Source: Anadara kagoshimensis (lineage: Eukaryota; Mollusca; Bivalvia; Arcoida; Arcidae). From it: a DNA stretch of 64,000 nt. The position numbers and the translations under genes were made by a program. The stretch's first letter is position 1; every line of letters begins with the position of its first letter. Positions 1-64,000 of the stretch are shown here, in pieces. The stretch is taken from positions 46,580,576 to 46,644,575 of the forward strand of contig CM037870.1 in the NCBI GenBank assembly GCA_021292105.1, written 5' to 3'. The notes below the pieces were generated by a model. It worked only from the letters and a program-made list of their open reading frames with translations. It made no database searches and was not told the origin of the DNA.

Positions 1-2497
1 ATCAAAACTGCCTTATGTTTCTGGTATTGATTGTTATACTTCACTGTGTTAATTCTAAATATTCAGAGAAACAATTACTTTGTTCTTTATCAGTGTTAGA
101 ATTTTATCCATTATTTATCATAAATCTATGTTCAATGTTCCGGTATGCTTCAGCAAACAACCACGCAAAAATATATGTAAATTATTCAGCTAAGCTGAAG
201 GTATATTTGTGTAACGATTCAGTTAACTTATTTATGACGAATGACATATGAGATAAAAACAAGTGAATTGAATTATCTAAAACAGAAGAAAGATATTTCA
301 AATTAAAACATGTACTTGCTTACAAACTTATTGTCTTAGTATACAAGACAAATCGTTGATAAAAGCTGCAAAACAAGACCAAAAAAACGCATATTGGGAC
401 CATTAATTATTAAAATTTCGACACTGGAGGGAATGTCCATTGGTGGTTATGGTACTTTTTGCGCCCTTAAACAATTCCAATTACTTTACAACCAGTGATC
501 CATAAAACGCACATTTGAAAGTTATCATTATTATTGTGAAAACTTAACAGAAATGTCATCAATAAATAGTTTTTGTAAGGTGTGTGTTGTTATTAATGGC
601 ATAATCATGCCACTTTATCAACACAATCCTTTTTGTATTGGGTAAACAAAACCAGAATTAAAAAGACTATAATTTACATTTTTATGGTCTGTAGCTGTAT
701 ATTATTACCTTATTACGAGGATATAAGTTTTTAAAACTATCATTATTGCTTGCCATAGTACTTGATAATAACGTGTTTATTTTGTCTTGATTTCCTATTT
801 TGTATGTTTGCTGTGATAGGCGTTCCTTGTTGTTTTGAACTGAAATCTATGTATAAACGCCACCTGTAAACTGAGCAAACGTGGGCTTATATGAAAAGAC
901 AATTAGTTTGTTTTATATAGAAGATCATCCATTAGTACGTGTAAACGATTATAAAAATATCAATACCCAGTAAAATACTTATTTGTAAAATGGTTGTATT
1001 TGCATAATATATTTGTTTTAAAAAAATTCTTTTTTTTTTTAAAAACTGACTCCATGCATTTCTACATATCAATGAGGTTACATTTTTAATTACTGTTGGA
1101 ACTATTCTATTTATGACAGTAAAATACTCTTTATTTCCATAGAAAATCAAAGAAATTTGAATATTTTGAATAAGGATTGATATTTTTTACTTACTTGTAC
1201 CTAGTCGTAATTGAAAATCTATATGCGCATACGCGATTGTCATCAATTATTTCTTTAGAAAGGAAAATGTTGGCGTTATGGTTAAACCAGGCACGATATT
1301 TTAACCTTTTATACCCTGAACTCTTGATTATTGTTTGACATGCTGATTTACATTGACTAAAAAAGGTATTACACAAATGGTAGTTGTGTGGTTACAATGT
1401 TGCTTTAAAAACCAATTATCAAAGCATATTTGTGACGACTACCCTTGGCAAAAAATATGTCAACAACATCTGTAATTGTATCAAAAATAATCCTACGTAA
1501 TTTATTGATAGTCTTAAAACGTAATAGCAATAACATCAACATGCCTATCGGCGAAAAATACACATTGAATAACAGTAAGAAACCCATAATTCGGTAAAAT
1601 ATTTGACATAATTATTTGTATTGTTTTAGACACTGAAATATCAACGCAACCATGAGCATGTTATGTGAAAACACCTTACAATAACGCAACACATACTAGG
1701 GTTCTTAATATAGTTTCCTACTTTTGACGTGCATTGGAGTCAGTTTCAGAGATGTGGATATTGTATCAATAGGTTGTATCAACCATCCCACTTTTTTGAC
1801 ATTTTGGTGTGCCATTTATATGCACTTTTATTGATCGTTTATTACCGTATGAAAAACAATATTTGAATGAAGTCCCAGTATAAAAGTTAAAAGCAATCAT
1901 ACCATTTGTTGATGAATGCTTGAATAATTGGGCGAAGAAAGATCAGGGTGATAGTGTTTATTTTTAGTGTGTGCATTAACTTGTATCAATTGAATAAAAT
2001 GATTCTGAAAATTTTGTCGGTGAAAAACAAAACGTTTGTTTAAACAAGTTTTTACTTAACTTGCGTGGTTAACGTTCTAATAAAGGGATTCAATCATACC
2101 AATCATACAAACAATTGCTTAGAAATAAACACATTAAAATAATAAATAAGCATTTTTTGACTTAAATGTTTTAAAATACAGTAGCAGAATTAAAACTTTA
2201 TGGTAACTATACACATTTAATATTGAAGAGAATTGTTTGTACCTTAAAAGAATTAAGACATTTTGTCAGTACATGTGTTACACAATTAAACATACACTAT
2301 ATTTATATAAACATATATGATAAAATAAGCCAATTCAAATACTAGCAAAAATTGTATTTGTAGCTGAAAAATGTGTACTTTGCAATAATCACTGACACAA
2401 ATAACAAGCAACACGAAGTTCATGACAAAACAATACGAGGTAATGACGGAAACAATATAATGCTGTAACAGCAACACAAGACAAACGTGGAAACTGA
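1..2497. other. A+T-rich DNA with no recognised gene
   Basis: I see no coding similarity, RNA gene or clear repeat here. The open frames are under 80 codons, A+T-rich and without recognisable domains, so I treat them as chance. Confidence 0.6.
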
Positions 2498-2676
2498 TTA
2501 AAAATAAAAAAACAAATTAATCCATGTCCGAATCACAATCCAGAAAATAAAAAACTTTGGAATTGACAAGGAAGGCTAGCAACGTGAACTTCCACAAGAG
2601 AAGTGAGACCAGGTGCTCCGGAAGAGTAAGCGCCTCTTGTTTAGCTAGCTACACTCGTCACGTGTGTAATCAAAAA
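2498..2676 (-). mobile_element. Naiad pseudo-LTR copy, inverted relative to the full element
   Basis: Reading the minus strand, this matches the block that follows the reverse transcriptase stop in the full element. It runs from ATTACACACGTGAC through TAGCTAGCTAAACA, the TTCCGGAGCACC core and the GGACATGGATTA end. It is truncated on its 5' side just upstream of the ACACGTGA box. It lies 840 bp from the full element in opposite orientation, so it may be an independent insertion or part of a complex inverted insertion. Confidence 0.75.
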
Positions 2677-3518
2677 CCTACCGCCTATCGGCTATATTTA
2701 CCGTAACAGGACTAACTGATAATATAATTTCCAATAGTGTGTAGTATCGGAGGACCCCAACTATCCCGAAGTGGTCTGTAAATATGCACATTCAAAATTG
2801 ATATTACAAAGCAATGAACAATTTACGCTGACATAAATATGTTTATGTATAAAAAATTCAAAAACACATACCATTTTATTTTTATGTTATCATCGTTGCA
2901 TAATATCCAACAAAATTTCAATACTCTTTCCAGAGTCATTTATTTAAGAACTAACAACTCATATACTAGATTTATGCATTCTTTCCTAAATTACACAAGG
3001 ATGTCCTCAAAGTAATATAATGATAATGCAGTTAAAAAGCAAAATCTTCAGCATATTTCAATTACTTGTATCTTTCATTAATGTTCTTTGGATTTTCAGT
3101 AGGAGATTAAACTCACTTTACTATTCCTTGAAATTACCGTACATGCAGACTTTTAGTACTTTGGTGTATATTAATGTTAAATTAAATTTTGTATGCACAT
3201 CGATTTCATTTATAACATCAAACAGAACCAATATTAAAGCAGAGAAGATTTGTGTTATAATAGTCTTAAGAAGATACAGGTTATCGGATTTAAAATGAAT
3301 GAAATCTTATCCTTTTTTAGGTTGTCTTTGAAATCTAAATATTGGTTCTTTGCAAATTTGTTTTCACTAATATTTTCTAAAATTTTTGTACACCTATATT
3401 TTTGATATTCCATTCCTTTTTGTATGAGATTTCTAAAAGTACTTTTAAACTTAAGTTCGTTATTAAAACTAGCAAAGAGTCTAAAATAAGAAATTCAAAG
3501 GCAATATTACTAGTATAT
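2677..3518. other. Spacer between inverted Naiad copies
   Basis: No recognised gene or repeat. A 92-codon open frame at 3,020-3,298 is A+T-rich and resembles nothing I know. Confidence 0.5.
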
Positions 3519-3670
3519 GGTGTAGCTATCTAAACAGGAGGTGGTTACCCTTCCGGAGCACCCGGCCTTACTTCCCTGGTGGATATTCACGTGCCTAACC
3601 TGACTTGTTAGTTCCAAAGTTTTCACTGTGTTTCTGGATTGTGATTCGGACATGGATTAGTATGTTATGT
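3519..3670 (+). repeat. 5' pseudo-LTR of the Naiad element
   Basis: It starts at GGTGTAGCTATC and lacks the upstream ACACGTGA box present in the 3' copy. It continues through CTTCCGGAGCACC and TTCACGTGCC to ATTCGGACATGGATTAG. An in-frame stop at 3,642-3,644 lies inside it, so the reading frame opens only at its end. It probably carries the element promoter, since it directly precedes the open frame; this is inferred from position. Confidence 0.8.
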
Positions 3671-3692
3671 TATTGAGTATAATTTGGTTTTA

Positions 3693-4385
3693 ATGAATCA
3701 CTATGCATCTATGCTCAGAGAGCCTGAGACGTCTCGCTCTATAAAAAGGTCTCCTGCTAGCACTACGGGTACTAGACTAGCAGTTAATATTGGTACCCCT
3801 AGGATTATCCTTCAGGATATTATCAAAACGTCATATGTTGCCAGTTCCGATCATCGTTACTTCTATAAAGATTCACAAGACACTTTCAAACAAATAAAAA
3901 AGTCTACAATTAAACTTTCAGATATTTTTAATTATGATGACAATTTAAATTACTGCACCGTTACAACTTGTAAATCAAAAAACTGCAAAACCTGTAAAAT
4001 TTTAATAACCGATACGCATTTTGCCAGTAACCTTACATCTAAAAATTACACTTTACGAAGTCACGATGATCTGAATTGTAAATCTTCCAATGTTGTATAT
4101 GGAATAGAGTGCAATTTATGTGGACTCATATATGTGGGTGAAACCAAAGTTAGAATAAATATACGTATGAATGGACATCGGTTTGATATCAATAACAATG
4201 GTAATCAGTTTATTTATCAACATTTTAACCAGCCGGACCATTCTGTGTTATCTATGAAAGTCAGGCTTTTGGAAAAATTATACCACCAAACAAATAGTCC
4301 TACATTTAAGCACTCCATACCGATTACAACGGGAAAATTACTGGATAAGAGAACTAGGCACTGCTTCGCCATATGGATGCAATGA
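3693..4385 (+). CDS. GIY-YIG endonuclease half of the Naiad polyprotein (frameshifted)
   Basis: The first ATG of the open frame is at 3,693; an in-frame TTG at 3,684 is a less likely start. The protein has a basic N-terminus, then a Cys-rich stretch (CTVTTCKSKNCKTC), then a GIY-YIG endonuclease core: NVVYGIEC, CNLC, LIYVGET, and MNGHRFDI with the conserved Arg/His region, ending in HFNQPDH. The CxxC and the two later His residues match the CCHH zinc-binding set typical of Penelope endonucleases. The domain should nick target DNA to prime reverse transcription. About residue 205 the homology passes to the +1 frame (near 4,300-4,312). The last 25 or so codons to the TGA at 4,383 are therefore out-of-frame sequence. 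The next frame contains the expected end of the domain and runs into the RT. All Cys codons here are TGC or TGT; no in-frame TGA suggests selenocysteine. Confidence 0.85.
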   Translation: MNHYASMLREPETSRSIKRSPASTTGTRLAVNIGTPRIILQDIIKTSYVASSDHRYFYKDSQDTFKQIKKSTIKLSDIFNYDDNLNYCTVTTCKSKNCKTCKILITDTHFASNLTSKNYTLRSHDDLNCKSSNVVYGIECNLCGLIYVGETKVRINIRMNGHRFDINNNGNQFIYQHFNQPDHSVLSMKVRLLEKLYHQTNSPTFKHSIPITTGKLLDKRTRHCFAIWMQ

Positions 4386-6663
4386 CAAAATTGTAAGCGT
4401 AGGAAATCTTTCAAGCCCGGGTTGTAACAATGTAAATGTTTTACACTTGTTCAACAAAACACCACGTGACAATAGAAGTCATGGACATCGCCGTTATAAC
4501 AGACCCAATATCCATGATGTTAGTTTTCTTAATCTTTTACCATTCCTACAGAAACCTCTCGGATTACACCATATCCGAACTAAACTCTACTCTATACCAC
4601 TATCCCGTCTTAGACAGTTACAAGAAGAATGCATATCTAAAACTACTATAGATTCAAATACACCAGAATATAAGCTTACTGCTATCATCATGGATATTGC
4701 TTTTAATAGATTATTTAAACCTGCTCGGGAAAACGATATTGATAACGATGGTCAACACCAATATCTTAAGTTACACTATGCTAACAAAGGCATAAATGCT
4801 ATAAACATTTCCAATATTCTTCAAAATAAACAAGTCCAATCTAAAATTCCTGCTTATTTCAAAATTAATTCTCCACCTCTAGTTTCCTACTCCTGCTATA
4901 AACCTATTGCATCCAAAATATTTAATTATAAACAAACATTGCAGTGTTTAAACTTTCATAATTTTACTCCACCTACTTGCTCTTGCTCCTCTTCTCCCTA
5001 TATTTATGGACCGGCTGGACATGTAATAACTGGTGATCTCAATATAATTGAGAACACCAAATTAAGATTTTTACTTTCAAAAGGTCCTAAATATAGAGAA
5101 GCTCAACCTTTTACTTGGGGACAGAATTTCCGACTTGTCATGGATTCCGTTGAAGAGTACGCCAGACGTTGTGCTAAATTAGAAGATGTTGAGCTTGATA
5201 CCTTATCCGACTGGATAAAGGTTGTGAGATCTTACGTTAAAACTAAGATTGCCAAACTTAAAGGGTCTATGAGTACTAAATCGTCTTCAGTACTCAAGGA
5301 TCCAGAAAACAAATATGTTGTTGTCCCAGCTGATAAGGCTTCCAACAACATTATTCTCGTTTGTAAGAGATTCTACCTTGAATGTCTTATTAAGGAGCTT
5401 GGTTTAGATAGTATATCAAATAACCCTGCATATTCTAGAACTAGTTTTACCAAAGATGAAGTTCTTTCCAACCATAGGGGAGTTCTCGAGTCTTTCGGTA
5501 TCAATCTTAAAGAGGAAGATCTTGATCTTCCTTACTTGTATTGGATTCCTAAACTCCATAAAAATCCATACAAGGAAAGATATATAGCAGGCTCATCTAA
5601 ATGTACTACTAAATCATTATCGGTAACTCTAACACAAATTTTGACAATCGTCAAAGATGGTCTTCAGTCTTATTCAGAAAAAGTATATTCTACATCTGGA
5701 ATCAACCAAATGTGGATTCTCAAAAATTCTAAAGAATTACTTGAACATCTTGCTTCTAATACTTTATCTCATGTAAAAAGTATAAAAACATTTGATTTTT
5801 CTACACTATACACCACAATCCCTCATTCTAAATTGAAAAAACGTCTTAAAGAAATTATTCACTTGTCTTTCTTCTACAAAAACGGTAAGCCAAGATACAA
5901 ATATCTGGTGCTGAACAGGGATTCTGGTTATTTTGTCAAGCATCATACGGATTCCAAACAAAAATATATTGAAGATACCATCAACAAAATGTTGGAGTTT
6001 TTGATAGATAACATATTTGTTGTGTTTGGTAATATAGTTTTTCAGCAAACAATCGGTATACCAATGGGTACAAACTGTGCACCATTGCTTGCTGATTTGT
6101 TTCTTTATTCTTACGAAGCAGAATTTATGCAGAACCTTGTTAAATCTGGAGAGAAAACTGTCGCCAAATCATTCAACTCAACATACAGATACATAGATGA
6201 CGTTCTGTCTCTTAACAATCCTAAATTTGGAGACTATGTAAATGTCATCTATCCTAGTGAGCTTGAAATAAAAGACACGACTGATTCCTCAAGTTCTGCT
6301 TCATATTTAGACTTATACCTGAATTATGACGCACAAGAAAGGCTACATTTGAAACTTTATGACAAACGTGATGACTTCAATTTTTCTATTGTCAACATTC
6401 CTTTTTTATGCAGCAATATACCTGCTTCTCCTGCTTATGGTGTATTTGTTTCCCAATTAATACGCTATGATAGAGCTTGTTCCCACTACGGGGACTTTGT
6501 ACAACGAAGTAGGCTGCTTGCAAATAAATTGTTGACTCAGGGATATTGCAAGCCTAGGCTTATCAAGGCCCTCAAAAAGTTTTATGGCCGTCATCACAGT
6601 ATTGTTGATAAGTTTGATGTCTCTGTGTCCAGGATTGCCTTGGATATATTTGACGTCTCATAG
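4309..6663 (+). CDS. CxC linker and telomerase-like reverse transcriptase of the Naiad element
   Basis: This frame is entered from the endonuclease frame through the +1 shift and has no start codon of its own; the nearest alternative is a TTG at 4,447. In order it holds the end of the GIY-YIG domain (ELGTASPYGCND), a linker with the CSC motif at 4,978-4,986, and RT motif 1 (VVPADKASNN, near 5,330). Motif 2 follows (YWIPKLHKNPYKERYIAG, near 5,540), then motif A (FDFSTLYTTIP, near 5,791). An insertion of about 70 residues precedes motif B (TIGIPMGTNCAPLLADL, near 6,050); its position between motifs A and B matches the insertion-in-fingers domain of telomerases. Motif C is YIDD (near 6,190), then SYLDLYLN, and a C-terminal thumb-like region ends at TAG (6,661). 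All three catalytic Asp residues are present. The enzyme would copy the element RNA at a nicked target. Confidence 0.9.
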   Translation, partial: STPYRLQRENYWIRELGTASPYGCNDKIVSVGNLSSPGCNNVNVLHLFNKTPRDNRSHGHRRYNRPNIHDVSFLNLLPFLQKPLGLHHIRTKLYSIPLSRLRQLQEECISKTTIDSNTPEYKLTAIIMDIAFNRLFKPARENDIDNDGQHQYLKLHYANKGINAINISNILQNKQVQSKIPAYFKINSPPLVSYSCYKPIASKIFNYKQTLQCLNFHNFTPPTCSCSSSPYIYGPAGHVITGDLNIIENTKLRFLLSKGPKYREAQPFTWGQNFRLVMDSVEEYARRCAKLEDVELDTLSDWIKVVRSYVKTKIAKLKGSMSTKSSSVLKDPENKYVVVPADKASNNIILVCKRFYLECLIKELGLDSISNNPAYSRTSFTKDEVLSNHRGVLESFGINLKEEDLDLPYLYWIPKLHKNPYKERYIAGSSKCTTKSLSVTLTQILTIVKDGLQSYSEKVYSTSGINQMWILKNSKELLEHLASNTLSHVKSIKTFDFSTLYTTIPHSKLKKRLKEIIHLSFFYKNGKPRYKYLVLNRDSGYFVKHHTDSKQKYIEDTINKMLEFLIDNIFVVFGNIVFQQTIGIPMGTNCAPLLADLFLYSYEAEFMQNLVKSGEKTVAKSFNSTYRYIDDVLSLNNPKFGDYVNVIYPSELEIKDTTDSSSSASYLDLYLNYDAQERLHLKLYDKRDDFNFSIVNIPFLCSNIPASPAYGVFVSQLIRYDRACSHYGDFVQRSRLLANKLLTQGYCKPRLIKALKKFYGRHHSIVDKFDVSVSRIALDIFDVS

Positions 6664-6862
6664 TTCCATGTTCCTTTCACACAATTTTGATTACACACGT
6701 GACGGGTGTAGCTAGCTAAACAGGAGGTGCTTACCCTTCCGGAGCACCCGGCCTCACTTCCCTGGTGGAAGTTCACGTGTCTAACCTAACTTGTCAGTTC
6801 CAAAGTTTTTACTTTGCTTCTGGATTGTGATTCGGAAATGGATAAGTATGTTTGTTTTTGAT
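6664..6862 (+). repeat. 3' pseudo-LTR of the Naiad element
   Basis: It begins right after the RT stop. It contains ATTACACACGTGACGGGTGT, TAGCTAGCTAAACAGG, GGTGCT...AGCACC (a 6-bp stem around CTTCCGG), TTCCCTGGTGGAA, TTCACGTGTCTAACC, and the 3' end ATGTTTGTTTTTGAT. This end is shared by many other copies in the window, so it marks the element 3' terminus. The outer ACACGTGA and TCACGTGT boxes are mutually complementary. Confidence 0.85.
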
Positions 6863-8867
6863 TGTATAGGTTCCAACATATATATTTATGAAACAATACG
6901 TAATGACACTAAAATAAAATTGTAACTGTCTTATGAATAAATAACATATATACGCACGTTGTTGTTCGTTCATTGTTTGGTAAAGTAAATCTTTTTGAAT
7001 TAGAAGAAAGAAAGTTGCAACGAGAAATGTACCTGACAAAAGCTAACGTAACCAAAACTACAAACGCAATATAAATGAATGATAAAAAAATTGAACCTAG
7101 ACAAAATAACACAATTCATAGTTTTTGATTATTGTAAGGGACTGATAATTGTAAACTAGGGACGGAAACTACCAAGGCTATAGACACATTGTTTTTTTCT
7201 ATTAGATGATTGTTTTACTATCAGTTACCTTAAACATTTTAAACAATCTGTTTTTATTTCGTTCCTTTGTTGTTGATATTCTTAGTTGCCAAGTATGTTA
7301 TCAGATACCAATTTTTTGTGTATTACTTGTACGTGTCAGTATTATTTTTTCCGTTAAGTTTTAATGTTGCATTTGTTGCATCTGGTTATTTTCATTGCAA
7401 TTCTGGGAATAATTGTAATGTCATTTTTTCTAATTAAAAATGAAATGATCAGTTATGTTAAATGAAGGAAACAGCTCGGTTGTATATACATACTGGCTTA
7501 TATAAAAGCATTAAACAAAACCCTTGCTGACATAAATGATGAGCATAGTTCTTTATAATGGTATCTTATAAATCATTATGATGCGTCAACGTAGAGTATT
7601 GTGTTTGATATTCATTACATTTACCACATGGCCATAGTTTCTTATCCTTTAGTTGATAAAGTAAAACAAGCAATAATATGAAGATTTATGTGCATTGTTT
7701 TTGTTTTCATAGTAGAACCAATTATTGGAAATTCTACTCTGAAAGCCCGTGAGATTGTGGAGGGTAGAATAGATTAAAATTAGCAGTATTCGGTATCTAA
7801 GTCCGTCGTCATACCATCAATAAGCGGATTGACCATTGTAATTGAAATGAATGTAATTTCATTTGAAACGTTACTACCTTACGTTTGAAAGAAAAAAGTA
7901 GCATTTATTCCCCGGAATATAATCTCTTTGATAGTAGATGGCTAACCCTTTTATATATTTTACGGTTTCTGGACTTTTATCACTTACTGGTTTTTATATG
8001 GAATATGCAAATTTACTGTTAAATTAAGACCCATATTCAAAACAATTTGTCTTAAAAATCGATTGGCCAAATGTAGAAAGTTTTGACGAGGAAAATCGAC
8101 GAATAAGCGAGGATTACTCTTAATTCATTGCGTCCGGATCCGACAATAGTAATAGTAATAATAATAAGTTATGTTAATTAGTTTACCAATTTTTTTAAAT
8201 CGTTTGGTTTAATGAAACCAAGTTACATGCTGTTGGGTAAAGCCAATTTTCCTAAAACGAAAGCCAATATTTCTCAATTGTTGCCTAACTGTGTTCCTTT
8301 GAGCCAATTAAGGTTTGTACATGATTATTTATATGTTATTAAAGTTTTAATTGTAATCAAGTAATAAATATAACCAACTGATCGTTAAAGGTCTCTTGTT
8401 TTTTATATTGCGAAGATTCAATTTAATAACCGAATTTAAATACTAGTCAAAACATTCAATTTTAATTGTTTTGAGTGTGTGTAAGCATTTAATTTGTTTA
8501 TTTTCCAGTTGTCTCATCAAGTCTATCAATTCAACAATAGAAGTCAATTTAATTGGTAAAATGTCTGGAGACGCAATCAAAATGGAAATCGGTTGGTATG
8601 TCAATTATCATATGCATACCTTTTTGTCTGATGTCTGTACATCATTATATTGCAATTATTGCTTTGTACAGATACGTTAAATAAAGTTTGCATGATGTGG
8701 ATAACGCTATGTCAAACAAAATAACAACTGATTGAATTATATGAGTAGCCAACTTACCTTATTCATACAATTTACAATTTATGACCATCTCCAATCAAAG
8801 CAGATATGGCTAACTTTTTATAATCATCAAAGGCTCTGATCTATCAAATAAAACAAAATATCAAAAC
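6863..8867. other. No recognised gene; short AAT-rich microsatellite
   Basis: A TAG/TAA-type microsatellite lies near 8,143-8,167. Nothing else is recognised; open frames are short and featureless. Confidence 0.5.
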
Positions 8868-9024
8868 CAAAATCCAAAAGGGCAGTAAAAGTTTAAATCT
8901 GGTCAAGGTTAGACACCTGAACCTCAAACAGTGAAAGTGAGAACGGGTGTTGCGGAGGAATAATCATCTCCTGTTAAGCTAGCTACATCCGCCTCGTGTG
9001 TAATCAATATTGGGAATGAAATTA
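8868..9024 (-). mobile_element. Degenerate Naiad 3' fragment
   Basis: Read on the minus strand it shows ATTCCCAATATTGATTACACACG, TAGCTAGCTTAACAGG, a mutated core (CCTCCGCAACACCCG) and GGTTCAGGTGTCTAACC. It is much more diverged than the 3' pseudo-LTR at 6.7 kb. Confidence 0.65.
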
Positions 9025-9344
9025 ATATAGAAATGGAGAACCTCAAATATATCAAGGGTTATTATTCAGATACAACCTTCTAAATTATCTATACATGTAC
9101 TTCCCTAAACTCATTCAAATTGTGGTGTAAATTGATAGTTACTTTGCACTTTTACTTTTTATAGTGAATGTTGAATGCAAAGCATTAATTATCAAAAGCA
9201 AACATTCCCTTCAGTTATGACAATATCTTTTCAGGATTTACCGACAAGATAATTCCTACATGTAACAGGGGTAAATGTTCGATAGTATCTCACCACTGTT
9301 TGGTTTGAACTATGAACAATTTCGTGTATGCATGTGAAGTGTGT

Positions 9345-9535
9345 GTTGTATGGTCTGCCTTGTACTAGCGCGCACTCAGGGCGACTCTAAGATGCTAGAT
9401 CACCGAGTCAGTACACCACAGAAAAGTGTACCACTCCCCAGTCCATTATACTGATACCAGGTTAACCAGTAAAGGCCAATTCACGTTGACGTTTTATTCA
9501 TTAGGCCACCGCGACCTCATCTCTCACCACCGGAA
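9345..9535. repeat. Possible SINE-like unit, relatively G+C-rich
   Basis: A block richer in G+C than its surroundings, including TAGATCACCGAGTCAGTAC and AGGTTAACCAGT. The base change and structured look resemble a SINE body, but I find no certain pol III A and B boxes. The call is weak. Confidence 0.25.
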
Positions 9536-9639
9536 GACTGTTTCATGCAAGAGTTTTAGTTATCATTTGATTCTATATGTTTAAAATCACTGAATTTATC
9601 TTACATACACCTATTGAAAAGAATAAAATTTACAATTTA

Positions 9640-10045
9640 GTGAACTAGCATGACCTGTCCACCTCTCGCCAATTCTGAGTTTAGTTTGTGTTGATTATTG
9701 TGACGTCAAAATAGGCGGAGCTAAATGCGTTCAAAAGATAAAATGACACCAAAGAAGGCGGGGCTAAATGCTTTGAACGTACTAATGCCGCTGTTCCGAT
9801 TACTAACAGAAGTGAAAACCAGCATTTTGTAATATTAAATGATTGGTATTTTGGCAATTCTAAGCAGAAAAGCCAACGATTTATTTTGTAATAAAAATTC
9901 AAAAACTTATATTAGGAACAACTTTCATATTTTATGATTTACGGTTTACAAAGGCTTCGCAACTTAATGAGAAATGCCACTTTAAACATTTTGTTTATGC
10001 CCTTTAAAACACAACAAATTGAAAGTCATTCCTAAAACACATATA
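9640..10045 (+). repeat. Dispersed repeat, copy 1 (partner at 32.86 kb)
   Basis: It shares GACCTGTCCACCTCTCG, the GGCGG...AAATGCGTTCAA sub-repeats, AAATGATTGG and TGAAAGTCATT with 32,862-33,265, in the same orientation and order. The right part is flanked by inverted ACTTTCA/TGAAAGT stretches, so it may be a fold-back element. No coding capacity. Confidence 0.6.
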
Positions 10046-11177
10046 TATATTTAAATATTTTTATCACAATTCTTGTTATGTGTCATGAAATTTGCATGTA
10101 AAGAGATTAATAAGATATGTTTCTTTCATGTTGTTTTATGTTTTATAAATTCTCACCTACTTGCATTTCGATAAATCATAAACTTTTTACCATTATTTTC
10201 TTGGCTGAAATAAAGCCATATTTAAGGTAAATATTTGAGGTTTAAGTTTCGTAACACTTTGCGTCATGCGGAGTTAGAATTTTAAAAAACGGCTTTTGAG
10301 ATATTGTTTACACAATAGGTATCAAGTCAGTTTGCCAACAATTATTTATTAAAAGAATCTTCAATGTGGTTTGGATACGGTGCATTTCCTGTGATTTCCC
10401 TAGGGACATACTAACATTTAAAGATTTATGTATTAAACATACATTTAAAAACGTTGACGTTAATGAATTGTCCTTTTGGGACCCTCCATTTATCATATAT
10501 AACATAGGACCTAAGTGAATATAATACTCAAGCGTTATCCATGATAAACAACTTCGGTGCCAAATCCGTTATCATAGGCCTTAGATAAATAATCTAGGAA
10601 AATAATGTGTGTTTAGACAGACACTTTGTGCTTGGTTTAATGAAATTCTAGAAAGAAAAATAATCAATAAAAGTTTGATTTCATTATCTATTGCATATCA
10701 CACATTCCTGTATATTTAATGTTAGTTTGTGAAAAGGGTTACGGTTATCCTGGCTTAGCAATAATCTTATAGATTTTAATTAACATGACAAATGTATATT
10801 GGTGTAAAAAGTATTAAAGAAACAAATTAATTATTTGTTATTACAAATTATAAATGATATCCTCACGAGTGTTTTACAAAATAAATAATATTTATTATTT
10901 TTTCTATTTATTCAACGAAAGTTTAATCTCGGTGCTGTTCAAAATTTATCTAAAAATGGACGGGAGATGGAACCCGATTTGTTTTTCAAAAGCAAACATA
11001 TCAACCCATGTCCAAATGAAAATCTCAAAAACAAAGTAAAACTTTGAGGCTTTCTAAATTAAATACAAACTTAAACTTCAAGCAGGGTTTCGCATTATAT
11101 ATAAAGTTCAGCATTATAATAGCCGACATTGTTAAAGTGTACACTATCATGAATAAGCAATGAAATTGATGTTGTTA
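10046..11177. other. No recognised feature
   Basis: A+T-rich, without recognisable coding sequence or repeat. Confidence 0.5.
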
Positions 11178-11326
11178 TATGGCTGAACGGGAAATACTTA
11201 CCTTTTAGGAGTATCCGAAATCACTTTCCTCATTGAAGTTCATGTGGTTAACGTAATTTGCCACTTTTCAAAGTTTTATTTACTTTGTGACTTTTGATTT
11301 GGACAAAGGTTGGTATGTCTGTTTTT
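11178..11326 (+). mobile_element. Degenerate Naiad pseudo-LTR fragment
   Basis: TGGCTGAACGGGAAATACTTACC, CACTTTCCTCATTGAAGTTCATGTGG and the end TGGTATGTCTGTTTTTGATT follow the pseudo-LTR order with many substitutions, so this is an old copy. Confidence 0.6.
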
Positions 11327-11529
11327 GATTCCACATCTATCGGACTGAATCTAGATTTACAACTCTTCTTGAAGCGTTTCTCCATTAATTGTGGTTACTT
11401 TACAGAGGTGGTCTAATCGCTTGCTTTGAATGCACATATATGTATTAAAGATTATATAATGACAGACAAGAAGAAATATGCAATCAAGCGGAAGCAATGA
11501 CTCGGTTTACATAATTAGCTATGGTTCTT

Positions 11530-11789
11530 GTCCCAGTTTCAAATTTATTTTTCAACTAAGATATTCCGTAACTTTAATCTTGAAGTTTTAAATGGTAAAT
11601 GATATTGTTAGTTGTCAATGTATTCGTATATTTAGGATGCCATTCTGAAGATCATGCTAAGCTTATTACATTTAAATACCATAATTTTGTAGAAGCGTTT
11701 TATTTTAAGTACAATAAAATACTGACAGAACTTGACAGATTTAGGTAAAGGAGAACTTCAGTTCAGGAATGACTATGAAATTGGAGTCT
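11530..11789. mobile_element. Degenerate copy of a 250-bp inverted-repeat element
   Basis: It matches the element at 44,819-45,068 along its length, including GAAGATCATGCTAAGCTTA and GTACAATAAAATACTG. The ends (CCCAGTTTCA... and ...TGAAATTGGAG) are decayed inverted repeats. It is non-coding and MITE-like. Confidence 0.6.
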
Positions 11790-12599
11790 GCCCCTTTAAA
11801 CATTTATCAGAACCTTAATTAATTAGTGCACATCTTCACATTGATACAAGAGAAATATTCTTGACTGGTATCTTTAAACATATTCAATGAACTAATCTTC
11901 ACATTGATCAGTTTAAGAATGTCAAAATTCAAATATAAGTCGAATAAATATAATTAATAATGTAGCATAATGAAACCAATGCACGATATGTTGTAAATAT
12001 AGAATAACTGAAATCATCGATACAAACCTCCCACTGACAAACGTTTAGGGGATAAAAAATATGACATGCAAATAGCTACTAAAGTACTAAAATAAACGTA
12101 TTTTATTAATTATGTCTTGTTCTTGCTGAGAGATGGACAATGCTGTTTAATTGTTTCCTCTCTAAGAACATGTAATATCTTACCTTCTTATCATAAATTA
12201 GACAGCACAGCTTGTGTTCCATGTCTTAATAAAAAAAATCAATTAAAATAAATGATGCTCAAAAATAATCTTGATTGTGTTTACTGCTAGCTGTAATTAA
12301 CAAGGTGTCTGCAAAAAGCACTTTGTTTTATTTTTGGAAATATATATATGCTCTTTTTGATATTTGCAGTTAGTACAAAATGTTAATGAAATAAATTATA
12401 TATACCTGGCAAAAACTACACTTCCATAAAAACAATAAGAATAAAAGAAGACACAATATAAACATACATGAGATCATAGATTGCAAATTTTTCCTACTTT
12501 GAACGGCTCGGGTACAAACTATAATTCGAAAAATGACACTCATTGATTTGATTCATGTATCTTTGTATAGCCTTCAATATTCAGTGATAAACAACGTTG
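11790..12599. other. No recognised feature
   Basis: A+T-rich DNA with no recognised gene or repeat. Confidence 0.45.
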
Positions 12600-12724
12600 T
12601 GATTCACAATTCGGATCACTAGTCCTCACTTCCTTGGTGGAAATTCATGTTTTTAACTTTCTTTACATGTTTTGTAAACGTTTTACTATGCTTTTGACAT
12701 TGTGATTTGGACATGGACCGGTAA
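12600..12724 (+). mobile_element. Naiad pseudo-LTR fragment
   Basis: CCTCACTTCCTTGGTGGAA, then TTCATG, GTTTTACTATGCTTTTG and GTGATTTGGACATGGA match the right two-thirds of the pseudo-LTR. The CCGGAGCACC core is missing. Confidence 0.65.
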
Positions 12725-12954
12725 ACTTCAACATCCAGTCGATAATCTAATTATAGATAGTGTTTCATTATTCTTCAAACTCATGTAATTGATAGAAAGT
12801 GTTGAAGCTAGAAAATAGTTAACGCTTTTGCAAAAGGAACAAAAACGCAAATAAAACATTGTTAGAATACATTTATAATTCGAAGGGACACAAAACACTA
12901 TAACAAAACAAAATGCATTGGTTTGAATTATTTTAAGACATTGGACATTTAGGA

Positions 12955-13175
12955 CAGCGTGAAGTGGTCTAACGGTAATTCACGTCCAGTTAGGATTCTT
13001 TCACTTATGTCGAAATGGTAGAAACCGCAATACCAAGAAAAAACCAGCGAACGACTGCAAGCGAACTGACTAACATTATCACACTGGGATCTGCTCGAAT
13101 ACGACTGGTACACAGGCGATGAGAGACGGTATGGTCCGTATGGGCAGACCTTTTGCCCATCGACCCCCGTTCATT
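12955..13175 (+). repeat. Possible tRNA-related SINE
   Basis: AAGTGGTCTAACGGTAATTC resembles a pol III A box (compare tRNA-Glu TGGTCTAGTGG). GATCTGCTCGAATACG downstream is a poor B-box match. The block is richer in G+C than its flanks. Weak call. Confidence 0.3.
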
Positions 13176-14939
13176 TTATTAAGATAAAAGAAAGCAATTT
13201 GCTCTTGAAATTATCTACTTGACAAGAGCCAATGTATCCAAAGACATGGAACAATAAATGAGCAAACGAGACAAGATAGGATAAACACATGTCATGATCA
13301 CTGATCATGTATGACCATTTAAGGATAAGACTTTCGTAACAAAGAATGTACTAACAATGCCATTTTTACATTATTGAGGTAACAATTGTTTCGTACAAAT
13401 GTGGTTAGTTATGCCATGTACTTCTTCCAGTGTTAATAAAAGTAAGTGGGTTAGAGCAAAGAAAGTAGTTTCGATCACTACTATTAATACAGTGTTGACT
13501 GCTACCAATCGAATCTATTGAAAAGTTTGGATGTAAGAAACATTGTACGTTCAGAGCAATCGATACTAGTACACCAGAATCTAATTTTGTTTTCGTGGTA
13601 TAATCTTCATATGTGCCATGTAACATTTTTATTATTATTCATGAAATGTCGTTAATCATATTTTGGAATCTCCGCAAACGTTTTCAGACATCGAATTATA
13701 CACCGATCTTGCCAATAAATGTAATTTGTAGTGATTGATCTTAATATAACCTACAAAACCTTAAACAGATAAGTTTGCAATAACCAAATACAATTTGTGC
13801 TCCAATAATGTTCTTATTGATTCCATCCTGATATACAAGATGAAGTGACTTCCAAATGACTATATCCCGAGAACGGTGATAAAAGTAACTCTACTGGACG
13901 AGGCTTAATCTACCGGAAATATTGACTTCATTAAGATTCTTTTATTGTGATAGCAATCATGGAATCTAGAAATGTCATCAATTTAAATGGAAATTAACTC
14001 AATATGTTTGTATCCTCAGGGAGAATGCAATTCCGTTTATGCAAAATAATCTTCATTCTTAGACTAATACTAACATTATTGTCAAGAAGTGAACCCATTA
14101 TTAGTACACGTTGTTGCCGGAATTTTAAAAAGTAAAATTGTTTTATGTTTTATCTATCTGAGAAATGATCCCTTTAATAACATTAGTTTCCTATTGGAAG
14201 TTACATATTGTGTGGTAGTGGTATACCACTCCGCAGAGATATGAAAACGTCTATTTTCTCTGCGTTCTATCAATTATATCAATAGTTTCAGGATCTTAAA
14301 AAGCAATCAAAAGGCTAGTTATAAGGAATACGATATCCTAAATAACCCCATAAATTCCCATTGTTTGGTATAATCACCATAAAGTCGAACAAAATAACTA
14401 CAGTATGTTACGTTATTTTCTATAGAATGCCACAATATCGCAATAATTGATAATATAGTTCATCAAAATTGAATCCCGGCATTGATAACATCAGATAGGA
14501 ATGTTAAGTTGGAGTCGTTTTACATTTTTTATTTTTCTATTAGGAATTCTATTTCAATTTCTTATAATGAAGATATATTACTCGTAATTAAGTTTAATTT
14601 TCTTGATATCTGTGCAATACATTAAAAGCACCATCTCATATTATATTAATATGTAGCAATATATACAAGAAAGAAATTTGAAACTAAAAAAAAGCTTTAC
14701 TTGGAAAAATCAATACAAACAAAAATAGGTCACAATACAAGTTAATGATAAAAATAGCCAAGTAAAACAAGATAAGATAAACACAACGTTTGACCATTAG
14801 TTGTTAAATTCAAAATTTTTGGACATGCACTAGATCAAAAGAAAAGAACAAGTGATGTGGTAACAGTACTTTTTGACGTTCTGCAACCATCACACTTTTT
14901 TACAACCTGTGCATAAGACAGCTGACATTACCTATTTCC
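13176..14939. other. No recognised feature
   Basis: A+T-rich sequence without recognisable coding similarity or repeats. Confidence 0.45.
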
Positions 14940-15014
14940 ATTTCTTGGTCAGACCCCGGTTTGAACCCCGATCTCTCAGATACAAAGCGAACACTATTAA
15001 CTGAACTACCATTG
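14940..15014 (-). repeat. tRNA-derived SINE head
   Basis: On the minus strand, TAGTTCAGTTAATAGTG resembles an A box and GGTTCAAACC is a good B box, spaced as in a tRNA. The D- and T-stems do not pair properly, so this is a tRNA-derived repeat rather than a functional tRNA. Confidence 0.5.
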
Positions 15015-16624
15015 TTATATTTTAATACTTCAATGAGTAATGGAACCTCTCTTCTGAAAATACATCAAACTCATTTATTGTAAATATGTAAGTAAAAGTA
15101 ACTTTAAACTTAAATAAAACTTATCAAATTGTCAGATTTTGGTATAAATTGCCATCCTGTCAAACTTAAATCAATATCTCAAATTGTTTTTCATCTCATA
15201 TATATAATAAATTTAATTTTTCTAATTTTACAAATAGTTATTTGTTTGTTATATTTATATTTATTTCATGTTTAGATTAATATTCCCAAACCTTTTTAAT
15301 CAATTTTAAATCTTCTGCTATCGTATGCTTTTGGATAAAATCGGTTATTTTTGTGACATTTATAAAGATAGGATAAAAAGTAGTATCTCTTAACACTGTT
15401 TATCATTCCATGCTCAGATCAATATCCCCACAGCTATAGAAACTCTGATAATAATGTTTTAATATTGCAAAAAACATATCTAAGCCTTTGGATAAAATCG
15501 ATGTATTTGTCACTTTTTTAAAGAAATATTTCTCAGAAATTCCAGGATCTTTTTTTCAAAATTCAGAATGTTCTTTGATAAAATCTCAGATAATCGCGCA
15601 GCACTCTTATTAAGGTGACAAATACAAGAGAAAAATCGATTAAGTACTCGCTAATCGTGGCGGCTTTTCTTTTATTATCAGAGCATTTCCATCGTATTAA
15701 AATCATCTTAAAACTAAAACTTGACAGGTATAATGATAACATGATTGAAATCCACCGTCTTATCAATACACATAAAAAATATCAGATATTATCTAATAAA
15801 AGTTGCTTTTTATATAAATATATGATTTATTGGCAACATTGGCAATTTTCATTTTCGAAACGCAATATAACCCAGCCACTTGTCCATAAAATGAAATTCA
15901 ATGTTAAATGATTTCTAAGTTACTTTAAAAGCCAGATTATATTCACTGGAATCAGGAAATTTGAAATCCTAATACGATCTAACTACCAACGAAGGTTCTT
16001 TTTAAGTAAAATATTTCAACAATATCATTACTGACGTCCCTGTGAACATACGATTAGATTACACATTGATCTTGGTGCACGTAAGCACGGTTTTATCATT
16101 TTATGACGATGGTGAATTATTTTCTAAACAGAATTTTGTGATTTTTGTCTCTGGCACGTTGCTCAGCATGTGAAAGTTACAGTTGTGTCGCAACGGGCAA
16201 ATCCGTGCTTTAAATTTTTATTGGTGGTAAAATTTTTAAAACCCAGAAAAATGAAATGTCTGTTTACTTCAATATGTGTTTTTGGTTAGATTAACCCGAT
16301 TCTGTGTTTTCCTAGATCCTAACATATCCAATTAAACCTTAACTGGTATGGTTTGTAAACAATTAAGGAATGATTTTAATATCATTTTAGAGTCAGTGTG
16401 TATTCTTTAATACCCCAGTGAAAATCGGTTGTGTGCATCCGCGATTAAAATAAACCATTTCTGTAAAAAAAAACTGCTGAAGCTATGAGGATTATTGACG
16501 CTCAAAATGTTTACGCAGGAAGTAGCGTTTTTCTGACGTATTATCGCGCATGTACAAAGCACCTTCTACGAGCGTATTTTCTTACTTTTTGACATATAAA
16601 TTCCTATAAGTGTAACCAATTATC
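15015..16624. other. No gene; weak internal repetition
   Basis: TTTGGATAAAATCG recurs at about 15,331 and 15,488, with a third, weaker match near 15,575. This suggests a decayed repeat of roughly 150 bp. Nothing else is recognised. Confidence 0.35.
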
Positions 16625-19300
16625 ATATGCAGAGATAGTGTATGGTAATCATAAATGTGCCTTGCATTTATCACTTGGGTAAAGCAAGTGAAAATACAAA
16701 ACTTTTCAAATTTCAAGATTTCTATAAAAATTTTGAATAATTCGCTATCACTAATTAAAGTAAAACAGATAGCAATTTCCTTCTTATTAGTACCAAAATG
16801 TATCAATTTTGATAAATTTATTTCCTAAATTGATTTCAATGAATTTCTCAGTTCCAAAAATATAACACAAGTGCTCGATTGAATGTTCAAATGAATTAAA
16901 AAGATTGGAATTCAATTGAACATCGATTTTCTTACATTCAGGGAAGACATAACAAGATATATCTCATTTAGTGAAATCTACAATTGAATTTGGTTTCTTT
17001 AATTGATTTTTGTCGCAATCCATTTTACTTTAATAAAGATATATTTCTCAATCTATGCACTCATATCAGCTTTAATCATAGTAATGCTAATTTTTATTCA
17101 TTACCAACGATTTTATTGTACTTTTAGCCTTTTATTAGTTGTTCTCATTCGGGGTTTTCAAGAATAAACCATTAATAATTCCACTTGATGCAAATATTTT
17201 CTTAATTCATTGAATATTTCTAATAATTCAGATGCAAGAAATGCATTGTCTTTCTAGTTTTTTTTTTATTTTAACACATTGGTCTTTACAGGTTTGTATT
17301 CCAAATATTTTTCTAATTCAAGAATTAACTCTTAAAACGTTAAAGACACATTAATATTAATCTTTTTGTGCATAAAGGTGTCAATAAACAGAATGCTTGT
17401 CATTTTGATGCAGTTTTTAATCAGCTATCGTGGATTAAATGTGTACATATCTGCTGATAAAAAGGTGGATGCCGCTTAACACATGGGATCCGCCTATATT
17501 ATCCGTTTATTATCAGTTTTACAGGTGCTCAGTATTTTCATTTTAAAAACCGTGCATGGTAAACGAAAACCGATTTGGTAAAATATGCCTTTTTAATTTC
17601 AATTAAATTGTTTTTTACAGAATATATATTGCGATTTACAGTCCAATGAGTTGTCTTGAACTCTCTTTGCCTAGGATTTATTCTAATGAAAAACATTAAT
17701 TCTCTTAGCGACAGCATTTTATTTTGAGCAGAGATACCATATGGTAATCGTGGATGCACCTTGCCATTACTCTTTGTGCCTAGGGTAGGGGAAGTGGTAA
17801 ATACAAAACTTTGTATACAGTCAATGGATTTCCTATGAAACTTTTGAATTATTTGCTGTCACTTATTTAGTACATAAATTAGAATTTAGGAGATTTGGTT
17901 TCAATAATTAGTATCAAAATGCATTTGAAATGTATAATTTGTTATTTGACTTTATTGCAATTCTCATTTTCGAAAATATAACATGAAAGCTCGATTGAAT
18001 GTTCAAATTTATTGGAAAAAAATGAAATTCAAATAAATATCAATGTTCCTTACATACAGGGAAGAAATAAAAAGACAGAAAATTAAAATCGGTTTCTTTA
18101 ATTGATTTGTATTGCAATCCTTTTTACCTAAATAAAGCAATATTTCTCAATCCATACACTCATATCAGTTTTAATCATAGTAATGCTAATTATTATTCAT
18201 TACCAAAGTTTTTATTGTACTTTTAGCTATTATTAACTGTTCTTATTCGGGATTTTCAAGAATGACCAATTCATAATTCTACTTCATGCAAATATTTTCT
18301 TCTGTGGTGCACTTATTTTGTTAATTTATTGAATGTTCCTAATATTCATTGCTATTGTGATTTTCAAAAAGGTGCGTGGTAAACAAATACGGATTTGTTA
18401 AAATATGCATTTTTAATTTTAATTAAACTGTTTTTACAGAATCAATATTGCGATATACAGTCCAAAATTTTGTCTTGAAATCTCTTGTCTAGTTTAAGGG
18501 GTTTTTTGATGGAAAAACTATAATCCTCTTGCCGATAGCATTTTATTTTGTGAAGAGATAGCATATTGTAATCGCGAATTCATAACTCTGTGACTAGGGT
18601 AAGGCAAGTGGAAAATTCAAAACTTTGTATACAGTCACTGGATTTTCTATGAAACTTGAATTCTTTGCTGTCACTTATATAGTACACAAATTGGAAAGTA
18701 GAAGGTTTAGTATTTCTAAATTGTAAGTATCAAAATGCATTTAAAAACTTTAACTCGTTATTTGACTTTATTGCAAGTATCATTTTCCAAAATATAACAC
18801 AAAAGCTCGATTGAATGTTCAAATAAATTGACAAAAAATAAAATTCAATTAAATATCGTTGTATCCTACATTCAGGGAAGAAATAAAAAGACAGATAATT
18901 GAATTCGGTTTCTTTAATTGATTTGTGTCGCAATCCTTTTTACTTAAATAAAGGAGTATTTCTCAATCCATGCACTCATATCAGTTTTAATCATAGCAAT
19001 GCTAATTCATATTCATTACAAAACATTTTATTGTATTTTTAGCTAATATAAATTGTTGTCATTCGGGATTTTCAAGAATGTGACATTAATAATTCCACTT
19101 GATGCAAATCTTTCCTTCTTTGGTGCACTCTTTTTATTACTTTATTGAATTTCTCCTATTAAGGTTACAAGACATGAATTTTCTATCTATTCTTTATTTT
19201 AACACATTGCTGTGGAGAGTTTTATATTCCAATATGTTTTCTAATTCAATATTTTACTTTTTACATTTTTAAGGGTCATTAGTCTTTTTCTTGGTGCATT
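16625..19300. repeat. Three-unit long tandem repeat
   Basis: Shared landmarks appear three times in order: AGAGATA...TGGTAATC (about 16,630, 17,720, 18,540), and GATTT(T/G)TGTCGCAATCC-type blocks (about 17,002, 18,098, 18,915) followed by CACTCATATCAG. Spacing is about 1,090 bp then about 820 bp. The middle unit lacks some 270 bp that units 1 and 3 keep (the TTTTAACACATTG region). Non-coding. The array ends next to a Naiad fragment. Confidence 0.75.
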
Positions 19301-19314
19301 AAGTATATTTCACG

Positions 19315-19520
19315 TTTCAATGTTCCATGTTTCTTTCATTCCCAATCTTGATTACACACGTGACGGGTGTAAGTATTTTAAGGAGGGGGTTACCCTTCCG
19401 GAGCACCTGCCCTTACTTTCCTGGCAGACATTCATGTGTTTAACCTATTTTGCCAGCTTCAACGTTTTTTTCTTTACTTATGGATTTTGGTTTGGACATG
19501 GAATGTTATGGTTTTTGTTA
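19315..19520 (+). mobile_element. 5'-truncated Naiad copy (3' end only)
   Basis: It starts at GTTCCATGTTTCTTTCATTC, just downstream of the RT stop, and runs through ACACGTGACGGGTGT, CTTCCGGAGCACC and TTCATGTGTTTAACC to TTTGGACATGG. A short deletion removes part of the AGCTAGC block. Confidence 0.75.
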
Positions 19521-20757
19521 TTAACACAAATAGTAGAGCAGAATTTGTATAAAATATAATTTCTGCCATTTTGTGTAATTTTACCAATTAGTTGTAGACT
19601 GTCCCCATCAGAGGACTCTGTTTTACTTGTTAATTTTGTTAACTGCGAGTTACTTTTGCCTGTCACATTTAATTATCATTTACAACCATAAAGAAAACTA
19701 ATGTTCTAAGTAACATCGTCATATTTTGAAATAACACATCACGTCAAATAACTTTTCTTCGTTATTATTGCTTTAGCATACAAATAATATTTTTCTATTC
19801 TAAAGCATTATTGAACCAGTTTTTTATATTTCCCGATTGACTGTCGATAAAATAAATATTTTACGGACAAACCATCCACATTTCATGGAAGACGATGATA
19901 GAGAACAGACCAGTTTGATGGCAAACTCTTAAATTTTTATTACCATTATAACACAGAAAAGAAATATAAGCAATAAAATTAATCTTAAATCAACTTTTTA
20001 TGAGGTTTTTTTCATCATTACTAAATGAACATAAAACCTTGACGGATGGGAATTTCTCAATATAGAAGTGAGATTTTGGTTTACTATCCCGGAGACACCC
20101 CTGACATTTATTAATATGCTCAAGAGAACACCATCAAACTTATTTGTTGGTCAAAGAAAAATTGTGGTTAAGATATGTCTCCTAGAAACAATTTTTTTAT
20201 TCAATGGCTGTTGGAATACCTTATTTATTTTGTGCTTTCATTGATGCATGATATTAGTTCTACCTCTTTTAGAGAGATTGCTTAGAAAATACCTGGGTGA
20301 TTTTATGGAATTTGTTTGCATCAAAGTCGTTATGTGACATATTGACATTCATTGATCTGAAATACCAAACATTTAAGAGTCATTGACGGTATCTCTAATT
20401 GAGTAAGAATATCAGAGAGAAAATGCTTCGATCATTATGCTCATAGAAAAATATCAAACCGAAGTACTAATGACAACGGGATACACATCGGATATGTTGA
20501 TTCTAGTTTCTGTAGACATGTTTAATAACAATGAGACAAAAGATGCTAAAAATTGACGGATCGCTGGCTACGCCCCCAATGTTCCAACAAAGACCCGGCA
20601 TGCTTAAATAACGCACAAAAAGATTGAAAACTCTGCCTGAATTGCGCCATTTAATGACATCACTGACACTAAAACGTCATTATTTGACGTGACGCTGCTT
20701 TGGTACCTTGATTGCGGCAAGTGTCTGAACATAAAAGGCATGGCCGGCTATACGTTA
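19521..20757. other. No recognised gene
   Basis: Around 20,560-20,740 the sequence is richer in G+C and holds inverted ACGTCA/TGACGT motifs, possibly part of another repeat. No coding similarity seen. Confidence 0.4.
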
Positions 20758-20818
20758 ATTTGATAAGAACTTTCATGCCTTGAAATCTTACGTCTTCGGG
20801 CAGAAGGTATAGCACTAA
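20758..20818 (+). repeat. Left direct repeat flanking a truncated Naiad copy (target-site duplication)
   Basis: These 61 bp (beginning ATTTGATAAGAACTTTCATG) recur at 21,847-21,907 with three mismatches. They bracket the truncated element exactly and are not part of other Naiad copies in the window, so they look like a target-site duplication. Confidence 0.75.
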
Positions 20819-21649
20819 ATTGAAAGAACGTCTTAAAGAAATTATTCACTTGTCTTTCTTTTACAAAAACGGTAAGCCAAGATACAAATGTCTGGTGCTA
20901 AACAGGGATTCTGGTTATTTTGTCAAGCACCATACGGATTCCAAACAGAAATATACTGAAGATACCATCAACAAAATGTTGGAGTTTTTGATAGATAACA
21001 TATTTGTTGTGATTGGTAATAAAGTTTTTCAGCAAACAATCGGTATACCAATGGGTACAAACTGTGCACCATTGCTTGCTGATTTGTTTCTTTATTCTTA
21101 TGAAGCAAAATTTATGCAGAACCTTGCTAAATCTGGAGAGAAAACTGTCGCCAAATCATTCAACTCAACATACAGATATATACACAACTTTCTGTCTCTT
21201 AACAATCCTAAATTTGGAGACTATGTAAATGCCATCTATCTTAGTGAGCTTGAAATAAACGACACCACTGATTCCTCAAGTTCTGCTTCATATTTAGACT
21301 TATACCTGAATTATGACGCAAACGAAAGGCTACATTTGAAACTTGATGGCAAACGTGATGACTTCAATTTTTCTATTGTCAACTTTTCTTTTTATGCAGC
21401 AATATACCTGCTTCTCCTGCTTATGGTGTATTTGTTTTCCAATTAATACGCTATGGTAGAGCTTGTTTCCACTACGGGGACTTTGTACAACGTAGTAGGC
21501 TGCTTGCAAATAAATTGTTGACTCAGGGATATTGCAAGCCTGGGCTTATCAAGGCTCTAAAAAAGTTTTATGGCCGACATCACAGTATTGTTGATAAGTT
21601 TCAAGTCTCTGTGTCCAGGATTGCCCTGGATATATTTGACGTCTCATAG
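20819..21649 (+). pseudogene. 5'-truncated Naiad reverse transcriptase, inactive
   Basis: Homology to the full element begins just after RT motif A (at the equivalent of LKKRLKEIIHL) and runs to the stop. Motif B (TIGIPMGTNCAPLLADL) is intact. Motif C reads YIHN instead of YIDD, which removes the catalytic Asp pair. One missing T near 21,388-21,395 shifts the frame, so the open frame ends early at 21,446 although DNA similarity continues to TAG at 21,647. It cannot encode a working RT. Confidence 0.88.
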
Positions 21650-21848
21650 TTCCATGTTCCTTTCATACAATTTTGATTACACACGTGGCGGGTGTAGCTA
21701 GCTAAACAGTAGGTGCTTACCCTTCCGGAGCACCCGGCCTCACTTCCCTGGTGGAAGTTCACGTGTCTACCCTTACTCGTCAGTTCCAAAGTTTTTACTT
21801 TGCTTCTGGATTATGATTCGGACATGGATTAGTATGTTTGTTTTTGAT
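21650..21848 (+). repeat. 3' pseudo-LTR of the truncated Naiad copy
   Basis: It is nearly identical by eye to the pseudo-LTR at 6,664-6,862, including ACACGTGGCGGGTGT, TAGCTAGCTAAACAGTAGG, CTTCCGGAGCACC and GTTTGTTTTTGATTT. Its end abuts the right-hand direct repeat. Confidence 0.85.
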
Positions 21849-21907
21849 TTGATAAGAACTTTCATGCCTTCAAATCTTACGTCTTTGGACAGAAGGTATA
21901 GCACTAA
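21847..21907 (+). repeat. Right direct repeat flanking the truncated Naiad copy
   Basis: This is the partner of 20,758-20,818. The first few bases overlap the pseudo-LTR terminus (GATTT), so the exact junction is ambiguous by 2-4 bp. Confidence 0.75.
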
Positions 21908-22281
21908 TGGATTTTTTAAAACAGTAACTCTTTACAATCAATTTCACTGCCTAAACAGAATACAAGAGAGCTATGCAAAAAAAAAACGACCTTAAACAGA
22001 AGTCTGCTGTGTCGAAGAGTTTATTTGGAACACATAATTAAAGAAATCAAAATATACAGCGATATGAGCCCGTTTTAGCGTCAAAAAATATATTATTGTA
22101 GTTGTGTGCATGGCGTTATATTCTGCCAAAACAATAGTTATCTTTAGTTATCTGTTTTGTTTTACTATTTACGTTGTTTTATTATTTCCCCGTGACTCAA
22201 AAAGGTTAGCGGTTAAATATGCTCTAGTTAAGTTTATATTGCTTCACACAGCTGATGGTAAATTACAATATTACAGGCAAT
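21908..22281. other. No recognised feature
   Basis: A+T-rich sequence without recognisable features. Confidence 0.45.
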
Positions 22282-22402
22282 ATCAAACACAAACATACCA
22301 GTTCATGTCGAAATCACAATCCCAAAAGTAAAGTAAAATATTTGAAACAAGCAAATTAAGTTAGGCACACGGACTTCCTCTGGGGATGCGAGACCGGAAA
22401 AA
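22282..22402 (-). mobile_element. Naiad 3'-end fragment
   Basis: On the minus strand it ends GATTTCGACATGAACTGG then TATGTTTGTGTTTGAT. It is truncated within the CACTTCC...GGAAGT block. Confidence 0.65.
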
Positions 22403-23107
22403 TGATTTTTCTAATTTATCTGTGATATTGAAATCTCTTTACATATCGATACTTAAAGGTTCTTGTTCTTTTGTAGACCCAACAAAACATTTACTATATC
22501 TGTGTGGTCTTATGTAATTATGTTACTGTTAAAACATCAAAGAATAAGTAATGATAAATCCAATGAAACAACCAGCTGTTTTATCTTTGTTCAATATATC
22601 AAATTAAATCATGAAGTTCTACTCAATTCTCCTAATAAGAAAATGACGAGGAACAGACAGACAGTAAGAAAACAACATGTCTTTATTAAAGTTAATTTAA
22701 TTGTTTGTTTAAGCTTGAAGTGATCATTCTGGAGAGGCGGCTGGAATGGACCATGTGTGTTTTAATTTAACAGATCTCATTAGGACTTAGAACGTTAACT
22801 CACTTGAAGTGTAAATAGGGCATACATAATTGAAGAAGAAAAAACACAGAGTCGCAGTGAAAGCGTGTTTCTTCTAACATTAGGAAGGTAATCGATAGCA
22901 GCCCATAAACAAATTATTATTTCATTCTTGTTTGGATGTAACTGGTAATATCACACCAGTTTATTTACAACAGTAAAATATTGGTAGAGTATTTGCTATT
23001 TTAGTGAGATGAAAGTGTTTATTTTACGGTTATGTGACCACTGACTTGAAAACGGAATGGATAGTGACTATTAATTTAAATTAATTATTTGAACATGCCG
23101 ATTAACA
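22403..23107. other. No recognised feature
   Basis: Open frames are short and featureless; no known repeat is seen. Confidence 0.45.
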
Positions 23108-23292
23108 AGTTTTCAAAAACAAACATATAAATCCATGTCTTAATCACAGTCCCAAAGCAAAAGTTAAAACTTGAAACTGACAAATAAAGTAAAACACATA
23201 CGTACACTTTGAGCAGGTATGTGAGGTCGGGTGGTCCGGAAAGGTCAGCGCCTCATGTGTAGCTAGCTACCCATCCTGCATGTGTGAATTAT
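23108..23292 (-). mobile_element. Diverged Naiad pseudo-LTR copy
   Basis: On the minus strand it has CACACATGCAGGATGGGTAG, CTAGCTACACATGAGGCGCT, TTTCCGGACCACCCG and the GACATGGATTTATATGTTTG end. It is old and well diverged. Confidence 0.7.
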
Positions 23293-23561
23293 AAGCTGAG
23301 AATAAAAAAGCACGGTATATTGTTGGTCGCGAAACATTTTCAGGGCAATCCTAGAGTGAGTGATATCATGCATATCAACAATATTGTTATGATGGCCATA
23401 CAACTTTTTGATAAGGTCTTGATAAGGTTGGACTTAAAACAGATAATTTAGGAAAAAATGATAGCCTATTATCTTTGCTAATAATATAAGCAAAATTCTT
23501 TACTATATTGGTTTGGAATTGATTATAATATATCTAACAAAAATGGTTCTAGATACATTTG

Positions 23562-23760
23562 TGTCATGTCCCTTTCATTCCCAATGTTTATAACACAAGT
23601 TGCGTGTGTAACTAGCTGAAGGGAAGATGTTTACCCTTCTGGAGAACCTGGCATCACTTCCTTGGTGGAAGATTATGTGTTTAATTTAATATGTCAGGTT
23701 CAAAGTTTTTACTTTGCTTTCGGATTGTGGTTTTGTAATGGGTTGGTATGTTTGTTTTGT
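23562..23760 (+). mobile_element. 5'-truncated Naiad copy (3' end only)
   Basis: TCATGTCCCTTTCATTCCCA is equivalent to the sequence after the RT stop. It then runs through GTGTAACTAGCTGAAGGG, CCTTCTGGAGAACC, CACTTCCTTGGTGGAAG and TTGGTATGTTTGTTTTG. Opposite orientation to the neighbour at 23.1 kb. Confidence 0.72.
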
Positions 23761-24600
23761 ATGATCGAGTCTTTTACGATGAAACATTCATTGTAATGTC
23801 TTGAACTTTTTCTGAATACCACATTATAATAAACGACAGGGTAAAGAAACGCTTAAATACACAGTCTAACGCTAACCCAGGTTGTGGTGTGCAATAATTA
23901 TGTGGACAAAAACAAATATGACATAATCAACACGTGAACCTATATGTACATGCTTAAATAATAAAATGTAAAATACAATCAAACTTTTCATATTATAATA
24001 ATCAAATCAGCATGACTGAAGTACATGTATATGTAATATGGTCCTTTGATGTGAACATTTAAACATCTTTGGAAATGGACTAGAAAGAAAGAAGGGGTTC
24101 TAAAAATGGCTTAGCCGAATGTGTCAAACAATATAGACCGAAATTGTATCTCTGCTTTGATTGAAAATGTTCATCTAGTCCTCACAAAGTGCCCTTACAA
24201 GTGACTAAACGCCACCTAGGAATTTTGAATAAAATTAAGTTTTGTATAAAGATTTTAAATGTTTTTCTGAACACCTTTTCATATTAAATTGTTGACAAAA
24301 CCGGTTCAGATTATGGAGAATCGGTACGCAATTTCAGGTTGTATGTTTCCTACTAATGGCTATAAATTGGTCGCCGGGTTATAACAAACACTGTATCTAC
24401 ATGACATATGTAAACATGATACAAAATTCAAAACGAGCAAAGAATATATCAAAGTAGATCATTTCTACTAAACTAAACTGTCATTTTTACCATCAACAAA
24501 ACCAAATTATTCTTTTCTCTGTGCTCATTCTGTGTTCAAGATTTTTCTAAGATGCTTAACATACCAGTGGACATAGGCGTTGAAGGAGTGGATTATCAAA
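23761..24600. other. No recognised feature
   Basis: A+T-rich sequence, no gene or repeat recognised. Confidence 0.4.
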
Positions 24601-25365
24601 GAAGCCACTTAAGAAGCTAGTTACATTTCTCAAGAAGTCGATCATCTGTTGATCAATACCATTAAGCCAATGAATGAACACATGATCCAGATATTTTAAT
24701 CAGCGTTTTTATCTACAGAACAAACATTCGCTTCAATCGGGGTTAAACTAATCTCGTTTTCTTCGTGTGATTAAAAATACACATACATACCTTAAGGGTT
24801 GCCATGGTAACAAATGTAGCAGAAATGTCTGTAACACTTGTAATTAAATTGTTGTGCTAGAATGAATTTGTTTATGTATGATTTGTGCAAGTTTCTGGCT
24901 GATTAGCACATTTCTACAAAGTCTGGGACAACTTAGAGGAATTAAACCCCCAAATGGATATGAAACATTATTCGACACTGAATGTAACAACTAACCTGCT
25001 TTTGCATTTAATTTCCATTTGAGTGCCATTGTTGGTTTATTTCAGTTTTATTTATATAAATCAAATACAACCATAACGGCCTATTCCATGTTCAAATCCA
25101 CAAAACAAAGTACAAACTTTTAAACTGACATGAAGGACGCATACGTAAGGTTTTTTTTTAAATATATATGACCTGACTAGATAAAGATCTATTACATCGA
25201 AGATCGTGAGCTATTTGGTTAAGATAGTGCGTTTCAAACATTTATCAACACCTTGGAATAAATACCATGATCACATCTATACAATATATTAATGAGATGT
25301 ACTGAGAAAAGTAAATATAATACTGAGACCTTTGACAAACACTGATTGCAATAGGGATATGTTTT

Positions 25366-25536
25366 TAAATTTCAATTATGATTACACACGTGGTGGGTGT
25401 AGCTAGCTAAACAGGGGGTGCTTTCCCTTCCAGACCATCCGGCCTCACTTCCCAGCTGAAATTTTATGTTTTTTAAAGTTTTTACTTTGCTTTGGGGTCG
25501 TGCTTTAGACATGGATTGTTATGTTTGTTTTTGATT
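25366..25536 (+). mobile_element. Naiad 3'-end copy inside duplication A
   Basis: GATTACACACGTGGTGGGTGT, TAGCTAGCTAAACAGG, a changed core (CTTCCAGACCATCC), then the ATGTTTGTTTTTGATTA end. I see no clear counterpart at the matching place in copy B. Confidence 0.72.
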
Positions 25537-26488
25537 AACTTATGTATTTATTATTCATAATAATAATAATACTTGAAGAAATATTACTTCCAATATGAAA
25601 ATATGGCATAATATTGACGCTAATCCATTAAAAAGTTAAAAGAGAAAATTTATCTCTGCAGCTTTCAAAAGATATGATTTCCTTTTGATAAAAAAAATGT
25701 AAATTAATTTTCCTGGAATGAAACGGTCGCCAACTACAACAACAAATGATTATATAAATTTATCAATTCAGTAGAAAATATTTGGCGCCATCAGATGGTT
25801 GAGTAAGTCTGATGTTCCGAGATAGATAAAAGAAGGAGTTTGTTTTTGGTGACCCTTACAATGCACAATAAAATGAATCAAATACAATTGTATCGGACTG
25901 ATGATCAACCAGATTGAGAGTCTGGTATCAAATTATGAAGACTATTAAATGAAATGAAATATATAGAATTGCGCAGCCAATAATTGCACGCAAAGTGTAT
26001 GGTTAAGGTTTGAAATATTTTCTAGACAGTTTCGGCTAGACCATATTTCTGGAAGTTTGAAAGTCTTATATAGTTTTGTAGATGTTTGATTTCTTAAACA
26101 CATTTTACGAAAAACGACAAGACAATAATAAAATAATTAAACCAATTAATATGCATTTATATATGTATTAAATATCATCATATATACATACCGAAAACCT
26201 GAATTTGTTATTACATTAGAAACTATGAATAAAGGTTTTTATGAATGTCTGTGCCTTTTTCGTTCCCTTTACTAACATAGCCAAGTATATGACACAATAG
26301 AATCAAATGATAGAAACTAGACAAGTCAAACAATACAAGAAAAATAACAATACATATTGGGACCAATAAAACATCCATCGCTAAACAACAAATGTTGGTC
26401 TAATTCAGGTAACGCTTGCTACATTTGATTTGTATTACGTAATGTATCATATTAATTGTTATGACTATTTCAAACTAACTGAAGTAAT

Positions 26489-26518
26489 ATATCAAAAACA
26501 AACATACTTATCCATGTG
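26489..26518 (-). mobile_element. Remnant of a Naiad 3' end shared by both duplicated segments
   Basis: Only the terminal 30 bp remain (ATATCAAAAACAAACATACT then TATCCATG). The aligned position in copy B (33,458-33,540) holds a longer piece of the same insertion. Confidence 0.55.
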
Positions 26519-27411
26519 ATGACTACCATAAAACGTTTTGAGGGCCTCAGATACAATAAAATTATATCAACTGAACAAATTTTGAACAATACAAAGATGT
26601 GAAATCAACGAAAACGAAAACGTATGACCTTAAATGTTAACTCGAGCATAAAGACTGTCATTCTTATCTAACAAAGTAATATACAAATTATGAAATATGT
26701 AAATGTAATTTAGAATCATAGCAAGTACATAAATGATCAGAGGGTCTATATACTACTTAGTTAGTGTATTGGTGGTATAACCCCTTTGATCTATTACATT
26801 TTTATTACATATTGACATGATAGACAAGTGAATTTATATACTAAACATGATGTATTACCTAAATTTGATATTGGTTAAAGGTTTTTTTAAATGAGAATCA
26901 TAAACAATATATTGCTGGACATGAAGGGGTCAATCACATAAGCTATAGGAGACTTGGTTATGCCTAATAAATCTCAGAGATAGTTAGTTATCTTTGAAGG
27001 ATGTGATTTCAATGATTTCAATTTGTCCATTTGATCAATATATCTAATGCGTTATATACTGTTAGACGTTTATATGTATAATAACTTTGTTACACAAGAT
27101 AAGATTTAGTTTCCCGGTCAATGGTAACTGGTAAAGAGATCAATTTAATCTAAGAAAACTTTAGATATACACTGTACGTTTGCTTGTTATTAAGCTTGGA
27201 ATTAAATTGTTATAATAGCTTAAATCATGTTCGATATCATTGATGATTTCATGGTTAATAATTATAATTATATTTTAGTCAAACAAAACAAAAGTTTAGG
27301 AAGTGTAATTAAATTTCAAAAACATTCTTGTGTTGTATTTTTGTTATATCGGTTTTTTGTCCGTATCTGATTCTTTGTCACTGTCGAAAGTAAGGAATTT
27401 TATTATCAACG

Positions 27412-27556
27412 ATTCGATATATTTGACATCCCATAGTTCCATGTTGCTTTCATTATCAATTTTAATATTACACGTGGTGGGTAAAGCTATCTAAACAGAA
27501 GGTGTTTACCATTCCGTAGAACCCAGCTTCACTTCCCTAGTGGAATTCACTGCGAT
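27412..27556 (+). mobile_element. 5'-truncated Naiad copy inside duplication A
   Basis: It begins inside the last RT codons (GATATATTTGAC, then CATAGTTCCATG) and continues through ATTACACGTGGTGGGTAAAG, CATTCCGTAGAACCCAG and CACTTCCCTAGTGGAA. The right end is missing. No copy is seen at the equivalent place in B. Confidence 0.72.
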
Positions 27557-28379
27557 TTGTACGTTTCATTTTGATTTACAAGAAAACAACTTAACTTACC
27601 ATGGAAAATGTAGGATAGGTAAAACGCAGATATTTAAATCATTAAATTAGGATTGGCTCGAAATGACAATTTTACTTTGTAATATTCTTATGAATTAAAA
27701 GTGATGAACTTCACAAATGAAAGGATTGGTAGTAAGAGTTTGAAATTATGTTTTAATATTGATTGCGTCGTTCTCGTTTATGCAACATTTCAACAAGATT
27801 TGTTTTCAGATTAAATGTGAATTTCCTTTACATTATAAGTGTAAACATCCATTAATATTTATTATAATACAAAGAAACAAAATTAATAGTATCCGCAATC
27901 TGTTAAGTTTAATATAAACCACCAACAGACTTCCCTTAGTTTTTATTAAACAAAGAGAATATTGTTTTTAAATAACAGTAAAAAACGAATAAATAAGGTG
28001 AAATTGCAGCAACTGATTTCAAAGAATTACAGAATTATGAATACATATAATTTTAGTTTATTTTATCGTAAATTATACGGGATAAAATAATTTATCTTAT
28101 TATATCTATGGTAACATTAGATATAAACAGGTAAATTACTATAGTTTTCATATCACAAAAATGAAATTATTTGCTGATCTAAGATATACTTTGATCTATT
28201 TATTGACATGTTAATACATCATTAATCGCCACAATCTATATCGATTAGAAAATAATAATTTGATTTGAACTGTAAAATATTACAAAATAAAACCTGACAG
28301 CAATTTTGCATTTTTCTAAATCATTATTTATGGTCGTCATTGTCTTATTAATAATGTCTCTGTTTCAAACGTATCCTGA

Positions 28380-28538
28380 ATCAAAAGCAAACACTCGTAC
28401 TAATCCATATCCGAATCACAATCTAGAAGCAAAGTAAAAACTGACAAGTTAGGTTAGACACGTGAACTTCCACCAGGGAAGTGAGGCCGGGTGCTCCGGA
28501 AGGGTAAGCACCGTCTGTTTAGCTAGCTACACCTGCAT
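28380..28538 (-). mobile_element. Well-preserved Naiad pseudo-LTR copy
   Basis: On the minus strand it is close to the 6.7-kb pseudo-LTR: GTGTAGCTAGCTAAACAG, GGTGCTTACCCTTCCGG, AGCACCCGGCCTCACTTCCC, GGAAGTTCACGTGTCTAACC and GATTCGGATATGGATTAG. It is truncated at its left side next to GGTGTAGC, like the 5' pseudo-LTR of the full element. Confidence 0.78.
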
Positions 28539-28783
28539 ATATTCTGCTTCATGAAAATATTTGACGTCCAATACTTTCGTGTTTTTACAATCTCAATTTT
28601 GATTTCATCCTTTTAAATAAACAAACGTATATGCAAAATAACATGTCCTATTTATCATTAATGTAAAATACTGGACATTCTAGTAAAACTAATTTTAATG
28701 GGTGGAAGCTTTAACTTTGTATTTTATATTATGTTTTATTCTAACACTAAACGTTTTTATGATAAGTTAAAGTATAAATAAAA

Positions 28784-28914
28784 AACAAACATACCAATCA
28801 ATGTCCAAAACACAATCCCAAAGCAAAGTAAAATCTAAAAGAAACAGGCAATTCAAGGTAAAGAAGAGAACTTCCACTAGGGAAGGAGGCCGGGTGGTCC
28901 GGAAGGATTAGCGC
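28784..28914 (-). mobile_element. Naiad pseudo-LTR fragment
   Basis: On the minus strand: AGCGCTAATCCTTCCGG, ACCACCCGGCCTCCTTCCC, TAGTGGAAGTTCTC and GGACATTGATTGGTATGTTTG. It lacks the ACACGTGA and TAGCTAGC parts. Confidence 0.7.
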
Positions 28915-29682
28915 TGTTAGGTTTTGTTCTGCCAAGCCGAAAAAGTTGCCACAATTTCACACTTTAAGACAATCCAATTGCAACCACATCAACTTCGACT
29001 GAGACAATTCACATGCGACATTTGTCACTGTACAAGTTTGATTTTCTACAACAATTTATTCATTAATTGATTTTTGACATACATTAATTAATTTTTGTCT
29101 ATTTAAGATTTATTTTATAAATTATTGTAATAGAAAAATAAAATTGTCAACTTCACGACAGCCAAAGTAACGTAACCAAAACATAGAAACAAGAAAAGAA
29201 ATAATTAAAGAACAAAACAAGACCTTACAAAGACAAACACATTTGAACCACATTATTATTACTTTGGACCGGGAAATTGGGTCTCCAGGGTCAAAGAATT
29301 TCAAGACGCAACTATTTGCTGGCAATTGACTTTTTGATTTATAATGTTAATGCAAAATGTTAAATAAAACAAATAAACAGATAAAAAAATTAAAATATTT
29401 TTACAAATTAGTGGTAAATTGTTTTAAATCTTTCAAATCTCGCGAGATTTGATTGATTCATCACTGATATTTTCGATGTTTCAATTCATTTTTTAAGTGG
29501 AATAATGATCCAATTGGGACATAAATGTATTATTAGAATTGCAGTATAATTTCAGAACAGTGTGATATTTTTTTGCATCATCGTTCATCATCTTTGAATG
29601 AAACACTGATTTCGTGTTACATGCTTGTGTGTGTGTTTGTAAAATATTGTTTTATTTTTCTATTTTATTTCCAGTTTTAAAT

Positions 29683-29740
29683 GTGTTTTACTCTACTTTT
29701 GGGATTATGATTTGGACGTGGATCGATATATTTGTGGTTG
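29683..29740 (+). mobile_element. Short Naiad 3' fragment
   Basis: TTTTACTCTACTTTTGGGA, TTATGATTTGGACGTGGAT and ATATTTG match only the right end of the pseudo-LTR. Confidence 0.45.
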
Positions 29741-29820
29741 CATTATCGTTGCCGTTAACAAATATGTGTATACCTTGATTATCTAGTTTTTATTGATTTA
29801 AAAGTTTTATGGTTGTCAAC

Positions 29821-30054
29821 ACATATAGTTGACACGTATGATGTCTCTGTATCCAAAATTATCATGGATATTTGACGTCTCATAGTTCCATGTTTTTTCA
29901 TCCTTACAATGGTTGCAGACAAGACTTAGCTATTGGTGGCTAGATGGTTGATGGAAGTTTACGTGTATAACTACGTTTGCTAGTTTGTAAAGTTTTTGCC
30001 TCACTTTTTGTATTGTGATTTTAGCAAATTCGTTTATGTTTGTTTTTTGATTGA
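29821..30054 (+). mobile_element. 5'-truncated Naiad copy starting in the RT C-terminus
   Basis: GATGTCTCTGTATCCAAAAT matches the final RT codons. The stop region (ATTTGACGTCTCATAGTTCC) and a degenerate pseudo-LTR ending ATGTTTGTTTTTTGATTG follow. The CCGGAGCACC core is lost. Confidence 0.68.
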
Positions 30055-31004
30055 TGGTTACTCATAAGATGATTAATATGAAAATTAAGGGGTTTTTTCA
30101 TTGCCATTCTTAAACGTTCATTTTCTATATGCATTACCCAAATGTATTGACATTTTTGTATTATATTAAGAAATAATGTTCCATCACTATTAAGACAACT
30201 AAATTCGTGATTGGATAAAATTGTCATTTTTCTATTATTTCTATAGGGACAATTTCCTCCTGCCTAATTCATAATCATTAGCATAAATTTGTAAAACCTT
30301 TGTAACAAGTCTCAAAACACGCAAGGTTGCATCAGCATTCAAACACGTTGGAAAATATGCTTAAAATGAACTTAATATAACGAAATATGAAAAACTGAGT
30401 AAAGCATTCTGCTGACAACATTGATTAAATTGTAATGTTTTAAAAAGAAGTTTTAAACTTTATTCTAGAGAAATATTTTCCCATATGAACATAATAATAG
30501 ATCAAAGATTAAGATATTTTGCTCAGAAGAACCATGAAGTGTTATTCTAACACAACATGCACAATGTTTTCTTATTTTGTATCATTTGACAGTAAAATAT
30601 TGTGAAAATCTTACTTCTCTAATGAGTTACTTAAAAACTTAGCGTTTTAAGAACACGATCAATACCATTAGAACCAATGAATGCATGATCTAAGTATTCC
30701 AATTAGGTTTTTTCTATACATGTATTTCTATCCGTATTACACTAATCACATTCCCCATGTGCGCATTAACTTCAATACCTACTTAAAGAGGTACCTTGGT
30801 GGCCACTACAGCAGAAGAAAGATAATAAAACTAAGATTTGCATTAGATTGTATTTGTACTGAATTTTTAAATCCATATCAATGACATCATAAAATATATT
30901 TATTGTCACATTACAACGTTGACCGTTGAAGAATTCCATTTTGATTCAAACCAGTATATTTTTGGCTTCCTTAGCAACCTCGTTGATTATTACATATCCG
31001 AAAA

Positions 31005-31680
31005 GCAGGAGAAGCATGTATATTCTGTATAGAAAAGTTGAACATGAAAGCTGACAATAGAAAATTTGAACTTCTCACGTTTGTCATAAGGTTTCAAATT
31101 TAGTCTTTCGTGGGCGTCATAATTCAGGTTTAAGTCTAAATATGAAGCAGAACTTTAGGAAGCAGTCGTATCTTTTATTTCAAGCTCACTACGATAGATG
31201 ATATTTACATAGTCTCCAAATTTAGGATTGTTAAGAGACAGAACGTCATTTATATATCTGTATGTGGAGTTGAATGATTTGACGACAGTCTTTTCTCCAC
31301 ATTTAACTAGGTTCTGCATAAATTTTGCTTCATAAAAATAAAGAAACAAATCAGCAAGCAATGGTGCACAGTTTGTACCCATTGGTATACTGATTGTTTG
31401 TTAGCGTTGGAAAATTATATTATCAAACACATATCAAAAACTCCAACATCTTGTTGATGGTATCTTCAGTATATTTTTGCTTGGAATACGTATGATGCTT
31501 GACAAAATAACCAGAATCCCTGTTCAGCTCCAGAAGTTTGTATTTTGGCTTACCGTTTTTGTAGAAGAATGAAAAGTGAATAATTTTTACGACGTTTTCT
31601 CAATTTAGAATTAGGGATAATTGTGTATAGTGTAAAAAAATCAAATCAAATTTTTACACGAGATAAAGTATTAGAAGCAA
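31005..31680 (-). pseudogene. Naiad reverse transcriptase remnant, minus strand
   Basis: The minus strand encodes pieces of the RT from the region just before motif A (EYLASNTLSRVK) to a little past motif D. Frameshifts lie between blocks. The longest open part (31,155-31,382) holds GTNCAPLLADLFLYFYEAKF and YINDVLSLNN. Motif C is YIND, so one catalytic Asp is lost, by a change different from the YIHN of the 21-kb copy. The 3' part and 3' pseudo-LTR are missing. Confidence 0.85.
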
Positions 31681-31757
31681 GATATTCTTTGGAACTTTGG
31701 AACTGACAAGTCAGGTTAGCTTCCACCAGGGAAGTGAGACAGGGTGCTCCGGTAGGG
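31681..31757 (-). mobile_element. Pseudo-LTR fragment fused to the RT remnant
   Basis: In element orientation this reads ACCGGAGCACCCTG, CTCACTTCCCTGGTGGAAG, then TCAGTTCCAAAG, and passes directly into RT codons. The whole endonuclease and linker region is deleted at the junction. Confidence 0.72.
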
Positions 31758-31927
31758 TTATAAAAGACTAAAGCGTTAAAGCAAAGGTATTCACTTATGC
31801 GATAAAACAGCGTATGTGATTTGTATAGCACTTAGAAGTAACTTTTTTCATTTATATGCTTTAAATTGTTATGTCTTTTTTAATACTCAGACAACCAAAG
31901 ATTTTTAACGTATTTTACTTACTTTAG

Positions 31928-31985
31928 TTTTTACTCTACTTTAAGGATTTTGATCTGAACATGAACAGGCATGTTTGTTGTTGAT
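31928..31985 (+). mobile_element. Short Naiad 3' fragment
   Basis: GTTTTTACTCTACTTTAAGG, GATCTGAACATGAACAGGCA and TGTTTGTTGTTGATCA match the last 60 bp of the pseudo-LTR with substitutions. Confidence 0.45.
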
Positions 31986-32861
31986 CATTAACCCTTGCCT
32001 CATTTATGTTTGCACGCACAAAGATAAGATTAAATGTTTGATTTACGGACTAGTAATATATCAGTTGGCGTCGAAGAAAGAAAAAGAACAGAGTAAAGTC
32101 AACTTTTGGAAAGTTTGTGAGGTTATGAAACATACATGTTTATAGACCTACATGATAAAGGTAGTTACTAGTATCTCCACAGTTTTGCCAACTGAATAGA
32201 CATATATAAAGTAATTTTTCCTGCCAACAATCGGTCACCGACTACTACAAATGATTATATAAATTTAATCAATTCAGGAATAAAAGGATGGCGCCATAAG
32301 ATGGTTGAGTTATTCCGATTTTCGAATATATATAAAGGGAAAAGGTTTGATTATAGTAACCTTTAGAATGAAGAACAAAATGAATCCAATACCACCTATC
32401 AGACTGATGAACATCTTCATTGAAAGTCTAGTATCAGATCGAAAAGTAATGTTAGGATTTTTTAGAAAGACATCTATTATATAAGTTAACATACTTAGGA
32501 GCGCGTTGTCAATTAATAAACTGGTATGATATATTCCGAAATTTTTTCGAAAAACAAATCAATAAATGTTATTTGAGGAATGAATTTTTTATATTAAGTA
32601 AAATATTTAAAATACGTAATTATATACATAATTAGCTTACATTAGAAAAAACAATTACGTGGAATTAACTTTAATACTACTACTTGAATATCTACTTCAA
32701 TGGCCCTCACTTTTAAAGAACAATTTATATTGTAACCTAACAATGGAAACATACAGAAGAATAAAGAAGTTCCTACAAGGCATCATTGTTTTTATGTCTC
32801 AAATTTTCCTTTAATATTGACAATCGTTGATTTTTCTTACATAAACGTATTGACAAGAATT

Positions 32862-33265
32862 ACGGTAAACTAGCAGACCTGTCCACCTCTCGTCAAGTCT
32901 GATTTTATTTTGGGTTCTTTTTTATGATGTCAAAGAAGGCGGGCAAAATGCGTTCAAGTGATGAAATGACGCCAAAAACGTTAAGGCTTAATGCTCTGAA
33001 AGGATGAATGGCGCTGTTCTATTCACTGACTAAACCAGCGGATAAGAAACAAAAAACATTATTTTGTTATATAAATGATTGGCTTTTTGCAAATTATAAG
33101 CAGAAATTTCAACGATTAATGTTGTAAATATAAGAACTAACTTTCAATTTTTTTGTGGTTTACGGGGACATAAACAACATTTTGGAATTTGCAATATTCT
33201 ATCATAATTTGCAAAATACCCCGTAAACCACAACAAAGTGAAAGTCATTTCTAAAATAAATACAG
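32862..33265 (+). repeat. Dispersed repeat, copy 2, with fold-back right end
   Basis: It matches 9,640-10,045. Its right part carries TGTGGTTTACGGGG at about 33,158 and its complement CCCCGTAAACCACA at about 33,222. With the outer ACTTTCA/TGAAAGT they make inverted arms of about 35 bp around a 45-bp spacer. Confidence 0.62.
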
Positions 33266-33457
33266 TAGTATATTGTTTTCCTTTCTTGTTTCTTTCCTTC
33301 GATGTTCTTTGTTCTTGATTGTACTAGTATTATGTATTGTGAAATTCTTGTTTTGGGACAGAAGAAAGGACATGGATAAATATGTTTGTTTGTTATTGTT
33401 TTTGAAAACGTGAACTTTAAATAAAAATGGTCAATGCAACCTAAACTCAAACAATAA

Positions 33458-33540
33458 AGGTAAAAAACAAACATACCAATCTATGTCTAAATCACAATCC
33501 AAAAGTAAAGAAAAATCTTTGAAACTGGCAAATTAAGTTT
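33458..33540 (-). mobile_element. Naiad 3' fragment shared with duplication A
   Basis: In element orientation it holds TTTGAAAGATTTTTC, then a GGATTGTGATTTAGACATAG-like block and TTGGTATGTTTG. It occupies the same relative place as the 30-bp remnant at 26,489-26,518, so the insertion came before the duplication. Confidence 0.6.
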
Positions 33541-33939
33541 ATGAAAGAAAATGGCCATACAAACGAAGACAAGAACTAACAAACACAGGCCAAGCTAAAT
33601 GTATGCAGACATTTAGCTCTATATATTCTTGATATCCAACCTCTTATTACTCTATTTTTTTCTTCTTGGCTGCTCTAAATCCTAGTATATCGATGAAACT
33701 GACGAAGATTTAATATCGCCATTCAAGTAAATTAAAGAAGAAACGTATAATTAAATTATACCAACTGTATAAATATTAGAAAACATTAAGATGTAAAACC
33801 AACGAATCGGAATGAATACTCTGATATTACTGAAGAATGTTAACTCAGGCATAAAAGACAGTGTCACTTTTGTCTAACAAAGTAATAATACAAATTATAA
33901 AATGAACTTTTGAGCATCCTTTCTATCTGGCACTATGTG

Positions 33940-33942
<3 letters not shown>

Positions 33943-33982
<40 letters not shown>
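33943..33982. repeat. (GA)20 microsatellite
   Basis: An uninterrupted 40-bp GA run. The matching place in duplication A has no such run, so it expanded after the duplication. Confidence 0.95.
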
Positions 33983-33985
<3 letters not shown>

Positions 33986-35975
33986 CAGAACCTATATACA
34001 CGTGATGCTAAGTAAATTAATAGTATACGTTCGTTGATTCATTACATTTTTATTGCAGATTGACATGATACTGGTAGATAAGTGAATGTACACGATGAAG
34101 ATGATGTATCTCTCAAATTTGATACGGGCTAAAGGTTTTTGCTGATGATGATCGTAAACAAGAGATTGCTGGACATGAGGGGGTCAATCACATAAAGTAT
34201 TGGAGACTTGGTTGGCCTCAATATATCTGAGTAATAATACATCATCTTTGTAATTTGCCGGATTGATGAAAATAAATAATTTGTCTTATACAGTTAGACA
34301 TCGTTATCAATAATGTTTTGTTACACAAGATAGCTTTTGCTTTCTCGGTCAAATGATTCCTTGGAAAGATGTAAATTAAATCCTGGGAACCAGCTTCGGA
34401 AAAAATGGATTTTGACACACCAGGATGGACCTTCTAGTTTAAAACTTTCTGTATCAAACGTTTATTAGATAAAGTATAAAGCTTAACTTTGATCTTCGTA
34501 GATACAGAAAGACATTACCTATCAATAGTTGAAGAAAGGTATACAATCTTCAATCTTAGTACTGTCTCTTTAATTGCAACCTCGCCGACAACACTAGAGA
34601 TTATCAATGACGACACAACTATAAGCTATATGAAGGAGGGTGGATCCTAATTAATAGCTACCCCACCACTCTGTATCAGAGGGACTCAATCGTCTCTCTC
34701 AACTAGCTCTCAATCTCGAAGTGCAGTATATCTTTGCAGCATATAACATGTCTTTCAAAGTTTAATATTACTTTTTTGAGCAGCCTAAATTACATGATTC
34801 AGCAAAACATAGTTGTTGAATCAATTAAGATATACAATGTATTAGGTGCATTTTATTTAGATATTACGTCAATTTATACTACGGAATGAAGTGGGTCTTT
34901 ACTAAAATAATATTTGGTGTTTTAGTATAAGATTTATCCTATTACATATGATACCAGTTTTAATATAACATCCCTTACTAGATACAAGGTACTAGATACG
35001 TCGTTTCGGAATACGATTTCTTATCAGAAGTGCTTGGGTCAAACTTGTGAAATTAATTTTTTTCAAACGTTGAAAAGACACCAGTTATCAGAGATTTCAT
35101 ATTGACTTTAGATGTTTGAATAGAAAACGGATGACATATTTGAAAAGCATGATAGTTGTAAATTCATACTTGCTTCTGTACTATTGAAATATCTCAATTC
35201 ATTAAAATAACATCCGATATATCAGTAGCTTAGTATCAATCACAAATGTTTTTAGAAATTTTAAAATTTACAAAACAGATCATTTTGATCAGCAATGTTT
35301 TGGTGATATTGGATTATATCGTCAATAAAAATGGGATGAAAAGCATGACTATATGTAAAATCACACTTTCTTCTTTACTACTAATTGAAATATCTTAATA
35401 AATTAAATCTAATATATCTTAATTGATTTGGTGCTTAAAAACAACCACAAAATGTATTTTCCCCAGGGATAATGACAGGTTCTTTCCATTAAAATCATTA
35501 CTGCCATATAATTATGTGTTTAGGTCAACGCAATTTAATTCTAAAGAATAAAAAGAACGAATTTCTTATAAGTTTAGAATATATTTATCTGTAGAAATTA
35601 CAAATACAATCAAAAACAATCTTATCTTATATATCTATGGTAACATTAGATAAAACACAAACATAACTGTGTCCTTGACATCACAAGAATCATTAATCTC
35701 TCTGGAAACATCAACTGATCTAGGATATTCTTAAATCAATTTATCGATATACATATTAAAATACATCTACCTATAATTATTTGTACTTATTCTATCATAT
35801 AAATATATAACTAAATTGTACATTAGTTTTATCAAAATAGTTCAGCAATCTAAAACGACTAGAAAATATCAATTATCTGGACTCGATTGTTCAATGCTTC
35901 GTTCGCGTAACCAAATGGTTAATGAATTTCGAAAATGGTATTATAAATATTTGTTAAATAGCTTCTCTAAGTCTT

Positions 35976-36140
35976 ATTCTCAATTTTGATTACACCAGTG
36001 GTGATGTAGCTAGCTAACCCTTCGGGAGCACCCGGTCTCACTTTCCCGGTTGAAGTTCACTTGTTTAACATCATTTGTCAGTTTAAAAGTTTTTACTTTG
36101 CTTTGGGATTATGATTTGAACGTGGGTTTCTATGGTTTTT
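35976..36140 (+). mobile_element. 5'-truncated Naiad copy
   Basis: CTCAATTTTGATTACACCAG, GATGTAGCTAGCTAACCC, TTCGGGAGCACCCGG, CACTTTCCCGGTTGAAG and TTATGATTTGAACGTGG follow the pseudo-LTR with a deletion after TAGCTAGC. Confidence 0.7.
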
Positions 36141-37777
36141 ATTTTTATTATTCAAATTAATGAAAGAAAACTTTTTGCACAGAAATTTCAAATATATTTA
36201 TTTTCAAATGCACAAGATACTAATTTTCGCTTACCAGATGGTTAAGCTAACGACACATTGAACAACCAGACCCTATTGTCTTTTTAAAGATAGTAAAGAG
36301 TATCAGTATACCCGAAACTAGTATCTTGATATAAAACTTTATTACTATTAATTTGGATATAAGTTAAACATTTTTGTCATGTATATTCACCAATTTTTAA
36401 TCCAATAAAAAAGGCTAAACGTCGGGCAAGAAGTCGGGTAATATCGTTAAAGAAAAGAAAATCCCAATCTCATCCAACCATTAAAGGGCAATAACTCAGA
36501 TAAATACAGACAAGTGAAAGAAAAATTAAACTTGATCTACAGCTGTAGAGCTTGTAATATGCTAAAATATAACAATTATTGTGACAAACTGTGGAAGCAA
36601 TGCAGAAACAACTGTGAATAAATGCTGTGAAACAGACATGCAAAAATTTGCAATCCATAGCAGATTGACCAAAAGTCAATATTCATTTTCTAAAAATAAT
36701 GTTTCTAAGGACCGGTCCCTGGTTTTTGCGACTTATTAATCGTCCAAATTTACAAAAAATACAGATGTCAAAAGCATATAGTGATATTCAAAGTAACACC
36801 TTAAATCCTGAATATTTTGAATACTTATAGAATCTTTACAAGATTTGCGTTTCAAACATCAATAATTTTTAGAACATTTTTATTTCAATATTTCAAGAGA
36901 GCAAGAAAAATGGCTTCATTTAATATTTTAAATTGGAGATTTTATCCTGTAGATAAGGAATTCTTATCTTTCTTTATACAGAGGTGGCCAGATAAAATTT
37001 GGTTGTTCTTGTACTTTGCACAATCGATTGGCAGATAATAAACAGGATCTAGTACTAAAGTTGGTGGAAAGCAGATATATACCAGACCTATATCAAATTT
37101 TAGTGGCACATGTGATAATTATTAATTTGCAGGTTAAAAAAATAATGTATTCATAATATTTAAAAATAGATAACAATTTGTTGTTTTCTAAAAAGTTTTA
37201 AAATATATTATGGATCTATAATTTCAAAATCATATAAAATAAAAAAATATCTTAATTAAATGTAAAACAATGTAAACTTAGACCGGTATGTTTAGGGTTA
37301 ATGTATTCTGAAAGTTAATTCATTCCATCAAGTCTTGTCATTTCATAAATTGTTCTCATAATAAAGTCGTTTTTTCTTTCTCAATGACAAAATCAACCTA
37401 TGTTGATGAATATAATTCTATATTAAAATTATTTCAATCGTAAGGGAACAATGTATTATCCTCACTGGATATGAAACACTTGTTGAGATAATCTTATGAT
37501 GAAAACTTTTCCATAACTTGTAATTTAAAGTTTGTACCCAGTCTATAGTTATCCAAGTTTCAGTGATGTGAAATGACTACCAGTACAATGCTTCCCATTT
37601 TTATCAAAAGGATACTACTAACCAATAGCATACATGTGGGTATCCATTCACTTGGCAGCTTGACAGACGGGGAGCAATGTGAAAATATATATCTTGCTCA
37701 AGGGCAAAAACTATGCACCCAAACAGATTGGACATTTGTTTCACAAATCCATGGCCTTGGCAACTTGGATAGATAAC
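36141..37777. other. No recognised feature
   Basis: Open frames of about 70 codons look like chance. No repeat family or gene is recognised. Confidence 0.4.
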
Positions 37778-37965
37778 TAACCAGTAGAGTCTATGCTCAA
37801 ACCCTTGCATCATGAACCCATGACCTTAACTACTTGATAGCATGTCTTCACAGCAACTTGGGCATGTGTCTTTACATGGTAAGTAACCACTAGAGTCTTT
37901 GCTCAAACCCTTGCATCATTAACCCATGACTTTAACCACTTGATAGCATGTCTTCACATCCATAA
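37778..37965 (+). repeat. Two-copy tandem repeat, period 106 bp
   Basis: TAACCA(G/C)TAGAGTCT, GCTCAAACCCTTGCATCAT, AACCCATGAC and TTGATAGCATGTCTTCACA occur at 37,778 and again at 37,884 with few differences. The second copy is incomplete. Confidence 0.8.
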
Positions 37966-38173
37966 AAAGTAGTCTTCAAACATGTTATAGTTATCTTATG
38001 GTACACATTGGAATGTCTTATTATTTATATTTAAATGTAAAAATAACAATAAAAAGTACAAAAAATAACACAAAATTTAACAAGTAAAAGAAACAAGCAA
38101 ATGGCACAATTATATTACGATGTTACTGTGTTCATACATACATAAAAATAAATATGATGTAAATGATAATATA

Positions 38174-38293
38174 GGGTTATTGAACTGATATTGTGAAATA
38201 TTGTCCCGAGTTGACTCGACATTTGCACGAGCTTGCGAGTGCAAATGTCGAGTCAACGAGGGACAATATTTCACAATATCAGTTCAATAACCC
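38174..38293. repeat. Long near-perfect hairpin (55-bp arms, 10-nt loop)
   Basis: The arms 38,174-38,228 and 38,239-38,293 are complementary at 53 of 55 positions, counted by eye. The loop is GAGCTTGCGA. The arms include GGGTTATTGAACTGATATTG and GTTGACTCGACATTTGCAC. It may be a palindromic mobile element or part of the adjoining inverted-repeat element. Confidence 0.9.
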
Positions 38294-38296
38294 TTT

Positions 38297-38628
38297 TATT
38301 ATATAGCAAAATAAATTTTGTTTACTTCCGTCAAGTATTTCATGCAAAAAAACCATTTTGTTGTACAATAAATAAATATTACGCTAGTTCTTGTAAATGG
38401 ATATAAGAACTAGTGCAATATGACAATCAAAACAGCGATGGCGTCGACAACAATCGTATGACGTCATAAACGACAGCGTCATGTGACAAAGTGTGCAATA
38501 AGAAAAAATTGTTTCGGAAAACCTCGGACTGGAACAAAGTTAGCGTGCAAATACCGGTATATATTGCACGCTAACACCTCGGGATTTAACGTTTAATTTC
38601 TATGCGAAGCAGATATTGCTATATAATA
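38297..38628. mobile_element. MITE-like element with 13-bp terminal inverted repeats
   Basis: The ends are TATTATATAGCAA and TTGCTATATAATA. A second hairpin lies inside (GTTAGCGTGCAA at 38,539, TTGCACGCTAAC at 38,564). There is no coding capacity. It directly abuts the long hairpin, and the two may form one composite element. Confidence 0.55.
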
Positions 38629-39055
38629 ATAAAATATACAATGTATTCAAATATCACACATTTCTGACAAAATATTCAACTTCAAATCTATCATTTACAT
38701 CCCAAATGAAATCTCCTATCAACTTCAAAAATTTAATGGAAACTTCATATAATTGAAACTGAAATCAGATAAGTTACTTAAACACAAGTAAAAAGAAATA
38801 TTTGTTAAGTGATAAATCAATAAAATCTCTGGTGAATTATAAAACATTCATGGCTGATTCTGATTTTAAAAAAATATTTTCATTTCAACAATTTTTGAAA
38901 ACAAGTCTTTCTGGGGAAAAACATCAGACATTGCAGAATTTGAAATGTATTTTTTGATAAAAAAATGAATGCTTATACAATGTTTGAAACACTATATATC
39001 ATTTTAATCTACAATACAAATTTAAATATAAATTACAAAAATATCAATGTTTGTC

Positions 39056-39057
39056 AA

Positions 39058-39092
<35 letters not shown>
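39056..39092. repeat. (AAAT)n microsatellite
   Basis: Nine uninterrupted AATA units. Confidence 0.95.
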
Positions 39093-39095
<3 letters not shown>

Positions 39096-39109
39096 TGTCT
39101 CATCAAATA

Positions 39110-39650
39110 AGCAATGAAAGTGGTGACTTTCTAGCACTGTAAGTGAACCAATGCAGATCAACTGAAAGTACGTGCAAAATGTGTTTAATCTTGAGTACTA
39201 TGGGCAGAACAGTTGAGATTATTTGGTTTTCAGCACTATAGATGTAAACCTGATAGCAGAGCAGTTGACAGGCCAAGCAAAATGTGTTTGGTTTCAATCA
39301 CAATGGGGAGAGCAATTGAGAGTACATGTATTTGGTTTTGAGCACTATTGAGCACTATAGATATTATCCTAATGTCTAATCAACTGAGGGTACCAAAAAA
39401 ATGTATTGTATTTTGAGCACTTCGGATATTTACGCAATGGCAGAGCATCTGAAGTAACAAGGCTATTGTTTGGTGTTTAGAATTAAAAAAAATCAACCAA
39501 TGACAGATCGGCTAAGTGTAATGAGGTCCGAGAACTAGCTAAGGGAAATGAGGACTCAGAATTATAAAAATAGACCAATGACATATCATCTAACAGAAAT
39601 GAGGCAGTATGTTTGTGTCTGGAGATTAAAGTTTAACCAACAGTAAATAG
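39110..39650. repeat. Degenerate tandem repeat array
   Basis: Phrases such as AGCACTATAGAT, GCAGAGCA(G/T)(T/C)TGA, AAATGTGTTTG and (A/G)ACCAATGACA recur every 75-90 bp with much variation. It reads as a decayed minisatellite. Confidence 0.5.
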
Positions 39651-41728
39651 TTTAATGAGACAGTGTGATTGCATTAGACTTGACTGAAATAGACATAAGT
39701 AAAATAATAGATCAGCTAATTAAAAAATTAAAACTAAATCCCCATTTTCATATAATCATTAATACATGTATATAGTTAAATAATTTAATATCTTTAATTT
39801 CATTCAAATGACTATTCCTTTTTAGTAAGTCTTTTTAACACAAAAAGTTGATGTCTGATTTGTAAAAATTATTTATCACAGTAAAATAATAAATATATCC
39901 TGGTAATTATTATAATATAATCATGAAACAAAAATGATTAGGTATATAAACTGAATCAAATTATGATATGCCTAAAATCTGTTAAACAGTCTACCCTTTG
40001 TGTATATATATAATCTATAATTTACATTAGTACATAAATGTTGTATAAAAATATATCTACTCAGATCTAATTATGGAACCTTGGCACATGCCACTTTTAA
40101 CTGGCAAATAAATAATAACATTTTATGCAACATGAAGGAAACAATGAATAATATATAATAAGTTTAAATTTCTATATAGTATTATAGTATTTAAGTTGGT
40201 TTGTTTGGTAAAATAGGGTTTATTTTTTAAATTTTAAAAATGTGTGTATTATGAACTTTGGTTGTAAAATACCGTAGTTGCCTAATATCACACTTATCAT
40301 TTATTTTCCCTTAACACATTATCAAACCACCTATTCCCCAGACAAAATAAACAATATGCTTGCAGCTACATCCATATTTATGTTAAGGTAATGACTTAAA
40401 TCTTAGCAAGAACAAGCGTGTTGTTAACTCAAACAAGCAAGGGGAGCTAACTCATGTAAATATTGCCTTGTTTGTAAATTTTTTTCAAACAAATATCATT
40501 ATAACCACAATCTGATTTCAAACCTATTCCTCAATGCCTATTAATAAGATACTGTACATTGCTACTAGTACTTAAAGATCCTGTTTAAAACTTCACCAAT
40601 AACTCCAAACAATTTAATCCATTTAGTTTTTATAAAAGGATATTTTTGTATCATAAACACCACAAGACAAATCAATTAAATAATTTATATATGTACATAA
40701 ATGATATCTACTTTCATAACAAATCATATAAAAACTTCATTTTCAATACAGATCAATGGATTCCAAAACATCATGCATAAAATTTGTTCAGGGAATTGAC
40801 AACAATGAAGATGAAAATCAAAAAAATGTATGCTTCATAAAATTTCTATGTATTGTATTTATTATAAAATACAATGTATGATCCGTAAATTTCCTTTAGA
40901 TAAAAATTATACCCTAACTATTCATGAAGTTAAATGTTCATAAAGTTACTTGTATAGCAAATATTTATCTAGTTTCAGGGTGTATCGTGACTGATTCTTC
41001 CCACTAAATGGGATATCAGTTCATCCCAAGATTAAAATGTTGTTTCTAAAAGCATGGTAGACTGAATCAATGTGTAATTACTGGTACACTAGCCATCTGG
41101 CTGGACTAGAAAAAATGGCCTTTGCATCATGAGTCTGTGATCTTTAACTAAACTGCTCCTGTGCATAATTGAAAGACATTACATGTGCAGGTGTCCTTTT
41201 TATACAGGTTTTGCTTAACAAGTGAATATTTGCTCTGTTGTGCATGTGATACACAAGTCCAACATCAAATATAAGTTAAACAACATTTTGTTCACTATAG
41301 AAATACAACCGTTTAATATCAAATTAACTCATTGTTCTCCACAGAGTTCAATATTTGATGATTCAGCACAAAAGTGTTGTGTTTATATTTTTAAGTTGGG
41401 CATTGACAAAGGTGATAGGGGAGACTTAAATTTAATTTTTTAATCTATGCAAGAACAAATATCATGTCGATTCTAACAGGCAAGGGGAGCTAACTGTTGT
41501 CTTGTTATAAAATTGTCTCAAACAGATAAGATTTATGGGAAAAGACTACAGAAAATTCAGAATCCTAGATCTTCATTTGTGAAGGTAAATCATTTATTCC
41601 TTTTATTCCTAATAAATAGTAATATGGAAAGGAAACCAACACCCCTAAGGTACTAATTATGGCTATTATTATTCTTAGTGGATACCTATGGTATTCAGTA
41701 GAGTTCCATAAGTCAGTGTAATTAATTA
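39651..41728. other. No recognised feature
   Basis: No coding similarity or repeat family recognised. A TAAA-rich tract at 41,728-41,742 marks the start of the next element. Confidence 0.4.
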
Positions 41729-42133
41729 AATAAATAAATAAAGTATGGCTCTCAACACTTAGAATAACTGATGCTAATATGATTTATTGTCGACATGTTT
41801 CGACAGCTAGGCTGCCGTCATCAGGACTGATATAATACAATTTCAATTTCCCTGAAGTACAAAAAATGGCTACATAAATGGCTCAAAATTGGCTAAGTAT
41901 AATCACGTGATATTGATTGTTTTGATTGTGTTGTTAGTAACTGTACTGTTTGTTTACACTTGTAAGTATTATTGTAATTTAACAGTTTGTAATATTGTTC
42001 ACTTATTAAAATCATTAAAATTCAAAAGAAAATTAACCTGATTGTTTGTTGTTATTTATATTGTCCGCTGAATATTCCATAAACACTGTAAACATATACT
42101 TCCCTCGTTGTTAGCGAAGGAGGAAGTTCATCT
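41729..42133 (-). repeat. Left pseudo-LTR-like arm (inverted)
   Basis: Reverse complement of 42,621-43,021. It runs from AAGTATGGCTCTCAACACTT to AGGAGGAAGTTCATCT. Confidence 0.85.
41787..41848 (-). ncRNA. Hammerhead ribozyme motif, left arm
   Basis: On the minus strand the core CUGAUGA (41,818-41,824) is followed by stem II (GGCAG pairing with CUGUC), GAAAC (41,797-41,801), a minimal stem III and the cleavage triplet GUC before GAC. Stem I can begin with GUC/GAC pairing. Very short stem III is typical of Penelope-associated hammerheads. All core residues I can place are present, though the 10.1-11.1 pair is C/C rather than G-C. Self-cleavage is predicted, not shown. Confidence 0.62.
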
Positions 42134-42155
42134 CCACACTCCAGCAAGGATCTGA

Positions 42156-42246
42156 ATTCCTTCATTAATGGTCTAAATAACTTTCATCACACCATAAAAT
42201 TCACACATGAAATTAGTCAGCAAGAAATCCATGTTCTGGACTGCAC
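42156..42246 (+). pseudogene. Penelope-type reverse transcriptase fragment
   Basis: The plus strand reads FINGLNNFHHTIKFTHEISQ, then QEIHVLDCTV. This resembles the stretch after motif C of classical Penelope RTs, which ends in a LD(T/V)TV-like motif. Similarity stops abruptly after this, pointing to an internal deletion. Confidence 0.65.
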
Positions 42247-42344
42247 AGTAAAAAAAGACCAAGAAAGTTACGCCAAAAATTCCAGTCAACCCAAAATTCC
42301 GGATAGTAGCAGCAAAAAGGGAAATCACCACCGCCACGCCAATC

Positions 42345-42701
42345 ATGAAACTTACACCAGGAAAGAACGGAACTACAGCCATACCAATAAAAAATCGAGA
42401 AGAATTTGAAATACCTCCACATTTAATCGATGATCCAACGTCTATAAACTACAAAACCTTAGGATATCAATCTAATTCTAACACATCCTTGAATAATAAA
42501 TTTAATGAAATCATAAAGGAATTAAATTTAGACTATAAAGATGTCAACCAAGAAATTGAATCCTACAGTACAGTTAAATCTACGATGCTCCTATCAACGG
42601 AAGAAAATACAGTATGCTTAGATGAACTTCCTCCTTCGCTAACAACGAGGGAAGTATATGTTTACAGTGTTTATGGAATATTCAGCGGACAATATAAATA
42701 A
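42345..42701 (+). CDS. Open frame of 118 codons inside the Penelope derivative, unrecognised
   Basis: It crosses from the centre into the right arm. It is polar, with no membrane segment or recognised domain, and ends CLDELPPSLTTREVYVYSVY then GIFSGQYK. It may be a remnant of the element's N-terminal coding region fused to the terminal repeat. I do not know its function and do not regard expression as likely. Confidence 0.35.
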   Translation: MKLTPGKNGTTAIPIKNREEFEIPPHLIDDPTSINYKTLGYQSNSNTSLNNKFNEIIKELNLDYKDVNQEIESYSTVKSTMLLSTEENTVCLDELPPSLTTREVYVYSVYGIFSGQYK

Positions 42702-43021
42702 CAACAAACAATCAGGTTAATTTTCTTTTGAATTTTAATGATTTTAATAAGTGAACAATATTACAAACTGTTAAATTACAATAATACTTACAAGTGTAAA
42801 CAAACAGTACAGTTACTAACAACACAATCAAAACAATAATCACGTGATTATACTTAGCCAATTTTGAGCCATTTATGTAGCCATTTTTTGTACTTCAGGG
42901 AAATTGAAATTGTATTATATCAGTCCTAATGACGGCAGCCTAGCTGTCGAAACATGTCGACAATAAATCATATTAGCATCAGTTATTCTAAGTGTTGAGA
43001 GCCATACTTTATTTATTTATT
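42621..43021 (+). repeat. Right pseudo-LTR-like arm
   Basis: Partner of the left arm. It begins AGATGAACTTCCTCCTTCGC and ends GAGCCATACTTTATTTATTT. Confidence 0.85.
42902..42965 (+). ncRNA. Hammerhead ribozyme motif, right arm, core mutated
   Basis: Same architecture as the left-arm motif, with GAAAC at 42,949-42,953 and AUGUC|GAC. The core reads CUAAUGA instead of CUGAUGA (42,926-42,932), changing an invariant G. I therefore expect little or no cleavage from this copy. Confidence 0.6.
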
Positions 43022-43139
43022 CCTAATGTGTAAAAAAATTACAATTGAACCTGCCCTAAAGGCTACCTCTATATAATGGCCAGTAAACTTTTATCCCAAC
43101 TGCTCTTTATCCGTGTTATTTGAAGTTGGCCACTTGCCC

Positions 43140-43250
43140 ATAAAGACCACTTTTACAGGCTACCTTGGTTGACCTTTATAGACATGTTTGACCTTGGGTG
43201 ACCTTTATAGACAGTTTGTTCTTGAGTGACCTTTATAGACAGGTTTAGCT
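43140..43250. repeat. Short degenerate tandem repeat (28-30 bp)
   Basis: GACCTTTATAGACA occurs at about 43,170, 43,200 and 43,228, each followed by a (G)TTTG-like tail. A related phrase precedes it (CATAAAGACCACTTTTACAG). The theme resembles the 40-bp repeat at 50.9 kb. Confidence 0.65.
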
Positions 43251-43777
43251 GTAATGCCCTTGATTAACCTCTATAATGCCTTCCTTATAGCAGAGTTGTT
43301 TCATAATTAATACATGTACTCCGTTGATCATTGTTGAGGTTTTCAGATAAAACAATTATTGTGAACCCAAATGTACCTATAATACCTAATTAATGTTGAC
43401 ACCTCAAAATGCTCCTAGTTAAAAGTGAAGTTAAAACTGATGGTTTAATCAATTTTAAGTTACTCTATCATAAGAGCAAAATCATAAAAACCCCAATGAA
43501 ATATTGCCTTATAAATTGATTGTGACACAATTCTAACTTTTATTAAATAATCTTTCGCTGGTAAAAATAGCTGATCAAAATTATGTAACATTTCACTCTG
43601 ATATATTAACTGGTAAAATGTGGTGAAACATGAAAGTTCTGAAGAGAACAATGGTTACAATTTGATATTAAATAGTAAACCATGAATACATTTATCATCA
43701 TGACTAAATATACACTGGTAATACTAATAGTAAAAAGAAACGCAAATCAAAGAAAAAATATAACACTAACACACATA

Positions 43778-46709
43778 CTATCTTTGTTCTAAATATAGTA
43801 CTGTTCTTTCCGCCAAACCAGAATCTCCTATTAAAATTGTCATATCTGAAAACACTAGACGAGGAGCATTACAGGCAAGATTATAGCTACTTAAATCCTG
43901 CATACCCATATTTTCTGCAAACTGAAGCACCAGATCTAACTGTTCTGAAAGTCTGAAATGTCTTTCATGACGCTGACCATTGAGTAATCGAACAGCTAAA
44001 TGAATTCTTGCTTCGTCTTCTGATGGTTCTTCTGGTAGGAAATGAGGTTTGAAAGTCGTCTCTGGTTTAAAAATGCCCAACTCCTCCTTCTCAATCTCAT
44101 TATGAGTGCCAAAATGTTTGACAGATGCGTCATTTTCAAAATGTTGCCCTGAGTAACCATCTGAACATTCACTTTCCCTTCTATATCTAGGTCTTGTACT
44201 AATGTTTGTTCCTTCTTCTGGAATCTCAGTTTCAAGATTTTCAAAATTAAAAATTCTTGCATGTGAACTACTTTCATTGTCATCATCCAACTTAAGAACA
44301 TGAGTTTGTGGTGACAGTGACTGATCAATGTATTCGTCAGTCTTTGATGGGTCAATTGTCGTCCCTATAGCAGGAAGTGGTTTATAGCGAGACAGCGATG
44401 ACTGTGGTCGTAAAACAGGAGTATTAATTGGATCATCTGTGAAGTACAAATGAAAATCAAACTTTAACATATATAAAACATCAAAAAGTTTTGGTGTTCT
44501 TCATTTCCCTGAATTAGTATTTCATCTCTGCTAATAAAAATACATGTATATCATCTTTGCGAATAAAATTATTCATGTTGGTATTTTATTAATTTGTTAC
44601 ATTGAAACCAACCAAAGTCAAGTACAATAACACTAAAACTCATCACAAAAATAATAAAATGTTAAATTAAAAAGTTCACAAAGTTACAAATATGTTCTAG
44701 CAGAATACTTTAATGTATTGTGGAGATAAAGTATGAAATGAATTTTGGAATTCAAAAGCTATACATGTGATGCAGTAAATTTGAAGTGAATTTGTTGGTT
44801 AAGGACTAGCCCCAGTTTCACAATCATTTCTTAACTATAAGATTTCCCTTAACTTAAATTGAGGAAATTTATAATCGGAATATGTTTTTGTTAATTTTCA
44901 AGATATTCATGAATTTAAGGCGTCATTTTGAAGATCATACTAAGCTTAATACACCTATGTTATAATTTTATTAAAAAATAATATTTGAAGTGCAATAAAA
45001 TATTGTCAACATTTGCCAGATTTAAGTTAAAAAAAACTTAGTTAAGGAATGATTGTGAAACTGGAGCCTCTTGCTTCCAATACATCATGGTCTCTATGAA
45101 CCTACAACTACAAGGACATGGTGCTCTTTTGGGGCATCTATGAGGCTACAGATACATGGTCTTTATGGTGCCACAGCTATATGTATGAACAGGGTGGTCC
45201 ATAGCTACCTTTATGATGCTATAACTACATGGACAGACAATGATGACCTCTATGATGTTGCCTTTTTAGTGCTACAGCTATTTTTTAAACACCAATTATT
45301 TTCACTTCATAGCACTATCTATATGTTGGTGTTTCACAATACATGTATCCATATCAAACTAAGTGTAGAATTGAAACTGACACCAACCTCTTAAATTACA
45401 TATAGATGCCCTTAATACTTTTGCTTTTTTATGTTTGATATAAATACCTGCAGGTTGTCCTTCTATTTGTAGTTCTGGATTTTTCATTACTGTACGTCTT
45501 GCACTCCTTGGTCGTTTTCTGCTGGACTTTGGTCTGTGTGTCACTTGTGGTGCATTTTCTGGTGAATGCTGGAATTCTCGATAATGTTTAGCTTCTGATT
45601 TTGGTGACATTTGTCGGTCATACATAGGATAACCAGAAGATGGCCTCTCAAAAGGTACTGTCAAACTATCACGTTTGTGAGCCATCTGTTCTCTGGAAGG
45701 AGACATCCCCAAATGATTGTTTCCTCCTTCAGACTGGGGACTATATTTTGAATGCCTATATCCAGTTGGTGGAAGTCCTTCCTCTTGTGATTCATGTGAA
45801 TATCGTCTGTCATAGTGATGGCGACTTCCTGATCTATAATTTGTTTCTGGGTGCATCATCGGGGAGGATGGAGACATGTCACCAGAATGTTCTCTTGACG
45901 AGGGGTGATTTATGAACAGAGTTTCATTCCTTGGACTGTAGTGAGATAAGTCATGGTTTTCATAAGGTTGTGAAGTGGGATATTGGGTCCCGGTTGGATG
46001 CGGGTCTGTTGTGTATGGAGGTGATCCATAAAAGCCTTGTGGTGAGGGGCTATCAGGTACTTGTCTTGAAAATTCATCATAATCATGTCTGAAAAATAAA
46101 ACAAAAATTTCTCTGTTTTGTCTCCACTAGAACAGTTAGACAAAAATACTAAAATATTAAAATTCAAACTTGACCTGTCATTTATCAATCAATATCAGTA
46201 TTTCAAAACTGCTAATATTGTATTACGAGAAACAAAACCCTTTTTTTTAAAGTATAGATGTATATGGACAATGAATGGACAAGTCCAAATGGCAATGACC
46301 AAAGTGAAAACATAATGTGCAAAAAGCAACACATTTACCATTCCCACAATAGAAAATTATCAACTTTTAAGCAGTCAGTTAGATAACATTTGCTACAATA
46401 CACATTTAGGGAACTCTACATTTTCTCTACATTACTAAGAACATCAAGAATGTTTCCACCTGCTATCATGAACAACATGACACTAACAAACCTAAATTAA
46501 TGTTGCTGATGTAGGATTATTTAAAAATACCTTTCATATGTTTCTGGAGTAAACCCACGCCTTGATGCAGGTCTACCATTATCCCCCTCTAAATCATCAG
46601 TTTTATCATGTACAGGTCTTCTACCAAGTCTAGATGTTGGTCGATTTCTCCTCCCTTTGCTGGTTTTAGGTCTTTCTAATTCTACATCTATCATTCCAGA
46701 AGATTGCAT
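43778..46709 (-). CDS. UBXN10: UBX domain-containing protein 10-like, three coding exons
   Basis: Exons in coding order: 46,709-46,531, 46,088-45,448 and 44,436-43,778, giving 492 residues. All junctions have GT/AG and keep the frame. The N-terminus has ERPKTSKGRRNRPTSR, which resembles the conserved RPKSAKGR region of vertebrate UBXN10. Residues 61-415 are low-complexity, rich in Ser, Pro, His and Tyr. Residues 416-492 form a C-terminal UBX domain (LAVRLLNGQRHERHF; APRLVFSD in the position of the FPR loop). In vertebrates UBXN10 binds p97/VCP and works in ciliogenesis; I infer the same role here. The protein is much longer than the roughly 280-residue human one, mainly in the middle. The ATG lies one base after a possible splice acceptor (TTTAACAG), implying an upstream non-coding exon. 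A possible poly(A) signal is at 43,539-43,544. Confidence 0.82.
44819..45068. mobile_element. MITE-like element, about 30-bp terminal inverted repeats, in UBXN10 intron 2
   Basis: The left end CCCCAGTTTCACAATCATTT and right end AATGATTGTGAAACTGGAG are inverted copies that extend through TCTTAACTA/TTAGTTAAG. It is 250 bp and non-coding, with a second diverged copy at 11,530-11,789. Confidence 0.8.
45085..45285. repeat. Degenerate tandem repeat in UBXN10 intron 2
   Basis: Variants of CTCTATGAxxCTACAACTAC with ACATGG recur about every 35-40 bp. Confidence 0.5.
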
Positions 46710-46975
46710 TCTGTTAAACAGATACATACTAAATTTTACTATTACTCTATTGTAACCACCACCCCTTCCATAAAAGGATCAACATAATGGAGTTTCATTG
46801 AAATAGAAAACTGAAAAACCTCAACTAAACTTTAGTCATATTGGAAAAATCACTTTGTGCATCTTCAATTTTCATATGTAATATCTCTGTATGGGGCTGA
46901 CCTATTTGCGGTATTGTTGTGTTGTATAAAGTTGATATATAAGAGTGATTTACTCCCAGACTTCCTGATCTGGAT

Positions 46976-47045
46976 CTGTTAGCCTTATGGTAGAATGCTT
47001 GCTTTTCATCCAGGAGGCCAGGTTCAATTCTCATACATGGCACTT
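46976..47045 (+). repeat. tRNA-derived SINE head
   Basis: TTAGCCTTATGGTAGAATGC (A-box-like) and GGTTCAATTCT (B-box-like) lie at tRNA spacing. No cloverleaf acceptor stem forms, so this is a repeat rather than a tRNA gene. Confidence 0.55.
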
Positions 47046-47342
47046 GGTGAGAAATTGTGGACTTTATCAGATGTTTCCTCTCTCCAACCCACCCCCACAG
47101 TGTATAATAAAGTTTGACATTGTTTACTTACCAGAGTCTGGTCATAACTTAAAATTGCTCTGCACATCTGTGGTTGCCATAAAATTATTTTTTTTAAAAT
47201 GTTGCAACTAAAGGGATTTTACAAAAATGTCCATTTTTACACAGGAAGTGATGTTCTTGATAACACATTTAATGTTACATGGGCAAAAGGACATGCCATT
47301 AATTGCCTGATTTTTCAACATGTGGTGAACGGGGCTCGATAA

Positions 47343-47548
47343 GTGGCCAGGTAGCTCAGTGGGTAGAGCCTCCCGCAAGTATTGGGAAAGTCCAAGATTG
47401 GAGTCACAGTTTGGCCACTTAAGTTTTTCCTTTCCTGTTTTTGGGGGCTCATCTGACCCTGGGAAGTGGCCACACAACAGGTTAGTCTCAGGGTTGAACC
47501 TGGTGGTTTCGGTTCAAGGGAGTTGAATAAAACAAAACAAAACAAAAG
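47343..47548 (+). mobile_element. tRNA-derived SINE with (AAAAC)n tail
   Basis: The head 47,343-47,418 begins GTGGCCAGGTAGCTCAGTGG and ends TTTGGCCAC. It can form acceptor-, D- (GCTC/GAGC) and anticodon-type stems, but the base before the would-be anticodon is A not T and the T-arm is decayed. The body ends in an ACAAA repeat at 47,527-47,548, a typical SINE tail. Confidence 0.75.
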
Positions 47549-47561
47549 GGAAGGAAGTAAT

Positions 47562-47662
47562 GTGGCCAGATAGCTCATTGGGTAGAAAATTCCACTAGTA
47601 TTGGGAAGGTCCCATGATAGAGTAACGGTTTGGCCACTGAATGGTTTCCCTTTCCTGTTACA
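47562..47662 (+). mobile_element. Second copy of the tRNA-derived SINE, truncated
   Basis: GTGGCCAGATAGCTCATTGG through TTTGGCCAC is again 76 nt long, followed by a short piece of the same body (TTTCCCTTTCCTGTT). It sits directly after the tail of the first copy. Confidence 0.7.
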
Positions 47663-48379
47663 TGCATATTACAGTGTCAACATTTTTCTCTATGCAGATA
47701 TTCTATGGTAGTCACATACAGGTGTTCATAGGAATTTGCTGTTATGACTAGCTTTAGACAGAATTATTTCTGTCATCAATGGCCCTTTTTATCGATGATA
47801 GGTCTAGACTCATGTAAAATTTGACTTTATTGGGTTTTCTATCACATTTCAATATCACACAGTCTCCCTTTCATAAAAATTTTGCAAAATCACCCTAGTT
47901 CATGGAAGATTATAAAAGCCAATATACTTTTTACTATATGTCATAATGACTATTAAGGTGCTAGTATATTGACCAACCATGTCGAAAAAACTTTTCGTGT
48001 GTGGTCACATGCTGTTTACATGACACTTGACATTTTTCATAGGTCAAAATGATGCTTTGGAATATCGTGCCATTTCAACAAAAAGGACATGTCAACGCGT
48101 TTTCAATTCAAACCCTTACAGTACAATTATGAAAAAACACGTATATCGATGAAATAAATAGTGGAAAACTTTAAGAATTTCAGTATAACATTTGAAATGT
48201 CACTGAAGATCGGGCTGATCTTGAATGACTTGATGAAACTTAGCCGGGGACATTAAATATTTTGTACTCAGAATCTAGTAACTTTCTCAAGAATGAGTGA
48301 AATAGAAACTTCCTATTACTTAAAGCATTTCTGCATAAACAGTTGAATATATATGGCCCATCTGTTTCATATTAAGCTC
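47663..48379. other. No recognised feature
   Basis: No coding similarity or repeat seen. Confidence 0.4.
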
Positions 48380-48384
48380 AACTT

Positions 48385-48520
48385 TCAGCGTGGTATGTTC
48401 CATAGCTACATTGCCGGGCGCCATATTGTTTATTGGCGATCGGTAAAACTCGGACTTTTCCGCTCAAAACGGATATTTCCGAGCTTTACCGAATCGAGGA
48501 ATCTTCGCGAACCATTACTA
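48385..48520 (-). promoter_or_regulatory. CpG-containing block, possible UBXN10 promoter or 5' exon
   Basis: This stretch has clustered CpGs (CCGGGCGCC, GGCGATCGG, TTCGCG) in otherwise CpG-poor DNA. Read on the minus strand it contains CAATATGGCGCCCGG, which resembles a YY1 initiator-type element (AANATGGCG). It lies 1.7 kb upstream of the UBXN10 start codon on the same strand. It also holds an inverted pair GGTAAAACTCGGA/TCCGAGCTTTACC. Promoter function is inferred. Confidence 0.35.
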
Positions 48521-48559
48521 GTTCCCTCCATGAATAGGAGAACCAATTTATAGCCATAT

Positions 48560-49240
48560 GAAAAAAAAGTTGTTTTATTTTGTATTCCCTATATACATGA
48601 ACTAATTTTACCTTGAAAATAAAAGAATCATTATGGCTAATTACTCATCTGGGATAATTTGTTAGATCCACATCTTATTCTTGTTTTCTACTTGTGCATC
48701 ATGATTCTTTATTTCAGTATACAATAAAAGTGAGTGTGTAGGCATTTCAGCTCTACTGGGAATGTGTAAGTGTAACTTCTTAACATCATGACCAGTGCCT
48801 GTGTCCAAAGCCCAGAGTTTTACAAACTGTTTCCAATATGCATGTGTTATCATATGCTTTGTTCTTGGAGACTCTTGTTTCATAATATTTTATTTAGATC
48901 CTTCGAATTAGTTTCATACACATCATAATGTTTTATACTAGTGTGTAGACGTGTTTTATTTTTATGGACAAGACATTAAACACTGAATTTTTACAGCATC
49001 AACATTGTGATATATCATTTGGAAAACATTTCATGTAAATCATCACCATGTTGCGATCTATAAATATATTGATGATGGAATACTTAATTTGAAGTTTTTG
49101 GAATTCATGAATTCTTGAACAGAAGTAAAAACACTCATATTAATAAGTAAAGTTGCAGAATTATATACACATCTTGATATGATGTACAAAATGCACTATG
49201 TATAAGAAGTATTGATTAATTGGTTCTTATTTGTCACTAA
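48560..49240. other. No recognised feature
   Basis: A+T-rich sequence with chance-length open frames only. Confidence 0.4.
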
Positions 49241-49424
49241 ATGGGGTTCGCCGCTGTACCACATACCTCTAAAGTTTGTGCTGAGCTACTATTCCTATTG
49301 AATATGGAATCATGTGTTTTCACGTAAAAACAATGTTTCTGGAATTTTACTGCTTCAGTGTTTCCAAAATGTTCCGCACAAACTTTAAGTGGTGTTAATC
49401 ACCTAGTACAGAGGCGAACCCCAT
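49241..49424. mobile_element. Short inverted-repeat element (184 bp)
   Basis: The ends ATGGGGTTCGCC and GGCGAACCCCAT are perfect inverted repeats. Partial complementarity continues inward (CTGTAC/GTACAG, AAAGTTTGTGC/GCACAAACTTT). It is non-coding. Confidence 0.75.
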
Positions 49425-49708
49425 TGTCATAACAGAAAAGGTTTCAACAGAAACTTAAAACACTGCACGTTTATTTTGTAGGTGTTGGTGTATACTCTTC
49501 AATGTTCTGTCTCTTCCTCACATGATAAAAATACAAAGCGACAAAGTTTTTCATAAATATTAATTTATTTCAGCCATTAATATTAATTTAACATACATCA
49601 GTAACAATATCCGACATATTATGTAGCTCAGCATGAACTAAAAACGGCAACATATTACAAATCATGGCTATCTGAATCAAAATCACAGGCAGTATACAGC
49701 TGAAACAT

Positions 49709-49770
49709 TCTTAACAGAAATTCTAATCATAGATGAAGTATAACAGAAATTCTAATCATGGATGAAGCAT
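49709..49770 (+). repeat. Two-copy tandem repeat, about 30 bp
   Basis: AACAGAAATTCTAATCAT followed by (A/G)GATGAAG occurs twice in succession. Confidence 0.8.
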
Positions 49771-50588
49771 AAATCTATTTCAAGTTCAGGGCACAGCTCA
49801 TTTCAGGCTGAAAAGAACTTATAGTAATAATAAACAGCTGAATTGTGTAAATATTTAGGGGCCCAGACTTATTTTTAGAAGTCATGGGCTACTAGGACCC
49901 TGCTAATCTTTGTCTCAAGTCAAAGATCTAGGCATTTTCCAGAAAGTGACTAAACAAGTTGTTATAGAAAAGAAATAGAATCTAGAAATAATAACTTTGA
50001 CCTTAAAAAAAATAAGAAAAAATTTGCATTTATTGAATTTAATTCAATATAATACCTTTCACATTTTATTTTATACTGATATCCAGTTATGATACAGTTA
50101 CACATACATGTAATAAAAAAAGCCAACTTTTTACAATGGTAAGTTTGGCTTGATTTTTCATAAACTGTTTTAAGATTAAAAACCAGTTTTTGGGGGGAGT
50201 CTATATTCTATATATATATAGACAACAATTATTAATATACAATGGCTTTGTTATCATTAGAGTATTCTGCTAATGCAGACATTTTAAACAAATATAACCT
50301 GATACACTTAATACTGTGGAACAAACAAAAATCAGGTTAAATTCTAAAGAGGGGGCACTAACTTATTAATCCCCTCAAATCTGTCCCATATGATGTTGTT
50401 TGCTGTTCCATAAATTACTTATTTGCTAAATTCTTTGGTATGAATGTACTATGTACTGTGTAACTCGACTTTTTGCACTTTATTTTCTCGATATTATAAT
50501 GATGTAATGATGAATTATGAAAATAAAACTATTTGAAAATGAAATTTTACATACTAATGGACAACAGGTAATATCATAATGAACATGA
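49771..50588. other. No recognised feature
   Basis: No coding similarity seen; a TA-rich stretch lies near 50,208-50,222. Confidence 0.4.
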
Positions 50589-50832
50589 ATTCAACTAGAG
50601 CTGTCTCTTGAGAACCAAATATGCCCTTAATGTTTTCCTGTGGCCTTGACCTTTTTTATATAACCTTGGTTTAAGGTTATGACATGCCTTTGGACCATGA
50701 AGATTATTCATGTGAAGTTTTGTGACAATCGTCCAATCAATTATGAGATATTGCCCAGACACGATTTAACACAGACAGATGGACAGACAGACATGTACCC
50801 CCTCAAACTAGTTTGCAGGGATATAATAAAAT
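50589..50832 (+). mobile_element. SINE-like repeat, copy 1 (GACAGACA tail)
   Basis: It holds GCTGTCTCTTGAGAACCAAA, CCTTGACC, AAGGTTATGACATGCC, TTTGGACCATGAAGATTA and a GACAGACAGACA microsatellite, then AACTAGTTTGCAGGG. A second copy in ABCF3 intron 9 (57,172-58,345) shows the same blocks in the same order. Confidence 0.65.
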
Positions 50833-50935
50833 TTCATTCCTGAAAACGCCACATAATTAGCTGTAACATGTATATTAAAAGTAGTATACAGTATATAATC
50901 ACATGATATGTTAATATCAGTAATGTGTAGTAAAT

Positions 50936-51055
50936 CCTGCTATAGTGACCACCTCTATACATAAAGACCACCTGACCTGCTATAGTGACCACCTCTATAC
51001 ATAAAGACCACCTGACCTGCTATAGTGACCACCTCTATACATAAAGACCACCTGA
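50936..51055 (+). repeat. Three perfect tandem copies of a 40-bp unit
   Basis: The unit (starting CCTGCTATAGTGACCACCTC) repeats at 50,936, 50,976 and 51,016 without a mismatch. Confidence 0.95.
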
Positions 51056-52120
51056 CCATTAAGCTCAGTGTTTCAGGGTCTTAAATCTTCAAAATTTTAA
51101 CGAAAAGGAACCTCTATATTAAGACAACTTGTCTTTAGTCCTTATTTCTTAGGTTCTCTGGGAAGTCTTTATATACATGTAGAGGTTTCATTGTATTTCT
51201 AAATCATGTGACAAAATGTGGAAAGGTAATGTACTATGAACAATGTCATATTTGAAGTTTATAAATATCTTAATATTGCAACTAGATGCGATAAAATAGT
51301 TCTTTTAAAAAATACTTGCTTCAATGTAGGCAAATGACAGTAAATAACTTCAATCATCATAAGAATGTATTATTTTCAATATGAAAATAATTTTTTCATT
51401 AAAACATTAGAATTTTATGTCTCAATCTAACTTTAATAATAAGTTTTTTTTTGATGAACAAGCATAACAATTATATCATGTTCAATAATTACTGTGACAG
51501 ATTTGCCATGCACCAACCTTAAAGATCTTACAATACTGCTGATTGCAATATAAAGCATACCCTGTGCACTTTTTTAGAAATAACAGCATTTTCACTACCC
51601 ATGGAGTAAGTTGTTAATGTTTTCTCATATTATGCAAAATACTTTCTTCAATCCATATATTCATACTAAAAAGTGGAGCCTATCTGGTACATGGAGTTCA
51701 AGACAGAGAAATCTACATGTAGAAGATATTTTGATGCTCTTTTCTTAAAGTGCATGGAAACATGAGACAGAAAACAATCATACCATTACATAATTTTGAT
51801 ATGAAAATTGTATTTTATTACAACCAGCTAATCTTCAAAAACAAGAGTTATAAGAAAAACAGAACAGCTTGCCTGCACATAAAAAAACATTGCACAGTGA
51901 TATTTCCGCTAACAGAAGTATAACTTAAGGTCTTCTGTACTTAAAAGGGGGATTAAAACATCTAAATACCCTATCATGGCAATATTTTCCATAAATATAA
52001 GATAAAACTAAAACAATTTGAACAGTCAGCCCTGAGTCTTCCTTGTAAATCTGAACAAAAATAAATTAAAAATTCGGCCAGCAAGAAAAAAACAAAATTC
52101 TGACTAGATTGTGTTTATCA
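51056..52120. other. Intergenic sequence and ABCF3 3' UTR
   Basis: Nothing coding is seen. The right part is probably the ABCF3 3' UTR. A minus-strand AATAAA lies at 51,819-51,814, about 300 nt after the stop, and is a reasonable poly(A) signal, though such hexamers are common in A+T-rich DNA. Confidence 0.4.
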
Positions 52121-55100
52121 TTATAATCCACTAGCATCAAGTTCTGTTTCTACAATACGTCGATACTCATCAAATCCACCATCTAATGTCTCTACGGTAT
52201 TGTTTCTTACTACCCATAATTCTTTACATATCAATCGTATAAGACGTTCGTCGTGAGAAACCAGAACAACACCACCCTGAAAAAGTAAAAATATTAATTT
52301 AATTTAATTTTATCTTGGCCTTTACCACAATTATCACTTAGAGGTAGGTACTCGAGACTCTGGCCATAGGTATCCACTGAGGTGTAGATGGTTGGAGCCT
52401 TAACCAAAGGTTTCCATTCAGTGATAACTAGTTGGGACTTTCACCGTAGGTCTCCATTTAGTGGCAAGTGGTTTGGACTTTCAACACAAGTCTTGATTTA
52501 GTGGCAAATGGTTTGAACTTAAGCCTAAGTTCTCTAATTTTTGGTAGGCGCTGTGGTTTTACCATAGGTCTCCATTTAGTAGTTGGAGCCTTGAACAAAA
52601 TAAGCTGTAGGCAGGTGTTATCTCAGGCATGTCTGTTTACTTGCTTGCTTTATTGAATGAATGGGGATTTGCAATGTTTGTTAGTTTTTTTTCAATTTTC
52701 ATGTTCATGTTCATTTCAGCTAGAAGCTATGCCTATGTAATAATGCAATTAAGGTTATGAGCCATGAGGACTCTTTTTTTTGTGTCACACATAATATGAC
52801 ATCAAATGTTTGTTAACCATCTCAACTTGCAAATATTTTGTATGAAGCATACAGTGTGATATTAATTGATATAATTACCTGGAATTTCAATATAGCTTTC
52901 CCCAAGGCCTCTATAGTTTCCATATCTAAATGATTTGTAGGTTCATCAAGAACAAAAAAATTTGGACTGAAAAAGAAAGAAAACCCAATATTATTTACAG
53001 GAAGTACATGCAATGAGCCTAGGAAAAATAATTTTGTGTTTCTGTTTACATATCTAATAGGTAAACTATATTCATTATTACATTATAGCCACATTTTACA
53101 AAACTATATTTCTTTCAAATTTCTTTTAAATAAACTTAATCAAATTATTTGCATTAAAATTTGTGCTCCCTAAAATTAATACATTTACAGTATTTTGATA
53201 AATAATCATCAAAAGAACAGCATACATTGTACATGAAGATCGCCTACAAATTAAATCCAATGAAAACCAACATAATGTTTATTCCTGACTTTGTGCAGGG
53301 AGATAAAAATTATGATATATGTAGCTAAATGTGTACATTTTACAATTGCAATATCTTTGCTTCAATAAAGTATTTGACATCGAGTATACTTTGCAACTTC
53401 ATAAGAGACATTGCTCCACACACTGAAGTGATGACGTAAGATGTTAAATGCTCTAATTGACTAACAGGAGCCGACCCATTTTTATGAGAAGGTGCACCAA
53501 CAGCACACTTCAAAATTGTTTTCAAATTAAAATGGAAAATAAGAGATGGCAATAAAATAAATTTTATAAATATTGTAAATATAAGAAATAAGATAAATTT
53601 CCAATGTCTTTGCAATGTATAATAGGCTGTCTTAAATTTTTGCACAAAAGGCTTTGGAAAATTACCTTATTTCTTAAATAATTTAGAAGATTTAATGTGA
53701 CTTACTTCTGCATGTCCATCACAGCAAATGCTACTCTGCTTTTCTGACCCCCAGATAAACTGGACACAGGTCTAAGTGCTAACTCTCCACTTATACCAAA
53801 CTGACCAAGTTTACCTCTGTAGAATTCTGATGTTTTACCTGTAAAATGTTCAAATTCCTGTTATCAATAACAGTTACAGTACAGTTGATTGAATAGTGCT
53901 CAATAGGCAGTAAATAAAGATTATATGGTTGACAAGGGTGATCCGAGGCCTGAAAGTGGAAAATGGAGTAGTGACTTTATTCATTCGTGAAATATATATT
54001 GCGATTAACAAAGAAAAAATGTATTTATCATGGTTTCTAATTATGGTAATTGTTCTTCTATCCTGATGTGATAAATTCATACTGGTCACATGACAAGACT
54101 TACAGAATCAGTCACTCTACAACTGACGTGTCCCCGGCCATGGTTCTTATTTTCCAACACTTGCCATTATCTTGGTACCAAGGAAGCGTCACGGCAACTA
54201 ATGATGTACTAGTGTCAGTGAATATTACATCACATTCTTAATTTCATGATTTTTTTATTGAAAAGATGATAACAAAATTGATTTGTCATTTTAATAAATG
54301 TGATGTTACCTGGATATCTCTGTGCGAATAATTCCACTGGTGATAAATTCATATCTAGCTGATCTACGTGATGCTGACTAAAATATCCTATACATAAGTT
54401 TCTGTGACCTATTCTAATGCCTTTGACTGGTTCAAGTTCACCTAATAGAATTTTTAACAATGTTGTTTTACCAGCACCATTTTCTCCAACCTAGAGGAAA
54501 ATAATAAATGTAAATATTTTAACACTGTGAAATCATCAATATCAATGCAGAACTGAAATTTCCTTTCATATTTTGTTCTTTTCTTTTAAAAACTGTAGAG
54601 TTCCTCATAAAAAAAAGTTGTTTGAAAAGAACTTTCTGAACTTCCATTTTTAGAATGAATTTGGATTTTTCAGATAACATTCAGAAAACAGCTAAAAGTG
54701 TTCAGAAAAAAAATATCAAAATACAAACAAATGTTCAGATAACATTTATTTCTTATGTAAGAAAAATGAAGAATGAGTTCAGAGTATTCAGACAAAATTC
54801 ATGAATTTTTCTTTCACGGGGGATGCATCTTCCATAAAACAAGTAAGAAGTATGTTTGTATATTTGCTTTAAAACTTGCTGTATCAATGTCACAAACACA
54901 AATTTAATACAAGCAAATCTTATTTAAATGGTTGTGTTCTCAATCATTTATTCTGCCATTTACAATTCAAATCAACAAAATATAAATTTTACTTACTATA
55001 CATATACGAGAATCTGCCTGTGCATTAACACATATCTTTTTAAATATAGGAGATTCTTTTGTGTAGTGAAAGTTTAAATCATCTAACTGCAGTACAGACC

Positions 55101-58100
55101 CTTGTAATTTCTCACATTCTGTGAATCTAATGAAAAAAAAATGCAAATTTAAAATACAGGCAATTTGTGATACTATATTTTTGCATTCATGCAATATTAA
55201 ATGTGGTCCATTAAGGCCTGAAAAAATGGGGTCATTTTGGCAAAATAGGGGATCAATTACTCCATGACCTCTTTTAAATATATCCAACATAAGGTTCATA
55301 TATACATAAATCAATATCAAATATATTGTGAAGATTGTAATATCTGTGGAAGCGAAATGTGACAAAAATACATTTCAGATAATCAAACTATAGATTTTTT
55401 AGACTTTATGCCAAGGTAGATTTTAAGCTTAATAAATTTTTCTTAAAAAATAAATAAAAAATCTATTAAAAATAATGGCATTGCATGTGTTTTAATTATG
55501 CAGAAATCCAATTCAGTTAGAAACATTCTAAGCATCTTGAAATCAAATGTATTGACAGCAAATGATTACAAAAAGCAAATCAATACATATTTTATAAACT
55601 TGAATATCACTGTTGTAGGGATAGATGATATCTTATGTAGGTAATAAATGATTACTTACCTTAAAACAACATTTGTTTCTTTTTCTACAGGTTTCAATTC
55701 TGGCCTAAATAATAAATGTAAAACAATTTTAAATATTTTTACATGCCCCAACCTTAAGTTTGAATTTTAAGGAAGATTTAATCATTTAAACAGTTAAACA
55801 AAAAACATTCAACACATGGTTTCAACACTTAAGATCATACTTGGGTATTACATAAGCTCTTCAATAGGCAAACTCCTTTACAGAAATTCCAAATCCAAAT
55901 TTTTTCCTACTAGTATAATTTTGCCTGTTCGAAACAATAAGGTTGAATTGAGTGGAGTGGAGTTATCCTATTTTGAGTCCAAAATTTACTTACTTATATG
56001 GAGGTGATCAGTTATTGGATGGAAACTAAAGTGTCTGGGAAAACACCTGACCTTCAGCAAGTAAATTGACAAACTTTCTTGCACTATGATCTACACAAAT
56101 GGATTTAAACGTAGACAGTGAAAAGCACTGTGATCAATAACATGTGTTTAGACTTCTAAGACACTGAAATCCCAAATAAGGTTAGAGTAAATGATGTATA
56201 CTTACAATTTTTCAAGTAATTTGATTTTACTCTGTACTAAAGATGCTCGTTTGGCATTATATCTAAATTTGTCTATAAACTCCTGAATAAACAAAATAAA
56301 ATTAAACCAATGAAAAAAATACAAACATATTTGTATAACCATTTTATCCCTTTTCTCTTATGTGCAATGTAAAAAAAGGTTTTATTTACAGTCAATCAAA
56401 TATCAATATTTCACAGTTTTTCTTAACGAATATAAAGATATTTTTGTACCTTCTTGATAAGACATGAATTGATAAAAAAAATGTAGCATACTAACTGGCA
56501 TTTTGTTCAAAGAACAGTAAATAATTGTGGAAGAATTTGTGGTTTAAATACGAGCAAAGATTAGTTTTGTTATAATAGACAATATGGACTTTAATGTTAA
56601 TACACTGCCCTGCATAAATTGTCATACATGTTTAAAACTGGTCCTTTCATAACAGACTCAAAATCTTTACAAAATTAAATTGTTGAATTGTCATTACATT
56701 AAAGGTGAATGTTTTCCAGCTAAAATAGCGTTTTTATCTTGAAAATGTAATTTCCCTAAATGCATATATTTTTCCCCAAAATTTCTGAAAATATCAAGAA
56801 AATTGATTTTCAAGAAAAACAACTTTATTACATACATTTAGATCATAAAGTTAAGATATCACTTTCAAATACAGGAATAACTTCAATATTTCAATTCTGT
56901 GAACAAAACTAGATATGATGATTATAATGTAAACCAATGGCAAATATAAATTGTAAAGTTATTTATGGAGGGCAGTGTAGTTACAAAAATAAGCATAATG
57001 TCATAAATATGATTCTAATTTACATGTAGTGTACTCCATTGATTCATGACAAGTCAAGTTTGGCGCCTAATTTAAACATAAGAAAGATATAGGTCCAAAC
57101 AACCACTTAATTAAAACTCTGTGCCCTTGAACAGATTCATTTTGATAAGATACATAAATTGTGAAAACTAGAACTGTCTCTTGAGAGCCAAATATCCTGC
57201 TCTAAACATCTATAATGGTTTAATGATTACCTGCGACCTTGATCTTTCTGATATGACTTTGGTTCAAGGTCATGATACACATTTGGACCATGAAGATTAA
57301 TCATGTGAAGATTTATGGCAGTCGTCCAAAGCAATTACGAGATACAGGGCTCCAAGTAGCGAGTAAATTACTCGCATATGCGACTAAAAATCAGATATGG
57401 CTAGTAAATTTCTGATGCACTCGCCAAACGGCGATCAATAAATACAGAGGCTGCGACCGAAAATTTATTTTTTGTACTGAAAAGATTGTTTTATAACCAG
57501 GAGATGATCATGTAAACATCGTTTTTAGCCAAAAGATGATCATGTAAACAATGTAATTTGGTACACCTCGGCTGCTAGTGTTGTATACAGTTTGTTTATA
57601 GCCCCTGCTCATATACACAGGAACCCCGTCTGTGTTATGCAGGTCACACAAACGCTTGTAACTTATGATAATCCTTGCTAATATACAAACGTACAACGGA
57701 TTGCACATTGCTATAGAAAACAACATGGCCCAAACGAGCCAGCAGGACATAAGGGAAATTGTCCTCATTCGGTTTCGGCACGCCATCCATTCCGAAATCA
57801 AAATGTGTTGCCGATAATGAACAACAAATGCCCACTGCCGCATCAAGCGAGCCAAAGTTTTTAGCAAAATGGTGTAATGAATTTTCTCGGTTGTATGTAT
57901 AGAATGCGCAATTGTTTTCAACAAAAATGAAGGTGGCCTACAAAGAATGGCCAGAAGACTTTGTTATGATCTGGATCTTGATGACAGTGATGATATGCGA
58001 CTTCCGCTGGCACACAGTTATTTGTCAAATTTTATTATGCTTTCAATTTGAATTAAAAGTTTTACAAATTCAGCTTTTTTGTATCATTGCATGATCACGG

Positions 58101-61100
58101 GGAACTTTTGTTTTGGCGACCAAAATATTTAACCCTGGCTAGTAAATTTTGGCCTTGGCTAGTAAAAATAAAACATGGTAGCCAGAAGGCTAGTGAAAAC
58201 CAAATCCTACTTGGAGCCCTGAGATATGGCCCAGACACTATTTTACATGGACAGACAAACAGAAAGACAGACAGACAGTTGGCTGAATGGACAGACAGAC
58301 ATACATGGTGATTTCAATATATTAACTAGTTTGTAGGGGTATATTAAAGAAGGCTGTCAAGTGTATTCTTTATTTCAAGTCAAAACATAAGTCACAAACA
58401 TGATAAATTGACAAAAACTGTGAAGGGGTTTGTATGATAAGAGCCAGCTTAATCTTATACTGTAAACCGCTTTATATTGGCGCATACTTATATTAGTGAT
58501 TGATGAATGGTAAACATATTAGTGCAGTTTAATTTTAACGTAATCAATTCCAGACTGAGCCATATAATATGTCTTTATATTACTGCAACTATGAACCAAA
58601 AAAAAAAAAAAATTTGGGAAGGGGTGCCAGTATTCGGCAAGTTACAAGAAAATAATATGTATTGAATGGTGTTTTAATTTGTTTGACTTTTACTGAGAGA
58701 AAATCTCGGTAAGTCACAAGCCAGACAATTGTGTGCAGGACGCTTGCATCTTAATTTAGCGCTCTCGTCGATTACACATTTTACTGAAAAAATATCTAAA
58801 TCAACAATGACCTATTTTGTTTTTTAAATTTATTCATTTAAATACCAACTGTTTGTATTTCAAATACAAATCTTTCGACACATTGTCAATGTAACCCCGA
58901 TAATAGCTGCTTAGATCATTAAAGGTCAATAATGAGAACTTATAGGATGTTGCAGACATCACAGAAAAAATAAACAATTCCTGCGTAATGGGTCTAATTT
59001 GTTGATATTAATTATTAATATTTTAATGATTGAAGTCAACTACTGTTCGGATGAACTGGTCTATTAAAATTAATTACCTGAAAATGAGACTTGTCACATT
59101 GTAAGGAACACTATGACCATTATCTTATCCGTTAATCCGCTTGTCGGTGGTCTGTCTACTGGGTCATAAATCATTAATTACTTATCATACGCGAGTTTAT
59201 TGATGGAAGCCATACCACTATTTTTTTCACCTGTGACTTCCTATTATTTGAAAACTGACTATGTAATTCAACGTACGTTCATACCTGTTCTAAGCACTGT
59301 ACAGTATCGATTTTGTTTGTAACTTATCGCCAATAGCGCTAAACTAAAAATGCCGCTAAAAAACAAGGTTTACAGTACATGTATATTTAACAAGTTTTTT
59401 GGTGTTATTTTTAGTATTTATGATACTAAAGGCCACTATATGGACAATTATAATGATATATAGTTACCTGTACATGTTCTCTGTACTGTTGTTGTGCTTC
59501 AAATTCTTTCTGTTGATTTTTTAATCTTTCATCTCTAGTTTTACTAAATTGTTCATAATTACCACGATAAGAGTCTACATTACGATTATGTATATGAAGA
59601 ATATCTGTAGCTATTGCATTTAAAAACTGTCTATCGTGAGAAACTACTAGTATTGTTTTTGGCCAGCTCTGTAATAAACAAAAATAAAATATATATAAAG
59701 TTTAATACAATAAGGTAAACATATGAATAACATAAATATCAATTAACTGTCTATAACATTGGGTCAAAATAGGTTTTCTTGGTAGTTCTTTCTAAGTTAA
59801 ATTGTTAAAAAACATATATTTTACTGACAGTCCATTCTGATTCCATCTTAAGAAATAGAAGTGCGTAAAAACATTTTCAATTTTCAAAATCTTGAACTTT
59901 TGGGTACTTATCTATCTACAGTATAAAGTACTTGTCACTAAAACAGAGTGTCTCAACTGTATATCTTGTCCATTAATTGTTTTACCAAAATTTGGACACA
60001 GATCCTCATTGATGCTCAAGCTGGACATGACATAAGCTCTTTGAACAGGTGATATTAGCATCCAGGTACAAGCTGGACATGAAAAGAGCCTTTTAAACAG
60101 GTGATATTAGCATCCAGGTACAAAATCTGATAAAACTGTCCATCCTTAAGACTATCAGATAATCTCTTCTGAACAGTGCAAAATAAAGAATTTAGTACAC
60201 CATGTGTATAAAGACTACCCTGGATACACCTGGGGCAAGCTCAACATACGGCAAAAGGACAGAGACAAATGGAGGATGCTTGTTGGTGCCTTATGTCTCA
60301 TTGGGGATGAAGAGGATAAGTAAGTAGTATAAAGACTACCTATGGAACCCATGAACTAAAAATATTATCTGGTGTTCTTTATATAGAGGGTTTATGTTTA
60401 AATATGGAGCAAAGATAACTGAAAACTGGTCAATGATCTTAATAGAAAAGTTATCTTTATATACAGGTGTCCCCTATAGTATGTTTCATTGTATATATTT
60501 CAATATCCGTTTAGACACATACCTGTAAATAATTTTCTAACCAAATAATGGCCTTCATATCCAACATGTTAGTGGGTTCTGAAATACAAAAATAATTGTA
60601 CAGAGAAAACATATACAAACTTGTTTTAGCAAAATTCATAATCAATTCAGACTTTTTACCACTTAATAAAAATATATACACTTAGACAAAATAAAATGTA
60701 TGCTTGTACAATGTTTACCACCTAGGTTCAAATCTCACTGAGGATGATTCTAGTGAGTGTTAGAAAGTCCATCAGTTCATTGGGAAGGTTGGTGGGTTTC
60801 TCTGGTAGTCTCAATTTCCTTCACCATTCCAGAACTGACAGATGCTCAATTTATTTCAGCAAGGGCTTTAATATATAATTTATTTTCAGCAAGGCTTTTA
60901 TACGCAATTTATACCATAGACTGAGTTTTATCTGGTAAATCTACCACCAGAAAATGTATGTTAATTTGACAGACTGAAAAAAATACATGTACTTACCATC
61001 AAGTAAAAGAAGATCTGGCCTGTAAAATAAAATAAATCAAAAATATTAATAATTTAATGAAAGTGTAAGAAAGTGGTTTTACTCTTGACAAGGAGTTCAA

Positions 61101-63960
61101 TTTTTCTCTTTAAAGGAAAATCTGACATATATTTTGTAATCGATCAATATTACAGTGAAATTTCAACTTGGTTATTTTACTCATTTACTGCAAACAGTGC
61201 TTAAAATATTAAAGGATCAATGACTTGATTTTAAAAATAAGTACATGTATATACGAAAGAAAAAAATAAATATTAATTTAAAACTTACTTTGAAAACAAT
61301 GCTCTTGCTAAAGCTAACCTCATTCTCCAACCACCAGAAAATTCTCTAAAAAAATACAAATAAGTACATGATTATTAGAATTTATTAGACAGCTAGCAGA
61401 TAACATTTTTGTCCCCTGGCATGCTGTGAAACAATGAATATGTTCATATGTACATGTATTGTCTGGTTTTTTGTTTGTTTTTTTTTTTTGCATTAATTTT
61501 GTGTTATTTTAGAACTGATACTAAACAATTGATTTTTTTTTTTTTACTACAAGTAAGATAATGTTGAAACTCAAACTTGCTCTATATTTTATAGTACTAG
61601 ACAATTGTGCAAAGTTTGAAAGGTTGATCCGTCTAAATAACAGACAGATAGATATACAAACAGTGATAATGCAGAGTATCACTTAATACCTCCCCATGTA
61701 GTAGGGTATACAAATACATGTACCTTAAGTCTTTAAAGTCTGGAAAATTTTACTTTCTCAAATCCGAAAATTTTTAATAGCGCATCCTAAATCCATACAG
61801 ATATAGATTTGAATTTAATTTTTATCAATTAGATGTTTCAAAGGTATTCAGTTTTTGTCCCTAATTTTAATCGTTTAAAATGCTTTAACTGCGAGGGCAA
61901 TTCTAAAAGTTTGATCAGCCTGATGGTCCGGAATTGAGGACAGTGGCAATATTTACCACACAGGTCCATCATTCCAACCATATTTCAGAGAGACTGTTAC
62001 ATGTATATAGTATAACCATCTAAAAACTTACTTAAAGCTAGGTGGAGATACATGTCCCTGTAACTTAAAGACTTGATTACACATACCTTGTTGCCTGTGA
62101 CTGCATCTGAGGTGTAAATCCTAGACCAGCTAATATAATTCCTGCCCTGGCTGGTGCTTTGTCAGCTTCCATAACATCTAACTCATGATAAATTGCATTA
62201 AGTCTGGCTGATAAATCATTATCTGTTCTGGTAGGACTGTATAAATACACATAAATATAAAATCAAATACAACACATCCATGTTTGCATCTATATTACAT
62301 AAAAAGTATCACAGACAAATTACATGCAGTTTCATTATTAAACATTCTAATTCAGTAAATAATATTTCAGTTACATGTATTTTACTTCTAAACATTTTTA
62401 ACAGCATAAAATCATATCTTTTACATGTTGGAAATTAATAATCCGTAAATTGAATATACTGTTACTGTGTATAATTTGTCTTCATGTATTTTTGTCATAA
62501 TGCTCTTTTTATTATCACTTTTCCAACTTGTTTATCGTCACAGTATTTTAAAGTCCGAAAGTCTGTTTCTTTTAGTTTTTTCTTAAGTTTATAAGTATCC
62601 CTTGATATATTGACAAACCCCTCTATATACATTTGTATAACATAAAAATATGACAGAACATAACACTGACAGTCAATTGAGGTTATATTGTACAATGTAT
62701 TGTTTGTGTCATATTTTGTTCTTCCATTCATCTCACCTAGAGCTTAGTTGTGCTGAAATTTCCCGTTCTTCACGTAAGAGACTTTCACGTTTTTCATCAC
62801 AGGAGAGTACACTCTGCAATGCCTGTGTATCATCTCCTTCTACTTCCTGTTCAACATGTAAAACTGTTATATGTGAAGGGATTTTTAAGTGACCACTGAA
62901 AAATAAATAAAATTAATGCAGGACTTATTTCATAATGGCTTTTATTCTGGTTTGCAGTACAGGAGAAAGTAAATTATTTCATTTTTATCATCAATTTACA
63001 CAAATGTTTTTCATATATTCCTTTTCCAATCATTAATTAGCATGTGTAGTACATAAAATTCATACTGCAGTTTGTTTTACTGAAGTTTACAATTTTCATG
63101 TTGTACCTACCCTGACAGCATTTTTAGAAGAGTTGTTTTGCCAAGTCCATTACGTCCAACAAAACCATACCTTCTGCCATTTAATAGCTGTACTGTAGCA
63201 CCAGTTAGCAACACTCTAAAATCATAAGATTAGAAACAATAATTGTTTTACTTTGAAGTGTTTACTCCTTGAATAACATTCTCTACTTCATGAACAACAA
63301 CATTAGATCATTATCGACATTATAATTGTATTTTGTTAAAATTATCATGATTGTGTTTGATCATCATAATGATTAATATATATGAATGACGCCAAGATAT
63401 ATGAACAAAAATTCAATATTAAAGTGCTAATTTAGTTGTTAAAACAAGACCATTTTTCAATTTTAAAATTATTTACCAAACACATTGGACACCAACAGAT
63501 GTTCATGCCCGATTACAGCATGACTATGTCCAGAAAATTAAGATGAAACTTCCTTCCGGAGCACCTGGCCTTACTTCCCTGGTGGAAGTTTATGTGTCTA
63601 ACCTAACTTGTCAGTTCCAAAGTTTTTACTTTGCTTCTGGATTGTGATTTGTTCATGGACTAGTATGTTTGTTTTTGATATACAAGCTTAATGTAATTGT
63701 CAGTAAAACATTTAATGTTCTACTTTTCGGATTAAAGCCATATAAACAACCACCTTTTTTTTGGGTGGGTGGGGGGTGGGGGGATTTCAAGCCTTTATTT
63801 GTACCTTTATGAAAATTTTAAATAAGACTAAATGATTTACCTTTCTCCATATGAAATATCAAAATCTTCTATTTTAATATCATATGATCTGTTTGTACCC
63901 GATGCATCAAACTTTGTATCTTTTCTGTTCAACTGTTGTGAGGCACTGGCCATTTCTTGC
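52121..63960 (-). CDS. ABCF3: ATP-binding cassette sub-family F member 3 (partial; 5' end outside window)
   Basis: Fifteen exons in coding order: 63,960-63,841; 63,215-63,111; 62,895-62,737; 62,236-62,087; 61,345-61,289; 61,019-60,997; 60,578-60,523; 59,668-59,468; 56,282-56,206; 55,704-55,660; 55,126-54,997; 54,490-54,310; 53,838-53,706; 52,966-52,879; 52,276-52,121. Each has GT/AG and the joined frame is open for 559 residues to TAA. ABC domain 1: Walker A GRNGLGKTT (60-68), signature FSGGW (180-184), Walker B LLLLDEPTN. Domain 2: Walker A GENGAGKTT (376-384), signature LSGGQ (462-466), Walker B FVLDEPTNHLD, H-loop VSHDER. There are no membrane segments, as expected for ABC-F proteins: soluble twin ATPases of the GCN20 family that act at the ribosome. 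About 150 N-terminal residues are missing compared with the 709-residue human protein. No inactivating change is seen. Confidence 0.94.
52335..52615. repeat. Degenerate tandem repeat in ABCF3 intron 14
   Basis: Variants of GGTCTCCATTTAGTGGCAA with GTGGTTTGGACTTTCA recur every 45-50 bp. The intron lies between the last two coding exons. Confidence 0.65.
57172..58345 (+). mobile_element. SINE-like repeat, copy 2, split by a hAT-like insertion
   Basis: The left part 57,172-57,344 and right part 58,222-58,345 together match the repeat at 50,589-50,832 (GAACTGTCTCTTGAGAGCCA, GGACCATGAAGATTAATCAT, GACAGACAGACAG, TTAACTAGTTTGTAGGG). The break is exactly where the inserted element sits. Confidence 0.72.
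57345..58221. mobile_element. hAT-like non-autonomous DNA transposon, 877 bp
   Basis: Perfect 15-bp terminal inverted repeats: CAGGGCTCCAAGTAG and CTACTTGGAGCCCTG. AGATA directly flanks both sides (57,340-57,344 and 58,222-58,226), an apparent 5-bp duplication. The CAGGG ends suggest hAT, whose duplications are usually 8 bp, so the superfamily is uncertain. The GGCTAGTAAA phrase recurs near both ends. No transposase is recognised; a 138-codon minus-strand frame (57,508-57,924) has no known motif. Confidence 0.78.
58458..59377. mobile_element. Possible DNA transposon with TACTGTAAACC ends
   Basis: TACTGTAAACC at 58,458 and GGTTTACAGTA at 59,367 are perfect inverted repeats 920 bp apart. GGCG/CGCC-type matches lie a little further in (TATTGGCG and CGCCAATA). 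If the ends are CTGTAAACC, a TA duplication is present. No coding capacity recognised. It lies in ABCF3 intron 8. Confidence 0.45.
60017..60121 (+). repeat. Two-copy tandem repeat, 52-bp period, in an ABCF3 intron
   Basis: CAAGCTGGACATGA and AACAGGTGATATTAGCATCC followed by AGGTA occur twice in succession with few mismatches. Confidence 0.85.
60225..60325 (+). mobile_element. LINE 3'-end fragment
   Basis: From 60,237 the plus strand reads KLNIRQKDRDKWRMLVGALC, then LIGDEEDK and a stop at 60,321-60,323. This resembles the C-terminal tail found in several non-LTR retrotransposon RT proteins (a DR.KW...V-type ending). It is antisense to ABCF3 and lies in an intron. Confidence 0.6.
60690..60845 (+). 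repeat. Possible SINE body in an ABCF3 intron
   Basis: AGGTTCAAATCTC is B-box-like, and the downstream GGGAAGGTTGGTGGGTTTCT with TTCCTTCACC resembles SINE bodies rich in GGTGG/TTCC. No convincing A box is present. Confidence 0.4.
63550..63680 (+). mobile_element. Naiad pseudo-LTR fragment in an ABCF3 intron
   Basis: CCTTCCGGAGCACCTGGCC, TTACTTCCCTGGTGGAAG, CTAACCTAACTTGTCAGTTC and TAGTATGTTTGTTTTTGATA match the 6.7-kb pseudo-LTR closely. It is truncated on the left inside the core hairpin. It is antisense to ABCF3 and well away from splice sites. Confidence 0.8.
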
Positions 63961-64000
63961 CTAAAAATAAAAACAAGACAATCATAAAAACAATAATACA

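Follow-up and report, generated by a model that had tools for sequence, protein, structure and literature searches.

A Naiad-type Penelope-like element of Anadara kagoshimensis and a leader stem-loop common to its family and to retrozymes

Introduction

The locus studied here lies in a window of 64,000 nt of the Anadara kagoshimensis genome (contig CM037870.1). In a sequence-only reading it had been taken for a nearly complete Penelope-like element (PLE) with permuted domains, running from 3519 to 6862 and serving as a good reference for its family. The locus raises the question of whether one element of this kind is present and where it ends, and of what its sister copies reveal about the way in which such elements are copied. 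The features found in the window are collected in Table 1.

Table 1. Features of the window (positions of the whole stretch)
Feature	Position	Strand	Basis or remark
Naiad-type Penelope-like element	3717..6863	+	5'-truncated, frame-broken; start is the joining point of L008-L010 and L013
Open frame with GIY-YIG endonuclease	3645..4385	+	PF01541 match at 4092-4214; CCHH-type Cys/His residues
Open frame with endonuclease end, CxC linker and reverse transcriptase	4258..6663	+	Profile matches and alignment with L075
CSC (CxC) linker motif between EN and RT	4978..4986	+	Sequence; alignment with L075
RT motif A (FDFST) to motif B (PMGTNC), IFD-like insertion between	5791..6084	+	Alignment with L075
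YIDD catalytic motif (motif C)	6190..6201	+	Sequence; alignment with L075
3' pLTR	6685..6863	+	Family genomic 3' terminus at 6863 (TTTTTGATT)
Conserved RNA fold in pLTR	6695..6780	+	Structure comparison
Helices of the pLTR fold	P0 6695-6702/6773-6780; PK 6704-6707/6733-6736; P1 6709-6711/6716-6718
Helices of the pLTR fold (continued)	P4 6724-6727/6752-6755; P4a 6728-6731/6743-6746; P3 6756-6761/6767-6772
pLTR copy, most likely an older solo pLTR	3519..3681	+	91.1% to window 3' pLTR
Older inverted pLTR fragment, same superfamily	2503..2675	-	87.6% to window 3' pLTR
Solo pLTR	28379..28533	-	96.0% to window 3' pLTR
Second family copy, 5'-truncated	20815..21849	+	95.4% DNA identity over 1036 nt
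Third RT-bearing family fragment	31003..31687	-	86.6%
Retrozyme 3' part	34941..35083	-	Ends at retrozyme family terminus (..TATGTAAT)

Identity and domain order of the element

The locus contains one permuted-domain (Naiad-type) Penelope-like element, in a copy that has lost its 5' part and whose frame is broken. The GIY-YIG endonuclease (EN), the CSC linker, the reverse transcriptase (RT) with an insertion between motifs A and B, and the YIDD motif named in the sequence-only reading are all present. The first open frame matches the GIY-YIG profile PF01541 at E 0.0048 and the second matches RVT_1 at E 0.00016, both under the Pfam curated cut-off. The RT frame has no internal stop, selenocysteine having been considered. 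For comparison we used L075, a canonical Penelope from this genome in which the RT precedes the EN: its C-terminus aligns with the Naiad EN (E 4e-20), including the CxxC and two His residues, and the region upstream of its EN aligns with the Naiad RT (E 1e-9). Between motifs A and B the Naiad has 88 aa and L075 has 60, a difference of 28 aa; the insertion is termed IFD-like, and the predicted RT structure, with a pLDDT of 36, was of too low quality to be relied on. A search of the PDB by sequence gave no RT match.

In the sister copy L008, EN, CxC linker and RT all lie within one 998-aa frame, with GIECNLC at aa 137, CSC at aa 429, motif A at aa 709 and YIDD at aa 842, and stop-free frames of more than 900 codons occur in at least six of the 57 scored matches. 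The fuller layout of the family is pLTR, leader stem-loop, one ORF (EN, CxC, RT) and pLTR. The permuted order proposed earlier is thus borne out by the L008 frame and by the comparison with L075. The two frames of the window copy might suggest a canonical Penelope with a C-terminal endonuclease, or two unrelated neighbouring insertions as the sequence-only reading had itself considered, but sister copies have a single frame with EN first, and since EN and RT share one frame in L008, two unrelated insertions are refuted and this explanation as a whole is hardly credible.

In the window copy the frame is broken where EN and RT overlap, and there is a short in-frame deletion that is absent from L008. 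Because it lacks the leader, the 5' pLTR and the native start codon and is frame-broken, it makes a poor reference for the family, contrary to what had been expected of it.

The genome holds very roughly 200,000 fragments of this family. Elsewhere, searches of viral contigs by protein and by pattern gave no confirmed relative, and there was no match in phages (by protein) or plasmids (by DNA). Among genome contigs, 190 stretches fit the search pattern and six encode relatives. Three of these come from assemblies of Bathymodiolus symbionts and were regarded as host DNA; the other three are cyanobacterial (putative intron RTs).

Termini, pLTRs and the pLTR fold

The 3' end placed earlier at 6862, here 6862/6863, coincides with the terminus cluster of the family: of the 56 Naiad fragments detected in the window together with 200 kb from elsewhere in the genome, 28 have their end at 6858-6868. 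The 5' end placed at 3519 had to be given up, as the match between the window copy and four sister copies (L008, L009, L010 and L013) begins only at about 3717. The repeat at 3519-3681 was also considered as the 5' pLTR of the element and rejected on the same ground; the copy that shares it, L014, is a segmental duplicate of the window locus with the same flanks (97.8% identity over 5.39 kb, 98.0% in the upstream flank). The 3' pLTR of the window is 98.7-100% identical to the 3' pLTRs of five other copies compared, L014 among them, whereas the 3519 repeat reaches only 91.1%; it is therefore most likely a fragment of greater age that lies beside the element. The approximately 36 nt that follow it do not match the family leader. 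Beside pLTRs, tandem and inverted copies are observed in the family.

The pLTR contains a conserved RNA fold. In a Bathymodiolus-associated copy (L002), 27 of its 29 pairs are kept, with 10 changed on both sides, and none of 200,000 simulated nulls was as high. With gaps counted as lost, 17 of the 29 pairs are kept in L001 and 15 in L003. Folding energies are not unusual, and the lowest-energy fold of the L002 motif differs from the fold model.

A side question is whether this fold represents a putative self-cleaving ribozyme at the place where other PLEs have a hammerhead. Its preservation in L002 with two-sided changes points in that direction, as do the 4 of 56 pLTR fragments that start at 6703-6705, just inside P0; however, this clustering of starts is weak and without control, L001 and L003 have lost many of the pairs, and the energies and the L002 fold do not favour the model. 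In addition, Rfam gave no match at the gathering score in the window, and its ribozymes, hammerhead included, gave none at E up to 10 in 2400-7000, though minimal hammerheads can be missed by Rfam, since the hammerhead core of the L018 retrozyme likewise gave no match. We consider a ribozyme unlikely. A cut at GGGTG, read from the coinciding 5' ends, was set aside on account of the weak clustering and is kept within the side question only.

A stem-loop common to Naiads and retrozymes

Among the sister copies, a 60-nt stem-loop between the pLTR and the start codon was found in 23 of 25 examined 5' regions, in full in 20. It directly precedes the start codon, and in 19 of the 23 carriers the pLTR ends directly before it. 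The genomic 3' terminus of the Naiads lies 6-8 nt before the point at which this stem-loop would begin. Beyond the terminus, the stem-loop can be seen where copies stand in tandem or have a full 5' end; all copies found to carry it lie outside the window.

The same genome contains a repeat (L018, L055-L074) with a unit of 338 nt in single and tandem copies, which fits a metazoan retrozyme in its type I hammerhead core, its unit length within 170-400 nt and its tandems. The 20 retrozymes compared are those that match one chosen unit best. At least two of the 20 have flanks in common with a further copy (L058 with L073, L062 with L018). A strict, minimal type I hammerhead core is present in 10 of these 20, and the terminus TGTAAT in all 20; among retrozyme fragments, 11 of 13 end at profile position 296-298.

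The retrozymes carry the leader stem-loop of the Naiads. The two align over 60 nt without gaps at a score of 147, against shuffle maxima of 110 and 108 (5,000 shuffles in each direction), and the match begins 3 nt past the Naiad terminus and 4 nt past the retrozyme terminus. Between the two stem-loops, 19 of 21 pairs are kept, three of them via changes on both sides, and the inner fold is predicted to be identical. In alignment A5, which comprises 9 of 23 Naiad leaders and 13 of 22 retrozymes (R_L011 was dropped after A3), 94.5% of cells are paired over the 22 sequences, a value that, like the shuffle counts, excludes two outer pairs broken in the retrozyme. The two-sided changes concern three pairs only, all separating the Naiad from the retrozyme group; neither their number (439 of 500 shuffles as high) nor the number of pair types (500 of 500) exceeds that of shuffles, and the energy of the retrozyme stem-loop is no better than that of shuffled sequences (z -0.75, 45 of 200 as good).

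A structure model of the stem-loop was used to scan 366 kb from 36 sources, L007 and 40 small loci (L035-L074) chosen for leader or retrozyme being excluded. It gave six matches, namely three Naiad leaders, two retrozymes and L001, a degenerate repeat on a Bathymodiolus-associated contig (E 3.8e-8); L001 and L011 are not among the sequences from which the model was built. Two canonical PLE stretches (L075 and L076) showed no match to the model, and the hammerhead pattern had no match in L001-L003. In the genome as a whole, elements of other kinds may carry the stem-loop as well. A Naiad and a retrozyme 3' end face each other at two places, 2 nt apart in L011 and 29 nt apart in L025, an observation without control.

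Possible mechanism and alternative explanations

The positions of terminus and stem-loop suggest how the two kinds of elements may be copied. The Naiad protein would bind the leader stem-loop in its own RNA, its endonuclease would cut the target DNA, and its RT would start at an internal site of that RNA, 6-8 nt before the stem-loop; such a start would explain why genomic copies end in ..TTTTTGATT with the stem-loop just beyond. Since the same stem-loop lies at the same distance beyond the 3' terminus of the retrozymes, the Naiad RT most likely copies these in trans, much as SINEs are copied by LINEs. The joint reading, in which the layout of locus and family is combined with the stem-loop as a handle for RT start and with retrozyme mobilisation by the Naiad RT, is in our judgement probable.

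Alternatively, the module might reflect shared descent without present function, i.e. an old capture of the module by one element from the other, with retrozymes as, for instance, reduced relatives of Naiads, while a different RT mobilises retrozymes now. An origin of retrozymes from PLEs by genome reduction is suggested in the accessible text of PMC11722881, and another PLE (L075) is present in the genome. However, the pairs of the module are kept through three two-sided changes, its spacing to the 3' terminus is kept in both elements, and the structure model found no match in the canonical PLE stretches L075 and L076, which makes shared descent alone improbable.

The module might also be a promoter, a translation signal or a host-protein site, with the adjoining 3' termini arising from RNA 3'-end formation and not from RT binding. 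Its position directly before the Naiad start codon would agree with this, but it is kept in the retrozymes, and the available part of PMC7229834 describes metazoan retrozymes as non-autonomous elements of 170-400 nt. In addition, one PLE, PAc of Anolis, is known to begin RT internally and to require RNA on the side of the ORF (PMC11167929, as far as its accessible sections go). This explanation appears still less probable than shared descent.

We retain the stem-loop as a probable RT handle, and lean, with less assurance than for the joint reading, towards a wider view. In this view, hammerhead retrozymes of bivalves would have the Naiads as their autonomous partners, and both RNAs would carry one structured handle bound by the Naiad RT, fixing the start 6-8 nt upstream. 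The handle would be old enough to occur in a deep-sea mussel repeat, and the second fold, in the pLTR, may be an undescribed ribozyme or an RT-binding RNA that replaces the hammerhead.

Comparison with known systems

The Naiad clade reportedly combines an N-terminal GIY-YIG domain with Cys/His residues, a CxC linker, an IFD, YIDD and pLTRs, and is said to form tandem and inverted copies, to lack a hammerhead and to reach very high copy numbers in invertebrates. The family studied here agrees in the other respects, with an IFD-like insertion; as to the hammerhead, Rfam gave no match in the window, a search in which minimal forms can be missed. To our knowledge, a leader stem-loop shared with retrozymes and a conserved pLTR fold are not among the features of Naiads. 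What is new here is the leader stem-loop, present in sister copies outside the window and common to retrozymes. Our literature search found no biochemical study of a Naiad.

In SINE/LINE pairs a 3' tail is common to both partners, and the non-coding parasite carries the RNA handle of the RT of the autonomous element. In contrast, the module described here is structured and would lie downstream of an internal start, and the RNA may become circular.

PAc, a Poseidon-type element, resembles the Naiads, as proposed here, in an RT start inside the RNA and in the RNA needed on the ORF side of that start; it differs in its C-terminal endonuclease and in a hammerhead at the pLTR-ORF junction, and the accessible sections of PMC11167929 describe no link to retrozymes. 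The repeat found here resembles the metazoan non-LTR retrozymes presented in the available part of Cervera and de la Pena 2020 (PMC7229834): its unit measures about 340 nt and has a type I hammerhead core of minimal form, and its copies are single or in tandem. According to the accessible text of PMC7761336, metazoan retrozymes have no conserved motif helping to deduce their partner, whereas the repeat studied here has a module that is conserved, with a 3' terminus that is fixed, and both point to a candidate. The enzyme that spreads metazoan retrozymes is left open, with PLEs or LINEs suspected, in the available portions of PMC7761336 of 2020 and PMC11722881 of 2024. The shared structured module with its matching placement provides one candidate partner together with an assay, and it predicts an RNA handle and a start site for a Naiad.

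Structure and boundaries of the window element

The sequence-only reading had named a GIY-YIG endonuclease (EN), a CSC linker, a reverse transcriptase (RT) and its YIDD motif, and all of these are present in the window, spread over two open frames (see table). The genome (1.115 Gb, 36 contigs, with the window at C14:46580576-46644575) was searched with the RT-frame protein, giving 57 scored matches (scored: 56 of 66,656 first-look candidates), of which at least six lie in stop-free frames of more than 900 codons. The Naiad copy at locus L008 has a frame of 998 aa from its ATG, in the order EN, CSC, motif A, motif B, YIDD. Because EN and RT share a single frame there, the two window frames represent one broken ORF. 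The window element itself is unremarkable, a damaged representative of a known kind.

A canonical Penelope of the same genome (L075), reached through weak matches of the EN search, has two near-identical 497-codon frames running in opposite directions, in both of which the RT precedes the GIY-YIG domain. In alignments with L075, the Naiad EN (L008 aa 96-232) corresponds to aa 368-496 (E 4e-20) and the Naiad RT (L008 aa 708-967) to aa 49-271 (E 1e-9). The insertion claimed between RT motifs A and B was borne out, with 88 aa from A to B in Naiad versus 60 aa in L075; it may correspond to the IFD of telomerases.

The proposed element start at 3519 did not hold. Alignment of the window copy with those at L008, L009, L010 and L013 begins at about 3717 (the copies at L011 and L012 are shorter), and the repeat at 3519 shows just 91.1% identity to the 3' terminal repeat (pLTR) of the window copy, whereas the latter is 98.7-100% identical to the 3' pLTRs of five other copies. 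Locus L014 has both window flanks and is a segmental duplicate of the window locus. On these grounds, we read the 3519 repeat as, most likely, a solo pLTR of greater age, the element itself being a young 5'-truncated copy next to it. The duplicate lies about 1.5 Mb away on the same contig (97.8% over 5.39 kb), and its element sits in a 1014-codon frame.

Coordinates of features in the window and at other loci
Feature	Location	Remark
EN open frame	3645-4385	overlaps RT frame
RT open frame	4258-6663	overlaps EN frame
Solo pLTR (most likely)	3519-3681	
Hammerhead-like core CTGATGA..GAAAC	41824 (-)	stable predicted stem II; not tied to Naiad
Duplicate of window locus (L014)	G000:C14:45080140-45085521	
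Canonical Penelope frames	L075:1904-6000, both strands	overlap at 5' ends
Head-to-tail retrozyme units	G000:C5:45166721-45169149	
Head-to-tail retrozyme units	G000:C3:9335934-9339360	
Head-to-tail retrozyme units	G000:C17:57489952-57491250	

A stem-loop shared by Naiads and retrozymes

We read 25 5' regions, namely 20 places of the EN search reaching residue 1 or 2 together with L008, L009, L010, L013 and L014. A leader, CTACTGGGTCGGTG..CCCAGTCG, stands ahead of the ATG in 23 of them (complete in 20) and is absent from L013 and L014. A pLTR ends immediately ahead of it in 19 of the 23 leader-bearing copies, and the leader is retained even in diverged copies such as L048 (EN 48% aa identity). 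Against shuffles, the folding energy of its stem-loop lies below most in L036 (z -2.41) and is weaker in L048 (z -1.38). The genomic 3' ends of Naiad copies cluster at the same TTTTTGATT; therefore, insertions stop just ahead of where the stem-loop would stand in a tandem RNA.

The leader matched L018 (E 3.4e-5) within a tandem repeat bearing a hammerhead core. A DNA search with the L018 retrozyme unit gave 87 matches (best 40 of 2,539 first-look candidates scored), from which 20 retrozyme loci were taken by best-first scoring; not all are independent, as L058 and L073 have common flanks and the flank of L062 is that of L018, while most others differ. All 20 end in TGTAAT; in tandems the stem-loop module, with the sequence TTAAACCCCTGAGCCG or one much like it, comes next. 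A strict hammerhead core occurs in 10. Among 13 retrozyme fragments at loci chosen for other reasons, 11 share the same end position on the retrozyme profile.

One module from each side aligned without gaps over 60 nt with a score of 147, versus shuffle maxima of 110 and 108 (5,000 each way) and 81 on the opposite strand; no match was found between pLTR and retrozyme unit (140 versus a shuffle mean of 134). The alignment begins 3 nt (Naiad) and 4 nt (retrozyme) past the 3' terminus, and pairing sets in 6-8 nt past both termini. The retrozyme retains 19 of 21 Naiad pairs, three through two-sided changes, and two are broken. With these two left out, 94.5% of cells are paired over 22 sequences (nine leaders, 13 retrozymes), a level reached by 0 of 500 shuffles (mean 89.8), and the covariation score also exceeds all 500; the pairs with two-sided changes (three) and the pair types in these sequences are not above shuffles, nor is the retrozyme stem-loop energy better than shuffles (z -0.75). 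In our reading, it is new that Naiads and retrozymes have an RNA handle in common, at a matching position with respect to their termini. A literature search of sources that did not include most subscription papers or the defining Naiad paper returned no report of it.

Several retrozyme units stand head-to-tail at three places, an arrangement that multimeric or circular templates would be expected to produce. The hammerhead-like core in the window has no Rfam match at gathering score.

A structure model, which included L018 and did not include L001, was searched against 366,049 bases (window, random samples, Naiad loci, canonical Penelope-like loci, cyanobacterial loci and Bathymodiolus-associated contigs). 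It matches six places: the Naiad leaders of L008, L009 and L010, the retrozymes of L011 and L018, and L001:2307-2236 (E 3.8e-8; sequence profile alone, E 4.4e-4). The last lies in a degenerate repeat where one sees, by eye, a hammerhead-like remnant CTGATGAAGG..AAGAAACG roughly 120 nt past the module and another, incomplete unit that ends at CACTACT, exactly where the module would begin; a hammerhead pattern search of this repeat found no match. We infer that the L001 contig is mussel host DNA. Three contigs deposited as Bathymodiolus symbiont sequence, L001, L002 and L003, resemble host DNA, and Naiad-like retroelements are present on each.

A second fold, in the pLTR

The helices of a second fold (P0, palindromic P1, a GAGG/CCTC stem with inner hairpin, and P3) were named before outside sequences were compared, with a mussel repeat as an aid. 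L002 retains 27 of 29 pairs, 10 through two-sided changes, and neither number was attained in any of 200,000 simulated nulls; the pseudoknot pairs were a later addition, made with L002 already in view, and the strands were anchored by hand. L001 and L003 are more decayed (17/29 and 15/29). In a set of 17 sequences, two-sided changes occur in 16 pairs, a number matched by 1 of 500 shuffles, and sliding the partner strand reduces every measure. Against the fold, its energies are not unusual, predicted folds partly disagree with the model, and it has no Rfam gathering match. Four of 56 pLTR fragments begin just inside P0 (equivalents of window 6703-6705), too few to judge.

Abundance

A profile search found 24 pLTR-family fragments in the window. 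A single-sequence search of 20 genome stretches of 10 kb, placed at round positions across seven contigs, gave 36 fragments covering 7,072 of 200,000 bases (3.5%), with none in eight stretches. Scaled to the genome, this is about 200,000 fragments (Poisson interval 140,000-278,000, clustering ignored). Eight retrozyme fragments in the same stretches correspond to about 45,000 genome-wide (19,000-88,000).

Tail-to-tail pairs and comparison with PAc

Among 56 termini, considered without a control, Naiad and retrozyme 3' ends face each other at 2 nt in L011 and at 29 nt in L025, and no Naiad-Naiad pair faces within 30 nt. PAc, a Penelope-like element of Anolis, is reported to cut and extend both strands (PMC11167929); by analogy, such two-strand cutting and extension could yield tail-to-tail pairs. 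The RT of PAc starts within the RNA and requires the ORF's first 172 nt (PMC11167929), a behaviour like that suggested by the position of the Naiad 3' ends.
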